A DNA stretch of 64,000 nt from a virus: positions 1 through 64,000 of the IMG/VR virus record IMGVR_UViG_3300008110_000025; one strand, 5' to 3'. Below, piece after piece: positions 1-64,000 of this stretch; within the stretch, counting starts at the first letter, position 1, and every line of letters starts with the position of its first letter. The notes below the pieces were generated by a model, which saw nothing but the letters and a program-made list of their open reading frames with translations, searched no databases and was not told the DNA's origin. Made by a program: the position numbers and the translations under genes.

Positions 1-4
1 AAGA

Positions 5-184
5 TTAAAAGTGAATATAAATTGGATTACGTGTTAATTCGAAGAGCCTTCCACTGACAGTGAGACGTTTCTTTAGGTTTGATTTCATCCCTGTGTCATC
101 TGATGGCTCTTCTGATAGAAGTCTTCTACGTTCTACACGTAGATTGATAACTTCTATTTGTTGATCTAAGGTTAGTTCTTCCAT
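5..184 (-). CDS. Small hypothetical protein (59 aa)
   Basis: The reading frame starts at an ATG at 184 and stops with TAA at 5-7, giving 59 residues beginning MEELTLDQQIEVINLR. I do not recognise it. It is charged (many Glu, Arg and Lys), with no membrane segment and a probable helical N-terminal half. Its ATG lies two bases after the stop of the preceding 30-residue gene, so both are probably translated from one minus-strand transcript that continues out of the window. Support is mainly the tight packing with the upstream gene and the absence of another explanation for the stretch. Confidence 0.55.
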   Translation of the reverse strand: MEELTLDQQIEVINLRVERRRLLSEEPSDDTGMKSNLKKRLTVSGRLFELTRNPIYIHF

Positions 185-186
185 AG

Positions 187-279
187 TTAATAATTAGAAT
201 TGTTTTTAGTTTGTTTGTAAAGATCATAGATAGCATGTGCTAACAAGCACCCTACTATTGTTAGAAATAAGGTAAACAT
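187..279 (-). CDS. Very small single-pass membrane protein (30 aa)
   Basis: The frame runs from ATG 279 to TAA 187-189 and encodes about 18 hydrophobic residues (MFTLFLTIVGCLLAHAIYD) followed by a polar, Lys/Asn-rich tail. This is the pattern of a minimal single-span inner-membrane protein with its tail in the cytoplasm. It sits directly behind the tRNA-Arg gene and two bases before the next ATG, so translation is probably coupled. Small membrane proteins like this are common among early genes of Bacteroidetes phages; no function can be given. Confidence 0.5.
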   Translation of the reverse strand: MFTLFLTIVGCLLAHAIYDLYKQTKNNSNY

Positions 280-299
280 GGTTAATAAAATTTGATTAG

Positions 300-373
300 T
301 ACCCCCATCAGGATTCGAACCTGAGGCCCACAGATTAGAAATCTGTTGCTCTATCCAACTGAGCTATGGAGGC
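300..373 (-). tRNA. tRNA-Arg (anticodon UCU)
   Basis: Full cloverleaf on the minus strand: 7-bp acceptor (GCCTCCA with TGGGGGT, two G-U pairs), D-arm GCTC/GAGC, anticodon stem ACAGA/TCTGT around loop TTTCTAA (anticodon TCT), T-arm with GGTTCGAATCC, discriminator A at 300. CCA is not encoded. It reads AGA, the main Arg codon of most genes in the window, so it probably supplements the host supply during late expression. Confidence 0.95.
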
Positions 374-378
374 ATTTG

Positions 379-471
379 TAGTCAGGACAGGACTCGAACC
401 TGTAAAAAGGTAGGCTATGTACACTTGCCGTTTGAAGAACACTTGCAATTACTCATTTCTGCCACCTGACT
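379..471 (-). tRNA. Type II tRNA-like gene, anticodon unresolved (Leu-like body)
   Basis: Acceptor AGTCAGG pairs perfectly with CCTGACT, and the T-arm ACAGG-TTCGAGT-CCTGT is canonical; discriminator is A at 379. The 93-nt length and a possible variable arm (AAG-GTA with TAC-CTT around CATAGCC) indicate a long-variable-arm tRNA, and the D-arm start TGGCAGAAATG resembles tRNA-Leu. The anticodon arm is poor: only three consecutive pairs form around TCTTCAA, while reading TTCAAAC as the loop would give CAA (Leu) with a bulged stem. An 8-nt direct repeat (421-428 and 439-446) spans this part. It may be degenerate or unusually folded. Confidence 0.65.
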
Positions 472-506
472 AAAAATAGAAGAGGGGGAGTCAGCTACAC
501 CCCCCT
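472..506 (-). terminator. Hairpin with T-rich tail upstream of the tRNA pair
   Basis: Read on the minus strand, an AGGGGG/CCCCCT stem (484-488 with 500-505) with an 11-nt loop is followed by TCTTCTATTTTTA. It lies between the 98 aa gene and the tRNA-like gene and could be an attenuator or a transcript end separating messenger from tRNA. Confidence 0.45.
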
Positions 507-565
507 GTTGAATTACTGGTCAGACTTAAAAGTTACTCGAGTCGTTTTAAATCCAAGGTTTCTGT

Positions 566-862
566 TCACTCTTCTAAATTTTCAAAGTTATTATTCTCAT
601 CTATATCTGATATCTTAAGTCCCCACATGAGATCAAACCATTGATACTCTGTGTCAGCCTTGTAGTAGCTAGACTTAAGCTCTCTCTTTAGATAACGAAT
701 AGCATAATCCTTGAATGCATTTGATTGTTCTTGAGTCATTGTAAACTCGTGATACCACTCATCTTTACGATCTACTATATCATCGTAAGTCTGTGGTATA
801 TGAGCATACTCAAACATCTTGTTAATCAAATGCTTTACTATTTTCTGTGCATCTACTCTCAT
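566..862 (-). CDS. Conserved-type small phage protein (98 aa), function unknown
   Basis: The 98-residue product is charged and mostly helical in appearance, with a Trp-rich core near residues 73-84 (QWFDLMWGLKISD) and an acidic C-terminus. I recall proteins with this style of motif as small uncharacterised genes of Bacteroidetes phages, but no function is known to me. The start ATG overlaps the stop of the preceding CxxC protein by four bases (ATGA), which supports both start choices and translational coupling. No signal peptide or membrane segment is visible. Confidence 0.7.
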   Translation of the reverse strand: MRVDAQKIVKHLINKMFEYAHIPQTYDDIVDRKDEWYHEFTMTQEQSNAFKDYAIRYLKRELKSSYYKADTEYQWFDLMWGLKISDIDENNNFENLEE

Positions 863-1140
863 TGATCATCCCTCCAATCATCTGCATGATCATCTAAATA
901 ACACTGTCTACATAGACTACTTTCATCATGTACTTTTTGATAGCACTCATCATAGAAATCATCTTCTGTCATGTGCTCATCTGGATTAGCAATAGATTTA
1001 TTAGCCTCTTCAGCTTTTGATGCTGCCATGCTTCTTGCAATATCCCCCATTTCTGCAGTATCACAGTATGGACAGTACTCATGTAGCTGATTCCAGGGTG
1101 CTTTTGGGTCATGTTCTGCCCCTAATGGATAATTACTCAT
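859..1140 (-). CDS. Putative zinc-ribbon protein (93 aa)
   Basis: Two Cys pairs are visible, CPYC at residues 23-26 and CRQC at 77-80, with a further Cys at 66. This spacing fits a small zinc-binding fold interrupted by an acidic helical insert; metal binding is inferred. The N-terminus (MSNYPLGAEHDPKAPWN) is of a kind common in small uncharacterised phage proteins. It overlaps the gene on either side by 4 and 8 bases, so it is part of a tightly packed minus-strand operon with the DNA polymerase upstream. The role is unknown; a nucleic-acid or protein adaptor is possible. Confidence 0.7.
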   Translation of the reverse strand: MSNYPLGAEHDPKAPWNQLHEYCPYCDTAEMGDIARSMAASKAEEANKSIANPDEHMTEDDFYDECYQKVHDESSLCRQCYLDDHADDWRDDQ

Positions 1141-1483
1141 GTTCTTGTAGTTTTTGATTTAGTAATGTGTCTAATTTACCTTCGTTGTATAGTTGTAATA
1201 ACAGGACAATATCAGGGAGTTTATAGTAATCTAACTCAGCTATTAGTTTAGCAAACTTGTCCATTGTCTCTGTTACCAAAGGCATTTGAACTCCGTCTGC
1301 ATCCCACATAGCCATGATAGTTTTACCATGCTCCTTAACAATAGTATCAACAGTTTGCTTTAATGATTGCTTAGTTCTGTGATTATAAAACCACTTGATA
1401 CTTTCGCAATTATCTGATGCATACACTGATACCTGTAACCACATTAATAGATTAAGTACTTTGATTTGCTCTTCTTGTGTCAT
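1133..1483 (-). CDS. Hypothetical protein (116 aa)
   Basis: This 116-residue protein is Leu-rich and probably all alpha-helical, with heptad-like hydrophobic spacing at both ends and no recognised motif. It begins one base downstream of the DNA polymerase stop (1485) and overlaps the next gene by eight bases, so it is co-transcribed with the polymerase. Its position suggests a replication-associated or early function, but this is context only. Confidence 0.65.
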   Translation of the reverse strand: MTQEEQIKVLNLLMWLQVSVYASDNCESIKWFYNHRTKQSLKQTVDTIVKEHGKTIMAMWDADGVQMPLVTETMDKFAKLIAELDYYKLPDIVLLLQLYNEGKLDTLLNQKLQEHE

Positions 1484-1484
1484 G

Positions 1485-3407
1485 TTACTTACTCCACACT
1501 TTAGTTATTGATGTCTCTGCTTTTAGTAGTCCGTTACGTATGATTTTATTAGCAGCTCTCTCCATCTCCTCAGTCATATAGATCTTCCATTCCTCTGCAA
1601 AATACTCAGGGCAAATGGTGTCTATCTGATCGTGAACAGTCATTACTATCTTAACAGGATAATTATGTTTCTTGATTCTTTTATAAAGATATACAAGTGC
1701 TAATTTAGTCATATCTGCTGAACTACCCTGAATTGGGGTATTCTTAGATGCTCTCTCAATAGATCCAAGCTCCATAAAGCTGTCTCTATCTCCGTACATT
1801 TTTGGGGTCCAGCTGTCAAACCATCTCTTCCTATAGAATGGGAAGAACGTAGTAACAAACCCGTACCTCTTTCCAAACTCTCCCTGATCCTCAAGGAATC
1901 TTTTAATAGCAGGGAAAGCTTTGAAATACTTATCAATCAAATCCTTTGCTTCAGTCATTGAACAGTTAATAGTCTCACTAAGTTTCTTAGGCCCCATTCC
2001 ATAAGCCAATCCAAAGTTGATTGTCTTAACCTGTGTCCTAAGCTTCTTGTGTTCCTTGCATTCACACTTCTGTGTATACTGATAGTAAGTACAACCATCT
2101 TCTGCTGCATTCTTCCACACTGGTCCGAATACTAACTCAGCACATACAGAGTGTAAGTCTTCATTATTACGTAGTGACTTGAGGAATACAGGATCTCCAG
2201 AACCGTAAGCAATTACATTCAACTCTTGGCTTGAGTAATCAGAGGATACAAACACCCATCCATGTGGAGCAACAAAACAATTACGATACTCATTAGTTGC
2301 TGGTATCTGTTGCATATTAGGTTCACTAGATGACACACGACCTGTGTCTAGTATCTGTTGAAAGTTAGTATGCACCTTACCATCACAACTAATGTAGCTG
2401 TTAAAGTTTGTTCCAAATGCTGATGCTAGTTTACTCTTCTCCTTGTACTTGATGTACTCATCAATCAATGGATGCTTATAACGATAAGGAGCTAGCTTCT
2501 TACCATTTACATCCTCAATCTTAGGGAATAAAGTCTGGAATATCTTAAGCACTTGGCTTGGGCTGTCCCAGTTAACTGTTGAATCCTTTAACTCTGACTC
2601 ATCTAAGAATAAGTCTAGTTGTTTCTTCGCTCTGTACATTTCGAACTCTGAATAGGATAAAAGGCTCGTGTCTAATTGTTTCCCTAAAAGGAAACTTTCT
2701 TGCTTATTCCTATCAGCTAGCTTCTTCCATTGAATGGTGTCAATCTCTAGCCCATTGTACTCAATCTCAGAGAATACAACAACAGCTTGATTCTCGAGTT
2801 TAGCTACATTGCTTAGAGTCTGAAGTTGTAATAGATCTACTTGTTGAAAGTAAATGTCTATTAGATACTCAACGTCCTTAGCACCATAGATAATTTGAGA
2901 GTCATCAAATGGAGTTGATGATGTTTGAGTAAACCTATTACGCACAGACTTATCTAACTCTTTATCAAGATATCTCTTGACAAGCTTAGCCAGTCCAAAT
3001 CCGTAATCAGTTTTCCCACAGTGTAAAATCTTTTCGCATAGGTATGTATCATGAATGTTTACAGTATCTATCTTAAGATAATGCTTAATGAACTTGTAAT
3101 CAAACTTTGCATTGTGGAATACTTTTACGATATCCTCATTGTTTAATACTCTGTTCAATTGCACCTGATCTGCATAAGTTAGATCTCTACAATCAATTAC
3201 ATACTGACGCTCTGCATCACCGATTTGCAGCATAAGTAGTTTCTTACATGTAAAATCAAATCCTTCTGTCTCTGTATCTACGCCTAATACCTTACTGGTT
3301 AGTAGATCTTCAACAGCTTCTTCAATTGTACATGATTTAAAACTACTCGCTATCAGTGCTTGGTTCTTGCTGATAAAGAAAATGTTGTTCATGTTGTTGT
3401 TGTGCAA
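1485..3407 (-). CDS. polA: Family A DNA polymerase with 3'-5' exonuclease domain
   Basis: This is the replicative polymerase of the phage (dNTP addition with proofreading, in the cytoplasm). The N-terminal DEDD exonuclease has Exo I VDTETEG (about 43-49), Exo II FHNAKFDYKF (97-106) and Exo III YGAKDVEYLID (174-184). The polymerase domain has motif A DYSSQEL (near 388), motif B KTINFGLAYG (near 460, with the Arg, Lys, Phe and Tyr of the O-helix) and motif C VHDQ (near 590). All catalytic Asp residues are present. Motif C has Gln where most family members have Glu. There is no 5'-3' exonuclease domain, and 640 aa is normal for phage enzymes. A second in-frame Met (NNIFF) lies five codons in and could be the real start. 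Confidence 0.95.
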   Translation of the reverse strand: MHNNNMNNIFFISKNQALIASSFKSCTIEEAVEDLLTSKVLGVDTETEGFDFTCKKLLMLQIGDAERQYVIDCRDLTYADQVQLNRVLNNEDIVKVFHNAKFDYKFIKHYLKIDTVNIHDTYLCEKILHCGKTDYGFGLAKLVKRYLDKELDKSVRNRFTQTSSTPFDDSQIIYGAKDVEYLIDIYFQQVDLLQLQTLSNVAKLENQAVVVFSEIEYNGLEIDTIQWKKLADRNKQESFLLGKQLDTSLLSYSEFEMYRAKKQLDLFLDESELKDSTVNWDSPSQVLKIFQTLFPKIEDVNGKKLAPYRYKHPLIDEYIKYKEKSKLASAFGTNFNSYISCDGKVHTNFQQILDTGRVSSSEPNMQQIPATNEYRNCFVAPHGWVFVSSDYSSQELNVIAYGSGDPVFLKSLRNNEDLHSVCAELVFGPVWKNAAEDGCTYYQYTQKCECKEHKKLRTQVKTINFGLAYGMGPKKLSETINCSMTEAKDLIDKYFKAFPAIKRFLEDQGEFGKRYGFVTTFFPFYRKRWFDSWTPKMYGDRDSFMELGSIERASKNTPIQGSSADMTKLALVYLYKRIKKHNYPVKIVMTVHDQIDTICPEYFAEEWKIYMTEEMERAANKIIRNGLLKAETSITKVWSK

Positions 3408-3576
3408 TTTTGTGGTAAATATAAGCCATCACATTGGCAGCAAATTCTACGTCATATGATGCATTACCAAACTGGAAGTGTTTCTCTCCACGTTCAGCAG
3501 CCATCATAGCTTGTAGTTCAAAGGCTTGATAAGTCCCAGACTCCATCAAGTCAAATACTAATTTCATTCTCGACAT
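3343..3576 (-). CDS. Hypothetical protein overlapping polymerase start (77 aa)
   Basis: I choose the ATG at 3576 (MSRMKLVFDLMESGTYQ) because the longer frame up to 3678 runs through sequence unlike a coding start. The product is helical and Gln/His-rich at the C-terminus, with no recognised domain. Its last about 20 codons overlap the start of the DNA polymerase gene in another frame, which may couple translation of the two. It is the first protein gene after the tRNA at 3734-3814. Confidence 0.55.
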   Translation of the reverse strand: MSRMKLVFDLMESGTYQAFELQAMMAAERGEKHFQFGNASYDVEFAANVMAYIYHKIAQQQHEQHFLYQQEPSTDSE

Positions 3577-3733
3577 ACAGTTATTGATTTTTAATTGTTT
3601 CGTAACTAGTAACAAACGGACAGTGTCCCTTGTTTTCTCTTGATTATATACCAGAGAACAGACAGCAGGTAACCCCAAACCTGCTATAGTCTATTCAATG
3701 GTTATTCGTAAGTACACAATGATAGGGTTTTTG

Positions 3734-3814
3734 AAATCAGGATGGGATTCGAACCCATACCTCTGCAAGAGTTCAACGGAACTTGCAGTGCTCTACCAGT
3801 TGAGCTACCTGATT
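3734..3814 (-). tRNA. tRNA-like gene with enlarged anticodon hairpin
   Basis: Acceptor AATCAGG/CCTGATT, D-arm GCTC-AACTGGTA-GAGC, a 5-nt variable loop and T-arm ATGGG-TTCGAAT-CCCAT are all canonical. The anticodon arm is not: a 7-bp stem CTGCAAG/CTTGCAG closes a 12-nt loop (3770-3781) that can itself fold as GTTC/GAAC. With a normal 5-bp stem, 16 nt instead of 7 remain. No simple excision of the extra nine bases leaves a U33 in the canonical 5-bp frame, so I cannot assign the amino acid. The discriminator would be T. It may need processing, or it may be a tRNA mimic. Confidence 0.7.
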
Positions 3815-3827
3815 TACTCAGCTATGA

Positions 3828-4433
3828 TTAGCTGAAGAACGGACTAGAGTCAAAGCTCTTACCAGCAGGAATGCCAGTAGATACGTTTGACTTAACAGCA
3901 TCAGGCTCAAGGAAGTCATGATTAGCTTTGTTAAACACTACACGAGTGTTAGCAAAGATGTACATGCCCTTGTGAGTGATGAAGTCTCCATCTTTACCAC
4001 GACGTTTAGCCGCAGTTTCGATGTTGCTTGCCTGCCAATCTGTAGGAGTTACAGTCTCGAAAACTTCTACTTTCATTGGGAAGGCTTCACCATTGATGTG
4101 AGCTACTGGATTGATGACATTCAATGGGAGAATCTCACGTCCCATTTGGTCAACCTCCCAATCAGCATCATCCATCAGGTTGATGTTGAGATAAACTGAA
4201 GCATCCTTAGCTTCAGCAGTAAGCCAAGCACGACGAGCACCATTACCTTGTGAGAAACGGTCGTCTGACTTGTTAAAGATAGCAAGTGGGTTTGCTGCAG
4301 TAGACTGTGTTTTGACAATCTCAGCAAATTCCAATTGAATCTTACCTCCATTAACCTTACGAGCTTGGAGTAAAAGGGTTTGACCCACTTGCAATCCCTG
4401 CAATGAGCCACTGTTGATTGTGTTGTTCATCAT
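3828..4433 (-). CDS. Putative single-stranded DNA-binding protein (201 aa)
   Basis: No family motif is certain. The 201-residue protein is rich in beta-type sequence, and its C-terminus ends in a flexible Ser-rich tail closing with SSPFFS, somewhat like SSB tails that end in a Phe-containing tip. It lies just upstream of the tRNA and DNA polymerase in the same orientation. All Arg codons I checked are CGT, like the major capsid gene and unlike most neighbours, which suggests a protein made in large amounts. Abundance, tail and position agree with an SSB, but this is inference; an unrelated abundant early protein is also possible. The stop lies 13 bases before the tRNA. Confidence 0.45.
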   Translation of the reverse strand: MMNNTINSGSLQGLQVGQTLLLQARKVNGGKIQLEFAEIVKTQSTAANPLAIFNKSDDRFSQGNGARRAWLTAEAKDASVYLNINLMDDADWEVDQMGREILPLNVINPVAHINGEAFPMKVEVFETVTPTDWQASNIETAAKRRGKDGDFITHKGMYIFANTRVVFNKANHDFLEPDAVKSNVSTGIPAGKSFDSSPFFS

Positions 4434-4531
4434 GATTTTGATGATTAAATAATAAATTAAATGAATGAATTGATTTTACCACTCTGCATTAAAGGGCTTG
4501 TGACCTTCAGTTGTTACACTGGCTGCATTAG

Positions 4532-4551
4532 TAAAAGGGGACTAAGCCCCT
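4532..4551 (-). terminator. Short rho-independent terminator
   Basis: On the minus strand AGGGG-CTTAGT-CCCCT followed by TTTT; the 5' arm includes the end of the preceding gene (stop TAG at 4542-4544). Stem of five G-C-rich pairs, short T run, so probably a weak or partial terminator separating this gene from the 201 aa gene. Confidence 0.55.
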
Positions 4552-4910
4552 GTAAACATTCTAACTAGATCAGCATGATCGTCATTAGTTTGTGGATCAA
4601 TCTTAGGAAGCTCAGGCATCCCAAGTTGTTTAGCTGAATAGACATAGTGATCTATATAACCCCATCCATTACTTAGATTATATGTAGTCTTTACATATTC
4701 TTCTAAGGCTTTCTCGATATCTCTATCCCAAGCATTATGGAGTTTACGATACTCATGTAATGTCAGACCATCGAGTCTAGGAGTATAGCCCATGTCAAAC
4801 CATGAGCTATATCCTGTACTAACTCGCACTTTCTCAGCAACAAATGTGATGATAGGAAACGGTATTGTTTCTTCTATCTCAACTCTCTTGATGTAGGTAA
4901 GTGTCTTCAT
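4542..4910 (-). CDS. Hypothetical protein (122 aa)
   Basis: I start the gene at ATG 4910 (MKTLTYIKRVEIEET), one base after the stop of the upstream gene, rather than at the longer in-frame ATG at 4961 inside that gene. The product has aromatic-rich segments (SSWFDMGYTP, NGWGYIDHYVY) and a probable mixed alpha/beta fold, with no family I can name. It ends inside a terminator hairpin, so it closes a minus-strand transcription unit. Confidence 0.65.
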   Translation of the reverse strand: MKTLTYIKRVEIEETIPFPIITFVAEKVRVSTGYSSWFDMGYTPRLDGLTLHEYRKLHNAWDRDIEKALEEYVKTTYNLSNGWGYIDHYVYSAKQLGMPELPKIDPQTNDDHADLVRMFTGA

Positions 4911-4911
4911 A

Positions 4912-5460
4912 TTAGTAGCTGATTCTATCTGATTCATCACCATCGAAATAAGTGCACTCATCAGGTGTAACTAACTTGAATAGATAGTGATTACCTTTAG
5001 AAGATATCAAATGGTATGTATTCGGCATGCATGAATTAACAGCAGCTACAACATCCCACCATCTGAGATCACCCCATCTTTCTGCTAACCCACCATACTC
5101 TTCATATGATACTATCTTACCATCAGCAGTAGCTTCGAATACATATGTCTCGCAAGCATCATCACTGATAGATGCAATGATGTATTCTGGTACATTAGGA
5201 CGTTCACGATACTGACGATACTCTGAGTCATCATCTGGATTAGCATCCTCATTGACCATATCAATGAACCACTCAGGTGTAGATTCTTCAGGAATGATGC
5301 ATTCTTCCTCTATTACTTTATACTTAGAGGGATCCATACCTAATCCAATGGAGTGATCTATCTCTGCCCACTCTCCGTGATGATCTTTGTACATCACTGT
5401 CTTGCCTTCAATCCATGCAATATATACAGGGAGAAGTTCTTTAGCTCTTTCTCTTGTCAT
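4912..5460 (-). CDS. Hypothetical acidic protein (182 aa)
   Basis: The start chosen is ATG 5460 (MTRERAKELLPVYIAWIEGK); a helix of the type RERAKELLP..AW.EGK is a frequent N-terminal element in uncharacterised phage proteins, which I take from general familiarity. The upstream in-frame Met at 5520 adds an unlikely leader. The rest is acidic, with a Trp-rich stretch (ERWGDLRWWDVVAAVNS). No enzyme motif or membrane segment is visible. One base separates it from the next gene, so they form an operon. Confidence 0.65.
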   Translation of the reverse strand: MTRERAKELLPVYIAWIEGKTVMYKDHHGEWAEIDHSIGLGMDPSKYKVIEEECIIPEESTPEWFIDMVNEDANPDDDSEYRQYRERPNVPEYIIASISDDACETYVFEATADGKIVSYEEYGGLAERWGDLRWWDVVAAVNSCMPNTYHLISSKGNHYLFKLVTPDECTYFDGDESDRISY

Positions 5461-5553
5461 GATTTTATATGTGTTTGTTATTGATTTAAAAGTAAATAAC
5501 GGTTTAAGCCTCACCGTCAAGCCACTATTGTATGAAGTCCAATAGTTAAAGTC

Positions 5554-5748
5554 CTATCTATTCCACCCACAACCACCATTGTCTTGTTTGACAAAGTTGT
5601 GATTGTGTGTAGATCTTAAATGATCTTGATAATAGCTACTTTTATTAGTAGCACAAGATGACATTAGTATTATCACTAGGATAATACCTAAGATAACAAG
5701 TGCAAAGCTTGTTAAATCTTCAGCAAATTTAGTCTTAGTATTTCTCAT
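5554..5748 (-). CDS. Small membrane-anchored or lipoprotein-like protein (64 aa)
   Basis: A hydrophobic segment (about residues 14-29, LTSFALVILGIILVII) is followed by LMSSC at 28-32, close to a lipobox with Met instead of Leu at -3. The mature part would be about 33 polar residues with several His and Asn and a GGCGWNR end. If processed, it would be a small periplasm-facing lipoprotein, as expected for a superinfection-exclusion or lysis accessory protein; if not processed, it is a single-span membrane protein. Twelve bases separate it from the next membrane gene upstream. Confidence 0.6.
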   Translation of the reverse strand: MRNTKTKFAEDLTSFALVILGIILVIILMSSCATNKSSYYQDHLRSTHNHNFVKQDNGGCGWNR

Positions 5749-5760
5749 AGTGTTATATTA

Positions 5761-6027
5761 TTAGAACTTGAGAGTTTGATTAAGACTAATACGTTTACGT
5801 TCAGCACGTTCTTCCATCTCCATGCTATATACTACAACGTATATGATGGTGATGATTACAGTTGCAAAGCCCATCCCGAATTGATAGTCACCACTCATGA
5901 TATCCATGAAGTAATGATGGAGGTTAAGCATGATTGCTGCATGTAATACAGCAGGAGTAATGAATGTAACGGTAGCAACTACTGCAATCTGAGTAATTAC
6001 TTTGATGAAATTAAGTGTGTAATTCAT
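5761..6027 (-). CDS. Two-span membrane protein (88 aa)
   Basis: Two hydrophobic stretches are visible, about residues 8-37 (IKVITQIAVVATVTFITPAV region) and 52-67 (GFATVIITIIYVVVYS), followed by a charged amphipathic tail (MEMEERAERKRISL). The topology suggests a small inner-membrane protein with a cytoplasmic C-terminus. I do not recognise the family. It forms a pair with the downstream lipoprotein-like gene and lies below a 350-base non-coding stretch that may hold its promoter. Confidence 0.6.
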   Translation of the reverse strand: MNYTLNFIKVITQIAVVATVTFITPAVLHAAIMLNLHHYFMDIMSGDYQFGMGFATVIITIIYVVVYSMEMEERAERKRISLNQTLKF

Positions 6028-6200
6028 GATGATTTAAGTTATTGATATTGATTTAAGTTATTGAATACAAGAGTAACACTTTAAGCATCAGTGAGAAGCA
6101 GCTATACATATGATACATTTATAGTATGTATTCAATGTGTATTACTATAGGTTATAGCTATACCTTATCTATGCCTATGTTAAGCAAGCATAAGATGATG

Positions 6201-6254
6201 AAGTGTGATACCATGTTATATAACTAATTAGATAGTCATCATGATACCACACTT
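6201..6254. repeat. Imperfect inverted repeat in a gene-free stretch
   Basis: Arms 6201-6215 (AAGTGTGATACCATG) and 6240-6254 (CATGATACCACACTT) match in 13 of 15 positions when one is reversed, with 24 nt between. It lies in the 6028-6378 non-coding stretch, in which I otherwise see only the terminator at 6339-6361 and A/T-rich sequence. It could be a hairpin in the leader of the membrane-protein operon or a protein-binding site. Confidence 0.5.
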
Positions 6255-6338
6255 AATGGATGTGAGAGTATTGGCAATCAATCTCTCCAACACACATAAT
6301 AATTTATTAGTAACGAGTAACAACACGAGAATTAAACC

Positions 6339-6361
6339 AAAAAAAGGGGACGAATGTCCCC
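6339..6361 (-). terminator. Rho-independent terminator
   Basis: GGGGAC/GTCCCC stem (6346-6351 with 6356-6361), 4-nt loop. On the minus strand it is followed by seven T (6339-6345), directly downstream of the 99 aa gene. A T-run also follows on the plus strand (6363-6367), so it may work in both directions. Confidence 0.85.
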
Positions 6362-6378
6362 TCTTTTTAAACGAATGA

Positions 6379-6678
6379 TTACTTCTCTTCGTTTGTGATG
6401 ATGCCCTGTTTACGGGCAGCTTCAACAATCATCTTAAACTTAGGATGTTTGTTGTGAACAAAACGAATCATTTGAGTTTCGTTTGTAAATTGTTCATCGA
6501 GGGATGCAAATCCCACGAATACAACTTTACCGTCAATGACTTCGATTTCATCGTTGTCTTTGAGTACATCACGAGTAGAGAGGATAATACCTGAAAGTTT
6601 ATTCTCCTTGAAACAAAGTGATGCGGAAGCAGCAGCAACCATGTTGCTTGCTTGTTGAACTGGTGTTTTCTTGCTCAT
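6379..6678 (-). CDS. Hypothetical protein, first gene of the minus-strand block (99 aa)
   Basis: I place the start at ATG 6678 (MSKKTPVQQASNMVAAAS); the longer frame to 6738 passes through sequence that looks like an untranslated leader. The product has a helical Ala-rich start, then a beta-rich middle (IILSTRDVLKDNDEIEVIDG) and a basic helical end. No family is recognised. It has its own terminator at 6339-6361, so it is probably a single-gene early transcript from the divergent region. Its function could be regulatory, but nothing in the sequence proves it. Confidence 0.65.
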   Translation of the reverse strand: MSKKTPVQQASNMVAAASASLCFKENKLSGIILSTRDVLKDNDEIEVIDGKVVFVGFASLDEQFTNETQMIRFVHNKHPKFKMIVEAARKQGIITNEEK

Positions 6679-6875
6679 TGTGTTTGAGTTTATGAAGTTT
6701 ACGAATAAATTATTATGGGGGATATACTTATCCTCCAAAACTTAGCGGGGGTCTTTGAATACGTAGGATCTCACTATCAAAAAATTTCCCCAGTTAAAAA
6801 AATTTTATGTCAAGTTTTCTGTGCAGTTAACTCGTAACATTTTTCACATTAGATTTGTTACAAAATTCTAACTAA
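6679..6875. promoter_or_regulatory. Divergent intergenic region with host-like promoter
   Basis: This 197-base A/T-rich stretch separates the two genome blocks. On the plus strand TAGATTTG at 6850-6857 matches the Bacteroidetes -7 element TAnnTTTG and lies 19 bases before the ATG at 6876; no clear TTTG -33 box is at the right distance. A 12-mer (CAGTTAACTCGT) at 6824-6835 recurs inside the next gene at 6892-6903. A minus-strand promoter must also lie here, but I see no good match. Confidence 0.55.
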
Positions 6876-7010
6876 ATGGCTAAAGCAAATACAGTTAACT
6901 CGTGGTCCCCAAACCCTAGAAAGAAACGTCCAGGGGTACATTCTAAGAAAAAGTTCTCTAAACTGAAGAGCTCAAAACTTTACAAGAAAGTTAGTAGAGG
7001 TCAAGGATAA
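6876..7010 (+). CDS. Lys/Arg-rich small protein (44 aa)
   Basis: ATG 6876 to TAA 7008-7010 encodes a 44-residue product; after a short start (MAKANTVNSWSPNPRKK) it is almost entirely Lys, Arg, Ser and Gly. Sequences of this kind (S-P-N-P-R-K-K-R-P-G-V-H) are familiar to me as a short conserved gene of Bacteroidetes phages, of unknown role. Its charge suggests nucleic-acid binding, perhaps of DNA or of the structured RNA that follows. It is the first gene of the plus-strand block and has a TAGATTTG promoter box 19 bases upstream. Confidence 0.75.
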   Translation: MAKANTVNSWSPNPRKKRPGVHSKKKFSKLKSSKLYKKVSRGQG

Positions 7011-7015
7011 TTTGC

Positions 7016-7023
7016 TACATTTG
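7016..7023 (+). promoter_or_regulatory. Bacteroidetes-type -7 box (TACATTTG)
   Basis: Matches TAnnTTTG exactly and lies just upstream of the structured non-coding stretch. No TTTG at -33; TTAG at 6991-6994 is the nearest partial match. Could start transcription of the structured RNA near 7030. Confidence 0.4.
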
Positions 7024-7324
7024 CAGACAGCAACCATTCAACTTGAATGATCACCCCTGAGGGCCAAAGAGTAAGTAAGGGGTCAGACGTTGGGTTCTAT
7101 CATACTCACTTTCAATTACATAGAGTATGAAAGTTGTCCCCGATAGTTGCTAAAAAGGAATTGACATAAGGTTCTGGGGTGGATTACGACTATAGGGAAG
7201 AATGGAATGTCCCACCGAAGGCTAAAGACGGCAGAACTGAAACTCAATTTTAAACAAAAAATCCTAAGGGGATAGGTGTGCCCAATTGGGAAATTTAGTT
7301 TATCTTTATCTCAAAATTTCTCGT
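7024..7324 (+). ncRNA. Structured non-coding stretch, candidate novel RNA
   Basis: No gene fits these 300 bases, but many paired segments do. CATTCAA-C-TTGAATG (7035-7049); ACCCC/GGGGT (7053-7057 with 7079-7083); CATACTC/GAGTATG (7101-7107 with 7123-7129) interleaved with ACTTT/AAAGT (7108-7112 with 7130-7134), an H-type pseudoknot; AGCAAC/GTTGCT (7029-7034 with 7146-7151) closing this part. A second domain has GGTTCTG/CAGAACT (7170-7176 with 7232-7238) enclosing GGTGG/CCACC (7078+100-7182 and 7212-7216). CCCAATTGGG at 7281-7290 is a perfect palindrome. It resembles no RNA family I know. Alternatives are an origin of replication or a packaging-related site. Confidence 0.45.
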
Positions 7325-7555
7325 ATGGCAACTAACATTAAAGCAGGGCTGTATCAACCCCCATTTACTACTGAGGAAGATCAGCTTACTTACATGTTAG
7401 TGTACGTAGATGATAAGGTAGTGCAGTTCTTAGATGAGGGGGAAAAGTTTGTCTGTCAGTTTAGCTATGAAGAGCTGAGAGGGATTATGGGGATAATGGC
7501 TGCAGAGCAAGAGAAGACTCATCTTAGAATACAGGCTCATATTAAAAAGAACTAA
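7325..7555 (+). CDS. Hypothetical protein at the start of the tail-fibre operon (76 aa)
   Basis: I start at ATG 7325 (MATNIKAGLYQPPFTTEED) rather than the earlier in-frame ATG at 7286, which lies in structured leader sequence. The product is short, with a beta-type first half and an acidic helical second half (SYEELRGIMGIMAAEQEK). No family is recognised. It is followed after six bases by the next gene and probably belongs to the tail operon, where it could be an assembly factor or virion component. Confidence 0.6.
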   Translation: MATNIKAGLYQPPFTTEEDQLTYMLVYVDDKVVQFLDEGEKFVCQFSYEELRGIMGIMAAEQEKTHLRIQAHIKKN

Positions 7556-7561
7556 GTTAAG

Positions 7562-7909
7562 ATGAAGCTTACAAAGATTGATAAAGTACAGACTAGTCTT
7601 AAGCAACTCATTGATGTAGACCCATCTGGGGAGATCAATGAGATTTATAGAGTCGATGATATTAGGCATAACCAAGTACTTATAGCTAAGGTTTATCAAG
7701 AAAGGCAAGATGTATTTAAGTTTGAATACTTGTCTAACTTCTTTGCTGCAGGGACTGGGATAACACTTACTACTAATGATGCTGGGGTTACTACTATTAC
7801 ATCTACTGCTACTAGCAGTGGGGTTAGTACTAACTCTAATGTGCTTATTGACTGTGGGGCATTCCTCACCCCTAACGAGAATGTACTTGTAGACTGTGGA
7901 ACTTTTTAA
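7562..7909 (+). CDS. Small tail-associated protein (115 aa)
   Basis: The N-terminal 60 residues look like a mixed alpha/beta domain; the second half is a Thr/Ser/Gly-rich low-complexity beta sequence (AAGTGITLTTNDAGVTTIT) as in phage fibre proteins, ending with two copies of a short unit (NVLIDCGAF, NVLVDCGTF). It lies eleven bases before the 1309 aa fibre and the two share a style of sequence, so it may be a fibre base or adaptor piece. The paired Cys in the repeats is unusual in a cytoplasmic assembly protein. Confidence 0.65.
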   Translation: MKLTKIDKVQTSLKQLIDVDPSGEINEIYRVDDIRHNQVLIAKVYQERQDVFKFEYLSNFFAAGTGITLTTNDAGVTTITSTATSSGVSTNSNVLIDCGAFLTPNENVLVDCGTF

Positions 7910-7920
7910 ATTAAAACTGA

Positions 7921-10900
7921 ATGGCTCTTAGAATACGTCGTGGATTATCAGCAGATAGAACATCAATAACCCCCGAACAAGGGGAGTTTTTGTATACAAC
8001 AGACACCTACCAAGTCTACATTGGGGATGGGGTAACTGCTGGGGGTAAGCCACTATATACACTGACTTCTTTAGGGGCTATCGGGCTAACAGACTTAAGT
8101 GCTACAAGTCCTTTATTCTATAACAACACTACAGGGGTATTCTCAATTCAAGTTGCCACTGGATCACAGAATGGATATCTAGCTTCAGGAGACTTTACTG
8201 CATTTAATAATAAGCAAACTGCTCTTGAGATATTCGATGAGACTACTTCATTAATTACCAACCCATCACAGATTAAGTTTGTAGGAACCCCAGTAACCGC
8301 AACAGTAGCAGGCTCAGTTGTAACAGTTACTATTAGTGGTACAGGTGGGGGAGGGGGAGGAGTAACAGGGGTATCTGTTGCAACTGCTAATGGTTTCTCA
8401 GGGGTATCAGACTTAAATGCTACCAACCCAACTCTTACTTTAGGGACTACAGTATCAGGGTTACTAAAGGGGAATGGAACTGCAGTATCAGCTGCTGTAG
8501 CAGGGACAGATTACCAAGCTGCATTGACTGGTACTGGTCTGGTAAATTCTTCAGGGGGTACAATCAGTTATGTAACTAATAACTCTAGCAATTGGGATAC
8601 AGCTTACTCTCAAAGAATCTCATCATTTACTACAATAGGTAATAGTGGGGCTGCTACTTTTACAGGTAATGTCCTTAACATCCCTAACTATACTGCAGCA
8701 GGTATTGGGGCAATAGCATCCTCAAGAATTATCGGGACTACTAGCCCGTTACAAGGTGGGGGAGACTTGACTGCAGATAGGACTCTGTCTATCCTTCAAG
8801 CTACAACCTCACAAAGTGGGTTTTTAAGCTCTACTGATTGGAATACGTTTAATGGTAAGCAGGCTGCTCTCTCAGGAACAGGGATAGTTAAGTCTACTGC
8901 AGGGACGATTACTTATCTGACTGATAACTCAGCTAACTGGGATACAGCATTTGGATGGGGTAACCACGCATCTGCAGGCTACTTAACCTCAGCTACTGCC
9001 GCATCTACGTATGTCCCTAGAACTAGGACTTTGACTATTGATGGGGTTTCACAAGATCTAACAGTAGATAGAAGCTTCACAATCAATAAGGCTATTAACG
9101 ATCTTACTGATGTAACTATTACGTCTGTAGCTGGAGGAGATCTTTTGCAGTATAACCTTGCCACAACTCAGTGGATAAACACTCCATTAAGTGCTATTAC
9201 TTCAGTTGGGGCTGACAACGGATTGAGTTTCTCAGGAGGTAATGTTATCCTTGGGGGAAGTCTAGACTTTGATACAACTATCAATACGTTTAACTCTAGT
9301 CAGTACTCATTAACATTTACAGCAGGTTCGACAGCTTACTCATCCCCAGGTACTGCCCCACTAAGAATAACAGAGACTACAGCGTACTCAGCAGGTAGAT
9401 CAGCATTTTATGTAGGAGCTAATGATAATCATGCCCTCTCTGCAGAAGGTAAAGGCGCCCCAGTAACTACAGCCCCAACTAACTTATATAGAAGATCATC
9501 TGCTAACTTGTCAAAGAATGCTACTATACATTCTAAAGCAAAGCAAGGGTTACCTTTATATGCATACTCAGATTCAGACGAAGCTTATTCATCTATAACT
9601 AGATATTCAACTCCTAGTACTCCAGGTATATTAATTGAAAAGACTACAGGATTAACAAACTCTACAACTGCTAACGCGTTAAGTTTAACTGCAGGAGATA
9701 CATTTGGGGCAAATCAACTGTACAATCTACTAACTTTAAGATTAACAAGATCTGCTACAACTTCTGGACTTGTACCTAACACTGGATTGGAGTTTTCTTT
9801 TGAAGCTCAGACTAGCGGAACCACTGACATTGAACGTCTTGCAAACTTTAAAGTATATAGAGACTCATCAAATAATGGTACGCTAGCTATAAGCACAAGA
9901 ACATCTACAATAAATGATGAATATGATGGAATAGTGTTAAGTAGCAATGGAGAAATTACTCTTCCAGGATATAGACCCACTTATACTGATCTTTTTAAAT
10001 CTCTTCTAACCCCAAATATTACTTCTGGACAGATAACTAGTGTAGGTCTTGTATACTCAGATGCATTTAGACCTAGAATAAAATATGGAGATACTGTTAG
10101 TGTACAGGCTGTTTCCCCATCAGGAACTGGAGCAACCTTTGGTCCAACATTAGGATACTCGTTAAAAAGAATACGAATAACTAATCCAGGATCTGGATAT
10201 GTATCGCCCCCTACAGTAACTATAGCTGCACCCCCAGCTGGAGGATCAGGATGGACTACTGGAGTAACCGCAGTAGCAACTGCTACGTTAACAGCTAGTG
10301 GACAAGTAGAGTATATAAAACTTACTAATCAAGGAACTAGATACGTTACAGTACCATCTGTCACTATATCTGCCCCACCATCAGGAACAACTGCAACAGC
10401 CGTTGCTGAGTTTGGAGAAGGAGAAGTATTATTTATTGCAGTAACAAACTCAGGATCAGGGTATAATAGTGCAACTACAAAGATTATTACTAGAACACAA
10501 TCGTATGCTGGTGCAGTTCCATCAGCATACCTAGGAGTAGATAATAATGGTAAAGTACAATTAGCAACAATATCTGTAGATTACTTATTAAATGGGGGTC
10601 AGTCAACAGGTCCATTTGCAGAGGGAGGTCAATTCTACAATAACACCACTTTATACTTTACTCAAAAAAATTTTATTATTAATGGTAGTAATTATTTTAG
10701 TGTTTCAACTGGAGGATCAGGATCAACATCTACAGATGATGGAAGAATAGTACTTTCAAGTACATCTGCAGGAGGAAACAAATTAGAGAGATCTATATTC
10801 CCTGACCTTACAAGTTCTCCATATACTGATTTTATAGGATTTGCGGATGATTATCTATCTTCTTCCTATACATCTACTTTTTTACATGGAGGTATAAATA

Positions 10901-11850
10901 CAGATGGAACAGGATCACTAGATGCTGGAAATATATATAACTATTATGCAATTAACCCTGGTTTAGACAAAGTTCTAAGTTTTTATTTAAGTACTTCCAC
11001 AGATGGTACAGAACCAATAAATATAAATTCAGGAGTAAAAGCATCATTATATCTACAACACTTAGGGGATATACAAAGTATAAACTTATTAAAGAAACAC
11101 TTTGACGTTAGTTTATCTAGTACCACTTATGTTACAAATGGTGATGGATACGTCTTATCAAACATAGTATCAAATCTATCAGCAGCAAATTACACCGCTA
11201 ACTATGAAATAGAGATAGGGGGAGAGACTAAGATAACATCCTCAGGATACTATGAAGATAACAGTGGAGCGGATACTGGTAGTTACACTGCTGAAATAGC
11301 ATCTAGTGCTACTAGCGAAGGAGGATTGTATAGAGGAATAGACTTAGTAGCAACTTCTGATTTCCCTGGATTACTTGGAACATCTAGAATTAAAATAAAC
11401 TCACAAAGAGTATACATTCGTCCACAGAATATTGGGACAGCTGGGCAAGTACTAAACATTGCCAATGCAACAACTGGAGAGGTTGGTTATACTACGTTAT
11501 CAACTGTTGCAACAAGCGGAGATTATGCGGATTTAACTGGCACACCAACTATCCCAACAACCTTAGATAGTTTAACTGATGTAAGTGCAGCTAGTCCAAC
11601 AAATGGGCAAGTACTATCTTATAATACAGCAGCTAGCGCATGGCAAGCAGCAACATTCTCTGCAAGTGGATTAACTTTGCGTACAAATACTGTTGCTAAT
11701 GGTTCTCAAAGTATTTTAGACTTAAAGCAAGGTACTAACATTACTATAGTTGACGATGGAGTAGGCGGAGTTACAATTAATTCAACAGGTGGTGGAGGTG
11801 GAACAGGAACTATAGGGCTAGATTCAGTATTCATGTTAATGGGAGCGTAA
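7921..11850 (+). CDS. Large tail fibre / receptor-binding type protein (1309 aa)
   Basis: The N-terminus (MALRIRRGLSADRTSITP, then EGEFLYTTDTYQVYIGDG-like sequence) is the typical attachment module of many phage fibres. Residues about 100-400 contain fibre repeats such as GTTSPLQGGGDLTADRTLSI and two copies of the unit GTG.V.S..GTI.Y.T.NS.NWDTA (near 203 and 313). The central 450-1150 stretch is longer, beta-rich and has GSGYVSPPTVTI-type repeats (near 755-800). The C-terminus returns to fibre-like repeats (TLDSLTDVSAASPTNGQVL) and ends in a Gly-rich segment. It would be a trimeric surface fibre that contacts the host envelope. No chaperone or lyase domain is visible. Confidence 0.85.
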   Translation: MALRIRRGLSADRTSITPEQGEFLYTTDTYQVYIGDGVTAGGKPLYTLTSLGAIGLTDLSATSPLFYNNTTGVFSIQVATGSQNGYLASGDFTAFNNKQTALEIFDETTSLITNPSQIKFVGTPVTATVAGSVVTVTISGTGGGGGGVTGVSVATANGFSGVSDLNATNPTLTLGTTVSGLLKGNGTAVSAAVAGTDYQAALTGTGLVNSSGGTISYVTNNSSNWDTAYSQRISSFTTIGNSGAATFTGNVLNIPNYTAAGIGAIASSRIIGTTSPLQGGGDLTADRTLSILQATTSQSGFLSSTDWNTFNGKQAALSGTGIVKSTAGTITYLTDNSANWDTAFGWGNHASAGYLTSATAASTYVPRTRTLTIDGVSQDLTVDRSFTINKAINDLTDVTITSVAGGDLLQYNLATTQWINTPLSAITSVGADNGLSFSGGNVILGGSLDFDTTINTFNSSQYSLTFTAGSTAYSSPGTAPLRITETTAYSAGRSAFYVGANDNHALSAEGKGAPVTTAPTNLYRRSSANLSKNATIHSKAKQGLPLYAYSDSDEAYSSITRYSTPSTPGILIEKTTGLTNSTTANALSLTAGDTFGANQLYNLLTLRLTRSATTSGLVPNTGLEFSFEAQTSGTTDIERLANFKVYRDSSNNGTLAISTRTSTINDEYDGIVLSSNGEITLPGYRPTYTDLFKSLLTPNITSGQITSVGLVYSDAFRPRIKYGDTVSVQAVSPSGTGATFGPTLGYSLKRIRITNPGSGYVSPPTVTIAAPPAGGSGWTTGVTAVATATLTASGQVEYIKLTNQGTRYVTVPSVTISAPPSGTTATAVAEFGEGEVLFIAVTNSGSGYNSATTKIITRTQSYAGAVPSAYLGVDNNGKVQLATISVDYLLNGGQSTGPFAEGGQFYNNTTLYFTQKNFIINGSNYFSVSTGGSGSTSTDDGRIVLSSTSAGGNKLERSIFPDLTSSPYTDFIGFADDYLSSSYTSTFLHGGINTDGTGSLDAGNIYNYYAINPGLDKVLSFYLSTSTDGTEPININSGVKASLYLQHLGDIQSINLLKKHFDVSLSSTTYVTNGDGYVLSNIVSNLSAANYTANYEIEIGGETKITSSGYYEDNSGADTGSYTAEIASSATSEGGLYRGIDLVATSDFPGLLGTSRIKINSQRVYIRPQNIGTAGQVLNIANATTGEVGYTTLSTVATSGDYADLTGTPTIPTTLDSLTDVSAASPTNGQVLSYNTAASAWQAATFSASGLTLRTNTVANGSQSILDLKQGTNITIVDDGVGGVTINSTGGGGGTGTIGLDSVFMLMGA

Positions 11851-11863
11851 AAAATAAAATTAA

Positions 11864-12196
11864 ATGCCAACAACTTATAAAATATTAGGGCAACAAGCCC
11901 CAGCAGCAACTACAGCAGTGGATCTATACACTGTTCCTGCTGCTACACAAGCCGTAGTTAGTTCAATAATTGTCTGCAATCGTTCATCGTCAGCTACGGC
12001 TACGTTTAGAATCTCAGCTTCAGTGGCTGGGGCAGCTACAGCTAACAAAGATTACATCTACTACGATTTAATCATTGGGCAAAGCGATACGTTTATTGCA
12101 ACAATTGGGTTAACTTTGGGGGCTACGGATAAAATACGTATCTATGCATCTACTGCTAACTTATCATTCACTGCAGTTGGATCAGAAATAAGCTAA
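11864..12196 (+). CDS. Small beta-rich tail protein (110 aa)
   Basis: This compact protein (start MPTTYKILGQQAPAA) has alternating beta-strand patterns and a segment VVSSIIVCNRSSSATATFRI that I have seen in small proteins encoded beside fibre genes in many unrelated phages. A role as a fibre cap, adaptor or virion decoration is inferred from that context. It lies 13 bases after the large fibre and six before the next gene, in one operon. Confidence 0.65.
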   Translation: MPTTYKILGQQAPAATTAVDLYTVPAATQAVVSSIIVCNRSSSATATFRISASVAGAATANKDYIYYDLIIGQSDTFIATIGLTLGATDKIRIYASTANLSFTAVGSEIS

Positions 12197-12202
12197 TAAC
12201 CT

Positions 12203-13462
12203 ATGGCACAAGGATATTCATCATACACAATAGTAGATAGCGGAGTTTCAATTAAGGATGGTCCTAACTTAGATGCATTCAGCAGACTAAGAGTATCACA
12301 GCCTGTCACTGCGTTCTCGTCACAGTTTACGTACAACTTAAATCCATTGCTATTTGAACAAGTAGCAAGCGGTACAGGGGCTACAGTAACTCATGATACT
12401 ACTAATAGAAATACTCTATTGACGTTTGCCTCAACTCCAACTGGGGGGCAAGCGTTTATGCAGAGTTATGAATTCATTCCTTATCAGCCTAGTAAGTCTC
12501 AGCTTGTATTTATCACATTCAACATGATAGCTGCGGTAGCTAACACGTTAAAGTTTGCTGGATTATCAGATGGAAATAACGGAATTGAGTTTCAACTAAA
12601 TGGGACTACTAGACAATTTGTTATTTATTCTGATACCACACTTGGTGATCAAACTGTAGTACAATCCTCATGGAATCTAGATAAACTAGACGGCACTGGA
12701 AGTAGTGGAATAACACTAGACGTTACTAAGACTCAAATTTTAGTAATAGACTTTCAAGCGTTGTACGTAGGAAGAGTTAGAGTTGGATTTGATATTGATG
12801 GGCAGATAATCTATTGCCATGAGTTTCTACATGCCAACTTAGTAGAATACCCATACATTCAAACTGCTAACCTTCCAGTTAGAGTTGGGATGACCTGTAC
12901 AGGAACAGTATCTACTACAATGAACTTTATTTGCTCAGCAGTAGTAAGCGAAGGAGGAATTGATTCCGCAGCTTTGTTTGGGTATGACTTTGTAGCTGCA
13001 AATTCTACAGATATATCAGTAACTACATCACCCACTCATATGCTATCTATTCGCCCAAGAACTACCTTTAACTCTATTACTAATAGGATTAAACTAATTC
13101 CCACAGGTATAGATATTATTATTACTGGATCAGGAACTAACATAGTGTTTTGGGAGTTAGTAGTAGGTCAAACATTGACTTCTGGTGTAGGTGCTGCAAA
13201 TGTAAATACAACATATTCAGGAACAGAAGTTTTAACTGGAGGAGTTATGTCAGGCTCCCCAATAGTTATTGACTCTGGGTATGCAACTAGTTCTAATCAA
13301 AGTAAAGCGTCATTTGACGCAACTATATCGACTAGGTATCCTTTAACTTTAGATAGATCAGGAGCAAATAGAGATTTAGGGCAATTAACTTTAAGAGCAA
13401 CCTCTATAGTTGGAGGAACATTTACCTGCAGAGGATTGATAAGATTTAAAGAGATTAGATAA
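12203..13462 (+). CDS. Tail/virion surface protein, paralogue of the next gene (419 aa)
   Basis: The start (VDSGVSIKDGPNLDAFSRLRVS) matches the start of the following gene (DSVNLDSFSKVRIS), and both contain a WNLDKLDGTGSSGITLD / WEDRFDGTGPSGVTLD block near the middle followed by a strand-rich lectin- or jelly-roll-like part. They are therefore paralogues. The middle block is typical of phage-encoded beta-sandwich proteins of unknown role. The stop TAA overlaps the next ATG (TAATG). Function as a variable fibre or adhesin is likely from position but not proven. Confidence 0.75.
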   Translation: MAQGYSSYTIVDSGVSIKDGPNLDAFSRLRVSQPVTAFSSQFTYNLNPLLFEQVASGTGATVTHDTTNRNTLLTFASTPTGGQAFMQSYEFIPYQPSKSQLVFITFNMIAAVANTLKFAGLSDGNNGIEFQLNGTTRQFVIYSDTTLGDQTVVQSSWNLDKLDGTGSSGITLDVTKTQILVIDFQALYVGRVRVGFDIDGQIIYCHEFLHANLVEYPYIQTANLPVRVGMTCTGTVSTTMNFICSAVVSEGGIDSAALFGYDFVAANSTDISVTTSPTHMLSIRPRTTFNSITNRIKLIPTGIDIIITGSGTNIVFWELVVGQTLTSGVGAANVNTTYSGTEVLTGGVMSGSPIVIDSGYATSSNQSKASFDATISTRYPLTLDRSGANRDLGQLTLRATSIVGGTFTCRGLIRFKEIR

Positions 13463-14910
13463 TGCCTTTAGAAAGAATATATAGAGACATATCAATAAAT
13501 GACTCAGTAAACTTAGACTCATTCTCTAAAGTTAGAATATCTGAGGTATCTGACTATGATTTTTTTAATTTTACTTATGCCTCTACCAATACTTGGAATG
13601 TTAATGTATTTGGTGCTCCAGAAGCAGGATTAAATTTTTTTACACACTACATTGGAATAGATATAGTTGGATCATTTGCTAATCTATCTGCAGTAAAATT
13701 TATAGATAATAAGGTACAATTTAAAGCTATTAGCGTACTTACTGGACTGACCCCAGCAGTTGCTTCTATACAAACTAGAAGACTTATAAACATCACAAGA
13801 AACTCTACTATAAAAGCATATATATCTTTTAAATTATCAAGTACACCTATTCCTGCCTCTAGAATTATGTGGATTGGAATAGGAAATGATAACGCTGTTA
13901 ATAATGAAGATGGTAAAAGTGGGTTTATAGGACTTAAACTAGACCCTCTTGCTATAACTGCAACCAATCCGTTAGGAATAACTCTAAGCTTAACTTTAAC
14001 TACAATAAGTTCAGTAAGCAAAATTGTCTTAAGTAAAGATGAGTGGGAAGATAGATTTGATGGAACTGGACCTAGTGGAGTAACCTTAGATTTTACAAAA
14101 ATTCAAGTCCTATCAATAGAATATAGATCGGGAGGACACGGAGAGACAGAATGGGGATTCATGGTAGGAAGTAAATTCTGTAGAGCAGCAGCTATGTACA
14201 ATGTAAATAAATCTATCAGTGATGGTTTTGGAAATGGTCTACTCGGAGGCACACCTGTTACGCTTCGACCATTTTTAAATAGTTGCAGACTTACAGCAGG
14301 ATATGGAAGAACATCTGGAAGTAGCCCCTCTTTAACATCAAATGAAGTATTCTTTGACTTATATGGAGGAGTTGTATTTAGAGAAGAGAATCCAAATGAA
14401 ATAAAACTTAAAAATAAATACAAATTTTCTACGTCAACTACCTATAATGCTACTATAAGTTCGGGAATAAGTACAAGTATAATAAGAATAAGAAAGAAAG
14501 CTAGTTATAATAGTGCAACATCTACATATTTTACTTTTGCAACTATTGATACAATAACATTTTTATCTACAGCTACTGTACCACTATACTGGGAATTAGT
14601 TTACAGTAATGCAGTATCTACAACTTTTACTTCTTTAGATTCAAACTCTTTAATAGAAATAAATACTGGTACTGGTGCACTAAGGCCTACTGGGCCAATA
14701 ATCTATGGGGGATTTGTAGCAGCAGGAGAAACTATAACTTTTAAAGTTCCTGAATCTGTAAAAAATATGTGGCAACTAGTAGATGGTGTTAGAGGAACAG
14801 GAACTGCAGATAACTACACTTACTTTGCAATATGCGCAACCCCAATTGGAGGAGGAACAACAGCTAACCAAATAAGAGTATCAATAACAACTGAAGAAAC
14901 TTATAACTAA
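13462..14910 (+). CDS. Tail/virion surface protein, second paralogue (482 aa)
   Basis: Shares its N-terminal motif (NLDSFSKVRIS, near residue 17) and the FDGTGPSGVTLDFTKIQVL block (near 200) with the preceding protein, but is 63 residues longer and its C-terminal half has diverged. It is Ser/Thr/Asn-rich and probably all beta. Its stop overlaps the next start (TAATG), so expression is coupled. The local DNA is more A/T-rich and AGA/ATA-rich than the first fibre gene, which could reflect a separate origin of this fibre piece. Confidence 0.75.
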   Translation: MPLERIYRDISINDSVNLDSFSKVRISEVSDYDFFNFTYASTNTWNVNVFGAPEAGLNFFTHYIGIDIVGSFANLSAVKFIDNKVQFKAISVLTGLTPAVASIQTRRLINITRNSTIKAYISFKLSSTPIPASRIMWIGIGNDNAVNNEDGKSGFIGLKLDPLAITATNPLGITLSLTLTTISSVSKIVLSKDEWEDRFDGTGPSGVTLDFTKIQVLSIEYRSGGHGETEWGFMVGSKFCRAAAMYNVNKSISDGFGNGLLGGTPVTLRPFLNSCRLTAGYGRTSGSSPSLTSNEVFFDLYGGVVFREENPNEIKLKNKYKFSTSTTYNATISSGISTSIIRIRKKASYNSATSTYFTFATIDTITFLSTATVPLYWELVYSNAVSTTFTSLDSNSLIEINTGTGALRPTGPIIYGGFVAAGETITFKVPESVKNMWQLVDGVRGTGTADNYTYFAICATPIGGGTTANQIRVSITTEETYN

Positions 14911-15431
14911 TGGCACAAGGGTATACAAAAGGAATTCCACTTAGCACTGATGGTACGCTATCAGCTAATAGTGACTTAATTGTTCCATCTCAGAAAGCAG
15001 TTAAGGCTTACGTTGACGCTAACTCTGGAGGTGGTGGAGGTAGTGGCGGTACTACTACTAATGCCTTGACAATAAATAACTCTGGTAGTGGAGATGTTTC
15101 TGGAACTACATTTAATGGGTCAGCAGCGGTTACTATCTCATATAACACTGTTGGGGCACAGGCATCTAACTCTAACCTTACTAACTTAGCAGGTTTAACT
15201 TATGCTTCTACTTCATTTGTAAAAATGACTGCAGCTAATACATTTAGTCTAGATACTACAGTATATGCACCATTAGCATCTCCTGCATTTACAGGAACTC
15301 CAACGGCAACAACACCATCTGCTAACGATAATAGTACTAAATTAGCAACCACAGCTTATGTAGACAATGCAGTAAGTGGAGGAGGAGTAACTTTTAACCA
15401 AGTACAAAGAATAGCATTCCTTAAGATATGA
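14910..15431 (+). CDS. Fibre-like protein with tail-fibre repeats (173 aa)
   Basis: The N-terminus includes LIVPSQKAVKAYVDANSGGGG, the centre SGDVSGTTFNGSAAVTISYN and the end TPTATTPSANDNSTKLATTAYVDNAV; the KAYVD and TAYVD units are repeats common in phage tail-fibre shafts. The protein ends abruptly with a 20-residue non-repeat segment, so it may be a short fibre or a linker that joins the large fibre to one of the following three exchangeable proteins. The ATGA overlap with the next gene supports coupled synthesis. Confidence 0.8.
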   Translation: MAQGYTKGIPLSTDGTLSANSDLIVPSQKAVKAYVDANSGGGGGSGGTTTNALTINNSGSGDVSGTTFNGSAAVTISYNTVGAQASNSNLTNLAGLTYASTSFVKMTAANTFSLDTTVYAPLASPAFTGTPTATTPSANDNSTKLATTAYVDNAVSGGGVTFNQVQRIAFLKI

Positions 15432-16270
15432 TCATACTAAGCAATACAACAGATTCATTGCAAGTAGTGCTAGCATCTGCTGTTACTACTAACCAACTTA
15501 GGTGTTATGTAGCTTATAGGGATACTACTGCTAGTACTATCACCCCAAATAGAGCTGTAGCTAACACAAATAACACGACCCCAGTCACGTTATTATCTGC
15601 TCCTTCAGCTTCAGCTCAAAAAATTGTAGATTATTTAAGTATTTATAACTCAGATACTGGTACTGAAATCGTAACCGTGTATATAAATAGCAGTTCTACT
15701 ACTTACAAGTTAATAGAGATTGCATTAGCTCCTGGAGAAAAACTAGAATTTCAAGAAGGGCAAGGATTTAGAAGTCTAGCTGCAGATGGATCATTAAAGA
15801 TTGGGGAAAATCAAAGTATTACATCTAATGGAAATGTCAATGTAGCATCAATATCTACGGGTATTACTACTACTAGTACTACGTATGTAAATATGACTGG
15901 ATTATCATTCTCTATGGATGCTAATTCAACTTATTGGTTTAGATTTGTAATATCTACCTTTCATGCTAATGCCTCTGTTTCATATAGATTTGCAGTTAAT
16001 AGTGCAGCTACCCTTACATACTTATCTTACATGAGATTATTTAATGTAGGTACGGGTCCTAATAACTTAACAACTTACATATCAAAAGATTACGATTCTT
16101 CTGAAGCAGCAACTGGAAATACGGTAACAGCAGGAACAATAGCAACAATGGAAGGAATAATATCAGTATCAACTTCTGGAACACTCATAGGTAGAATGGC
16201 GCAAGAGTTGGCCTCTGGTACAATGAACGTAAGAGCTGGATCTTTAGTATACTACCAAAAACTAAGCTAA
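15428..16270 (+). CDS. Tail adhesin-like paralogue 1 of 3 (280 aa)
   Basis: First of three related proteins. The N-terminal 120 residues (MIILSNTTDSLQVVLASAV, then VDYLSIYNSDTGTE and EIALAPGEKLEFQEGQGF) are shared by all three; the C-terminal 150 are different. The shared part looks like a beta-sandwich that fixes the protein to a fibre, and the C-terminal part (STTYVNMTGLSFSMDANSTYWF) like the C1q/TNF-like heads common in phage adhesins. I infer a receptor-binding module; carbohydrate or protein targets cannot be told. Confidence 0.75.
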   Translation: MIILSNTTDSLQVVLASAVTTNQLRCYVAYRDTTASTITPNRAVANTNNTTPVTLLSAPSASAQKIVDYLSIYNSDTGTEIVTVYINSSSTTYKLIEIALAPGEKLEFQEGQGFRSLAADGSLKIGENQSITSNGNVNVASISTGITTTSTTYVNMTGLSFSMDANSTYWFRFVISTFHANASVSYRFAVNSAATLTYLSYMRLFNVGTGPNNLTTYISKDYDSSEAATGNTVTAGTIATMEGIISVSTSGTLIGRMAQELASGTMNVRAGSLVYYQKLS

Positions 16271-16410
16271 TGAATATAGGAGATACCATAATAATACATG
16301 ATAAAGCTTATACTGTATGGCTTATTGAGGGAGCAGTATACCATCTAATTGCTGCTGATGGAGAAGGTAGATGCTATGTTGAGCAAACTTTGTTAAATTT
16401 AGAAGAATGA
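16270..16410 (+). CDS. Small protein between two adhesin paralogues (46 aa)
   Basis: ATG 16270 overlaps the TAA of the previous gene, and the TGA at 16408-16410 overlaps the next ATG at 16407, so it fills the gap exactly. The product (MNIGDTIIIHDKAYTVWLIE and 26 more residues) is beta-rich, like a small SH3-type fold (GDTIIIHDK..Y.V), and acidic at the end. It could be a chaperone-like or cap protein for the adjacent adhesin. No known family. Confidence 0.65.
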   Translation: MNIGDTIIIHDKAYTVWLIEGAVYHLIAADGEGRCYVEQTLLNLEE

Positions 16411-17264
16411 TAATCCTAGCAAATACTACAGATTCAATTCAAGTGTTGCTATCTGCAACTGTTGCTGCAAATCAACTGCAATGCTATGCTGCATTTAGAG
16501 ATACTACATCTTCTGCAATAACTCCATCTAGTAGAGTAGTAACCACAAACAATACTACAGCTGTAGACTTAGTACAGTCTCCTGGATCATCTACTCAAAG
16601 AATTGTTGACTTCTTAAGTATACAGAACACAGATACAGCAACACAAGAGGTAACAATAAGATTTAATGACAATGGAGTTACTTATATCCTGTTTAAAATA
16701 TCATTAAATACAGGAGAAAAAATAGAATACCATGACGGTAAAGGCTTTAAGGTGATAAACAGTGCAGGAGGAATAACTGGAATTGCAGAGATTGGCTCAA
16801 ACATAAGCAATGTAGGCTTTAAAACTATCTATTTACCAACAGATTCAATCCTTACTTCAAGTAGAGCATTAGGATCATCTGATCCAGTTCCAGGATTAGA
16901 GTTTCCAGTAGTACAGGATAAAATATATCTTTTCAAATTTTTTATTTTATATGATGTAGATGCTACAACTACTGGAGTTAGGTTTAATGTTCACAATTCT
17001 TCTTTAACTAATAACTATGCTGCAATAAATTTTGAAAGTTTAACAGCCTCTACTGCTTTCATACATTATACCTCTACAGACTTTTTACAAGGAGCTACTA
17101 GTAATACTAGTGCATATACAGGACAAAACTGCTCAAGAATAGAAGGAGGATTTATAGCTGGAGGTCATGGAAGAGTAAGACTATATGCTGGTCACGATGT
17201 TGCAGCTGGTGCTACACTCACCATCAAAAAAGGATCAATGGTTCAATTTTATCAACTAACTTAG
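16407..17264 (+). CDS. Tail adhesin-like paralogue 2 of 3 (285 aa)
   Basis: Shares the N-terminal module with the two neighbouring paralogues (MIILANTTDSIQVLLSATV, then VDFLSIQNTDTATQEV and GEKIEYHDGKGFKVI), while residues 140-285 are unrelated in detail and end in SMVQFYQLT, a C-terminal pattern also found in the first (SLVYYQKLS) and third (TLQYYKVF). The common end suggests the same jelly-roll head topology with divergent surface loops. One base separates it from paralogue 3. Confidence 0.75.
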   Translation: MIILANTTDSIQVLLSATVAANQLQCYAAFRDTTSSAITPSSRVVTTNNTTAVDLVQSPGSSTQRIVDFLSIQNTDTATQEVTIRFNDNGVTYILFKISLNTGEKIEYHDGKGFKVINSAGGITGIAEIGSNISNVGFKTIYLPTDSILTSSRALGSSDPVPGLEFPVVQDKIYLFKFFILYDVDATTTGVRFNVHNSSLTNNYAAINFESLTASTAFIHYTSTDFLQGATSNTSAYTGQNCSRIEGGFIAGGHGRVRLYAGHDVAAGATLTIKKGSMVQFYQLT

Positions 17265-17265
17265 T

Positions 17266-18114
17266 ATGTTAATACTTACCCAAACTACAGATTCTTTACA
17301 AGTAGTACTGAGTGCTTCAACTACAATTGAAGCACAGTGTTTTGTTTCATATAGAAATACTACATCATCAGCTATAACTCCACTTAGAACTGTAACTAAT
17401 ACTAATGATACTACCGCAGTAACTTTAGTACCAGCTCCTTCAGCATCTAACCAAAGAATAGTTGATTACATTAGCATCTATAATGCTGACTCTAGTAGTA
17501 TAACCCCAACAATACTCTTCAATGATAATGGGACTACATACACACTATTCTCAGCTACCATACTTCCAGGAGAGAAAATAGAGTACCATGAAGGAGCTGG
17601 ATTCTCAGTCATAGGCTTTAACGGAGGAGCTAAAACTGCAACAGGATATAGTATATCTAACGTAACAACTCCCTGGACTACTGTAGTTCTTACTTCTGAT
17701 GTAATAAATAACAATGCTACAGCAAATACTTACGAGGATATAACTGGTTTATCATTTACAGCATCTACTACAGGAACCTATTGGGTAAGATTAATAGCTC
17801 TAACATCTGTAGTTACAAACAACAGACTTGGGGCATATGCATTTAATGGCCCTACAGCAAGTCTTATAACTCTTGCAGGATACGTTATGAACTCTAATAC
17901 ATCAATAGTGCAAAATGTAATAAGTGCTTATAATTCACCAGCAACTGCATTAACAACCACAAGTCCAACTAGTAATAAGAATGTATACACATTAGAAGGA
18001 TTTTTAACATTAACTGCTACAGGGACAGTGCAAGCAAGGCACATGTGTTCAACTTCATCAGGGGCTTTAACGACAATGGCAGGTACTACTCTACAGTATT
18101 ATAAAGTTTTTTAA
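17266..18114 (+). CDS. Tail adhesin-like paralogue 3 of 3 (282 aa)
   Basis: Third copy of the shared N-terminal module (MLILTQTTDSLQVVLSAST, VDYISIYNADSSS, GEKIEYHEGAGFSVI). The C-terminal half contains YEDITGLSFTASTTGTYWV, which resembles the head of paralogue 1 (YVNMTGLSFSMDANSTYWF), so copies 1 and 3 are closer to each other there than to copy 2. It ends nine bases before the subtilase gene. Probable receptor-binding or decoration protein of the tail. Confidence 0.75.
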   Translation: MLILTQTTDSLQVVLSASTTIEAQCFVSYRNTTSSAITPLRTVTNTNDTTAVTLVPAPSASNQRIVDYISIYNADSSSITPTILFNDNGTTYTLFSATILPGEKIEYHEGAGFSVIGFNGGAKTATGYSISNVTTPWTTVVLTSDVINNNATANTYEDITGLSFTASTTGTYWVRLIALTSVVTNNRLGAYAFNGPTASLITLAGYVMNSNTSIVQNVISAYNSPATALTTTSPTSNKNVYTLEGFLTLTATGTVQARHMCSTSSGALTTMAGTTLQYYKVF

Positions 18115-18123
18115 TCAAATATC

Positions 18124-20175
18124 ATGAAAATAAACTCAGTAAAATTTAAGGACAAAGCATCCTTTAACAAAAACAAAAGCAAACCTAATGTGGTTGCTAT
18201 TCACGAACCTTTTGGAATTCTCGTTTTTAAAGACGATACTCCAGTAACTCCTGATCCTAATAAGGTATCACAAGTTAACCAAGTAGATGGATCTTTAGAT
18301 CAAGTATCTACAGGACTTGCTATCTTAATTGGTAAAGATTATGCTTCAGCAAAGAAGTACCTTGATGCTAATAACATCGTAGTTAAAGATTCATTTGATC
18401 TTACAAGTACCTTCTTTGTGGAAGTTCCAGATTTCGTTCCATTTGATTCATTCTATGGAAGTATCATGGCAACAGGTCTATTCATTAGTGTAGAACCTGA
18501 CTACATCGTACCAATGGAGACAACTGCAGAACAATTGTACAATGCACATTGGCACCTACCAAACATGAGAGCTGCAGAAGCTTGGTCAATTATGCCAAGA
18601 GATGGTGGTGGAGAAGTAGCTGTACTTGATATTGCTTGTGAAACAGGACATGAAGATTTGCAAGGAGCAATTAGCCCACTGTCATGGAACTGTGTGACTA
18701 ATGCACCCGATGTAAACCCAATTAGTGAGAATGAGAAGCACGGTACAGCATGTACAGGAGTTATTGCTGCAGTATGTAACAATGATATTGGGGTATTATC
18801 ATTAGGAGGTAACAGACTAAAAGTTCAGTTCCTACATATCGGGTATGGAAGTAATACTGGTGGTGGATTCTTTACATCAGATACGATTGTTACACTTGCT
18901 GTAAACAAAGCAATGGCTAACCCAAAGTGTTATGCAATCTCTATGTCATGGGGTGGTACTAACAATTACCCAGTATTTATCAATGCATTGAATACAGCTA
19001 AAACTGTAGCTAGAAGTGGTAAAGGTATTCCAATCTTTGCTTCTAGTGGTAACCAGTATTCATCAACTATTACAAGTAATCCAGCAGCTTATCCATCAGT
19101 AATGGCTATTGGTGCATCAGCATCAAATAACACTAAAGCAGGATTTAGTAACTATGGTAGTAAACTATTTGCTGCTGCCCCAGGTACTAGCCTGCTAACT
19201 GTAGATAGAACTGGAGCTTCTGGATATGGACCAGAATCTTACAAAGGATTCTCAGGTACATCAGCATCTTGCCCAGCAATGGCTGCCGTAGCTGCAGCTG
19301 TTCTTGTAGTTAACCCAGACCTTACTGAAGCACAAGTAAAAGATATCCTTAAGAATTCATGTAGAAAACTTGGTGGATATGTTTACAATGCAGATGGTTG
19401 GTCAAACGAACTTGGTTACGGGATAATTGACATGTTCTCTGCAGTGACTTTGGCAAGTAACACTAATCCTGGAGATCCAAATCCTACTCCAAACTACAAT
19501 TACTTTGGTACAATCTCTAGTCCCGCTACAGCTCAGCAAGGTGCAGTTGTAAATGTAGTTTACACTGTAAGTGCTGATAAAGCAGCTCCTACTGATACAG
19601 TAATTCCAGTATCGCTGTTCTTCAAACGTGCAGATGGAGGTAACTTTAACTTCTACAATGGTAATGTAACTATCCCTGCTAATCAGACTTCAGTAACAAC
19701 TAGTATCCCTCATACTATTTCAAATACTGCAACAGGTACAGCTCAGTTTGTACTCTCAGTAGATGCTAGTGGGTATCTCCCAGAGTCAAATGAGAATGAT
19801 AACGTAGCTATGACTGCTATTAACGTAACAGTTCCACCACCCCCTACAACTCAACTTGACATGCAAGTAGAGATTACTGGCTATGAGTGGTTAGATGCTA
19901 CTAGAGTTAGAATTGGATATAGATTCAAAAATGTAGGATCTGCTACAGTTACTAACTTGAAAGCTACTGCTGGATTCGACGGAAGAACTCCTAATACTTG
20001 GACTAGAACAGAGACTTATGCTCCTGGTTCATCTAGATCTATGGGCTCTGTATTTTACACTAACATGTCCCCAACATTCCCTAACACTTTTAGAATTAAG
20101 ATTGTACAGGTTAATGGGGTAATTGATGAGAACCCAGCTAATAACGAGGCAAGTATCCTAATTGCAATGAAATAA
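18124..20175 (+). CDS. Subtilisin-like serine protease (S8) with CARDB-like repeats
   Basis: Residues 1-130 look like an I9-type propeptide region; the catalytic domain (about 140-450) has Asp169 (VAVLDIACETGHEDL), His206 (KHGTACTG), oxyanion Asn310 (FASSGNQ) and Ser380 (GFSGTSASCPAMAA), so the triad is complete. Two Ig-like modules follow; the first (about 475-575, ending LPESNENDNVAM) resembles a CARDB repeat and the second ends NGVIDENPANNEASI. There is no signal peptide. It follows the adhesin genes by nine bases and precedes the holin by one. It may cleave virion proteins during maturation or act on host surface protein as a tail component. A complete subtilase is unusual in a phage. Confidence 0.9.
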   Translation: MKINSVKFKDKASFNKNKSKPNVVAIHEPFGILVFKDDTPVTPDPNKVSQVNQVDGSLDQVSTGLAILIGKDYASAKKYLDANNIVVKDSFDLTSTFFVEVPDFVPFDSFYGSIMATGLFISVEPDYIVPMETTAEQLYNAHWHLPNMRAAEAWSIMPRDGGGEVAVLDIACETGHEDLQGAISPLSWNCVTNAPDVNPISENEKHGTACTGVIAAVCNNDIGVLSLGGNRLKVQFLHIGYGSNTGGGFFTSDTIVTLAVNKAMANPKCYAISMSWGGTNNYPVFINALNTAKTVARSGKGIPIFASSGNQYSSTITSNPAAYPSVMAIGASASNNTKAGFSNYGSKLFAAAPGTSLLTVDRTGASGYGPESYKGFSGTSASCPAMAAVAAAVLVVNPDLTEAQVKDILKNSCRKLGGYVYNADGWSNELGYGIIDMFSAVTLASNTNPGDPNPTPNYNYFGTISSPATAQQGAVVNVVYTVSADKAAPTDTVIPVSLFFKRADGGNFNFYNGNVTIPANQTSVTTSIPHTISNTATGTAQFVLSVDASGYLPESNENDNVAMTAINVTVPPPPTTQLDMQVEITGYEWLDATRVRIGYRFKNVGSATVTNLKATAGFDGRTPNTWTRTETYAPGSSRSMGSVFYTNMSPTFPNTFRIKIVQVNGVIDENPANNEASILIAMK

Positions 20176-20176
20176 T

Positions 20177-20551
20177 ATGTTAAAGAAATTTATCTATAAA
20201 CTACAGTTGTTTGATGGGGTATGGTCAGTTCCACTGTCAGTACTCTTCTTCTTACTTGTAGGTAAACTCAGTTATGAGTACTTTGGAGATACCCCACTTA
20301 TCTCTACAGAGTATCTACAACTAGTAATGCTTGCTGCAGTTATACTAATTTTTGCTAACTTTGTCGTATTCCTAGGAATTAGATTTAACTTTAGGAACCT
20401 GCAAAAGGACTTTTACTCAAAAGAGATGAAGTACCTTGCAGGAATGGAGCTAACATCATGGCAAAAAATAAAGCTATACTTATTTGTTTACTTTGGGTTT
20501 TTAGTATCCTTCCTACTAATTCTTTGGTTAGTAATGACGGCTACTGCGTGA
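20177..20551 (+). CDS. Putative holin, three membrane spans (124 aa)
   Basis: Three hydrophobic segments are visible (about 17-38, 50-73 and 100-124), separated by short charged loops; the last ends in the C-terminus WLVMTATA. Size, topology and the position directly before a signal-bearing cell-wall hydrolase and spanin-like genes support a class I-type holin that permits release of the endolysin. The last 94 bases also encode the signal peptide of the endolysin in another frame. Alternative: an unrelated membrane protein. Confidence 0.65.
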   Translation: MLKKFIYKLQLFDGVWSVPLSVLFFLLVGKLSYEYFGDTPLISTEYLQLVMLAAVILIFANFVVFLGIRFNFRNLQKDFYSKEMKYLAGMELTSWQKIKLYLFVYFGFLVSFLLILWLVMTATA

Positions 20552-21033
20552 AATTAACAGCAGAGTCGTTCATTGGAATAGTCGAAAAAGGTGGAAACAA
20601 TAAAGGATTTACAGACCCTTACTTTCGTAAACTGATGGAAAAACAAGGATGGAGACCAGGTTATGCCTGGTGCTCCTTCTTTGTTATGGGGGTACTTAGT
20701 GAGTGTGGTATTCCACATACAATAACTGGATGGTCTCCTACAGCCTACAATAGAAAAGATGTAATCTTTACAAATGGTAAGTTCCTGCAATCTTACTCTA
20801 CAAACGATGTGTTAGTAATGACACTAAGTTATGGAGATAAGAATAATAAGACTAGATACAAAGGTATCGGGCACACGGGAATTGTAGAGTTGGTAGGTAA
20901 GTATTCAGTTAGAACTGTAGAAGGGAATACTAACGATAGAGGTACTAGAGATTCAAGAACAGGGGACGGAGTATTTAGAAAGGTTCGTCCATTATCTAGA
21001 AATTTACATATAACCAGATGGAAAAAAGCTTAA
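20458..21033 (+). CDS. Endolysin, CHAP/NlpC-like Cys peptidase with signal peptide
   Basis: The first 25 residues (MAKNKAILICLLWVFSILPT) form a signal sequence or signal-anchor, so export is by the host Sec system. The domain from about 36 on has candidate catalytic Cys72 in PGYAWCSFFV, His139 in GIGHTGIVE and Asn157 in TVEGNTN, the order found in CHAP-type amidase/endopeptidases that cut peptidoglycan. At 191 aa it is a single-domain enzyme without a visible binding module. It overlaps the holin gene by 94 bases and the next gene by 16. Confidence 0.8.
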   Translation: MAKNKAILICLLWVFSILPTNSLVSNDGYCVKLTAESFIGIVEKGGNNKGFTDPYFRKLMEKQGWRPGYAWCSFFVMGVLSECGIPHTITGWSPTAYNRKDVIFTNGKFLQSYSTNDVLVMTLSYGDKNNKTRYKGIGHTGIVELVGKYSVRTVEGNTNDRGTRDSRTGDGVFRKVRPLSRNLHITRWKKA

Positions 21034-21419
21034 CCGTAAAAGTAATCCAGATACTATCAGCCATTCTACTGTTGATAGCAATGATAACTACAATAGCTAC
21101 TTGTAATAGGGAAAAAGAAGACCCTATCAAAGATAGACTAGAGGAGATAAACGATAGTTTGATGTATGAGATGATGGAGAACTCAATTAAGATTGATTCC
21201 CTATACGATAAGATCGACTCACTAGATTTTCTATCAGATACAATAATTAATAAACAACCCATTGTCAATGAATACTATCGTCAGGAGGTTTACAATATCC
21301 TTAATGCTGATGCTCGTAGTGCTAACCGCAAGCTCGCAGAAGTACTCAAAGTTTCCGATTCCCTCCTCAAAGCAGGATTCTTTTCCCGTACTATCAACAT
21401 ACCAAACGAACTTAATTAA
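21018..21419 (+). CDS. Spanin-like (Rz-like) membrane protein (133 aa)
   Basis: A short basic start and one membrane span (about residues 10-29, ILSAILLLIAMITTIATC) precede an acidic alpha-helical, probably coiled-coil periplasmic part (EEINDSLMYEMMENSIKIDSL). This is the architecture of an inner-membrane spanin (Rz). It begins within the last codons of the endolysin, and a second gene starts inside it in another frame, as in Rz/Rz1 pairs. I infer a role in disrupting the outer membrane at lysis. The sequence itself is not recognisable as a named family. Confidence 0.6.
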   Translation: MEKSLTVKVIQILSAILLLIAMITTIATCNREKEDPIKDRLEEINDSLMYEMMENSIKIDSLYDKIDSLDFLSDTIINKQPIVNEYYRQEVYNILNADARSANRKLAEVLKVSDSLLKAGFFSRTINIPNELN

Positions 21420-21726
21420 TCTGAACTTTAACTCTATGATGTACTGGTACGATACTGCTACCAGGCTAGAGAGACTATACAATCTTCAGAAAGAGAAGTT
21501 AGACTTCTACTCAAAGATAACTGGTGTACAAGCTACTAATGTAGAGATCCTTCAAACTGCTTATGAGAATAAGCTGGCAATTGATAAGAAACTTAAGACT
21601 GATAATGAGAACGAGATGATAAAGCTCAATAAACAGATTAGAGGATTGAAAATAAAGAATACTATCCTAACTATTGGAATAGGTAGTTTAGCAGCTACTA
21701 CAGTTTATTTTGCTGTTTTTAAATAA
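21268..21726 (+). CDS. Overlapping spanin-type protein with signal and C-terminal anchor
   Basis: The start is ATG 21268 (MNTIVRRFTISLMLMLVVLT); a TTG at 21262 is also in frame. A signal-like segment is followed by a helical, coiled-coil-type middle (NEMIKLNKQIRGLKIKN) and a C-terminal membrane span (about 130-150, TILTIGIGSLAATTVYFAVF). Signal plus C-terminal anchor resembles u-spanins, but no lipobox Cys is present. The first 152 bases are shared with the preceding gene in a different frame. Involvement in the last step of lysis is inferred from position and topology. Confidence 0.6.
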   Translation: MNTIVRRFTISLMLMLVVLTASSQKYSKFPIPSSKQDSFPVLSTYQTNLINLNFNSMMYWYDTATRLERLYNLQKEKLDFYSKITGVQATNVEILQTAYENKLAIDKKLKTDNENEMIKLNKQIRGLKIKNTILTIGIGSLAATTVYFAVFK

Positions 21727-21730
21727 AGCT

Positions 21731-21761
21731 ATTGCTTATATAAAGGTTCTTAGTATATTTG
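21731..21761 (+). promoter_or_regulatory. Host-like promoter before the co-chaperonin gene
   Basis: TATATTTG at 21754-21761 matches TAnnTTTG exactly; ATTG at 21731-21734, 19 bases upstream, matches three of four positions of the Bacteroidetes -33 box TTTG. The ATG of the next gene follows at 21780, 18 bases downstream. Confidence 0.6.
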
Positions 21762-21779
21762 CATAAAACCAAATGTAAC

Positions 21780-22049
21780 ATGAACTTTAATCCTACAAGA
21801 GATTGGGTAGTGCTCCCAATCCCAAACAAGAAAGTAACAGACAGTGGTATTCTTCTATCAGATGAAGCTGCTAATTCACTAAAGTCTAATATTCTCCAGG
21901 CTGTAAAAGTCGGTCCTGAATGCAAGCAGGTTAAAGAGGGAGATACCGTATACGTGCACCCGCACACGGAAGGGGTGATTATTGATGTTGAGGGAACTCA
22001 GTATGTAATGGTAAATGAATTCATGCTTCTTGGGGTAATTAACAAGTAA
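21780..22049 (+). CDS. GroES-like co-chaperonin (89 aa)
   Basis: The start ATG 21780 gives MNFNPTRDWVVLPIPNKK, matching the GroES opening P..D.V.V.P, followed by TDSGILLSDEAA, the start of the mobile loop region, KVGPECKQVKEGDTVYVHP and VMVNEFMLLGVI at the end. Length 89 aa is slightly below bacterial GroES (about 95-97). No GroEL is present in the window, so it probably works with host GroEL to fold phage proteins such as the capsid protein, as phage T4 Gp31 does. It has its own promoter-like site and precedes the packaging genes. Confidence 0.8.
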   Translation: MNFNPTRDWVVLPIPNKKVTDSGILLSDEAANSLKSNILQAVKVGPECKQVKEGDTVYVHPHTEGVIIDVEGTQYVMVNEFMLLGVINK

Positions 22050-22053
22050 AATA

Positions 22054-22359
22054 ATGGTAGGGACAGTAACAATTTCCCTAGCTGACTTTGAAAGCCTTCG
22101 TAGACAAGCAGATTCAGGGAGTAAAGCAACAGAAGATATTGTAAAAGCTGCCAAGGAATTGGAAGTTTTTCTCTCTTTTCTAATAACTAGAGAGAATATC
22201 GATGAGCATGTTGAAGAGTTTAACAGTTACTCTAAAAGATGCAAGATTAAAATAGTCGAAGGCAGAGCTAAAATCCAAATTACAAATGAAGAACCAACAG
22301 AAAGTAAGGAGACTGGTTATCAAGACGGATACGACCCAGAAGTTTCTCCAGATATTTAA
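22054..22359 (+). CDS. Hypothetical protein (101 aa)
   Basis: The product begins MVGTVTISLADFESLRRQAD and is mostly helical with a mixed charge pattern; the last 25 residues are Glu/Pro/Ser-rich. The N-terminal motif V.ISL.DF..LR is frequent in small phage proteins of unknown function. It starts four bases after the co-chaperonin stop and its last 74 bases overlap the next gene in another frame. No function can be given. Confidence 0.6.
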   Translation: MVGTVTISLADFESLRRQADSGSKATEDIVKAAKELEVFLSFLITRENIDEHVEEFNSYSKRCKIKIVEGRAKIQITNEEPTESKETGYQDGYDPEVSPDI

Positions 22360-22615
22360 CGGGATATTAGAGCTAACAGACACTGAACTTAAAGTCCTTG
22401 CTGAATTCATTAATTCTAGTGAGACAGTTAATCTTTGTTCTCCTGCTAATAAGAGAAAAGTATCTGAAGTTCTAGGAATTAAGGACCACAACACCCTTAA
22501 TAATTACGTGAAAAGACTCAAAGATAAAGGAGCTATCACGCAAACTAAGAACGGGTACGAGTTAGCTGCTATCTTAAAGAGAGAACCTGTTGAAATCCAC
22601 ATTCTCCCAGTATGA
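22286..22615 (+). CDS. Winged-helix DNA-binding-like protein (109 aa)
   Basis: Residues about 25-95 read as a winged helix: LTDTELKVLAEFI, then RKVSEVLGIKDHNTLNNYVKRLKDKGAI (recognition helix and wing) and KNGYELAAIL. This is the pattern of small MarR/replication-type HTH domains. It begins inside the preceding gene, ends ATGA with the next. The role may be regulation of the late genes or DNA binding in packaging. The same region of crAss-like genomes often carries such a gene, to my recollection. Confidence 0.65.
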   Translation: MKNQQKVRRLVIKTDTTQKFLQIFNGILELTDTELKVLAEFINSSETVNLCSPANKRKVSEVLGIKDHNTLNNYVKRLKDKGAITQTKNGYELAAILKREPVEIHILPV

Positions 22616-22758
22616 CACATGTATTCGTCCCCCCAACTAAGGTACTAACCTTCTTTTATATAGGGTATTACTCTCTAATGGTGATACAGAATGGGTATGG
22701 TGACGTAGAAGGACTACATTTAACAGAATTAATAGAACCAAACATAGAAGAAGTATGA
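22612..22758 (+). CDS. Small hypothetical protein (48 aa)
   Basis: ATG 22612 overlaps the TGA of the previous gene and the TGA at 22756-22758 overlaps the next ATG at 22755, so it fits the operon without gaps. The product (MTHVFVPPTKVLTFFYIGYY and 28 more) has a partly hydrophobic centre, too short for a certain membrane span, and an acidic C-terminus. Function unknown. Confidence 0.6.
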   Translation: MTHVFVPPTKVLTFFYIGYYSLMVIQNGYGDVEGLHLTELIEPNIEEV

Positions 22759-23045
22759 GTCAGAAACCCCCATCATTCCTTAAGATGATTGCAAACTTTG
22801 CTAAAGCATCAGCAGAATATGTTGCAGCTGGAATGCCATCAGTAACCACAGAACAGTATGAGGAAAGAGTTGACATCTGTCACAATTGCCCTCATCTAAT
22901 TGAGAAGACCAAACAATGTGGATTGTGTGGCTGTTACATTGAGGATAAAGCTAGCTGGAGAACAGCAAAATGCCCAGACGATCCATCAAGATGGCCATCT
23001 ATCGTGATTGGTAAGTCGGGAAAACCGATTAACCTTAAGAAATGA
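22755..23045 (+). CDS. Putative zinc-binding phage protein (96 aa)
   Basis: The central part has four Cys in two pairs, ICHNCPHLIEK (about 36-46) and CGLCGCYIEDKASW (about 52-65), and a later CPDDPSRWP. This pattern C..CP...C..CGC..K.......CP..RW is familiar from small uncharacterised proteins of many phages and probably binds one zinc ion. It lies in a tightly overlapping operon before the HU-like protein and the terminase genes, suggesting a role in DNA handling, which is inference. Confidence 0.7.
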   Translation: MSQKPPSFLKMIANFAKASAEYVAAGMPSVTTEQYEERVDICHNCPHLIEKTKQCGLCGCYIEDKASWRTAKCPDDPSRWPSIVIGKSGKPINLKK

Positions 23046-23281
23046 GTAAGGAAAAAGTAATTATACAAAAGTTAGCTACTAAGTATAACCTTCCTTTACA
23101 GAAAGTTGAGGAGATTGTCTACTACCAATTCAAGTATGTAGTCAATGTCATGAAGAAAGGGGACTTTGCTACAATTAGACTCCCATATTTTGGGGCATTC
23201 TCAGCTAAATCAGAGAGAATAGCCCACCTAAACGAGAAAACTAGACGGAAAAATGAAAGACTTGCTAACAATAAACAATAA
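23042..23281 (+). CDS. HU/IHF-like DNA-bending protein (79 aa)
   Basis: The helical first half (ILQKLATKYNLPLQKVEEIV-like, residues 7-30) followed by MKKGDFATIRLPYFGAFSAK (about 38-57) corresponds to the HU core, where G...IRLPGFG.F precedes the arm. The long DNA-clasping arm is missing, giving 79 aa rather than about 90. IHF-like genes near the terminase are a conserved trait of crAss-like phages as I recall. It may bend DNA at the packaging or replication site. It overlaps both neighbours (4 and 29 bases). Confidence 0.65.
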   Translation: MSKEKVIIQKLATKYNLPLQKVEEIVYYQFKYVVNVMKKGDFATIRLPYFGAFSAKSERIAHLNEKTRRKNERLANNKQ

Positions 23282-23750
23282 CGTAGTCATCCCATCCCCG
23301 TATGCACTGACTGTCACAGAATTCGAGAAGTTAACTACCAAAGAGTTAGCATTTATCTACTTTTTTGCAGATCATAGGTCTAGTTATGCAGCTTATGATG
23401 AAACTGAGAGAAGGGATAAGCTACTAGAGGAGTTAAAAGTCAAGTCTACCCCTAACTTACATGCAGGATTGCAGAAGTACAGGGAATTGTCAGAGACTCA
23501 TGCAATTAAGCTTCTAAAATCAGCTAGATCTGCAGTTAACAAGCTAGAGAAGTACTTCAAAGACATCGATCTTACAGCTATGGACGAGAATGGTAAGCTT
23601 CTCTACCAAGCCAAAGACTTAGTTGCTAACTTATCTAAGATTGGGGAGGTAATAGAAGGCCTAGATAGACTAGAGGAGCTAGTACAGAAGCAGCAAGCTA
23701 AGGATAACCCTAACAGAGCAGGTGTCAAGACTAATAAGTACAGTGAATGA
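23253..23750 (+). CDS. Putative terminase small subunit (165 aa)
   Basis: No definite motif. The protein is almost all helical, with charged helices and a possible coiled coil at 110-155 (IGEVIEGLDRLEELVQKQQ), and a C-terminal basic tail. It directly precedes TerL with an ATGA overlap, the usual position of TerS, which recognises phage DNA and presents it to TerL. Function is assigned by position and fold style only. Confidence 0.5.
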   Translation: MKDLLTINNNVVIPSPYALTVTEFEKLTTKELAFIYFFADHRSSYAAYDETERRDKLLEELKVKSTPNLHAGLQKYRELSETHAIKLLKSARSAVNKLEKYFKDIDLTAMDENGKLLYQAKDLVANLSKIGEVIEGLDRLEELVQKQQAKDNPNRAGVKTNKYSE

Positions 23751-25714
23751 TGTTTAAAGACAGCCATTTATTCTCAGAAGCAGCTAATCACTACATCGAG
23801 TATGGGTATTACACAGATGCCCTACCTGGTACTAAGCAATACTATGACTATTGGGATAGAGAACAGCATAGATGCATGCACGGGCATGAGATAAATGGGG
23901 TTAGGATATCAGGATTTCACTATTTTTACCTTAACTACTGTCCTATCGATAGAATTATAGATGAAGTACAGCCAGATGGGGAGACAATTTCACGAAGAGA
24001 TAGGAGTTTTCCAGCCTTCTACGATGGGGATCATGAGTACTTTTCCTCGGTAGATAGGTGTAGAAGAGAGAATAAACACATGGTTGTGCTTAAGGCTAGA
24101 CGTAAAGGTTTCTCTTACAAAGCCGCAGCTATGCTATGTAGGAACTACTTTCATATACGAAATAGCAAGAACTTCGTATTTGCATCAGATAAACAGTATT
24201 TGACTGGGGATGGTATGCTATCTAAGGCTTGGGATATCGTCTCTTTCGTAGATGATAATACAGCTTGGAGTCAACCCAGACTTATAGACAGGGAGATGCA
24301 TAAGCAATCTGGATATAAGAAGAATGTAAACGGAGCTGACGTAACTCTAGGATTTAAGTCACAAATAATAGGGGTATCTCTTAAAGATGACCCAGATAAG
24401 ATACGTGGTAAAGCAGGGGAATTGATATTCTTTGAAGAAGCAGGTTCATTCTCAGGTTTGTTAAAGGCTTGGGAGGTAGCTATGCCTACAATGAGGCAAG
24501 GTTCTAAGACATTAGGTACTATGATTGCCTTTGGAACTGGTGGAGAAGAAGGTCCTGGATTCGAAGGATTAGAAGAACTGTTCTATCACCCCGAAGCTTA
24601 TGACTGTTTAGCATTTGATAACGAGTGGGATGCTGGGGCTATGGGAACTAGCTGTGGATTCTTCGTTCCTATCTATAAAAACTTAGACGGTTTTATGGAT
24701 AGTGAGGGAAATAGCTTATCTAACGAAGCTATGGACTATGAAGAGACACAAAGGGAGAAGAAGAGGAAAGGTAATGACCCAAAGTCATATGATCAGTATA
24801 TAGCTGAACATCCATTTACCCCACAAGAGGCAACACTTCAAGTAACAGCTAATACATTCGATGTTAACTCCCTAAAAGAACAGTACAATAGAGTGATAGC
24901 TAGTGACTTACATAAGATAGGGGTAGCTGGGGAGATGTACTACAATACTAAAGGAAAAGCAGACTTTGCCCCTAATTCTAGTGTTAGACCCATCTATAAG
25001 TTCCCACATAGACCAGATGACGATTTAACTGGGGCAGTAGTAATTTATGAAGCCCCGTTTAAGACTCAAGAAGATATAATCCCAAAGAATCTGTACATTA
25101 TCTGTCATGACCCGTATGCACAGGGAAAGGCAACTAGTTCTATGTCGTTAGGGGCAGCCTATGTTATAAAGGTGCCTAACAATCTATCTAAGCCAGATGA
25201 TATTATAGTAGCTTCTTATATAGGTAGACCTGCAACTCAGGATGAGTATAACAGAAACCTATTCATGCTAGCAGAATACTACAATGCTAAGATAGGATTC
25301 GAGAATGACCGAGGAGAAGTAATAGCTTATGCTAAAAGATTTAGAAAACTACACTTACTGCAAGAAGAATTCGAGATGTTGGATAAGAGAGAGTTACGAT
25401 CTAAGAACGTAAAAAGGCAGTATGGTATGCACATGACTGAGCAGAGAAAAGCTCAGGGTGAACTTTATATACGAGATTGGCTAATTAGTGGCAGGGGACA
25501 GAACGAAGATGGGGAAATAACCCTTAACTTGCAAAAAATTTATGACCCTGCTCTTTTACAGGAGTTGATTAAGTTTAATAGGAAAGGTAACTTTGACCGT
25601 GTTATGGCACTCATGGTTGGGATGTACCATACTAGAGAACTTTATAACAAGGAGTTAAGTTATAATGACTCCGATAACTCAAGTAATGAGTGGTTTGACA
25701 AGGTTTATAGGTAG
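23747..25714 (+). CDS. terL: Terminase large subunit
   Basis: Packaging motor ATPase and nuclease. The Walker A-like motif KARRKGFSYK (116-125) and Walker B LIFFEEAG (226-233, with the catalytic Glu pair) define the ATPase; IAFGTGG (about 261-267) is the coupling motif region. The C-terminal RNase H-like nuclease has ICHDPYAQG (about 449-457, first Asp) and IGFENDRG (about 516). At 655 aa it is in the normal range. The stop is TAG. It lies between the putative TerS and the portal, the canonical order. Confidence 0.95.
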   Translation: MMFKDSHLFSEAANHYIEYGYYTDALPGTKQYYDYWDREQHRCMHGHEINGVRISGFHYFYLNYCPIDRIIDEVQPDGETISRRDRSFPAFYDGDHEYFSSVDRCRRENKHMVVLKARRKGFSYKAAAMLCRNYFHIRNSKNFVFASDKQYLTGDGMLSKAWDIVSFVDDNTAWSQPRLIDREMHKQSGYKKNVNGADVTLGFKSQIIGVSLKDDPDKIRGKAGELIFFEEAGSFSGLLKAWEVAMPTMRQGSKTLGTMIAFGTGGEEGPGFEGLEELFYHPEAYDCLAFDNEWDAGAMGTSCGFFVPIYKNLDGFMDSEGNSLSNEAMDYEETQREKKRKGNDPKSYDQYIAEHPFTPQEATLQVTANTFDVNSLKEQYNRVIASDLHKIGVAGEMYYNTKGKADFAPNSSVRPIYKFPHRPDDDLTGAVVIYEAPFKTQEDIIPKNLYIICHDPYAQGKATSSMSLGAAYVIKVPNNLSKPDDIIVASYIGRPATQDEYNRNLFMLAEYYNAKIGFENDRGEVIAYAKRFRKLHLLQEEFEMLDKRELRSKNVKRQYGMHMTEQRKAQGELYIRDWLISGRGQNEDGEITLNLQKIYDPALLQELIKFNRKGNFDRVMALMVGMYHTRELYNKELSYNDSDNSSNEWFDKVYR

Positions 25715-25744
25715 TGTCATATTAATAATAGTATTGATAAAACA

Positions 25745-25784
25745 CTAGAATTTTCTAGGCTACTGTAAAACAAAACTAATTTTG
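25745..25784 (+). promoter_or_regulatory. Promoter-like site with palindrome before the portal gene
   Basis: TAATTTTG at 25777-25784 fits TAnnTTTG and lies five bases before the portal ATG (25790), so the transcript would have almost no leader. A perfect inverted repeat, CTAGAA-TT-TTCTAG at 25745-25758, covers the place of the -33 box (TTTC at 25752). It could be an operator or an activator site. This is the only 75-base gap around TerL. Confidence 0.5.
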
Positions 25785-25789
25785 TATTA

Positions 25790-27991
25790 ATGTTCGGACA
25801 AGCATCAATTCCAAAGCAAAGAATCCCTCTTAATCAGAAGAATAAAGAGTGGAGAGAGAACTGTGTAGACGCATTCATTAACCTATCAAAGTTTGGTATA
25901 AGTGAACGACGCAGTTACCTTAAATCTCTATACGACTATTATAACGGAGTTATAGATGAAGAGGACTACAACTATGTTCTTAAGCCTTATGGTAAGACTA
26001 GAAGTCACTTCCCATCTAAGCTTAGAAATTACCCGATCATTAAGCCTATCATAGACCTTCTACTTGGGGAAAAGTCTAAACGTCCATTAGACTACACAGT
26101 AACTGTACAGAATGCAGACTCTGTAAGTATCAAAGAAGAGGCTCTTAAAAATCTACTTCTTGCTAATCTAAAAGCTCAGTTCCTTGCAGAATTGGCTAAG
26201 CAAGGAGAGATTGATTACGAAGCAGAACCCCCACAACTGCCTAAGCAAATAGCAGATGAATTCAATAGAACTTATGTAGACTCTAGAGCAATTGCTGGAC
26301 AAGCTAGCTTAAACTACATCATGTACTATAATGAAATCTATGATAAGATACAGAAACAATTCTTCCATTTCCTTGTAGCAGGAGAATGCTATTCACATAA
26401 GGGAGTTAGAAGAAACGAACCTTTTTATGAAGTTATCAATCCACTAGATGTAGACTATGACAAAGATCCAGACATTGATTTTGTTGAAGATGCAGACTGG
26501 GCAATACTTAGAAAATATTCTCATGCATCCACTATCATTGATGCTTATGGTGAATACTTAACTCCTGAACAAGTATTAGAGCTCGAGTCCCCAACACATA
26601 CATCTGCAGAAGCCTACCTTTTATATAGAGCAGAAGCTAGTGGTGCAGATGATAATATCTATCGTAATAGATTAATTGAGATTATATCAGTCTACTGGAA
26701 GAGTAGAAAGAGAATAGGTTTTGTAAGTTACATTGATCCTCTTACAGGTGTCGAAGAAATGTTTGATGTAGAGGAAGAGTATAAGTTACCACAGGAGTTA
26801 AAAGACCTAGGGGCTAAGATAACTTATGAGTGGGTCAATGAGGTTTGGGAGGGTACTAGAATTGATCGTAGATTCTACATTAACATTCGTCCTTACCCAA
26901 ACCAAAGGGCTAGCCTGGATAATCCATCTAAGTGCAAGCTCCCAATTAATGGAAGAAAATACTCAGATATTAACTCTCAGAGTGTTTCTCTAGTAAGCTT
27001 AGGTATTCCATACCAGCTTAACTATAACATTTACAAATACCGTCTTGAACTGGCTATAGCTCGTAGTAAAGATATCATTGCTCAATTTGACATTAACATG
27101 ATCCCTAAGAACTGGGACATGGATAAGTTCATGTACTTTGTAGAGGGTACAGGTATTGCTTGGGTAGATTACAACAAGGAAGGAATTCAACTATCTCCTC
27201 AGCATCAGTCTGTATTGGATATGTCTATCAAGACAATATCTCAATACCTTACTCTTCTAGAATCTATTATGATTGAGTGGGAGAAAGTTAGTGGAGTGAC
27301 TAGGCAGAGACAGGGCCAAATGGGTACCTATGAAGGAAAAGCTACATCTCAGCAGAGCATTGTTCAATCTTCGCACATTACTGAAGATATCTTTAGAAAG
27401 TTCTCTCACTTCGAGCAAAGAGAACTCCAAGGCCTTTTGGACTACTCAAAGGAAGCTTGGCTTAACGGAAAGAAGGCAATGTATGTAATGCCTGATGGTT
27501 CTATTAATCAAATAGATCTAGAACCAATAAAGCATATGGAGTCAGAATACGGAATCTTTGTTTCTGATGCTGGCAAAGACATTGAGAAGAAACGTCAAAT
27601 TGAAGGATTGGCTCAGTCTATGATTCAGAATGGCTTGCCAACTTCTGCTGTAATAAGTATATTTGAAAGTGAGAACTTCTCTCAGATTAAAGACAAAGTA
27701 GTTCAAGCTGAAAAAGCAGCTCAGGAATTGCAGCAAGCTCAGCAACAAGCAGAGCAAGAAATGAAGCAGCAAGAGTTAGAGATGAAACAGCAGGAAGTTG
27801 AAAGAGGATTTATTGAAAGAGAAAAGGATCGTCAACTTGAAATAGAAAAGGCTCTTATATCTGCTGAAGCTAGTGAGAAAGGAAGTAATGCTAATCTTGA
27901 AAAGATGATGCAAGATTTTCAAATTAAGCAGCAACAGTTGGCTCTTAAAGAAAGAGAACTAGATATAAAGGCAAATCAAACTAATGAATAA
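25790..27991 (+). CDS. Portal protein (733 aa)
   Basis: Position directly after TerL, size, and the alternation of a beta/alpha N-terminal domain (with the stem-like RKYSHASTIIDAYGEY, about 240) and a long helical C-terminus support a portal. The region 505-620 (KVSGVTRQRQGQMGTYEGKA) matches the phage-portal pattern where the crown helices begin. The last about 110 residues are a Gln/Glu-rich coiled coil (QQAEQEMKQQELEMKQQEVE), as in the barrel of podoviral portals. The dodecamer would sit at one capsid vertex and pass DNA. Eight bases overlap the next gene. Confidence 0.9.
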   Translation: MFGQASIPKQRIPLNQKNKEWRENCVDAFINLSKFGISERRSYLKSLYDYYNGVIDEEDYNYVLKPYGKTRSHFPSKLRNYPIIKPIIDLLLGEKSKRPLDYTVTVQNADSVSIKEEALKNLLLANLKAQFLAELAKQGEIDYEAEPPQLPKQIADEFNRTYVDSRAIAGQASLNYIMYYNEIYDKIQKQFFHFLVAGECYSHKGVRRNEPFYEVINPLDVDYDKDPDIDFVEDADWAILRKYSHASTIIDAYGEYLTPEQVLELESPTHTSAEAYLLYRAEASGADDNIYRNRLIEIISVYWKSRKRIGFVSYIDPLTGVEEMFDVEEEYKLPQELKDLGAKITYEWVNEVWEGTRIDRRFYINIRPYPNQRASLDNPSKCKLPINGRKYSDINSQSVSLVSLGIPYQLNYNIYKYRLELAIARSKDIIAQFDINMIPKNWDMDKFMYFVEGTGIAWVDYNKEGIQLSPQHQSVLDMSIKTISQYLTLLESIMIEWEKVSGVTRQRQGQMGTYEGKATSQQSIVQSSHITEDIFRKFSHFEQRELQGLLDYSKEAWLNGKKAMYVMPDGSINQIDLEPIKHMESEYGIFVSDAGKDIEKKRQIEGLAQSMIQNGLPTSAVISIFESENFSQIKDKVVQAEKAAQELQQAQQQAEQEMKQQELEMKQQEVERGFIEREKDRQLEIEKALISAEASEKGSNANLEKMMQDFQIKQQQLALKERELDIKANQTNE

Positions 27992-28691
27992 CTCAACTAG
28001 AAGGGAATTACTTAATAAGTCTAGATCTATAGGATATCCTGGAAATATCCTAGAGGTTTTTAGTGCTTATGACCAAGGTAGAGATCTTCTATCAGAGTAT
28101 ACTGCAGAGCAACAGGCTAATATGCAAGTTGCTGAAACTCCACAAGAACAAGAACAAGGATTACGACCTGCACATGCAGCTGGAAACGTAGATCAATCTA
28201 TGGCCTTCCCTAATATTCAACCTGGGCAGAGTTTTAGTACTGAGGGGATGAAAATCCCTATCAATATAGATAAGATTGATAATCAAGGTAACTTAGTAGA
28301 GTCTTATAAGTCTGTACCTCCTGGGATACAAAACTTTCCAACTGGTCCATATGCAGGAACAGTAATAGAATCACCTGCTAAATCATATGCTAGTGGAGGT
28401 CCTAACATAGGAGGAATGCCTATGCCAACTCTTCCTCAAGAAGAACCTCAGCAAGAAGAAGCTCCTCAAATGCTTGAGCAGCAACCTCCTATGCATACTA
28501 ACATGCATACCCCTGGAAGTTTAGGAAATCACATGTATCCTTTCATGAAAAAGGGTCAAAGTGGAGAAATGTACTACGATGCAACAGCTCAAATGCAAGA
28601 AGATCAACCGATAGAACCCATGCAAAATACCTATTTCAAGGGGGGTTTAAGGAACAGAGTGCGATATAATAAAGCTAAGTATAAAAGATAA
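27984..28691 (+). CDS. Pro/Gln-rich virion-associated protein (235 aa)
   Basis: The first 70 residues are helical; then GQSFSTEGMKIPINIDKIDNQG and a low-complexity Pro/Gln/Glu region (LPQEEPQQEEAPQM) follow, with SGGP and FMKKGQSGEMYYD segments at the end. I do not recognise a domain. Position between portal and scaffold and the Lys/Gly-type motif, seen again in several proteins at 40-42 kb, suggest a component of the head or connector. It is probably largely disordered. Confidence 0.6.
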   Translation: MNNSTRRELLNKSRSIGYPGNILEVFSAYDQGRDLLSEYTAEQQANMQVAETPQEQEQGLRPAHAAGNVDQSMAFPNIQPGQSFSTEGMKIPINIDKIDNQGNLVESYKSVPPGIQNFPTGPYAGTVIESPAKSYASGGPNIGGMPMPTLPQEEPQQEEAPQMLEQQPPMHTNMHTPGSLGNHMYPFMKKGQSGEMYYDATAQMQEDQPIEPMQNTYFKGGLRNRVRYNKAKYKR

Positions 28692-28698
28692 ATTTATA

Positions 28699-28729
28699 CT
28701 TTCGACCAAAGTACTTACTAATATATTTG
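28699..28729 (+). promoter_or_regulatory. Host-like promoter before scaffold and capsid genes
   Basis: TATATTTG at 28722-28729 matches TAnnTTTG; TTTC at 28700-28703 (18-base spacing) resembles the -33 box. It is five bases before the scaffold ATG at 28734 and would drive the scaffold-MCP unit, which ends at the terminator at 31312. Confidence 0.55.
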
Positions 28730-28733
28730 TAAT

Positions 28734-29840
28734 ATGGCAACCAAAGAACAGAAATTAAACATTGCAGACATCACCTTCGACGATTTTATTGGTGATGGCT
28801 TAACTACTACAGAGGATTCTAAAGAGACCTCTGAAAACCTTGACACTTTAGAAGATGAACCAGAGGATACGGCTGATTCTGATGATGATGCAGATACTCC
28901 CGATTCTGACGATAATGATAGTGAAGATACTACTGATGAAGATGATAACGAAGATTCAGAGGGTAACGAATATGAAGAGTCAGATGAGGATACATCGATT
29001 GCAGAATCTATTGCAAAAGCTTTGGGGTACGATATCGAAAACAACTACGAGGATACTGAAGAAGGTCTGGTAGAGTTTACTAAAGATATTGCTCAGAACA
29101 TTGCAGAAGATCAAATCAATGAATTGTTTCAACAATTCCCTCTAGTTCAGAAACATCTTGACTTTGTAATGGCTGGTGGAGACTCTGAGAAGTTCTTCCA
29201 AGCTTACAATCCTAATCTGGATTACAGCCAGTATGAGATTGACAAAGGAGATATTAGAACCCAAAAGGCTTTCGTATCTGAATACTTTAAGACTAAAGGG
29301 CATGACGAAGAGTTTATCAAAGACATGCTCGAGGATTATGAAGATTCAGGTAAACTCTATGACAAAGCTACAATTGCTCAAAAGCAACTAGCTAATGTTC
29401 AAAGAGAAGAAAGAGAAAGACTTGTAGAAGAACAGAAACAAATTCAAGCTCAAACTGCTAAGCAGCAACAAGAGTTTTGGGAGAATGTAGCTAATGTTAT
29501 TGATGAGGGTAAAGAATTTGCTGGGATCCGTATCCCTGAGAAAGAGAAAGCAAAGTTCTTCGATTATATATCGGCCCCTATTAATAAGAATGGAGCTACT
29601 AAAAGAGATGAAGATTATGCTAATGCCGAACTTGAGGTCAAACTAGCAGTTGACTATTTGATGTTCAAGGGCTTTAAGCTTAACGATATTATTAGCACTA
29701 AGGCTAAAACTGAAAGTGCTAGAAACCTTAAAGAGAAGTTGATTAACCAGCAAGAGAGGGTTAAGAACTACGGAAAGGTTGATAAGAAAATGACAAAATT
29801 TGATCCAGACAAACTGGATATGAAGAGGCTGTTTGAATAA
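28734..29840 (+). CDS. Putative scaffolding protein (368 aa)
   Basis: The first 100 residues are extremely acidic (runs of Asp, Glu and Ser such as DSDDDADTPDSDDNDSEDTT), the middle contains helices (IAEDQINELFQQFPLVQKHL) and residues 205-260 a charged coiled coil (EERERLVEEQKQIQAQTAKQ). The C-terminus is basic and helical. Placement between portal and MCP, acidity and coiled coils agree with a head scaffold that binds MCP and leaves the mature head. It has its own host-like promoter. Function is inferred from these traits, not from a conserved motif. Confidence 0.65.
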   Translation: MATKEQKLNIADITFDDFIGDGLTTTEDSKETSENLDTLEDEPEDTADSDDDADTPDSDDNDSEDTTDEDDNEDSEGNEYEESDEDTSIAESIAKALGYDIENNYEDTEEGLVEFTKDIAQNIAEDQINELFQQFPLVQKHLDFVMAGGDSEKFFQAYNPNLDYSQYEIDKGDIRTQKAFVSEYFKTKGHDEEFIKDMLEDYEDSGKLYDKATIAQKQLANVQREERERLVEEQKQIQAQTAKQQQEFWENVANVIDEGKEFAGIRIPEKEKAKFFDYISAPINKNGATKRDEDYANAELEVKLAVDYLMFKGFKLNDIISTKAKTESARNLKEKLINQQERVKNYGKVDKKMTKFDPDKLDMKRLFE

Positions 29841-29877
29841 ACTCAGACAACAATTAACTTTTAAAATTATATAGATC

Positions 29878-31290
29878 ATGGCACTAATGCAAGTACTTAA
29901 GACTTACTATAATGATGCACAGATGACTGACACTAACTCGTTGGTTAATGCACTTATGGAACGTCCAGCGGAGCTCTCTCCGATTATTACTCATTTGGCT
30001 GGTCGTGAGGAGAAAAAATTCCCGTTGTCTTTCTTGACAGAAGGTGTTGGTAATACTCGCTCAATTGACCGTTATGAGTACGAATACCGTGTTAAAACAC
30101 ACGAAATTAATGTTCGTCCAGTTATCGCAAGTGTTGGAAACGGCACAGGTGGTGCTGCTTTTACCCTTACTTTCCCTGATAAGTGGTTCATTTTCCCTTA
30201 TACTTTGGTATCTCAGTCTGGTACACTAGCTCGTATTATGACTGAGCCAGTAGCTGATGGTGCTGGTTGGAAATACACTTTGAAGATTGTATCTCCAGAT
30301 GTTCCAAACGTAGCAGCAGCTGATCTAGTTGATGGTGCTCTTTGGGGTATGTTGTATGCTAACGTGGGTATTGACTTCTCACGTGGTAATGCATCTAACT
30401 GGACTGCTCCAGGTCTTGTTCGTTCTAAGATTGGTACTGTACGTAAGTCTTACCATTTCTCTGGTAACGCTAAAGATTATGTAGCTCAGTTCGAGTTGCC
30501 TTTGAAAGAAGGTTCTAAGACTAAGTTGTGGATGGATTACGAAGAGTACCGTCACATGCTTAAGTTCAAAGAAGAATGTGAAATGTACTACTGGTATGGT
30601 CAGAAGACTCACGATGCTAATGGTGTTAGCACTATGCTCGATGAGAACGGCCAACCTGTAATCTCAGGTCCTGGTTTGCTTGAGCAAATCATTAATAAGG
30701 ACACTTACTCTACTCTTACTCAAGCTAAACTTGAGGAGACTATCGGTGATTTGTTCTATGGTATGACTGATGCTACTGACAAGCAAGTTACTTTGTACAC
30801 TGGTATCGGTGGTGCTCGTGAATTTGACCGTGCACTTAAGTCTTACTACTCTGCTAATCCTTATCTTCAAACTACCCAGCCAACCTTCATCACTGGTTCT
30901 GGTCGTAGCTTGGGTATTACTGGTTACTTCACTACTTATGAGCACGTAGATGGTCATAAAGTAAACGTAGTTAAGTCTCCTTTGTTTGATCACGGTCCTG
31001 TGGCTCAAGCTTCTAAGAAGCACCCAGTATCTGGTCTTCCACTCGAGTCTTATCGTATGGTGTTTGTTGACCAGTCTACTTATGATGGTGAGAATAACCT
31101 TCAGATGGTAAACAAAAAAGGTCGTGAAATGCTCCGTTGGTGTGTAGCAGGTTCAGTAGTTCCAAAAGGATTCACTGAAACTGACACCAGAGCTAGTGAT
31201 ATAGACGGTGCTTCTGTGCACATGTTGAAGACTGCTGGTATCCTACTTCGTCGTTTCGATACTAGCTTGGATCTTCAGTGTAACGCATAG
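29878..31290 (+). CDS. Major capsid protein
   Basis: The N-terminus MALMQVLKTYYNDAQMTDTN, then HLAGREEKKFPLSFLTEGVGN, is the pattern of crAss-like MCPs; the fold is expected to be HK97-like. The gene follows the scaffold and ends at a strong terminator. Codon use differs from its neighbours: of 20 Arg codons 19 are CGT or CGC and one is AGA, and GGT and CTT-type codons are frequent, as expected for the most abundant virion protein. The stop is TAG TAG. No N-terminal propeptide cleavage site is obvious. Length 470 aa is normal. Confidence 0.9.
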   Translation: MALMQVLKTYYNDAQMTDTNSLVNALMERPAELSPIITHLAGREEKKFPLSFLTEGVGNTRSIDRYEYEYRVKTHEINVRPVIASVGNGTGGAAFTLTFPDKWFIFPYTLVSQSGTLARIMTEPVADGAGWKYTLKIVSPDVPNVAAADLVDGALWGMLYANVGIDFSRGNASNWTAPGLVRSKIGTVRKSYHFSGNAKDYVAQFELPLKEGSKTKLWMDYEEYRHMLKFKEECEMYYWYGQKTHDANGVSTMLDENGQPVISGPGLLEQIINKDTYSTLTQAKLEETIGDLFYGMTDATDKQVTLYTGIGGAREFDRALKSYYSANPYLQTTQPTFITGSGRSLGITGYFTTYEHVDGHKVNVVKSPLFDHGPVAQASKKHPVSGLPLESYRMVFVDQSTYDGENNLQMVNKKGREMLRWCVAGSVVPKGFTETDTRASDIDGASVHMLKTAGILLRRFDTSLDLQCNA

Positions 31291-31311
31291 TAGTTTATTT
31301 GGTTTGCACTA

Positions 31312-31339
31312 AAAAGGGGGGTAACCATTCCCCCCTTTT
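31312..31339 (+). terminator. Strong rho-independent terminator after MCP
   Basis: Ten-base stem AAAAGGGGGG/CCCCCCTTTT around loop TAACCATT, perfect. It is the strongest terminator in the window and isolates the MCP transcript; the symmetric A and T flanks mean it may stop both directions. Confidence 0.9.
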
Positions 31340-31350
31340 AAACATAAAAC

Positions 31351-31373
31351 CCTAGGTTATTCTTTCTCCTAGG
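31351..31373 (+). promoter_or_regulatory. CCTAGG hairpin in the MCP - 268 aa gene gap
   Basis: CCTAGG at 31351-31356 and 31368-31373, each self-complementary, with 11 T-rich nt between. It may form a small hairpin or bind a dimeric protein. It lies 27 bases before the next ATG, where a promoter for the following head genes would be expected. Confidence 0.4.
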
Positions 31374-31400
31374 CTTAACTAAAGCAAAAAGAACATTATT

Positions 31401-32207
31401 ATGGATAAGAAAATTTTTATTAGAAGAAAAGAGGTTCTAAACCACCTTCCAAAGGAGATTAGAGCTGGAGCTAAAGTTAAAATCGGATCTATTTTTATAG
31501 ACCGTCTCCCACTCAAAGGAGTAGATGGAGAAGAGGAAGCTAAATTATTGAAAGGAATTATAGATGTTCCAGCAACTCACCAAGATTGGCCAGCAAAGAC
31601 TAAAGATTTTTGGGCTAGCCTTAGCTTAAAAATACCTTTCGAGGGAGTTGAATTGAACATTGGTACCCATGATGATGGTACCCCAGTAAGTGCAATGGAT
31701 TATATTTACTGGAAATGGTGCATGAAACATAGACAAGTAGCTATTTCTGAAGAAGAAATGAACACAGATTCAAGCAAAAAGTTCTATATTTATGACCCAC
31801 AAAAGGACTTGTTGAAGAAGAACGAAAAGGTACAAGTTAAGAAAGATGCTGACAAGGAGTTTATTAAACTCAGTGGCAACATGGATAAAGTTAAAATGTT
31901 GACTAGAGTTCTTATGGGGACAGACCCAGAAAGACTTTCGTCAATGGAACTTGAGAATAACCTGTACGACTATAAAGAAAAGAATCCAGAGAGGTTTTTA
32001 AAATATAGTCTAGATGATAACCTTGAATTGAGAGCTGAAATTGAAACTATGGTTGAAAAGTCAGTTCTTCGTAAGATTGGAAACCAACTAATCTACGAGG
32101 ATGAGACAATCGGAGAGGATATCAAAGATGCAATCGTATATTTCAAAAATAAGAAAAACTCAGGTCAAGTAAATATCATGAGAGCTAGACTCCAAGAAGT
32201 GATATAA
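31401..32207 (+). CDS. Putative head-associated structural protein (268 aa)
   Basis: The product starts MDKKIFIRRKEVLNHLPKEI and has a mixed N-terminal part (GSIFIDRLPLKGVDGEEE), a central Trp-rich section (SAMDYIYWKWCMKHRQV) and a helical C-terminal half. I know no enzyme motif in it. The gene directly after the MCP terminator and immediately before the connector-type gene suggests a head or connector protein. Its Arg codons are mostly AGA, unlike the MCP. Confidence 0.6.
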   Translation: MDKKIFIRRKEVLNHLPKEIRAGAKVKIGSIFIDRLPLKGVDGEEEAKLLKGIIDVPATHQDWPAKTKDFWASLSLKIPFEGVELNIGTHDDGTPVSAMDYIYWKWCMKHRQVAISEEEMNTDSSKKFYIYDPQKDLLKKNEKVQVKKDADKEFIKLSGNMDKVKMLTRVLMGTDPERLSSMELENNLYDYKEKNPERFLKYSLDDNLELRAEIETMVEKSVLRKIGNQLIYEDETIGEDIKDAIVYFKNKKNSGQVNIMRARLQEVI

Positions 32208-33377
32208 ATGACTGTAAACGAGATGCATATAGCTGTCAACCTGGGGGTGCAAAAACTTGCATCCTTCCAGGCTGACAACCTCTTACCTGAGGAAATTGAT
32301 CATGAGTTAAATCTCTCTGTTATGAGATTCATAAAGCAGAGATATAACCCTAGTTCTAATAGACAGGGTAAAGGCTTTGAGCAATCTCAGAAAAGGATAG
32401 ATGATTTAAAGCATCTTGTTAGCACTCAAACAGGAACTACTGCATCTTTTGGATATGCAGGAGATACATTAGGAGGATACATATACACTGCTAATAATAG
32501 TAATATCTATGTAGATAGATATACTCTCCCGCTAGATTACTTGTTTCTAGTAAACATTACTGCTCAAGTGTACTATGAGTGTAATGCTTCTATTTTTCCT
32601 AAGTATACTCCAAATTTTGTAAATTTATATACAGCTGAACTAGATCTTACTCCTCCACTTCCTGGATACTTTTTAAGTATGATTGAAAGATGGGATACAG
32701 CTAGCAACAACTGGACACAGATTACAAACGTACCATTAGGAGAAGAATTAACTAGAGACTTACTTATTAATCAAACTACATATTTCAATATACCTAGTTT
32801 AAAAGCTACTATCAATGATCTTCGTGTTGGAGCATTAAATGATACTGCTCAAGGAAATAGTGTAATAGATAGTAATACTTTATATTTAGAAAGATATAAT
32901 GCTCCATTTGAAACAGATCCTAATACAGGATATTACTTAAGACTTACATGGTTAGATGATACGGGTCCATCTAATGCTATCTATGTTTCTATTAATAAAT
33001 ATATATACTTTCAAACTTCTACAGAAAGAAGAGCACCTACTGCTAGCAATAGATTAAGCTACTGTAAGTTTGCTCAGCATGATGATATTATTGCAATGAT
33101 GGATGACCCATTTAATATCACAGATTATAGGTCTCCAATTTATACAATTAGAGAAAATTATATAGATATCCATACGGATAACACATTTGTTGTCCCTAAT
33201 GTATTTATTAACTATATTAGAAAACCTAAGAACATTTCACTAAGTACTGGAGTAGGTTGTGAATTACCAATTCATACCCATGACGAGATTATTGAAATGA
33301 CTGTAAAGAGCATACTTGAGGGCTTTGAGTCCCAAAGGTATCAATCACAATCAATGGAAACATTTGAAAGTGAATAA
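32208..33377 (+). CDS. Putative head-tail connector (ring) protein (389 aa)
   Basis: The start MTVNEMHIAVNLGVQKLASF, followed by LPEEIDHELNLSVMRFIKQRY, is the helical N-terminal element I associate with crAss-like connector proteins, and a long beta-rich middle ends in IRKPKNISLSTGVGCELPIH and a helical tail (IHTHDEIIEMTVKSILEGFE) typical of ring proteins that add under the portal. It abuts the previous gene without spacing. The assignment as ring protein is inferred. Confidence 0.6.
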   Translation: MTVNEMHIAVNLGVQKLASFQADNLLPEEIDHELNLSVMRFIKQRYNPSSNRQGKGFEQSQKRIDDLKHLVSTQTGTTASFGYAGDTLGGYIYTANNSNIYVDRYTLPLDYLFLVNITAQVYYECNASIFPKYTPNFVNLYTAELDLTPPLPGYFLSMIERWDTASNNWTQITNVPLGEELTRDLLINQTTYFNIPSLKATINDLRVGALNDTAQGNSVIDSNTLYLERYNAPFETDPNTGYYLRLTWLDDTGPSNAIYVSINKYIYFQTSTERRAPTASNRLSYCKFAQHDDIIAMMDDPFNITDYRSPIYTIRENYIDIHTDNTFVVPNVFINYIRKPKNISLSTGVGCELPIHTHDEIIEMTVKSILEGFESQRYQSQSMETFESE

Positions 33378-33414
33378 TTCAAATAATGTGTTTAACGCCT
33401 AAAATTTAAAAAAA

Positions 33415-34443
33415 ATGGCACCTCAAAATTTAAATCAGGTATTTGTAGCTAACAGTGGAGTTTTGTTGGATGACGCTGAAGCTTTTAATACTGCAGCAGC
33501 TGTAACAGCATCTAAAGTTGGTGTGTGGAATCTTGGAATTGCTACTCCAGCATACATTGATATCACTACTCCTGCAGATATGATGTCTTTGCAAGGCCCT
33601 ATTCAAATTGTACAAACAATGCCTTCTGGTAGTTTGCCTATTGCTTCTCCTATTATCGATATTAAAGATATTAAGAGAATTAAGCATACTCCTGCAGCAG
33701 CATCTGTAAGACATTCTGCAGCTATTAATGTTGGTAATCCTACTACTGGAGATAATGTTATGGTTCGTATTGCACTTCGCACTGCACCTACAGCTTATGC
33801 TAATTACTACCAAGATGGAACTGCTGTTGATCTTTCTGCATCAAATACTCAGTTTCCTCTAATTGGTAATTTCTCTGCAGGTCGTATGATCTTCAACATT
33901 GAAGTTACTGGTGCTGAGCATGCAGCTGCTGAAGCAACATTGTATGATAAAATCATTGAAAAGCTTCAGGCTAATCAAACCCTTAATGACTTGTTCAGTA
34001 CTACTGATAATGGTACTGATATGGTAATTGCTGCACGTCACGCAGGAGTTGTATTTGATGTTACTATTGCTTATAGCAGTGGAACTAACACTGGAACAGC
34101 TTTGACTGCTCCAACTATGACTGGCTTTGATGCTGGTGCTGGTAACTACTGGCAAGTACTTTCTGACGAAAAATCTTGTCGTTCTAAATATGGCAATTTT
34201 AACAGAATGTATTTCCCATACAATTTCCCAACTTTTGCTCAAAGTGGTACTAGTTACGATGTTGTAGAAATTCAATATGCTCACGCTCATCCATCAGATA
34301 CTGGTATCGCTAGAGCAGGTGAATTGAATACTATCAAGATCTATATTGTAGATACTGCTGCTGGTTCGACTACAGCTGATACAGTATTCCTTGGAGCATC
34401 AGCTGCTAACTGGGGTGCTACTGCAACAGAAAGATTGTTCTAA
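33415..34443 (+). CDS. Putative structural protein, possibly capsid auxiliary (342 aa)
   Basis: Ala/Thr-rich, beta-type protein beginning MAPQNLNQVFVANSGVLLDD, with IVQTMPSGSLPIASPIIDIK and a central GNFSAGRMIFNIEVTGAEHA; the C-terminus SAANWGATATERLF ends the fold. Mixed Arg codons (both CGT and AGA) suggest high expression. It has its own terminator at 34461-34485. A decoration/auxiliary capsid protein or a tail tube-like protein would both fit. No database comparison was possible. Confidence 0.6.
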   Translation: MAPQNLNQVFVANSGVLLDDAEAFNTAAAVTASKVGVWNLGIATPAYIDITTPADMMSLQGPIQIVQTMPSGSLPIASPIIDIKDIKRIKHTPAAASVRHSAAINVGNPTTGDNVMVRIALRTAPTAYANYYQDGTAVDLSASNTQFPLIGNFSAGRMIFNIEVTGAEHAAAEATLYDKIIEKLQANQTLNDLFSTTDNGTDMVIAARHAGVVFDVTIAYSSGTNTGTALTAPTMTGFDAGAGNYWQVLSDEKSCRSKYGNFNRMYFPYNFPTFAQSGTSYDVVEIQYAHAHPSDTGIARAGELNTIKIYIVDTAAGSTTADTVFLGASAANWGATATERLF

Positions 34444-34460
34444 TCTAATTAAATTGAAAA

Positions 34461-34485
34461 GTAGGGGAGCAATCCCCTACTTTTT
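34461..34485 (+). terminator. Rho-independent terminator
   Basis: GTAGGGG/CCCCTAC stem (34461-34467 with 34474-34480), 6-nt loop, five T. It separates the structural gene from the Cys-rich gene. TATCTTTA at 34488-34495, seven of eight bases like TAnnTTTG, may be a promoter for what follows. Confidence 0.9.
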
Positions 34486-34511
34486 CTTATCTTTACACAA
34501 ACTATAAGCTA

Positions 34512-34994
34512 ATGCCAGCTAGAATCGAGTCTATAACTATTTCTCCAAACGGAAAGAATATAACAACAGTAGTAAGTGGTATTCCTACTAGTGATAAGCT
34601 TACGTATTACAACTACACTACTACTACTAACTATGCAAGTGCTACAATAGCCTCAGACGCTAATGATATTCTAACTTGGAGCTTAGATTCATCAGCTGCT
34701 GGAGAAATATTTAATGGCATAATTAGTATGACATTAGAAAGTACTGGAGCTAGTAGTTATGTAGTTGGAACTACAGAGATAGATTGTTGTATAGCAGGTT
34801 TAGTAGAAAGAGGCATTACCTGCACCTGTCAATGTGATAGGTGTGATGAAGACTTAAGAACTGCACAAAAGATAAGTCTACTTGTACAAGGAGCTAAACA
34901 TGCTGCTTTTACTCCTGCTAATATTACAGATTCAATCCTTAAATACGATAAAGCTAAAAGCTTTTGCACTGCAACATGTGCATGTGGCTGTTAA
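34512..34994 (+). CDS. Cys-rich structural-type protein (160 aa)
   Basis: The first 80 residues are a beta-rich domain (TISPNGKNITTVVSGIPTSD), then 12 Cys are gathered in CC, CTCQCDRC (near residue 98-106) and CTATCACGC at the C-terminus, with a helical connector (LRTAQKISLLVQGAKHA). Such clusters suggest a metal site or disulfide-stabilised tip; the next protein also has Cys at its N-terminus. Role in virion surface or fibre is possible. I do not recognise a family. Confidence 0.6.
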   Translation: MPARIESITISPNGKNITTVVSGIPTSDKLTYYNYTTTTNYASATIASDANDILTWSLDSSAAGEIFNGIISMTLESTGASSYVVGTTEIDCCIAGLVERGITCTCQCDRCDEDLRTAQKISLLVQGAKHAAFTPANITDSILKYDKAKSFCTATCACGC

Positions 34995-35005
34995 TATACT
35001 AACTG

Positions 35006-36127
35006 ATGGCAATTTGTAGAACCTGTTCAACTGATGGTATAAGCACTCCGTGTGACGGAGCAGTCATAACTATTTATGATGCAACTACTAGGGAGTTTTT
35101 TGAAGTAATTCCTATAATACAAGCATCAAGTGATGGTACTACTTATTATTATAGATTTACTTATCGTACTACAGAAGGAGAATTTAATTATACAATTTAT
35201 TCAAGAGATTCTGGAGTAAATTGGATATTTATACAGGATAGTAATCAGATAGCAGGTGCAACTGCTATTATTCCAGCAGGAGGATCATGTCCCCCAGAAG
35301 GTGTATGGACGCCAACAGGAGATTTAAAACTTTGGGTAACAGAAATAGAAAATCAACTTATCCCTACAGAAAGTTTAGATCCCGCACTTACTTGTATATC
35401 ATCGGCAAATGTTCCCAGCACAGCTAATACTTTAGATTACGATACTGTTCTTGCTAACTTTACAAGTTGTTTTAACACTAAAGTTACCACTTATTATAAC
35501 AAAATATCTGGAGGAGTTCCTTGTGATAATCTGGAACTCACTAAAATGCAACTTATTCTCAATCTTTTAGATAAGAAAGATTGTGATTCCAATGCATTAG
35601 AATGTCTTTACAATAGAACTCCTCTACCTGGAGTACAGTTCCAGGCAATAGAGACACTACCGTATATAACAACTGTATTTGCAACACCATATGACTACTC
35701 TAAAGTAGAGACTACAGGAGACTTTAGAGAATATAAAGGATATACTGTAACAGTAACTAGAGCAACAGGACAAGATGTAAGTCATACAATAGTAGATGTA
35801 GAGTATGTAGCAGGTACTAATATCAGTACATTTACTATATCTCCAGCAGGAGAAGCACCAGCTTACTCAGCTTTAGTTGCAGAACTATCAGCTCCAACCT
35901 ATACCTCTACTACATACTTAGAGACTTTTTTAAACTTTGCAAATAAATACTGTGCAGATTGCATAGTAACCCCAGATACTATATCATTAACTGGTGGTGG
36001 AACTAAAGGAAAAGCACCAGTATCAGCCGATCTAGATCCAACAGCAGACTACCTTACTAAAGAAGGAACTGCTACAGCAAATGTATTAATTTACTTAGAA
36101 AGTGAGTTCCCAATCAATTTAATATAA
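35006..36127 (+). CDS. Virion protein of unknown role with N-terminal Cys pair (373 aa)
   Basis: The start MAICRTCSTDGISTPCDGA has three Cys, and further Cys are spread through a Thr/Tyr-rich, beta-type protein (for example CPPEGVWTPTGDLKLWVTE and CADCIVTPDTISLTGGG). The middle has a helix (DNLELTKMQLILNLLDKK). A tail or fibre protein seems likely because the following gene is fibre-like and starts four bases later. No named domain. Confidence 0.6.
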   Translation: MAICRTCSTDGISTPCDGAVITIYDATTREFFEVIPIIQASSDGTTYYYRFTYRTTEGEFNYTIYSRDSGVNWIFIQDSNQIAGATAIIPAGGSCPPEGVWTPTGDLKLWVTEIENQLIPTESLDPALTCISSANVPSTANTLDYDTVLANFTSCFNTKVTTYYNKISGGVPCDNLELTKMQLILNLLDKKDCDSNALECLYNRTPLPGVQFQAIETLPYITTVFATPYDYSKVETTGDFREYKGYTVTVTRATGQDVSHTIVDVEYVAGTNISTFTISPAGEAPAYSALVAELSAPTYTSTTYLETFLNFANKYCADCIVTPDTISLTGGGTKGKAPVSADLDPTADYLTKEGTATANVLIYLESEFPINLI

Positions 36128-36131
36128 AAAC

Positions 36132-37412
36132 ATGTCTACAATCTCAGCCTTAAATACATTAGTTAAATCAGGAGTAGTTGCTACAGACTATCTGTTAGTA
36201 GCTAGAACTAGTCCTGTAGGAAATAACAGATTTGTACTTCAAGATCTGTTTCCTAGTGTTAACACTGTTGGTACTTCTAGTGAAACTCTAGTAATCAATG
36301 TAACAGATAAGAACACTATTAACTTTAAGGGAATTAAATCACTAAGCAATTTGCTTACCGTATCTACAGCTAGTAGCAATATTACTTTACAAGTTAATCC
36401 AGCAAACATTGATTTATCTACTTGTAATAACACTACATCTGGATTCCTAAGTACAGTAAGCTTAACTACTAATGTAACTGGAACATTGCCAGTAGCTAAT
36501 GGTGGTACTGGAGCTACTACTCTAACTGCTAATGGTTTAATTCTTGGTAATGGTACAGGTGCCTTTACTAGTTTGGGAGCTGCAACAAATGGTCAAATTC
36601 CAATTGGAAGAACTTCATTGGGTCCTGTGCTAGGAACACTAACAGCTGGTTCTAACATTACCATTACTAATGGACTTGGAACAATAACTATTGATGCTAC
36701 AGTATCTTCAGCTAGTTCTAGCTTCAACATGAACGGATATAACTTATTCGGTTCAAACTGGATTAGTGGAGATGGTGCTAACGAAGGAATTAACATCAAT
36801 TCTAGTGGTAGAGTATTCATAGGAGCTACTACCCCAGCTAGTACTTTCCACGTTGGGGATTTGAACATTAACCAAGATATTTACCTCAATGGTTCTATTC
36901 CACAGGTAATCCAGGGAACTACTGCTTCTTCTCCATCAAGTCTTACAATTGCAGCATCTACTGCTACAGCCGCTAATGCTGGTGGAACTCTTTATTTAAG
37001 AGGAGGAAACTCAGTAGGTATTAACCAAGGTGGATCAGTTATATTTAATACTGGTAATCACGACGGTACTGGTACTTCTGGGGACTTTGAATTCTTTGGA
37101 TATAACTCTTCAGCAGTAGCTCAGAGAATACTTACTCTTAAAGGAACTAGCAGATATGTAGGTATTACTAATGCATCTCCATCTGCCCCACTCGATATTA
37201 AGCAAGATGATTCTGCAGCAAATGTCCCAGTTTTAGAACTTGAACAGCTTGACACAGACGAATCTTTTATTAACTTTGTCGGTACTAGTGGTGTAGCTAG
37301 TGCTAACTCGGTATCTAGTTCAACAGGAACAGCTGGTAATAAAGTTGGAGCAATACGAATTAAAGTTAATGGAGTTGTTAGATGGATTAGACTCCATGAT
37401 AGTGCAGAATAA
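36132..37412 (+). CDS. Fibre-like structural protein (426 aa)
   Basis: The central part holds typical fibre/collar motifs: GTLPVANGGTGATTLTANGL (about 117-136) and GQIPIGRTSLGPVLGTLTAG, and later SGRVFIGATTPASTFHVGDL, a frequent element in tail-spike domains before an intramolecular-chaperone-like end. The last residues (VGAIRIKVNGVVRWIRLHDS) match the end of many phage fibre proteins. It may be a head fibre, since in crAss-like phages fibres sit in the head region as well. Trimerisation is expected. Confidence 0.75.
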   Translation: MSTISALNTLVKSGVVATDYLLVARTSPVGNNRFVLQDLFPSVNTVGTSSETLVINVTDKNTINFKGIKSLSNLLTVSTASSNITLQVNPANIDLSTCNNTTSGFLSTVSLTTNVTGTLPVANGGTGATTLTANGLILGNGTGAFTSLGAATNGQIPIGRTSLGPVLGTLTAGSNITITNGLGTITIDATVSSASSSFNMNGYNLFGSNWISGDGANEGININSSGRVFIGATTPASTFHVGDLNINQDIYLNGSIPQVIQGTTASSPSSLTIAASTATAANAGGTLYLRGGNSVGINQGGSVIFNTGNHDGTGTSGDFEFFGYNSSAVAQRILTLKGTSRYVGITNASPSAPLDIKQDDSAANVPVLELEQLDTDESFINFVGTSGVASANSVSSSTGTAGNKVGAIRIKVNGVVRWIRLHDSAE

Positions 37413-37437
37413 TTTTTTATAAATAAACCAAATAATC

Positions 37438-37866
37438 ATGATTAATTCAAAAGAAAAGTATGGTACACATGTTACCGCTACTAACAGAGAATTTTTGAAC
37501 ATTTTTAAAACCCTTAGTGACACTAGGTCAGTAAAGGGAGTTAATTACGCTAAGGCAGTTATCAAGAATCTGCAAGTTATTAAAGAGCACTTGCAGCCTA
37601 TTGAAGAAATGGCTTTGCCATCTGAGGAGTTCATTGAACTTTCTGTAAAAGCCCAAGAGTTTATTAATAAAGAAGACTCTGAGGGACTCGAAAAGTTTGA
37701 AAGTGAAAACAAAGAACTGATTGAGAAAAGAAAGAAGCAAATGGATGAAGTCAATGCAAAGCTTGATGAGATAACTACGGTAGAGCTTGTAATGATTGAA
37801 GAAAAAGTTTTACCAGAGGACATCTCAGCTGAGCAAATTGAAGCTCTGATGAAGATCATCCAATGA
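37438..37866 (+). CDS. Helical hypothetical protein (142 aa)
   Basis: Almost fully alpha-helical: residues 40-130 have long charged helices with heptad patterning (ELIEKRKKQMDEVNAKLDEI), and the C-terminus LPEDISAEQIEALMKIIQ is a capped helix. It starts 26 bases after the fibre-like gene and overlaps the phosphoesterase start by four bases (ATGA). A chaperone or assembly factor for fibre or tail is plausible; no motif supports a specific role. Confidence 0.6.
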   Translation: MINSKEKYGTHVTATNREFLNIFKTLSDTRSVKGVNYAKAVIKNLQVIKEHLQPIEEMALPSEEFIELSVKAQEFINKEDSEGLEKFESENKELIEKRKKQMDEVNAKLDEITTVELVMIEEKVLPEDISAEQIEALMKIIQ

Positions 37867-39011
37867 CAATAAAGAAGCTTGTTGAAGAACTAAAAGTTAA
37901 ACCAGGTTACTTAAAAAGTAGCCCAACCAGAGTAGCATCTAGATTTAAAGTATCTGTTGATGTTGCTATAAGAGCTATCAGGGAGGCTAAGCAACTAGGA
38001 AAAACAGTTGACAGTCTCCCTGATTTAGCTAATTCAAATAGTAATTATAATGTAATTACAGAATTTGAACAGTATTTAATTAAGAACCAGATCTCAAAAG
38101 AGGATGTATCCTCAGTTAAGTTCTGGCAGACAATGGGAGGAGAGCAACGGTTCTCCGTCGTAACTAAATCTGGATTATCTGTTGAAGAGGTTAAAAAGGA
38201 GATAGAAGAGTTTGCAGCAAACTATAGCCCAAAAGTATTTAAGCAGACTCCTCCACCAGACTCAAAAGATGCAGTAGCTTACGAAATATCCCTACCTGAC
38301 ATACATTACGGAAAACTTACAGATCTTTCTATTGAAGGAATGGAGGCCCAGTTTTTAGACACTATACAGAGTCTAATGTATAAGGCCAAAGGTTTAAACA
38401 TTCAGAAGATCATCCTTCCTATCGGGAATGATGGATTAAATTCAGAAGGTTTAAGAATGACCACAACCAAAGGAACTCCACAGCATGATGCTATAGGATG
38501 GAGAGAAACCTTTAGAGGATACTGTGAATTAGTTGTTAGAGGTATTGACTATCTCAAAAAGTTTGCACCCGTAGATGTTATTGTAGTATCAGGGAATCAC
38601 GACTTTGAAAGAATGTTTTATGCAGGGGACTTTATAAAAGGCTGGTATAGAAATGACAAGAATGTCACAGTTAATAACAGCAGTGCAAGTAGGAAGTATA
38701 TAGAATTCGGGGTAAATATGATAATGTATACTCACGGAGATAAAGAGAAAGCTTCTGAAATGCCTCTAATTATGGCAACTGAGAAACCAGAGATGTTTGC
38801 CAGATGCCCAGTTAGAGAAGTACATTGTGGCCATTTGCATAAAGAAATGGTAAACGAGTACAGGGGAGTTAAAGTAAGATTTATCCCCTCCATTTGTGCT
38901 AATGATGACTGGCACAAAACTATGGGATACGAGTCATTGAGAGTAGCCCAAGGATATATTTGGAGTTATGAGAATGGCTTAGAAGGATACCTACAAAGTA
39001 ACGTGAAATGA
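37863..39011 (+). CDS. Calcineurin-like metallophosphoesterase (382 aa)
   Basis: All metal-binding motifs are present in order: PDIHYGKLTD (Asp/His near 145-150), PIGNDGLN (near 190, GND variant of GD), VSGNHDFERMF (near 244), MYTHGDKE (near 290) and CGHLHKE (near 322). The N-terminal 60 residues look like a small HTH-type helical domain (VASRFKVSVDVAIRAIREAK). It would hydrolyse a phosphodiester or phosphomonoester, substrate unknown; DNA end processing or nucleotide-signal cleavage are options. It is embedded in the structural module and co-transcribed with it (ATGA overlaps on both sides). Confidence 0.85.
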   Translation: MTIKKLVEELKVKPGYLKSSPTRVASRFKVSVDVAIRAIREAKQLGKTVDSLPDLANSNSNYNVITEFEQYLIKNQISKEDVSSVKFWQTMGGEQRFSVVTKSGLSVEEVKKEIEEFAANYSPKVFKQTPPPDSKDAVAYEISLPDIHYGKLTDLSIEGMEAQFLDTIQSLMYKAKGLNIQKIILPIGNDGLNSEGLRMTTTKGTPQHDAIGWRETFRGYCELVVRGIDYLKKFAPVDVIVVSGNHDFERMFYAGDFIKGWYRNDKNVTVNNSSASRKYIEFGVNMIMYTHGDKEKASEMPLIMATEKPEMFARCPVREVHCGHLHKEMVNEYRGVKVRFIPSICANDDWHKTMGYESLRVAQGYIWSYENGLEGYLQSNVK

Positions 39012-39316
39012 TTAACTACAATAACGATACTGATGATGATGATTTTGAAAGATCTATGGATGAATTCTTAGAGAAGGTTGCATCTATAGATTCTTGCTAT
39101 AATAATGGATATAAGCTTATTACTAACAAAAGAACTCTAGCAGAGTTAACTGAAGAGAAACTTGTAGTAATATTCCCTTTTAATCCAAAACAAAGAGAAT
39201 CATTCTTGAAAGTAGCTGATCTAATGATTAACTACTTTGCAAGTACGGAAGAATATGAAAAGTGTGCAGACTTAGTAAAAGTAAAAAAAGAGATAGAAAA
39301 TAGTAATAGTAACTAA
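39008..39316 (+). CDS. Hypothetical protein (102 aa)
   Basis: An acidic N-terminus (DNDTDDDDFERSMDEFLEKV) is followed by a mixed domain with LTEEKLVVIFPFNPKQRESF and helices to the end. No recognised family. The ATGA overlap with the phosphoesterase gene suggests coupled synthesis, and it may form a complex with that enzyme or be an unrelated assembly factor. Confidence 0.6.
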   Translation: MINYNNDTDDDDFERSMDEFLEKVASIDSCYNNGYKLITNKRTLAELTEEKLVVIFPFNPKQRESFLKVADLMINYFASTEEYEKCADLVKVKKEIENSNSN

Positions 39317-39327
39317 TACTGTAAGTA

Positions 39328-40041
39328 ATGACATTAGATGAGATTGCATATAACCTGCTGAATGCCTTTAGAGGAGGTAGATCATCGCAGGATGAGAATA
39401 TCTCTTTAGACCAAATTAAGTTCAACATTAGGCACTATCGTGCTGTATTCATTCGTAGAGACTATGCTCGTAATGGACTAATTACTAGACACCTAGAGCA
39501 AGACTTAAGATGTGTACAACTAGAGAAAGTTGACATGTCTAAGTGCTGTAACATCACTATTGACTGTCCTGCCTATAGAACAGTTAAGAAAATTCCAAGA
39601 ACTGTACGATTTAACTTCGAAGAAGCTATCACCTATGTAGGAGATATCACTGGTACTAACAGATACCAAATGATTAGACCTTACGAGGTACCTTTCATTG
39701 CATCAGATAAGTTTACTAAAAATAATCCTAAAGCTTACATGATTGAGGATTATCTTTATATCCTCAATAATAAAGGGGCTGACTATGTCAACATTAGAGG
39801 TGTGTTCGAATCTCCTGAAGAGGCTTCTACTTTTAGTGATTGTTCTGGTGCTCCTTGTTATACAGATGCTTCCGAGTTTCCTATGCCTATGGATATGGTA
39901 CAGGCTATTACTCAGGGAATGATGTCTGGAGAACTTAGACTTTTAGCTGGTACTTTACCAGATATAACTACAGATAGAATGAAAGATGCAAGCCCAAACA
40001 TACCTAATGCCCAACCACCGCAACATCCTCAACAGATATAA
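39328..40041 (+). CDS. Putative tail/connector structural protein (237 aa)
   Basis: The beginning MTLDEIAYNLLNAFRGGRSS, then NIRHYRAVFIRRDYAR, followed by a beta domain with KCCNITIDCPAYRTVKKIPR and a Cys pair, is a gene type that recurs near the tail tubular gene in crAss-like genomes as I remember. The C-terminus is Pro-rich. It may be one of the ring proteins that connect portal and tail. Inference from order and style; no domain motif. Confidence 0.6.
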   Translation: MTLDEIAYNLLNAFRGGRSSQDENISLDQIKFNIRHYRAVFIRRDYARNGLITRHLEQDLRCVQLEKVDMSKCCNITIDCPAYRTVKKIPRTVRFNFEEAITYVGDITGTNRYQMIRPYEVPFIASDKFTKNNPKAYMIEDYLYILNNKGADYVNIRGVFESPEEASTFSDCSGAPCYTDASEFPMPMDMVQAITQGMMSGELRLLAGTLPDITTDRMKDASPNIPNAQPPQHPQQI

Positions 40042-40043
40042 CA

Positions 40044-40313
40044 ATGGCTAAATCACCTGCTTGGCAACGTAAGTCTGGCAAAAATCCTAAAGGAGGATTG
40101 AATGCCAAAGGAAGAGCTTCTTATAGAGCAGCTAATCCTGGGTCTAAATTAAGTGCCCCACAACCTGGAGGAGGAAAAAGACGAGATTCATTCTGCAATA
40201 GAATGTGTGGAATGAAACGTAGACTGACTAGTGCAGCTACTGCTAATGATCCTAATTCACGAATCAACAAATCCCTCAGAGTTTGGAGATGTGGGAGTTG
40301 TTCAAACTGGTAA
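40044..40313 (+). CDS. Conserved basic protein, DUF6321-like (89 aa)
   Basis: The protein has the strong pattern SPAWQRKSGKNPKGGLNAKG, then SYRAANPGSKLSAPQPGG, RRDSFCNRMCGMKRRLTSAA and NDPNSRINKSLRVWRCG. This is the pattern I associate with DUF6321 proteins, which are found in many tailed phages of marine and gut origin with unknown function. It is very basic (DNA or virion-interior binding is likely) and begins two bases after the previous gene. Confidence 0.8.
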   Translation: MAKSPAWQRKSGKNPKGGLNAKGRASYRAANPGSKLSAPQPGGGKRRDSFCNRMCGMKRRLTSAATANDPNSRINKSLRVWRCGSCSNW

Positions 40314-40316
40314 ACT

Positions 40317-40544
40317 ATGAAACACTTTGATATAGACGAGATGACAGATCATTTGGAATGGGTGGGGCTGAATGCTATATGGGCAGGATGGACTTGGGCA
40401 ATGCTAACTAACTCTATAACCTGGATACTAGGATTTATAGGGGCAATTACACTTATTTGGTTTAACATAGAACGTGCTTTGACTGCTAGAAAACAAAGAG
40501 CCATGTTCGATAAAAAATTACAAGACAATGAAGAAAATGCTTAA
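40317..40544 (+). CDS. Small membrane protein, holin-like or virion (75 aa)
   Basis: An acidic start (MKHFDIDEMTDHLEWVG) is followed by two hydrophobic spans (about 17-31, LNAIWAGWTWAMLTN and 33-49, TWILGFIGAITLIWFN) and a basic/acidic tail. A two-span protein of 75 aa could be a second holin, or a component that aids membrane passage of DNA. Its last 17 bases overlap the next gene. Position away from the lysis cassette argues for a virion role. Confidence 0.6.
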   Translation: MKHFDIDEMTDHLEWVGLNAIWAGWTWAMLTNSITWILGFIGAITLIWFNIERALTARKQRAMFDKKLQDNEENA

Positions 40545-41256
40545 AAGAGCTGATGGCTCTAAAAGTCGAAGAGGTCTCTGGGATAACATCAGAGCTAAAG
40601 CCGCAGCTAATAAAAAGTCAGGCAAGAAAGGTAAAGCTCCTAGTAAAGACATGCTTGAGCAAGAAGCTAAGATTAAAGCTGAGATGAAAATGGGAGGTGA
40701 CTGGATGCAAGGTTCTAAAGAACTTAAGTTTGGTGGACCTACTAAATACCAAACTGCAGGTGTCGATGGGACTGTAACTCCTACTTATACTAAGTTTACT
40801 GTTACTCCAACAGAACCTGAGAAGAAAGAAAAAGCAAAACTATCAGGAGAATCTAGGGGTGGTAGAACAGCTGGATCAGGTTCAAACTTTGGGCAAAAAG
40901 ATATATGTGTAGGAAAAGGTTGTGATAAAGTAATAGCTGCAGGTTCTAATGATGCAGGTTACCAGGGTAAAGGAGCTACAGGTCTTTCTACAAAACCACA
41001 ATATGCAGATAGATTAGCTAATCTAACTGAGGAAGAAAGAATTGCAGGAATTGAAAATAAAGCTAAATACGATGCAATAGCTGAGGCTAGTATAGCTGAT
41101 AGAAAACGAGAAGCTTTTATAAGAAGTGGTAAAGGAATGAGAAGTACTGGAACAGAGGATACTTCAGAAGCTCTATTTACTAAATACGATTATAAACCAA
41201 ATTTTAGAGAAAGTCTAAAAAAATTCGGGGGTAAAAGAAAATCTAATAAGAAATAA
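40528..41256 (+). CDS. Basic Gly/Lys-rich protein of the virion module (242 aa)
   Basis: The first 55 residues are a basic helix (RRGLWDNIRAKAAANKKSGK), followed by MKMGGDWMQGSKELKFGGPT, a Gly/Lys motif also seen in neighbours, a Thr/Pro-rich linker, and a C-terminal basic tail (KFGGKRKSNKK). It is probably disordered in large part and likely packed with the DNA or on the inner head. No enzyme motif. It overlaps the membrane-protein gene and precedes another basic protein by one base. Confidence 0.6.
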   Translation: MKKMLKRADGSKSRRGLWDNIRAKAAANKKSGKKGKAPSKDMLEQEAKIKAEMKMGGDWMQGSKELKFGGPTKYQTAGVDGTVTPTYTKFTVTPTEPEKKEKAKLSGESRGGRTAGSGSNFGQKDICVGKGCDKVIAAGSNDAGYQGKGATGLSTKPQYADRLANLTEEERIAGIENKAKYDAIAEASIADRKREAFIRSGKGMRSTGTEDTSEALFTKYDYKPNFRESLKKFGGKRKSNKK

Positions 41257-41257
41257 A

Positions 41258-41929
41258 ATGAAATCAAAGAAGTCACTATACAAGAAAGGATCTTTTATGG
41301 AAGATCCTAAAGAACTGGAATTTGGTAAATTGTCAGTTAAAGCAGGTATTGACAAGAATCCTGGTGTTAGTGCTGCAGATAAAATTGCAGGAGCTAAAAT
41401 GAACTCTGGTAACAAAAAGATGATGGGTGGCAAAATGGACTACAAGAAAGGTGGTAAGTCTATGAAACCAGGTGGTGGTGGAAGATTTGCTGCTATGGTT
41501 GGCAAACTTAAAGGCCAAGGTAAATCAGAAGATTCTGCTAAAGCTATTGCTGCTTCTATCGGAAGAAAGAAGTATGGCAAGTCTAAGTTCCAAGCTATGG
41601 CTGCTGCTGGAAAGTCTAAGAAACAAACTGGAGGTCCCGACGAAGAAACAGGTAGAGCTGGCAAAGTTCAAGCCCGTGCTGAAAAAGTAATGGGTAAAGC
41701 AAAAGCTTCATGGACTAAAGCTGAAGCTACTAAGTCATTCGATAAAACTAAGGAAGCAAGAAACTTTGCTCAAGATGAATTCGGAATGAATGCAGCTAGA
41801 AAAGCTAACCAACTGTATAACAGAGCTGAACGTCAGGAGAAGAGAGCTGAACGACTAATGGAAAAATCTCAGTATCTAAAAGCTTCTAAGCCATCTAAAC
41901 AGAAGATGGGTGGTAAAAAGAAATGTTAA
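41258..41929 (+). CDS. Basic Ala/Lys/Gly-rich protein (223 aa)
   Basis: Starts MKSKKSLYKKGSFMEDPKEL and repeats Gly/Lys segments (MMGGKMDYKKGGKSMKPGGG) before an Ala-rich helical part with AMVGKLKGQGKSEDSAKAIA and a YGKSKFQAMAAAGKSKKQ segment, then charged helices (RAERQEKRAERLMEKSQYLK). The segment FAAMVGKLKGQGKS..AIAAS.GR.KYG is common in small phage proteins. A DNA-compacting internal head protein is the simplest reading, which I infer from composition. Confidence 0.6.
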   Translation: MKSKKSLYKKGSFMEDPKELEFGKLSVKAGIDKNPGVSAADKIAGAKMNSGNKKMMGGKMDYKKGGKSMKPGGGGRFAAMVGKLKGQGKSEDSAKAIAASIGRKKYGKSKFQAMAAAGKSKKQTGGPDEETGRAGKVQARAEKVMGKAKASWTKAEATKSFDKTKEARNFAQDEFGMNAARKANQLYNRAERQEKRAERLMEKSQYLKASKPSKQKMGGKKKC

Positions 41930-41934
41930 TTTGA

Positions 41935-42450
41935 ATGCAAACCAAATCACATACAATTAGAGCTATATACAAGACCTACTCAAATGATGTTGACAGTGAA
42001 ATAGAATACAGAGCTTTTGCTGATATATGCTCAGAGTTTAACATCTTGTTATTTGATGAGTTACTACTAGGATATGAGTTTAACATGCAAAGTAACCTAG
42101 GAACTATATCAGTTAGAAGAGTAGACAGAGATCCAAGAAAACTACAAATTGACTGGGGAGAGACTACTAAGTATAAACAAGAACTGATTGACAAAGGAGT
42201 AGAACTTTACGATAGCACTACAGGAGAGGGAGAGAAATGGCACATTTACTATACTGATAAGTACTACTGTAAATACCATTGGACGAAGCACAGAGCTAAG
42301 ATTAAAAATAAAACGGCCTATAGATTTGATGCCACTCGTGGAGTAAAGGGAAATAAGGAAAAGCTTATAGCCCTTTTACAAAGTGATGACATGGCTTATC
42401 TAAGGTTTAAAAAGTACATTCCTTTTAAATATAAAAACAATGGTGTATAA
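41935..42450 (+). CDS. Hypothetical protein (171 aa)
   Basis: The first 90 residues look like an alpha/beta domain (SEIEYRAFADICSEFNILLF), with the short basic segment VRRVDRDPRKLQIDWG, followed by Tyr/Lys-rich sequence (KWHIYYTDKYYCKYHWTKH) and a basic end. I recall a gene of this style just before the tail tubular gene of crAss-like phages but cannot name it. Its last eleven bases overlap the next gene. Confidence 0.6.
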   Translation: MQTKSHTIRAIYKTYSNDVDSEIEYRAFADICSEFNILLFDELLLGYEFNMQSNLGTISVRRVDRDPRKLQIDWGETTKYKQELIDKGVELYDSTTGEGEKWHIYYTDKYYCKYHWTKHRAKIKNKTAYRFDATRGVKGNKEKLIALLQSDDMAYLRFKKYIPFKYKNNGV

Positions 42451-43336
42451 ACTGGCATCTAGTAAGACTATCATTAGAAAAGTTATGAGGGACTTAAAAC
42501 CTCCTGGAGATAACTGGATTGATGATGCAGTAGAATGGATGGGGGAAGCACTAGAGCATATTGGCTCTGCTCCTCAACTTAGTCAAAAAGGATGTGTACT
42601 TACTGTCAGTAACTTTAAAGCATTGATGCCTACGGATTTGTATTACATCAATCAAGTGGCAGTTAACAATGCAGTTAATCCATCAGTAGCTGTAGAGCTT
42701 ACCGAATTACTAGAAAAAGTAGACACTCTTAATGCTCAGATCCTAGCTGACCCAAATGATAGCATCTCATTTAACTACCAACTTAGGGACTTGAATGCTA
42801 GAATAGTGGTTCTTGAGAACTTGTATATGAATACAGGTCAGCCACTAACTCCACTTCAATATGGTACAGGGACATTCCCTGCTAGTCTTGACTGTGAGGA
42901 TTGTCAGAATATGTATGGGATAACTAAGCCTAGTTATACAGTTGATGGGGACTACATTAAAACTTCATTCCAAGATGGGGCTGTATGCTTGAGTTACACA
43001 GCATTCCCAGTGGATGAAGATTGCTTCCCAATGGTTCCAGATGATATCAGCTTTAAAGAAGCTATGTTCTGGTATATATATAAGCAAATGCTTATGGGTG
43101 GATATACTCCATCTATGAATGGTATTGACTATGACTTTGCCGATGCTAAGTGGAAGTTCTATTGTTCACAAGCTAGAAACCAATCTAACTTCCCAAGTAT
43201 TGATAAGTACGAATCATTCATGAACCAGTGGGTTCGTCTTGTACCTAACTTGAACAGACATGCTAACTTCTTCGAGAACCTTGGCACTCGTGAAACTTTA
43301 GATAGAGGAAGATATACTAATTACGGAATTCTTTAA
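42440..43336 (+). CDS. Putative tail tubular protein (298 aa)
   Basis: The start MVYKLASSKTIIRKVMRDLK, then PPGDNWIDDAVEWMGEALEH, and a C-terminal part with DISFKEAMFWYIYKQMLMGG and FMNQWVRLVPNLNRHANFFE form the pattern I associate with the crAss-like tail tubular (P22 gp4/gp10-type) protein. Helical ends flank a beta core with CEDCQ. It would attach beneath the portal and connector. It ends ten bases before the giant 1901 aa gene. Confidence 0.65.
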   Translation: MVYKLASSKTIIRKVMRDLKPPGDNWIDDAVEWMGEALEHIGSAPQLSQKGCVLTVSNFKALMPTDLYYINQVAVNNAVNPSVAVELTELLEKVDTLNAQILADPNDSISFNYQLRDLNARIVVLENLYMNTGQPLTPLQYGTGTFPASLDCEDCQNMYGITKPSYTVDGDYIKTSFQDGAVCLSYTAFPVDEDCFPMVPDDISFKEAMFWYIYKQMLMGGYTPSMNGIDYDFADAKWKFYCSQARNQSNFPSIDKYESFMNQWVRLVPNLNRHANFFENLGTRETLDRGRYTNYGIL

Positions 43337-43345
43337 GATTAAACT

Positions 43346-46300
43346 ATGGCAGAGAGTTTAAAGTTTTTAAAAGGTATGTTTAAAGATTCTGGTAGGCTAG
43401 ACCAACCAGAAAATACTTATAGAGATGCTCTTAATCTTATCATTGATGAGAAAAAGAACTTAGTAGCTAATGAGTATGGTACTGAGTACATAGGTAATTT
43501 AGTGTATACCTATTATGAGTTTGGAGATCCAGTAGACGTACAGTTATCCCCTATAGGAACTATTAAGCTTGACGATAATAGTTTAATAGTATTTGCAACA
43601 AATACACTCCCACGAAATATAGCAACTGCAGTTGGTGTTCCAAGTGAAATTGTTGATATGGTGTATTCAGCCATATTTAAAGTAGTACCTAATTCTAAAA
43701 CGGTAACTCTACTATACATTACAATATCTCCGCTTATTCCTCAGCCACTTGCAGCTAGAGGGTTTCCTAATGAACACCTAAACTTCGATACTAATCATCC
43801 TATAACTGGAGAATTCAGACTATCTCCATCTGGTGATATTCTTGTTTACTTCACAGATAATAAATACAAGATTACTGTAGATCCTAGCACACAGATAGAG
43901 TATGTAGAAAACTACAATCCACCTAGAGTATTCAATGTTAGCAGACAGGAACGAGCTTTAGCTGCTGGATCTGATTCAGATGTATTATATGGAGATACTA
44001 TTAAAACACCTGTTTTATTGAATGTCTTCATGGAAACCCCAGTTATACCTACTCTAGAATCTATACAGGTACTAGAAGGAGGAGCTTTAGAGATTGGGGC
44101 ATACTATCTAGGACTTGCATTAGCAGATGAGGATTTAACTGAAACTAATGTAGTTACTGTCTTTAATCCAGTATACATTGTTCCAGATTCAGATGCATCA
44201 GTTCCTTATGAAATGATTAGTGGAGCTCCTATAGGAACTCAAACTAATAAACTTATTAGTTGGAGACTAAGTTCTACAACAAAGATAATTCAGTATAAAT
44301 ACATAGTCCCATATATAATTAAGTATAGTGGTAACTCTTTGCTGGCCTATAAGTTAAATCCAATAGAGACAGGAAATGATGTAACCATAATTTATACAGG
44401 ACTAGAAAGAGCTCAAGGTGCATCTCCAAGTGAAGTAGTACTTGATAAAGTAAAATACTTAGCAGCTAAGTCTATTACCCAACTAGATAACAAGCTATAT
44501 ATGGCTAATCTAGTAGGTAGAAAAGATATTGGATATCAGAGATTTGCTAATAATATTAAACTTAATACTATAATACTTGAGCAACCAAACTTTGATGTTA
44601 GACACTATGATATAGTAAATCTTAATTATGGTTATTCTAAAATGATCTTCCCAGATCAACCTGCTTTTAGTAATAACGATAGACTAACTGGTACATGGCC
44701 AAAGTTTGAATGGTTAACTACTAGAGAAGGTTTAGTAGATGCTTACATAAACCAAGTTATTAGACCATTGCAAAATGGTGTTGGAGCTGTTAATGGTTAT
44801 AGAAATCCTTACTTTAATACATTCTATAAAGGATATAGAAGAGGAGAGATTTATGCTTTCTATATCTCATTTGTTCTTAAAGATGGAAGTGAAACTTATG
44901 CATATCATATACCTGGAAGACCTGCTTTTCCTGGAGAAGATGCATTATTTAATGGCAACTTAGCTGTTGATGATGGATACACTATATTTAAACCACAAGA
45001 GATATCTTCTATAGATTCTCAAGCTTATGTGTATCAGTATATAGATACGAGTTTACCTATACCCCCACCTCCTCAAACTTATCCCAGTCTAAGTGATGTA
45101 AGTACTTTTGGAGGTTCTGGAAGTTTAAGGATGTTTATTCCCCCATTTCCACAGCAAATGGAACTTATGGGGCAAAATATAGTTATAACTAATGCTTTAG
45201 GACAAACAAATACTAGACTGTGTACTGGGGTTATACCTTTATCTGATAATAGTCCAAATACTAGATTAAACTTTAGTACTGCATTTACATTTGATTTTAG
45301 GGCAGCAGCAGGAGGATATATAACGTATTACCCATCATCGGATGGATCATCTGATAAGAGTACTGCATATTGGAAAAATCTAAACGAATATTACCCAAAT
45401 ACAGACGACTTTGATGTTTGGGATGTAGACTCTACTGGTGCTGGAGTAGTAAATCCTGCAGGTATTACTCTTAGAGGAAGTAATGTAAGACATCATAAAA
45501 TGCCATCTAACCATAGGGCAGATAGATCTTATATTCTTAGAGATGTGGATTTTAGTAGTCCCGATACCACACCAGGAGGTGGATTAGATGTTACTAGAGA
45601 TAGTATAGATTTTAGAGAAACGGTTAGAATACTAGGAATACAACTAGAAAATATAAAGATTCCTAAATTCATCTTAGGCCAAGTTCAAGGGTATAAAGTA
45701 TACTACGCTAAAAGAACTCAGCAAAATAAAACTATCCTTGGTCAAAGTGGTGTACATCCAGCTACTCCCTATCTAGCAGCTAACCTAAATAACACTAGAT
45801 CAAAAGCATCTAGTGGTCCATTCTACAACATATGGTTGCTAGAAGGACACCATAAAACTGGGGGAGTTCATACACGTAATGCTTTATGGGTTCCATTACA
45901 GGCTCAGCCAAACCAACCTTTAAGACCTGGTCAGTACTTAGCTCAGCCTGTACTTAAGTTCCATGATTTTAACTTATTAAGAACTAAGACAACTATAACT
46001 CCAGCTACTCACATAGATATACAGTATGTAGTGACTATGCAAAACTGGACTGGTGGATATAAAGGAGCTAGAAGAGTAGAGCCTCCTGGAGAAACATCTA
46101 CTGTACCTACAAACCCTGGTGGTAGCCGTGTTACTTATTACACATCTTTAAGATCTGGAAGTGGGGATGATGAGTATGCATGGGTGCATCCAGACCTAGG
46201 AAATACAGTTAACTTTAATGCTAGTACTACGTCTCAATATAGAGATATACTAGGTCCACAAGTTCTTTGGGGAAATGTATACATAGGTGCTATGTACAAT

Positions 46301-49051
46301 AAACCAGGAAGAGTTAATATAGATATTGGTATACCATCTTTTAGTTCTGAAGATCCAAATCCTGCTTTAGAAGATGGTAACTCTACAGGTATCATTTATA
46401 ATGATCCTAATTACATTATAACACGTAAACAAGAGTTTCTGCTAAATGATTTCCAAACTATATTCATGCTAGATCCTGGATCAGCAACATATATCAATGG
46501 ACTTAGTATTCTAAAAACTACTCCTGGTGCTAGTTACAAAGGAGCTAGTTATATCTATAATGCATTTGGGGAGAGTGGAATAGTTCTGGGATTAACATCA
46601 GGTGTACCTTCTCTTGGTGGATACAAGGGAAACAGATGGAGTTATTGGGGATTGTTAGGTTATGCTTGGCAAATAAGAAACAGTGGATCTAATGGAGCAA
46701 CTGGGGACTTAAGAAACTTTGCATTAGAACTGCAACACTATCCATATTTTAGTGCTGATGCTTCTATCACAAGAATTGAAGGATTTAAGAACATACTAAG
46801 TGCTCTTATCCCAAACTCACTTGCTCAACAACCAAGGCAGTTAACAGTATCTTCTAGCTTAACAGCATTCCCAGCTACTCAAATGGTAGCACCTGCTACT
46901 ACTGGTAGACCTAATATATATTTAGTCAATCTGTGTGCTAAAAAGACAGATGTATTTGCCCCATTCGATGAACAACAACTTGTTTGGACTGGGTACTATC
47001 AAGAAATAAAAGAGGTAAACTTAGATACTGGGACAGCAACTCCTGATATTAACTTTAGTTATTACAGTGGGCAATCATCCTTAAACATATTTGGTGGAGA
47101 TACTTACATCTGTAAGTATAGTTATAGAACTACATCTGCTACATTTGGACTAGCCCACTTTGCAAAAGGTCTTAATAGTACTACTATAACAGGAAACAAC
47201 AATGACTTTATATATGGAGATATTCCTTTTAGTGATATAGGGACTACTACTATAGGTGCTAATACATTCAATGTATTAAATTTTGGTAATGCTGCTGATA
47301 CTGCTAATACTATTGAGATAAGTGCTAGTGAAACAACTCTTGGGGATGTAGCAACTAATAACTGGTCAGTAGGAAGTGTAGATCCGTTTACTACAGTCTA
47401 TCAGTTTATGATAGAGTCTGATGATAATATTAACTACAGGCATGCTGGAGACCCTATAAGAGGAGCATCAGAAGCATCAAGTGTCTACTTTGATAAGTAT
47501 GTTGCATCAGAAGTACTATGGAGATCCCCACTATTTGACCTTACTAAGACAGATAACATTCTCTATCAGGATCACTACTCTGCAGTACAAGACCTAAGAG
47601 TTACAATTCCATTCCCTAAAAGAGATGTATCTACCTCTCTATTCCCTAATAGAGTAATTAGATCACTAATACAGGATGGAAGCTTTGCTGATCCATATAG
47701 ATACTTCTTAGCATTTGATTATAAAGACTTTGCAGTAAACAAAGGAGAGATTGTAAACATCTTTAACCTTAATGCTCTTCTTTATATTCATACTGAGAAT
47801 AGTCTATTTAGAACTAAGGGTAAGCAAAACCTTGAACTATCTGATGCTACTCAAGCTTACATTGGATCTGGAGACTTGTTTGCTCAAGAACCCGATGAAT
47901 TCGTACAGAGTGTAGAAGGGTATCTAGGATTGCAAAACAAGTTTGGGTCGCTAGTAACTAAGGATGGATACATCTTTGTAGCTAGAAAAGCTCGTAAGAT
48001 ATTCATGGTAGGGGATAAAATATCAGATCTTACTGAGTTAGGTATGAATAGCTGGGCTAGAGAGAATATCCCATTTACATTAGAAACATATGGATGGAAT
48101 GCAGATAAGGGTGATTCTGATGCTACTACTAACCTATTTGGATTCATAGTTACATACGATCCACTATTCAAAAGAACTCTAATAACTAAACGAGAGTTAA
48201 TCCCAACTTCTGACTTTGAATATTATTATAGAAGAGGGGATTTAACTTACAATCCTGCAACTAATTGGTTTGAGATATTTAGAGAATCTCTCCCAAAAAG
48301 AGCCGATGGAACCCTTTTAGTAGAAAACGGATGGACAATATCGTTCTCTCATACACTATCTGCATGGGCTAGTAGACATAGTTATACTCCTAAGATGTAT
48401 GGGTATACTTCTGAGTACATGTACAGCTTTGATAGTAACTCCATTTACGAGCATAGTGATATATCTAACCCAGGTAACTTCTATGGACTTACTTATAACT
48501 TTGAAATAGACTGCATATTCACTGGGGAAGTTAGAAGAACTCAACAGGGAGTTATGTCTACTAAAGAGGCATCTAAGCTTTACTCTTCATTTGGGTATAC
48601 AGCAGATGTGTTTCAAAAACTAAACATAGTCTCACAACCAATTCAACAGTTTGACCCTGGGTTTACCAGTTACTATGTCTACAATACTACTCAAATCTCT
48701 GGAGAAGAGACTATTAAGTATCTATCTAACATAAGAAAAGTAGATACTGAATGGACTCTAAATAACTTCAGAGACTTAGCTTCAATAGCACCAAACACTA
48801 ATTTAAATGTAGGACAGGTAACAGTGAGTGGTAAACTTTATAGAGAGACTTTCACCACTAGGGATACTCAGCAGATGTTCATATCTGAAGGTGTTATAAA
48901 TCCTGACTACATGGACTATAATAAACTTTGGTATGATAGAAAAAAATTCGTAGATAGATTCGTAGGAATTCGTTTAATTTACAACAATTCAACAAGAAAT
49001 TTAATAAATTTGTACGGGGTGACAGCAGCCTCTAGAGTCTCAGCTCGATAA
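43346..49051 (+). CDS. Giant tail protein, tail stabilisation / muzzle type (1901 aa)
   Basis: The N-terminus (FLKGMFKDSGRLDQPENTYR, ALNLIIDEKKNLVANEYG) has the motif D..DQP..TYR.A.N....K..V..E.G that I connect with tail hub/stabilisation proteins of crAss-like and T7-like podophages. The rest is beta-rich, Tyr/Asn/Pro-rich, with SLFRTKGKQNLELSDATQAY and GYLGLQNKFGSLVTKDGYIF (about 1490-1540) resembling gp10-type propeller or hub segments. It should form the outer tail end. 1901 aa is large but usual for this position. Residue numbers are approximate. Confidence 0.75.
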   Translation: MAESLKFLKGMFKDSGRLDQPENTYRDALNLIIDEKKNLVANEYGTEYIGNLVYTYYEFGDPVDVQLSPIGTIKLDDNSLIVFATNTLPRNIATAVGVPSEIVDMVYSAIFKVVPNSKTVTLLYITISPLIPQPLAARGFPNEHLNFDTNHPITGEFRLSPSGDILVYFTDNKYKITVDPSTQIEYVENYNPPRVFNVSRQERALAAGSDSDVLYGDTIKTPVLLNVFMETPVIPTLESIQVLEGGALEIGAYYLGLALADEDLTETNVVTVFNPVYIVPDSDASVPYEMISGAPIGTQTNKLISWRLSSTTKIIQYKYIVPYIIKYSGNSLLAYKLNPIETGNDVTIIYTGLERAQGASPSEVVLDKVKYLAAKSITQLDNKLYMANLVGRKDIGYQRFANNIKLNTIILEQPNFDVRHYDIVNLNYGYSKMIFPDQPAFSNNDRLTGTWPKFEWLTTREGLVDAYINQVIRPLQNGVGAVNGYRNPYFNTFYKGYRRGEIYAFYISFVLKDGSETYAYHIPGRPAFPGEDALFNGNLAVDDGYTIFKPQEISSIDSQAYVYQYIDTSLPIPPPPQTYPSLSDVSTFGGSGSLRMFIPPFPQQMELMGQNIVITNALGQTNTRLCTGVIPLSDNSPNTRLNFSTAFTFDFRAAAGGYITYYPSSDGSSDKSTAYWKNLNEYYPNTDDFDVWDVDSTGAGVVNPAGITLRGSNVRHHKMPSNHRADRSYILRDVDFSSPDTTPGGGLDVTRDSIDFRETVRILGIQLENIKIPKFILGQVQGYKVYYAKRTQQNKTILGQSGVHPATPYLAANLNNTRSKASSGPFYNIWLLEGHHKTGGVHTRNALWVPLQAQPNQPLRPGQYLAQPVLKFHDFNLLRTKTTITPATHIDIQYVVTMQNWTGGYKGARRVEPPGETSTVPTNPGGSRVTYYTSLRSGSGDDEYAWVHPDLGNTVNFNASTTSQYRDILGPQVLWGNVYIGAMYNKPGRVNIDIGIPSFSSEDPNPALEDGNSTGIIYNDPNYIITRKQEFLLNDFQTIFMLDPGSATYINGLSILKTTPGASYKGASYIYNAFGESGIVLGLTSGVPSLGGYKGNRWSYWGLLGYAWQIRNSGSNGATGDLRNFALELQHYPYFSADASITRIEGFKNILSALIPNSLAQQPRQLTVSSSLTAFPATQMVAPATTGRPNIYLVNLCAKKTDVFAPFDEQQLVWTGYYQEIKEVNLDTGTATPDINFSYYSGQSSLNIFGGDTYICKYSYRTTSATFGLAHFAKGLNSTTITGNNNDFIYGDIPFSDIGTTTIGANTFNVLNFGNAADTANTIEISASETTLGDVATNNWSVGSVDPFTTVYQFMIESDDNINYRHAGDPIRGASEASSVYFDKYVASEVLWRSPLFDLTKTDNILYQDHYSAVQDLRVTIPFPKRDVSTSLFPNRVIRSLIQDGSFADPYRYFLAFDYKDFAVNKGEIVNIFNLNALLYIHTENSLFRTKGKQNLELSDATQAYIGSGDLFAQEPDEFVQSVEGYLGLQNKFGSLVTKDGYIFVARKARKIFMVGDKISDLTELGMNSWARENIPFTLETYGWNADKGDSDATTNLFGFIVTYDPLFKRTLITKRELIPTSDFEYYYRRGDLTYNPATNWFEIFRESLPKRADGTLLVENGWTISFSHTLSAWASRHSYTPKMYGYTSEYMYSFDSNSIYEHSDISNPGNFYGLTYNFEIDCIFTGEVRRTQQGVMSTKEASKLYSSFGYTADVFQKLNIVSQPIQQFDPGFTSYYVYNTTQISGEETIKYLSNIRKVDTEWTLNNFRDLASIAPNTNLNVGQVTVSGKLYRETFTTRDTQQMFISEGVINPDYMDYNKLWYDRKKFVDRFVGIRLIYNNSTRNLINLYGVTAASRVSAR

Positions 49052-49063
49052 AACTAAAAGCCC

Positions 49064-52000
49064 ATGTCTAAAAAAGCTAAATCTAAACAACCTGCAAGAA
49101 AGAAATACATAACTGCAGGAGCATTGGGGTATAACCAAGCAAACTATGCAGGGTCTGACTTTGCTAGTCCCTATGCTACTAACCCCTTCTACTACGATGC
49201 AGGAGCTGCTATGGCTGCTCAACAGCAGATGAAGTCTGCCATGAGTGCTAGTGACGTGCTCAAACAGAGAGCTTTAGAACAAAATAAAGCTAGAGCTGAA
49301 GAGGACAAAGCTAGAGAAGCAGAATTTAAAGCTAGCAAGGAGCAGTCTAAAGCTATTAATCAGCAGGAATTGAAGTCTTCTGGAATGGAGGCAGGTTCTT
49401 TTGCTGTAGATCTAGCAAAACAAGCTATAGCTAAACAAGCAGCAAAAAAAGCAGCAACTAATCTTGTTGCTAATACTGCTATGCAAGCTGGGCAAGCAGG
49501 GGTGTATGGCTCTACATTAGGAACTGCAGCTTCTACTGCTGCAAACACAGCATCAACTGCAACTACAGCTGGAACTAGTTTGCTTCCTGGAGCTGTAGAA
49601 GTTGGGAGTCAAGTAGGACAAGCAGCAGCTAATACTGGTAGTGCTGCTGCTAGTACAGGAGCTAGTGCTGCTGGAACTGGAGCAAGTATAGGAACTGGAC
49701 TGGCAACTGCTGGTATTGGACTAGGATTAAATGTTGCAGGAACCCTTATTGAAAACAGTGGGGACGATAATGATTATAGAACCTTTACTGAAAAAGAAAG
49801 AAAGAGAAACTTAGTCGGGTCTGCAATGAAAAGTGCAGGTAGTGGAGTTGGTACGGGTGCAGCAATAGGAAGTTTTCTAGGACCAGGAGGAACAGTAATA
49901 GGTGGAGCAATTGGAGGATTAGTTGGAGGAGGAATAGGATTAGTTAAAGCAAGAAAAGAAAATAAAGAATCTAAAAAGGTTGCCGAAGACTATGAAAAAG
50001 AACAAGCAGCCTTAGCTGCTGAGAGAGCAAAAGAAAAAGCTCTTATTGAATCTGAGAATGCTAAAATTGCAGGAGCTTATAATGCTGCATTTGTTAAGTC
50101 GAGACTTACTGGAGCTCAATATGGATATGGATACGGTACGTCAAATAACCCTAGCATGATGACTACCCCTAACTTCTATGGTAAAACAGGAGGAGTTAAA
50201 GTTCCAGGGGGACAAATTGTCCCTATAGAGGGTTCTGATGCTGTAGAGTTTGTAGGAAGAAAGCATTCTCAAGGTGGAATCTTACTAGATCCTTATACAG
50301 AAGTAGAGGGTGGAGAGACTATGGATCAGGTGATGATGGCTAAGTCAGGAGGTAAGGGTAATAAAAATGACTACTTCTTCTCAGCTTATCTTAAGCTTGG
50401 TGGTAAGTCATTTGCTCAAAGACATAAAGAAATTCTAAAGTCTGGAGGCAAACAAGCAGATATTCAGAAACTTGCTGAGATGCAAGAGGCTGTTGCTAAT
50501 AAAGAAGGAGAAAAGGATAGAAGTCCTGATACTATAGCTAAGTATGCAAAAGGTGGTAAAAAACAATTACCTCCAAAATCTTTAAACTATATTGACAGTA
50601 CTCCTTGGAGCTCAGCATTTATTTCTTATGTGTATAGCAATGCTGACCCTAACTTCCCTAAGAGCCCCACACATACTGGATATGCAACTGGTTTAAAAAA
50701 TAGAGATGATTGGCAAGAATTAGATCCTGCTACAACAAAACTCCAACCTGGGGATATCATTGTAAATAATAGATCTGGGAATAAGCAGAAGTTTGGACAG
50801 TCTTCTTACTCTGGTTTCTCACATGGTGATATAGTAACTAAACTAGAAGGAGATAAAGTATATGCTATCGGAGGTAATGTAGATCCTGATGATGTTAATC
50901 CAGATACCCCTGATACAGTAGCTGAAAGAGCTAAGTCTCTAAAAGACGGAGTACTGGCAGATAGTGGATACTTTGTAGTATTAAGACCAAAAGATCCCCA
51001 AGTAGCTCAGAGAGCAGTAGAACTTGCTACAAATGAAAAGCAACTTTGGGAAAGTAATAAATGGAATGAGCATGCTGATACATCTCAATCTAGATTGCAG
51101 ACTTATTACCAAGCTGGTAAATTAGGAATACCTGGAGTAAGACCAGATGATGGTAAGCCTGCAGCAGTGTCAGCAAAACCTCAGGCTAGTAACCAAACTA
51201 TGAGTGCTGATCAATATGCTGCATTAAATCAGGGAAGACAACCTCTTCCTTCTGGGGCAGCACAATCTGTATTAGGTCCAATTGACTATGCATTATTGGG
51301 TGTAGGTAGAGCTCTTGCTAGTGGAGCTAGTGGATTAGCAGGAGGAGCAGCAGGTGCTTGGGAAGGATTTGCAGGAACAGCATCTGCACCAAATGCATCA
51401 GCAGCAAGACCAACAGCCTCTGCACCTAACATGGCAGGAAGAGGTCCATTAATGTTAGAAGCACCTACACCAAGTACGGCAGTAGGAAGATTCACTGGAA
51501 ACATAGGTCCTGCAAAACCAACAACTCCATTTAGAGTTGTTCCAACAGAAACTGGATTAGTAAGACAACCTCCATTTTATACTGATCCTAATTACATCAA
51601 TATAGAAGGAAGAACTATTGGATTGAATAAACCTTCTTCTATAGATAATCAAATGTTCAAGCAGTTTAATATAGGAATGCCAGATGCTACTGCTCAAAAA
51701 GCTGCTGGATTTACACCAACTGGATTTGATGTTACTGCAGCTGAAGGTACTGCTGCAGTAGATCCAGGAACAGAAGGACCTTTCCCATATAGAGAAACTC
51801 TTCAACCAATTAAAAGTAAAGAACCTGGTTTATTGCCTACAAAAATAGCAAAGCCTGATCTTAAAAAAGACACTGGATTAAAGAAGACTGAGAAGAAAGT
51901 AACACCTCCTAGAGACTCAAATATAAATGGAGCTTTACTTGCTGGATTAGGACAACTATTACCTGTAGGAGCTTTGTTGGCAAGTCCTTATAAAACGACT

Positions 52001-52753
52001 GCTGGAATAGATACAAGTGGTGCTGAATTTAAAGGAGAGTCAGTAGCTCCTGGTTCTGTAGTTAGAGGGGCTACACTTGGAAGAGTTTCATTGGGTGCTG
52101 AAAGAGCTGCTGCAATAGCAAACTCTAATGCTATTAATAAGTATATTGAAGGAACTAATGCAGGCCCTGCAGCTATAGTTGGCAAACTAGCTAATTCTTC
52201 AAGACTTCAACAAAATATGTTGCAGATTCAAGAAGAGGAAAGTAAGATTAATACTGCTATTCAAAACAAAGAAGCTGAACTTGGTCAAAGAGCATCAGAG
52301 TTTAATGCTCAACAAGCTATGGAAGCTTCTGCTGCTACTGCTGAGAATAGACAAAGAGCTTCTGAAAGTTTGCAAAAAGCTAAGATGTTTAATAAGCAAC
52401 TAGAGCTAAATGAAAAACAGTATAAAAGAGAGGAGTTTTTTGGAGCTCTAGACGAAGCTGCTACTCGTATAGCTGGAATCTATAAAGATGATAGATCATA
52501 CAAAGCTCAGGAAAGATTAGCTAATGCTATGGATGATGCTGGTTCATACCAAAGATTCCAATACTATGAGGATTTAAAAAAGCAAGCTAAAGATCCTCAA
52601 TCTGAATTTTACGGAAAGACTGATAAAGAGTTAAGAGATTATGCAGCTGATCAGTATAATCAGTATATAGGTAAAGCTAAAACTGGGGGAACTAGAAGAT
52701 ATACCTCTCGTTTAGGTGAATTGTCAAAAGGTAAAAAAACATTTAATATCTAA
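49064..52753 (+). CDS. Virion cargo protein with DUF2272-like peptidoglycan hydrolase domain
   Basis: The first 60 residues are basic and Ala/Tyr-rich, followed by a long Ala/Gln helical part, a Gly-zipper at about 255-305 (GVGTGAAIGSFLGPGGTVIG) that may insert in membranes, and KVPGGQIVPIEGSDAVEFVG (about 378). Residues about 505-670 match a DUF2272-type domain: DSTPWSSAFISYVYS, QPGDIIVNNRSG, SGFSHGDIV and YAIGGNV, ending QSRLQTYYQAGKLGI. The C-terminal third is Pro/Ala-rich and then helical. It is probably ejected and opens the cell wall during infection. There is no Cys at the usual CHAP position. Confidence 0.75.
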   Translation: MSKKAKSKQPARKKYITAGALGYNQANYAGSDFASPYATNPFYYDAGAAMAAQQQMKSAMSASDVLKQRALEQNKARAEEDKAREAEFKASKEQSKAINQQELKSSGMEAGSFAVDLAKQAIAKQAAKKAATNLVANTAMQAGQAGVYGSTLGTAASTAANTASTATTAGTSLLPGAVEVGSQVGQAAANTGSAAASTGASAAGTGASIGTGLATAGIGLGLNVAGTLIENSGDDNDYRTFTEKERKRNLVGSAMKSAGSGVGTGAAIGSFLGPGGTVIGGAIGGLVGGGIGLVKARKENKESKKVAEDYEKEQAALAAERAKEKALIESENAKIAGAYNAAFVKSRLTGAQYGYGYGTSNNPSMMTTPNFYGKTGGVKVPGGQIVPIEGSDAVEFVGRKHSQGGILLDPYTEVEGGETMDQVMMAKSGGKGNKNDYFFSAYLKLGGKSFAQRHKEILKSGGKQADIQKLAEMQEAVANKEGEKDRSPDTIAKYAKGGKKQLPPKSLNYIDSTPWSSAFISYVYSNADPNFPKSPTHTGYATGLKNRDDWQELDPATTKLQPGDIIVNNRSGNKQKFGQSSYSGFSHGDIVTKLEGDKVYAIGGNVDPDDVNPDTPDTVAERAKSLKDGVLADSGYFVVLRPKDPQVAQRAVELATNEKQLWESNKWNEHADTSQSRLQTYYQAGKLGIPGVRPDDGKPAAVSAKPQASNQTMSADQYAALNQGRQPLPSGAAQSVLGPIDYALLGVGRALASGASGLAGGAAGAWEGFAGTASAPNASAARPTASAPNMAGRGPLMLEAPTPSTAVGRFTGNIGPAKPTTPFRVVPTETGLVRQPPFYTDPNYINIEGRTIGLNKPSSIDNQMFKQFNIGMPDATAQKAAGFTPTGFDVTAAEGTAAVDPGTEGPFPYRETLQPIKSKEPGLLPTKIAKPDLKKDTGLKKTEKKVTPPRDSNINGALLAGLGQLLPVGALLASPYKTTAGIDTSGAEFKGESVAPGSVVRGATLGRVSLGAERAAAIANSNAINKYIEGTNAGPAAIVGKLANSSRLQQNMLQIQEEESKINTAIQNKEAELGQRASEFNAQQAMEASAATAENRQRASESLQKAKMFNKQLELNEKQYKREEFFGALDEAATRIAGIYKDDRSYKAQERLANAMDDAGSYQRFQYYEDLKKQAKDPQSEFYGKTDKELRDYAADQYNQYIGKAKTGGTRRYTSRLGELSKGKKTFNI

Positions 52754-52758
52754 TAGGT

Positions 52759-55080
52759 ATGCCGTATAAATGGAATCAATATGTAAGTACTTACGTAGAT
52801 CCTCAATCAGTAAAAATATCTGAGACCTTACGTAATAGGTTTATAGAAAATTTTAAAGCTAACGATGAGTTGGCTTTAGCTGTTGATCAGATGAAGGCTG
52901 CACTTCCTTTTGAGAATGACGTTAAAAGAAAGAATGAACTTCAACAACAAATTACTGAGAGTCTAGAGGGCTTGGCAGGTAAAGGAAATTATGAAAATCT
53001 AGGATTTGCTATTCATAGATTATCTAAAGAATTTTCTACTAGTAATTCCCCTATTAAAGAAAACTACGAAAGATATCAAGGAGCTCTTGCAAATATTGAT
53101 AAACAATATGAGAAGGGGGATATTAACTCTGAGCAATATGCCAAAGCAGCATCTTACATTACTAAAGGGTATAAAGGCTTTGAAACTGACCCTACTACTG
53201 GGAGAGTAAAAGCAGGTACAATGTTTACAGCTCCTACTATTGTTAAAGATCCTAAGTTAATGGATCTAATGGCTAAGAGACTTGAAATTCTAGAACTGAA
53301 AAAAAGAGGATATCAAGAAGGGAGTATAGTTACAGATGAGAATGGAACCTACAAACGTAAAGTAGGAGCTTATACAGAAGAAATACCAGAAGCAGATGTA
53401 ATGCAAGTATACAGTTCTGTAATTCAAGAGCCAGATGTAGCTGCTTATCTTACTCAGATGGCAGATATGAAAACTCATGAAGCTGATAAAAGTGGTCAGA
53501 CTCCTGTAATTCTTGAAAATCAAAAGCAGCAGTATGAAAATAAACTAGCTGAGTTAAAAACTCAAGTTGGACTAGAGACAGATGAAACAAAGAAAGCTCA
53601 GTACCAAACTGCTATAACTGCTCTTACAGATGCTAGTGCTAAAATAGATGCTGCTATGAAAGACCCAGCACTTGCTAGTGAGTTAATGAGAGAAGCTTAT
53701 AGAGCAGAGATACTACGTCCAGTAGAAGAATATGCAATGAAGAAAGCAGGTCTCTTTACTTATAAAGAAGAGTCAGGAATTACTGGAGGAGATGGAAGTG
53801 GTAGTGGGGGAGGTGGAGCTGCATCAATGGTTCCACTATACAACTACGATATGGTTAGAGCTGATATGGATATATCTGGTGTTGACCATAAGAGTAAGAT
53901 GCAGTACCTTGCTACAACTGATCAACAGATTGCAGCTATTACTGAAGACTTGGCTGCTAATCAAAATACCTACTCTGATGAAGTTAAAGCTAGTCTAAAT
54001 AGTACTCTTAATACTCTGATTAATAATAAGTCTAGAGTACAGGCTCAGATGAAAGAAGCTGCTGACTCTTCAGTAAGCATGGCCGATTTGCAATCTGTAG
54101 ATAATAAAATAACAGATGTAGTTAAAACTATGTTCCCAGCTTACTCTTCTGGAGATATTTATAGTGAGGTACAAAAGATATTTGACAACACTGGTGATCA
54201 AGATTATATGGATTTCCAGGCAGCTTTTGATAAGCAATTTGGTCAAGGTGCTTTTGAGGCACATATGGCCGAAAACTATAAGCCTTCAAATTCTGCACCT
54301 GGATCCTCTAGAGTACCAGGAGGTTCATTGTATGCAACAAGTGATATGACTCCTGAGCAAAGAGAGCTATATTATAATGGATATGCAAGTACTCCAGAAC
54401 AAGTATTGAATAAATTTAACGGTAAGTTACAGTCTAAAGTTAATGCTAAATATGCAGAGATTAAACAATCTACTGCATACAACATGGGATTAATTGAGAC
54501 TGGTATGGGTAAGAGTATAGATGTTTCAACTACTAAAGCAGCTCATAGTTTCTTCGAAGGAGAGAAAGGAAGACCATTAAACCCAGAAGAAATTATAACA
54601 GTTATGCTACCAGACGGTAGTGTTAAACAGCTTAATGGAAATTCACCAGAGCTAGCAGGATATAAGATTGTAAAATCAGGATGGAATCCAGGTAATAACT
54701 CGTGGAAACTGAACCTTATGAAAGGTGAAGGGGATGATGCAACAGTACTGACTGCTGTATACGATGGAAATCAAATTAAGAATGAAGGATTGAATGCAGC
54801 TATTAATAATCCTGAAGTAAGATTTGGTACTCTAGTCATGCAACAAAGATCAATGGAACCTGGAAAAGTTAGAACTCTAGAGACTATTAAAATTAATAAT
54901 GAGAGGGTTCTAATTAATATCTATAGTAGAGGTGATGCTTCTCCGTATATTTCGATCACGTATCCAGATGGCACTCCTTATCTAAAAACTGATAAGGACA
55001 AAGGTGCAGCTACTAGACATAACTTAGATGAGCCTGCTATTAAAGGACTTATTGGTAGTGGACTTGTAACAGGCTTTTAA
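52759..55080 (+). CDS. Large helical virion cargo protein (773 aa)
   Basis: Starts MPYKWNQYVSTYVDPQSVKI, and the first 340 residues are almost all helical (KQQYENKLAELKTQVGLETD and similar); a Gly-rich linker at about 345-356 divides it from a second helical part and a final beta-rich section (GKVRTLETIKINNERVLINI). This fits an internal or ejected protein of crAss-like phages, placed between the DUF2272-containing and nuclease-containing cargo proteins. The family and precise role are not known to me. Five bases separate it from the previous stop. Confidence 0.65.
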   Translation: MPYKWNQYVSTYVDPQSVKISETLRNRFIENFKANDELALAVDQMKAALPFENDVKRKNELQQQITESLEGLAGKGNYENLGFAIHRLSKEFSTSNSPIKENYERYQGALANIDKQYEKGDINSEQYAKAASYITKGYKGFETDPTTGRVKAGTMFTAPTIVKDPKLMDLMAKRLEILELKKRGYQEGSIVTDENGTYKRKVGAYTEEIPEADVMQVYSSVIQEPDVAAYLTQMADMKTHEADKSGQTPVILENQKQQYENKLAELKTQVGLETDETKKAQYQTAITALTDASAKIDAAMKDPALASELMREAYRAEILRPVEEYAMKKAGLFTYKEESGITGGDGSGSGGGGAASMVPLYNYDMVRADMDISGVDHKSKMQYLATTDQQIAAITEDLAANQNTYSDEVKASLNSTLNTLINNKSRVQAQMKEAADSSVSMADLQSVDNKITDVVKTMFPAYSSGDIYSEVQKIFDNTGDQDYMDFQAAFDKQFGQGAFEAHMAENYKPSNSAPGSSRVPGGSLYATSDMTPEQRELYYNGYASTPEQVLNKFNGKLQSKVNAKYAEIKQSTAYNMGLIETGMGKSIDVSTTKAAHSFFEGEKGRPLNPEEIITVMLPDGSVKQLNGNSPELAGYKIVKSGWNPGNNSWKLNLMKGEGDDATVLTAVYDGNQIKNEGLNAAINNPEVRFGTLVMQQRSMEPGKVRTLETIKINNERVLINIYSRGDASPYISITYPDGTPYLKTDKDKGAATRHNLDEPAIKGLIGSGLVTGF

Positions 55081-55100
55081 ATTTAGAATAGAACCAACAC

Positions 55101-58100
55101 ATGGAGGAAAACCCATACTTAGCACAGATTGCTGAAAACTCAGGACTTCCTAAAGAAGCAGTAGATTCTGAAAATCCTTATATCAAGCAGGCACAGATTA
55201 ATGCTGGTAAGCCTTTAGAATATAAAACTGCCCCAGACAAGTTTATGTCTGGATTGGAGCAAGCCTCTAGTACAATAAATGTTACTAATAGATATAGTGA
55301 TGCTCTTGCAAATTATGCTAAATATGATGTAGGTTATAATCCATTTGGTGAAGACTGGAATGAGATCCGTGCAAACAACCAAGGTGTTGGAGAAAAGCTA
55401 GGAAGAGGAGTTCTTAAAATGGGAACCACTATGAGTGGGGCTATTGCAGAAAACACTATTGGAATATTCTCAGGTCTGGCCTCTATGGCTACAGGAGGTA
55501 CATATGCAGATAATGCTGTAGGTAGATCGGTAGATGAGATGAATGAGTGGATGGCTGAAAACTTTCCACACTACTACTCTCAAAAAGAACAAGACCCAGA
55601 TAGAAGTGCATTTGAAGCTTTGGGTACTGCTAACTTCTGGACTGATAAGTTTGCTAATGGACTTGGGTACTCATTAGGTTCCCTAGCAACTGTATGGTTA
55701 ACTGGAGGTACAGGTGTAATTGGCAGAGGGGTAGGACTAGTAGGTAAAGGGATGGCTACTCTTGGTGAAGCAGCTGCTGTTGGTAAGGTGGCAAGCACTG
55801 GAGAAAAGCTTAAGAAGATTTACGAAGCCTCCAAAATGATTAAAACTGGGGCTAAACTATCAGACGATGTAGCTGGAGCTGCTAAAACTGCTAGAGCTTT
55901 GAATGCTGCTAAGCACCTAGAGGTAGGAGCTATGATGTCTCTTGCTGAGTCTTCTGTAGAAGCTAGAGAAAAATCTAAAGAGTTTATTAGAGAAAGTTTT
56001 GCTGCTTGGGAAGAAGCCAATCCAGGTAAGTCTGCTCAACAGGATATGACTGCTGAAGAAAAGCAGGCAATCTTAGAGAGTGCAAGAGCTGTGGAGAATA
56101 CCACATTTGGATTAAATATGGCTGTTCTTATGCCTACCAATCTATTCACTTTTGGAAGTATGATAGGGGGGTCTAAGAAATTAGCAGGTCTACCTATTGG
56201 AGAAAAGATGACTGAGGACATTATAGAGAAGGGAGGCAAGTATGTACTTAAAACTCCTAACTCTGCTTTTGGTAAAACCCTTGCTAAAGTAGACAAGTTT
56301 GCAAGTCCTATTTATAAGAACTCTCTTAATGAAGCTTTCCAAGAAGGAACACAGTATGCAATTGGTGTAGGAGCTAGTGAGTACTTTAAAAATAAATTTG
56401 ATACAGGAAGTGGAGACTTTGCTGAAGCACTTACTAAAGGATTAAGTGAGACCTTTGGAAGTGCAGATGGTTTGGAGAGCATGCTTCTTGGAGCTCTTAC
56501 TGGTGGAGTAATGGGCACAGCTAGCACTACATTCGGTGCTGAAGCTGCTAAAAGGAAAAACCTTGTTGCTAATACAGAGAGACTTTTAAATATTAAAAAC
56601 AGTGCAGCATTTACAGATATCCTAGCAAATGCTGAACAGAATGATGAAAGCTTAAGAACTATTAGTGCTATAACAGCAGCTAATGCAGTAGGTAACTACA
56701 AACTTGCTAACGAACTTAGAAAACAATTAATTGCTACCAGAGCTGCAAAACTTCAAGCCCTGGATGCAGAGGAACTTGGACTTGAGGAATTCGATGATCT
56801 CGAAAAAATGTCCGAGGAAGAGTTCATGAAACGTACTGGTTACGACACTACTAAGACAGAGGATGGTAAACTTAAGGCCACATTTGCAGAACAGAGTGGT
56901 GGTAAAAGTCATGTACAAGCTATACAGGATCTAAAAGAGGAGTATAAAAAAGCATCTAAACTTAATAGAGACTTAGATGATATTATTCAAAGGGTTAATC
57001 CTATTAAGACTGGCCTACCTGGTATGCTCCAAGGCAAAGAGCAAAAGCAAGCAGATGCTACTCAGAGACTTTACAACCAAAGGTTGAAAGCTATTTTAAT
57101 GCAGCATATGGTTAGCATTGATACTAGAGACGAAGAGATTAATGCTAGCATTGATGAGCTCAGAAGACTTTCCCCAGAAGGTCCAGACTCTTTTGCAACT
57201 ATAAATAAAGATGATATTCTTGCTCTTGTAAAGAAGAACAAGATTACTGTTTCAGAGACAGGAGAAATACAATTCCCTAAATCTGTAGTTAGTACAACAC
57301 TTAGTGACACTGCTTCAGAAGAGGCAAAGGCTAAAGCCAAAGCTGAAGAGCAATCTCCAGAAGGACAGAGAAAGAAGAAGGATGAGGATGAGGAGAATAA
57401 GATTCTTAGCAAACTTGAGAGATCAATGAAGTATGCTGACAATCTTAATCCTATCGATAAAATGAAATTCATAAATGAGTTGCAGAACTTATTTACTGGA
57501 TTGCAAATGAGAGAGGAGTCTATAGCTGCATTCGATGAGCTTATGCTATCCCCAGAGAAAAGAGATTTGGCTATACTAGCTAAACAGGGAGCTAAAGCAC
57601 AAGCTAAAATTATTAATGATAATAAAGAAGCTAATGTAGTTATAGATGAAGCTAGATCTACTGCAGATTTAGATAGCCTTATCAATAACGATACTCTTAG
57701 TCCTGAACTTAGGGAGAGACTTCTTAAGAGATATAAAGAACTACAAGAGATAGAGGATAGGTATGTAGAAGATTACAATGACCTTCCCGATGCAGTACTT
57801 AAGGATATGTTAGATGGCATTGAGGAACTTAAAGATCAAGATCCTCAAAAAGCTATAGCCATCCTTAGAGTTGTAGCAGATAGAACTGGGGAAACTAAAG
57901 CTCAGAAAGAAGCTAGAGCTAATAACCCAAAGACTGATAGAGAAAAGAAAGCTGAGCAAGATGCAGCTGCTGCCGTTGCTGGATTTAAAACTTCTGACGG
58001 TAACACTCCAAATGCTAAACAGTATGTAAATGCTATTAGAGTTACTACCAGTGACAACAGGAATATCATAATTAATGGAGTTCCCTACAGGAATAATAGC

Positions 58101-61100
58101 ATAAGCATTATGGATGCTATTAAACTTAACATGGCAGCTCTTGATGACCAAGGTCAAGCTCCAGTTATGTCAGTAACCCTGATAAATAAAGACGGGCAGA
58201 CAGTTATATTTACACCAGAGAAAGACCCTATTCTAGTAAATGAACTTGCTGAGGTTATAATGATGGGTTATATCTCTGAGGGTACAGCTGATACTGTAAA
58301 TATGACCTTAGAGCAAACTGAGATTAAGGTAAAAGATATACTAAAAGTATTAAAGGTAGAAGAGCCAAGACTTAATCAAAAGATAGCTATAGATGAAATT
58401 ACAGGTACTCCTGCAGTATATGAGTATGCAATAAAAGAGGTACAGAAATTCCTTGATGGTTTATTTAAAGCTAAACAACTTTTAGAAGAAGCATACAAAA
58501 GAAATAATCAACCTTATACTGCAGTTCAAAATGATGAAATCTATAAGGATATAGTATCATTAATTGAAACCTATAACAAGAAAAGAGAAGAGCTCGATAG
58601 GACACGTAGAGAAATGATAGGTATGCCAAGTGAAGGAGATCCTTCTGCTATGGCTACTGATATAGATCCACAAGATGCTGTAGAGATTGCTAATGAAATT
58701 GGGAGACTTGAAAAAGAAGCTGATGATTTAAAGTATAGTATAATTAAATCAGAGAGACAGATTGAAGCTTATAAAAAACTTCAAGACCCTACTAGACTTG
58801 TGATGAATGCTCCTTCACCTGAAGAGGTAGAAAGGCTAATAGATAAAGAGGAGAACAAGCTTAAAGAATTATCAACTAGATTAGAGCTAGTTAATGCACA
58901 AATTGCTAAACTACAAGAACAAATAACAGCACAAAATGAAGCTAGAGAATCAAGTGAAGCTGGCCAAAACCTACAAAATGCCGAAGGAACTGAGGAATTT
59001 GCTACGGAACAAGGAAATAGACCAGAGACTGAGGGAGATGTTGAAGTACCTGCGTCAGAAGAACTAGACATCAATGAAGAAGATGAGGACTACGTAGATC
59101 CAACAGATCTAGAAAGCCTTTACTCAGATGAGGTAGATGATATTGACGAAGTAGATGATGTTACTATTCAAGTAGATTTCGAAACTGAAGAGGAGGCACC
59201 TACTGAAGATATCATCGATGAAGATAGTCTTACGATTGAACCTGTAAAAGAATCTATAGATGAAGAAGTAGAAGCAGGTAGTGAGCATGGTGGGGAAATA
59301 GATGCTCGTCTTATAAAGACACAGCATAAAACTACAGATGACTTCAACCATATAATTGTAGACTCTGATGGTACTCCACTCCCTAATACAGAATACTACA
59401 ACCCTGAGACTGATACTGGAACCAGACAGAAAGATCTTAGTGGGAACTTTATTAAAATAAGTCCTAAACTTCTAGCTTCTCATATTGAATCTAATATAGG
59501 AACAGAGGTAGTATTCCAAGTAATTCCAGATACTGTATACTGGCAAGGTATAAAAGATAGCATACCTGCTAATAAACATTGGGAGAAAGTTCCAATCTTT
59601 GTTGAGATAAGAACTCCTGATGGTAGAATAAGAAGAGTTGGTATGCTTGAGGGATATGCTCCAGGTAAACCAGAATCTAACATAAGTCGTGAGGAGATAT
59701 ACAATAATTACCTACAAGGTAAGAGGACAACTAGTACTATAGCAGGTAAGAGATTTAACTCTCAGAATATTGCAAATGCAGTAGATAAGAATGGAGATAG
59801 ATTCTTTTACAACCCATTTGCACAGGGTACTCCTACTATAGCTATTGCTAAGATTGAAAGTGATAGTGGTGCTGGTAAGTGGGAGATAGGTCTACAGGGA
59901 GACAATATCCAACCAGGAGATACCTTCCCAGACATAAAAGCATACCCTGAAGATCTAGGTAGAGTTGCAATGATTGTTAAGAGTCCTCTAGGAGGATTCA
60001 GACACTTGAGACTTACTACTAAGAATATGACTAAGGCTGGAGTTAATTCTGCCAAGCTTGCTCTTATGAATGGTCAGTCAGATATTTTACAAGATCTTGT
60101 AGGTTTCAATTTAATTGCAGAATTAGCAATTGGTCTAGAGAGAACTGACATGATGTTCTGGTTGCCAGTAGGGCAAGAGAACTCAGAAACTAGAGAGAAT
60201 ACATATGCCTTCTACCTACCTGAAGCTGAGAGCTATATTCGTATATCAGCATCAAATCTTTCTCTTGCATTAAAAGGTAAACAATTTGACTATGGCTTTG
60301 TAAAAGCTGAGAAAGGAGAGAAGGGTGGAATAACCTTTGTTAAAAATGAAACTAAGGATGGTCAATGGAATACGTATGCAGGCAAAGTAATTAAAGCATT
60401 TGAAGGTGCTTTAATGGATAAGAAGTATCAAGTAAGCATAAAGAGACTTATAGCTAATGAACCATTTGAATCTCCATTTATGAATGAGGAGAATGGAGAA
60501 AGAAAAAAATATGCTAACTATTTAGAGTACTTAAAAGATCCTAGAGCTATTCCTGATATGGATTCTGATAGTAACTCTTGGACTGGAATCATAGGTTCAG
60601 ATATGTATCTCAATGAAGAAGGAAGTCCTTACTTTGACATTGGTATTACCTATGGACCTATGCTTGTAAATGGTAAACCTGTTAACTCTGCTGAAGAAGA
60701 CATTTCAAATAAATCTGCTAAAGCTAGTACTACTTCTCAAGAGAAGGAAGAGAGTGATGAATATTCAGATGAGGATGATGACTACAATGATATTAGTGAC
60801 TTTGATCAAGAGATAGAAGATAACAATGAAGTAGCAGAAGCTATTGGTCAGACAGAGGAGGAAGAAGCTGAGACTGAAGGTTCCACTACAAATCTAGAAG
60901 ACTTGCTTAAGTCTCAAGGTAAGCTAGGACAAGAAGATGAGATAGTAGAGGATATAGAAGAGACAGATATTCCAGAAGAGGACAGAGATCTCTTAGATCC
61001 ATTAGTAGGTAAACTATTGGATATTAAAGAGAAAGAGTATAAGGGTATGTTTGAAGACCCTATTACTAAAGAAGAGACTCACTACAAGATACAGCCTGAG

Positions 61101-62063
61101 GGAACATCTAATCCTAAGAAGTTTAAACGTATTACTAGCTTCTCCTCTGAGCCATTTAATGGGACAGAAGAACAGAAGGTATCTTCTAGTAGAGCTGGTA
61201 ATACTGTACATGATATTGTAGAGAAAGTGCTTATGGGGGATAATACTTATACCCGTGGGGATAAGATGTCTCGTGTAGCATTCCTAGATCTTAAGAGTCA
61301 GATATCAAATATCAGACGATTGATAGATTCTAGAAAACAGAAAGTGATCTCTACTGAGATGATTGTCTACAGTGAGAGCTATACTGATTTTGCTGGCAAG
61401 TTTGACATTTTAGCTAGAGATAAAAAGACTGGTAAGTATTATCTTTACGATGTAAAAACTGGTTCGGAAGCTGGACTTGCAAATTATGAAAAAGGATACA
61501 CTGACCCACAAACCAAAAAGGTTTCTAAAAGCAAGAGAGATCAGCACGGAACTCAGTTGAGCATGTATGCTTATGCCTTAAGAGGAATAGGCATGGATAA
61601 GAACGTAAAAGTTGAAATAACAGGAGCTAGTGTTTTATATATACCAGTTAGATACGATAAGACTGGACACATAGATAGAGTATCTAGCATGGCTGAAAAG
61701 AAGTTTACATTGAACTACGACATTAAAAAGTTGGTAAAGGGAGATGTATCTTTCGAGCAGAAAAAAGCAACGACCAGCTCCGACCCAGGCATCAACAATG
61801 CAGGTAAGAAAAAGGCTAGTACTAAAGCCACTACTAAAAATGAAACTCCTAAAGGTAAGGAAACAAAAGCTGAACCTATTAAGAAGTCAACAGACAGTGG
61901 ATTTGTGCAAGGAGAAACCTTAGATGCAGGATTGAAAATGGCTATAGCAAATGATGCTATAGATGCTGAAGGAATTGTAAACCTATACAAAGGCCAAGGA
62001 AAGACTATAACTCTAGAGGAAGCTCAAGAATTAATGGATAAGGTAATAAAAGAAAACTGTTAA
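55101..62063 (+). CDS. Giant virion cargo protein with C-terminal PD-(D/E)XK nuclease
   Basis: N-terminal 500 residues contain a Gly-rich hydrophobic part (GLGYSLGSLATVWLTGGTGV), suggesting membrane insertion. The middle is helical and charged, with an acidic region near 1300-1400. At about 2005-2160 a RecB/Cas4-type nuclease is visible: NTVHDIVEK (His near 2034), STEMIVYSESY (Glu near 2087), AGKFDILARD (Asp near 2101), YDVKTG (Asp-x-Lys near 2115-2117) and HGTQLSMYAYAL (Gln near 2150). The C-terminus is Lys-rich and ends in a small helical domain (GIVNLYKGQGKTITLEEAQE). It would be packed in the virion and enter the cell with the DNA. Positions are approximate. Confidence 0.85.
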   Translation: MEENPYLAQIAENSGLPKEAVDSENPYIKQAQINAGKPLEYKTAPDKFMSGLEQASSTINVTNRYSDALANYAKYDVGYNPFGEDWNEIRANNQGVGEKLGRGVLKMGTTMSGAIAENTIGIFSGLASMATGGTYADNAVGRSVDEMNEWMAENFPHYYSQKEQDPDRSAFEALGTANFWTDKFANGLGYSLGSLATVWLTGGTGVIGRGVGLVGKGMATLGEAAAVGKVASTGEKLKKIYEASKMIKTGAKLSDDVAGAAKTARALNAAKHLEVGAMMSLAESSVEAREKSKEFIRESFAAWEEANPGKSAQQDMTAEEKQAILESARAVENTTFGLNMAVLMPTNLFTFGSMIGGSKKLAGLPIGEKMTEDIIEKGGKYVLKTPNSAFGKTLAKVDKFASPIYKNSLNEAFQEGTQYAIGVGASEYFKNKFDTGSGDFAEALTKGLSETFGSADGLESMLLGALTGGVMGTASTTFGAEAAKRKNLVANTERLLNIKNSAAFTDILANAEQNDESLRTISAITAANAVGNYKLANELRKQLIATRAAKLQALDAEELGLEEFDDLEKMSEEEFMKRTGYDTTKTEDGKLKATFAEQSGGKSHVQAIQDLKEEYKKASKLNRDLDDIIQRVNPIKTGLPGMLQGKEQKQADATQRLYNQRLKAILMQHMVSIDTRDEEINASIDELRRLSPEGPDSFATINKDDILALVKKNKITVSETGEIQFPKSVVSTTLSDTASEEAKAKAKAEEQSPEGQRKKKDEDEENKILSKLERSMKYADNLNPIDKMKFINELQNLFTGLQMREESIAAFDELMLSPEKRDLAILAKQGAKAQAKIINDNKEANVVIDEARSTADLDSLINNDTLSPELRERLLKRYKELQEIEDRYVEDYNDLPDAVLKDMLDGIEELKDQDPQKAIAILRVVADRTGETKAQKEARANNPKTDREKKAEQDAAAAVAGFKTSDGNTPNAKQYVNAIRVTTSDNRNIIINGVPYRNNSISIMDAIKLNMAALDDQGQAPVMSVTLINKDGQTVIFTPEKDPILVNELAEVIMMGYISEGTADTVNMTLEQTEIKVKDILKVLKVEEPRLNQKIAIDEITGTPAVYEYAIKEVQKFLDGLFKAKQLLEEAYKRNNQPYTAVQNDEIYKDIVSLIETYNKKREELDRTRREMIGMPSEGDPSAMATDIDPQDAVEIANEIGRLEKEADDLKYSIIKSERQIEAYKKLQDPTRLVMNAPSPEEVERLIDKEENKLKELSTRLELVNAQIAKLQEQITAQNEARESSEAGQNLQNAEGTEEFATEQGNRPETEGDVEVPASEELDINEEDEDYVDPTDLESLYSDEVDDIDEVDDVTIQVDFETEEEAPTEDIIDEDSLTIEPVKESIDEEVEAGSEHGGEIDARLIKTQHKTTDDFNHIIVDSDGTPLPNTEYYNPETDTGTRQKDLSGNFIKISPKLLASHIESNIGTEVVFQVIPDTVYWQGIKDSIPANKHWEKVPIFVEIRTPDGRIRRVGMLEGYAPGKPESNISREEIYNNYLQGKRTTSTIAGKRFNSQNIANAVDKNGDRFFYNPFAQGTPTIAIAKIESDSGAGKWEIGLQGDNIQPGDTFPDIKAYPEDLGRVAMIVKSPLGGFRHLRLTTKNMTKAGVNSAKLALMNGQSDILQDLVGFNLIAELAIGLERTDMMFWLPVGQENSETRENTYAFYLPEAESYIRISASNLSLALKGKQFDYGFVKAEKGEKGGITFVKNETKDGQWNTYAGKVIKAFEGALMDKKYQVSIKRLIANEPFESPFMNEENGERKKYANYLEYLKDPRAIPDMDSDSNSWTGIIGSDMYLNEEGSPYFDIGITYGPMLVNGKPVNSAEEDISNKSAKASTTSQEKEESDEYSDEDDDYNDISDFDQEIEDNNEVAEAIGQTEEEEAETEGSTTNLEDLLKSQGKLGQEDEIVEDIEETDIPEEDRDLLDPLVGKLLDIKEKEYKGMFEDPITKEETHYKIQPEGTSNPKKFKRITSFSSEPFNGTEEQKVSSSRAGNTVHDIVEKVLMGDNTYTRGDKMSRVAFLDLKSQISNIRRLIDSRKQKVISTEMIVYSESYTDFAGKFDILARDKKTGKYYLYDVKTGSEAGLANYEKGYTDPQTKKVSKSKRDQHGTQLSMYAYALRGIGMDKNVKVEITGASVLYIPVRYDKTGHIDRVSSMAEKKFTLNYDIKKLVKGDVSFEQKKATTSSDPGINNAGKKKASTKATTKNETPKGKETKAEPIKKSTDSGFVQGETLDAGLKMAIANDAIDAEGIVNLYKGQGKTITLEEAQELMDKVIKENC

Positions 62064-62064
62064 G

Positions 62065-64000
62065 ATGACATTTTGCCCAAATAAATCTCTTCCTGAATGG
62101 AAGGCATTAGAAGAATCTCAACCAACCAAAGCTTATTACCTATGGAATAAGTACAAGGGTGAGGTACCATCTAAGTACTACTTCCCAAAAGAATCTGATA
62201 AGAGAGATAGAGCTGTAGCTTACTTGTCTAAAATGTTTCCTGGTAAAGAAGTAGTATTCTACGACTTTGCTAAAGAGATAGGCAATAAGACTCAGCATGG
62301 ATATATTGAGAATGGAGCAATTAATCTGTGGACATCTGCCCAATCTGGAACTGAGTATCACGAAGCTTACCACTTGCTATTCAGAACAATGTTGTCTGAA
62401 GAACAAAGAGACAATCTATATAAAGATGCAACCAAACAATTTGGAGCCCCTACTACTGCTGAGATTCAGAAGATTCAACAGGAAGTACAGGGACTATATG
62501 ATATTGTAATTGGTGAAGAAGAAGCTAGAAAACTTGTACTCGAGGAGAAGATGGCTGATGGATTCATGGAACACATGAAGACTGAGGAAGAGAGTAGCAA
62601 AGGCATGCTGGATAGATTAGCCAAGTGGTTCAGAGATTTGTTCAGCTGGATAAAAGGAATAGCATCCGATAAGCTAAGTCTCAGAGATGTGTACTCACTT
62701 ATGGAAACTACCAAGGCCAATGACACTTTCCTAGGTAGAGGAGTATTCAGAAACCCACAGGCTATGCAGAGCTCTTATAATCCTAGCATGCTTGTAGAAG
62801 GTATACCATCGGCTACTGTAGAGAAGATGGTACAAGGACTTACTAACATGGCTATTGATGAAATTGAAAGTTGGGATACACCTGATGTAAATAAAATCTT
62901 AGGGAGCAAAAAGAATAAAACTAATGGTTCAATTGTAAATGGACTCCTATATCAGATTTATGATATCAAAGGGAAAACTACTATAGATAAGACAGACATC
63001 CCTAAGATGTACAAGATGTTGGCATTAGAAACAAGACACACAAATGCCAAGACAAAGTACAATACTCTTAAAAGACAAGATTCAAAAGCAGCTGAAGCAT
63101 TTAAACCTGAGGTAGATGGATACCTTGCAGACCTAGTAGAGTATGCAAAGAAGAATGGAATAGTTATAAAGAAGAAAGTAATTAATCCTGACTCCTCTGA
63201 TAGAGATAAAGCAATAGCTCAGAGACAGATAATTAGACGTAAGCAAGTTATAAATGTAATTACAAACTGGTATGGTAAAACTGATCCAGAGACTGGTAAC
63301 ACACTTGTCCCATCATGGAGACAAATGGTACTTAATGGACTAGCTGCTAACCAATACTCTGTAACTAAAGATATAATTACAGTTGATAACAAAGAGGGAG
63401 ATACAGAGAATGACAAGATTGAGGCACAAGATGCAGGTGCAGACGAGAAAGATATTAAAGGAAGAAGCCACTTTGCTGACTCACCGATGAGTAAACTCTC
63501 ACAAAGGGCAAAAAATCTTCTTAGACGTATCCCTATTGTAAATCCAGTAAAAGAGGGAAACAAGATAGTATATAAGAACAAAAAGAATGAGGTATTCACT
63601 AATATGAATGAGTACCACACTCTGCCTTTTATATACAAACAACTATCAGAACTATGGGCCGACACTCTAACTTTTGAGGAGATGGAAGCTAAGCTTATAG
63701 AACAGTCTAAACACAGAACAGATATTAAGAGTATTAATGCACGTGTTGCAAGTATGTCTGAAGACGATAGGGCTACTCTATATAATGCATTTGCTAATAC
63801 TAACTCTCAATTTAAGTTGATTCTATTTGGAGAGGATAGTAAGATAATCAATGCCAATAGCTCTACTACTGAAAATAGAGTAGCAAAGCAGTGGAGAAAT
63901 CAGATTGTAGAAGTAGGTGGACAGGAAGAAGATACAGACATAACTAAACGTGCTGTATACATTAAAACATTTGGGGATGATGAGTCATCTGCTACGTTTA
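62065..64000 (+). CDS. Giant virion protein with N-terminal zincin domain, cut by window end
   Basis: ATG 62065 lies one base after the TAA of the previous gene; the frame stays open for 645 codons to the last base of the window. Residues 99-103 are HEAYH (YHEAYHLLFRTML), a zinc metalloprotease HExxH motif, and KLVLEEKMADGFMEH (near 160) supplies the EExxAD type third-ligand element, so the zincin site appears complete. After a basic amphipathic region (WFRDLFSWIKGI) come long charged alpha/beta stretches and ADSPMSKLSQRAKNLLRRIP. In crAss-like phages the protein at this place is thousands of residues long and may include virion RNA polymerase; that part is not visible here. Confidence 0.8.
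   Translation, partial: MTFCPNKSLPEWKALEESQPTKAYYLWNKYKGEVPSKYYFPKESDKRDRAVAYLSKMFPGKEVVFYDFAKEIGNKTQHGYIENGAINLWTSAQSGTEYHEAYHLLFRTMLSEEQRDNLYKDATKQFGAPTTAEIQKIQQEVQGLYDIVIGEEEARKLVLEEKMADGFMEHMKTEEESSKGMLDRLAKWFRDLFSWIKGIASDKLSLRDVYSLMETTKANDTFLGRGVFRNPQAMQSSYNPSMLVEGIPSATVEKMVQGLTNMAIDEIESWDTPDVNKILGSKKNKTNGSIVNGLLYQIYDIKGKTTIDKTDIPKMYKMLALETRHTNAKTKYNTLKRQDSKAAEAFKPEVDGYLADLVEYAKKNGIVIKKKVINPDSSDRDKAIAQRQIIRRKQVINVITNWYGKTDPETGNTLVPSWRQMVLNGLAANQYSVTKDIITVDNKEGDTENDKIEAQDAGADEKDIKGRSHFADSPMSKLSQRAKNLLRRIPIVNPVKEGNKIVYKNKKNEVFTNMNEYHTLPFIYKQLSELWADTLTFEEMEAKLIEQSKHRTDIKSINARVASMSEDDRATLYNAFANTNSQFKLILFGEDSKIINANSSTTENRVAKQWRNQIVEVGGQEEDTDITKRAVYIKTFGDDESSATF

Follow-up and report, generated by a model that had tools for sequence, protein, structure and literature searches.

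A new structured RNA class shared by phages of Bacteroidota, found at the head of the late genes of an aquatic crAss-like phage

Introduction

Processive antitermination can be brought about by leader RNAs, as with the put sites of HK022 and the EAR element of Bacillus, and the packaging RNA of phi29 is an example of a small structured RNA encoded by a phage. Phages and prophages also carry large structured RNAs whose function is unknown, i.e. the GOLLD and ROOL RNAs, which measure ~660 to >800 nt and often lie near tRNA islands (PMC12286853). In the Bacteroidota, the 6S-flavo, Bacteroidales-1, Flavo-1 and other RNA motifs have been described (PMC2864571). The primary sigma factor of this phylum has the -7 consensus TAnnTTTG (PMC7366714), and the late genes of Crassvirales are probably read by the host RNA polymerase (PMC10136315).

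Here we analyze a non-coding locus within a 64-kb stretch of DNA (the window), which makes up the first part of an 87.7-kb virus record. An earlier note, made from the letters of this DNA, had seen complementary segments in the locus and suggested a novel phage RNA, an origin or a regulatory leader.

Results

The locus and its genomic setting

The window genome is that of an aquatic crAss-like phage. Head-and-packaging PHROGs are matched by its portal, its major head protein and its large terminase subunit (23747-25714). Gut crAss-like phages supply the best matches to the terminase, at 40-43% identity, and wherever the lineage of such a phage was read it was Suoliviridae. Genes to the left of ~6.7 kb run leftward, including a DNA polymerase at 1485-3407, and genes to the right of 7.3 kb run rightward and continue through the virion genes. 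The RNA locus sits at this switch, just before the structural block, and the RNA extends over ~7029-7283 on the + strand, directly 3' of a conserved box, TACATTTG. The surrounding features are as follows.

6850-6857, + strand: TAGATTTG, a -7-box-like element 5' of the basic peptide gene and among the few intergenic TAnnTTTG sites on this strand
6876-7010, + strand: gene for a very basic peptide of 44 aa (KKRPGVHSKKKFSKLKSSKLYKKVSRGQG), whose relatives precede the RNA in some other loci
7016-7023, + strand: TACATTTG, a conserved TAnnTTTG box of the Bacteroidota -7 type, 5 nt before helix P1
7325-7555, + strand: first downstream gene (76 aa, unknown), which starts the rightward structural block and has structural genes downstream of it

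The ~300 bases that the earlier note had described as carrying no gene are indeed non-coding, with no plausible reading frame among the open reading frames of 7011-7324, and the promoter box that it placed before the locus is TACATTTG. Elsewhere in the leftward block there is a strong terminator-like hairpin on both strands at 6337-6370, just left of the leftward gene 6379-6738, and there are three tRNA genes or tRNA-like matches on the - strand (299-471 and 3733-3814), the anticodon of the match at 3733-3814 not being nameable by ARAGORN.

Distribution of the RNA

The first homologs were found in IMG/VR via the neighboring proteins (the 76-aa and 44-aa products), and a profile search of these neighbor-protein loci yielded 28 distinct full copies of the RNA, from which alignments of domain 1 (A6) and domain 2 (A5) were built without reference to structure. 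A covariance model of domain 1 then matched a distant copy in L105 and a copy in the named human-gut crAss-like phage cr118_1 (MT774379.1 66588-66700; E 8.7e-7, and 3.3e-11 with a later model), which lies in an intergenic stretch between divergent genes (66305-66926) that is followed by chaperonin, RNase HI and terminase genes. BLASTN of three members of the RNA against named phages gave no match; the covariance model was the only route to cr118_1.

Scanning with a core-motif pattern (CAGANGTYGGGTN{20,50}GTCCCCRATAG) recovered 112 stretches from viruses and 25 from bacteria, the latter in 10 genomes that are all Bacteroidota. A search of 100 loci with model R2 returned 98 domain-1 matches. The class is defined by P1-P4 with GUYGGGU and GUCCCCRAUAG, all of which the window possesses (models R2 and R3). 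A first, strict pattern had found nothing in bacterial genomes, where the domain-1 core pattern succeeded. Scans of 396 Bacteroidota genomes and 41 genomes of the family revealed no carrier beyond the starting genome, a count that is a lower bound given the strict filters used, and the RNA is therefore rare in bacterial genomes. It is spread over many unrelated viruses of Bacteroidota bacteria and a few of those bacteria, with one copy per virus record in all 25 records tested; many related crAss-like phages had no detectable copy, i.e. the distribution is patchy. The record of another gut crAss-like phage, cr52_1 (L235, NC_055888.1 81171-81551), annotates a tmRNA, and no match to this RNA was found there.

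Domain 1 is supported by fold energy and covariation

Domain 1 is a five-helix core built around a junction that joins P2, P3 and P4 and is closed by P1.

7029-7151, + strand: RNA domain 1, supported by covariation (P1-P4), fold energy and complementary P5 arms
7029-7034/7146-7151, + strand: P1, AGCAAC/GTTGCT
7035-7038/7046-7049, + strand: P2
7053-7058/7078-7083, + strand: P3
7089-7094/7139-7144, + strand: P4, which carries hairpin P5
7101-7107/7123-7129, + strand: hairpin P5, CATACTC/GAGTATG, whose arms differ between relatives yet stay complementary

The whole 314 nt folded no better than its shuffles (z -0.57). Domain 1 alone (7028-7152) gave z -3.04 with none of 200 shuffles as good, and its minimum free energy structure contains every domain-1 helix that was later supported by relatives. 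In the alignment of the 28 distinct copies, 98.1% of cells were paired and 10 of the 22 pairs showed double changes; the covariation score was 0.319 against 0.116 in shuffles, none of 500 reaching it. As an example of compensation, P1 changes from AGCAAC/GUUGCU to CUCACC/GGUGAG in relatives. With the 98 domain-1 matches, 95.1% of cells paired, 18 of 22 pairs had double changes and the score rose to 0.653 (0.164 when shuffled; 0/500 as high). Because this larger alignment was fitted to the model and the search pattern fixes most letters of P4, the evidence that it adds is for P1, P2 and P3, most letters of which lie outside the pattern. The same matches contain 180 G-U cells and just 20 A-C cells, which identifies the + strand as the one that folds.

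The earlier note had proposed the closing AGCAAC/GTTGCT pair and the CATACTC/GAGTATG pairing, which correspond to P1 and P5. It also interleaved the latter with ACTTT (7108-7112)/AAAGT (7130-7134) as an H-type pseudoknot. Relatives break this pairing: ACTTT reads ATTCT in L003, L005, L006 and L008 and ACATT in L009, while AAAGT is unchanged. In the window clade only, a different loop/3'-strand pairing takes its place as the candidate.

7113-7116/7133-7136, + strand: possible pairing CAAU/GUUG

CAAY/GUUG is a candidate pairing, compatible in nearly all members of the window clade, in which its GUUG side never varies and so shows no compensatory change. Hairpins capped by a 5-nt loop and devoid of such a pairing are common outside the clade.

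Domain 2 and a conserved tail

The second domain, for which the earlier note had given nested 7-bp and 5-bp stems, was confirmed by covariation as P7 and P8. All of the note's helices except the pseudoknot pair thus stood, although it had overlooked P2, P3, P4, P6 and the conserved tail.

7159-7249, + strand: RNA domain 2, supported by covariation
7159-7164/7244-7249, + strand: P6, enclosing P7 and P8 in members of the window clade
7170-7176/7232-7238, + strand: P7
7178-7182/7212-7216 with 7188-7190/7209-7211, + strand: P8
7264-7283, + strand: conserved tail CUAAGGGGAUAGGUGUGCCC, kept in L105 and cr118_1 despite their differing domain 2

Among the 28 distinct copies of domain 2, 98.3% of cells were paired and 13 of the 22 pairs had double changes, with a covariation score of 0.457 against 0.175 after shuffling (0/500 as high); controls in which the helices were slid paired in only 29-47% of cells. 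P7 changes from GGUUCUG/CAGAACU to AACCUGUG/CACAGGUU, GCUUUGUG/CACAAAGC or UAUUUGUG/CACAAAUA in relatives, and P8 from GGUGG/CCACC to GGAGG/CCUCC. In other lineages the domain 2 arm is replaced, or shortened to a short hairpin.

The tail, AAGGGG(G)AU...URURYCU, was found within 350 nt in 36 of 62 distinct viral members, where 1.6 were expected (GGGG..URURYC motif). Two readings of it were dropped: as a mimic of the 16S rRNA 3' end (GAUCACC), the letters for which are absent from cr118_1, and as a start codon AUG/GUG after the GGGG, where the letters vary (UAUAUC, UGUAUC).

Putative promoter boxes and the basic peptide

By its likeness to the consensus (PMC7366714), TACATTTG would be an active promoter and TAGATTTG may function in the same way. 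Members of the window clade retain the box, with its start 10-12 nt 5' of P1, even as the flanks diverge. Many other groups have no TAnnTTTG box at that spot, so other promoters may be in use there. In one viral group (L267, L278, L288 and also L272) an apparent intrinsic-terminator T-run of the upstream gene lies ~10-25 nt before the RNA, leaving little space for a promoter between the two.

A gene for the basic peptide was present within ~300 nt 5' of the RNA in 22 of the 98 loci, and most loci lack it. The 44-aa peptide had no match in Pfam or PHROG. Genes for such peptides of 44-46 aa (..RPGVHSK..SKLYKK..RGQG) recur across many viral contigs.

Gene context in viruses and bacteria

In the viral loci with a scorable downstream neighbor, which were not fully dereplicated, the next gene of at least 60 aa was on the strand of the RNA in 68 of 70 cases, and the upstream neighbor was on the opposite strand in 39-40 of them. 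Among the genes downstream are those for both terminase subunits (small and large) and a holin, and virion genes in the window; in one phage group the RNA is immediately 5' of the terminase subunits. The first genes after the RNA differ between phages. No terminator-like site was found between the RNA and the first gene in the window, and other intergenic TAnnTTTG sites are scarce in the late block there. In L105 an additional TATATTTG box lies between the RNA and the next genes.

For the bacterial copies, the next gene was on the other strand in 17 of 24 cases, and copies on bacterial chromosomes also occur away from any block switch. The ~2-Mb genomes of two rumen Bacteroidales MAGs, RUI415 and RUG14866, hold 12-14 paralogous free-standing domain-1 copies each (L355, L359-L364, L367-L373, L375, L377 and L378). 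These frequently have a convergent gene next to them, with its 3' end towards the RNA. Many of the copies have a TAACTTTG box upstream, and in one of the two genomes the paralogs are conserved mainly over the RNA unit. Several rumen copies are convergent to genes with a KVVVR-type C-terminus, which we read as a type IX secretion (T9SS-like) signal, and some bacterial copies are near restriction-like genes and integrases.

Discussion

That the locus encodes a real structured RNA is practically certain. The covariation test in relatives that the earlier note had proposed was decisive, with no shuffle scoring as high in either domain. The Rfam search, also proposed there, returned nothing relevant: Rfam 15 matched only tRNAs in the whole window, and gave no relevant match to 6700-7600 at E<=10 or to five divergent relatives at E<=1. 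The searched literature, including the Crassvirales papers searched for it, contained no description of this RNA. A tmRNA was rejected, as ARAGORN found none in the window and the Rfam tmRNA model gave just a 13-bit, non-overlapping match in L266; so was a Y RNA acting with a phage TROVE protein, since neither the window record, nor five other virus records of the RNA clade, nor cr118_1 has a TROVE domain. The strong covariation, the lack of an Rfam match and the conservation across unrelated phages together support the idea of a novel phage RNA, and the class matches no described family.

We favor, with a probability of about 40%, a reading of the RNA as a late-operon leader that would act in cis on transcription or on the late transcript. 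In this reading the host RNA polymerase would transcribe the RNA from the TAnnTTTG promoter, with P1 as the probable 5' end of the late transcript; the RNA would fold while emerging from the polymerase, and the folded RNA could then act in cis on the polymerase or the transcript, by processive antitermination like that of put and EAR. A single promoter could thereby serve the ~55-kb late block, and in a subset of phages the upstream-encoded basic peptide may be a partner protein. The regulatory leader of the earlier note is thus a possible and indeed the preferred function, favored by the collinear downstream genes, the single copy per virus record, the TAnnTTTG box close before P1 in the window clade, the scarcity of other such sites in the window's late block and the absence of any terminator-like site between the RNA and the first gene there. 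Against it stand the free-standing copies in the rumen Bacteroidales, which a cis leader does not need, the box between the RNA and the next genes in L105, the weak evidence for terminators to overcome in the late block of the window, and the many related crAss-like phages with no detectable copy.

What speaks most strongly against a cis leader is the free-standing bacterial copies, and on their account the main rival is only somewhat less probable: the RNA would be a free-standing ncRNA that acts in trans, by itself or in an RNP together with the basic peptide, and the head of the late block would merely offer it a strong late promoter. Its targets might be host transcription, translation or defenses. 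The rumen paralogs, many with boxes of their own and in one genome conserved mainly over the RNA unit, the nearby peptide genes, the patchy distribution and the restriction-like genes and integrases beside some bacterial copies are in its favor. Against it, the gene that follows the RNA in viruses is nearly always near and collinear, the RNA in the window does not end in a terminator, and the peptide is absent from most loci. A fuller form of this idea, which we consider rather unlikely, is a phage-borne RNA or RNP machine whose target, reached in trans, would be a host process that Bacteroidota share, and which is carried once per phage across unrelated groups and has been taken over by some rumen Bacteroidales as a 12-14-copy ncRNA gene family.

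It is improbable that the RNA is a riboswitch-like leader of the first late gene, sensing a ligand or a protein. The compact junction fold and invariant loop letters would suit such a role, and the GGGGA of the tail is complementary to the invariant UCCCC of domain 1, with which it could pair, as a switch element, in place of P4; but the first genes vary among phages, the free bacterial copies control no evident gene, and no sequence variation probes the alternative pairing. A packaging RNA acting with the terminase, like that of phi29, would fit the single copy per phage and the terminase adjacency in one phage group, which is a likeness to phi29 along with being a small structured phage RNA. 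This we regard as very improbable, as the terminase is 16 kb away in the window, chromosomal paralogs are multi-copy, no Rfam packaging RNA matched, and host range, structure and location differ from those of the phi29 RNA. Finally, the origin of the earlier note, i.e. a DNA element with incidental hairpins, has its position at a transcription block switch to recommend it but is scarcely credible, as the G-U excess on one strand points to a transcript, the compensatory changes fall in RNA-type helices, a promoter box lies immediately 5' of P1, and copies occur away from block switches.

The covariation, together with the sharing of the RNA by unrelated phages (crAss-like ones included) and host chromosomes, indicates a conserved function to which annotation based on proteins has been blind. 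The RNA offers a way into the question of how late transcription is started or sustained in crAss-like and other phages of Bacteroidota, and the covariance model can now be used to find it in transcriptomes.

Among described RNAs, GOLLD and ROOL resemble it as structured phage RNAs whose function is unknown, whereas this RNA is ~150-330 nt long, heads late blocks and is not matched by their Rfam models. The Bacteroidota motifs share its host phylum, and those that have Rfam models were searched without a match. The put and EAR elements differ from it in size and structure, no Rfam match links it to them, and they are confined to leaders, whereas free-standing copies of this RNA face convergent genes in bacterial chromosomes. 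What the leader reading would share with put and EAR is a structured RNA that opens a long operon and acts ahead of the genes it serves, and the viral loci have this arrangement, with the RNA at the 5' end and on the same strand (68/70) and a long late block following it in the window; if the RNA is an antiterminator, a function of a known kind would be performed by a new class of RNA.
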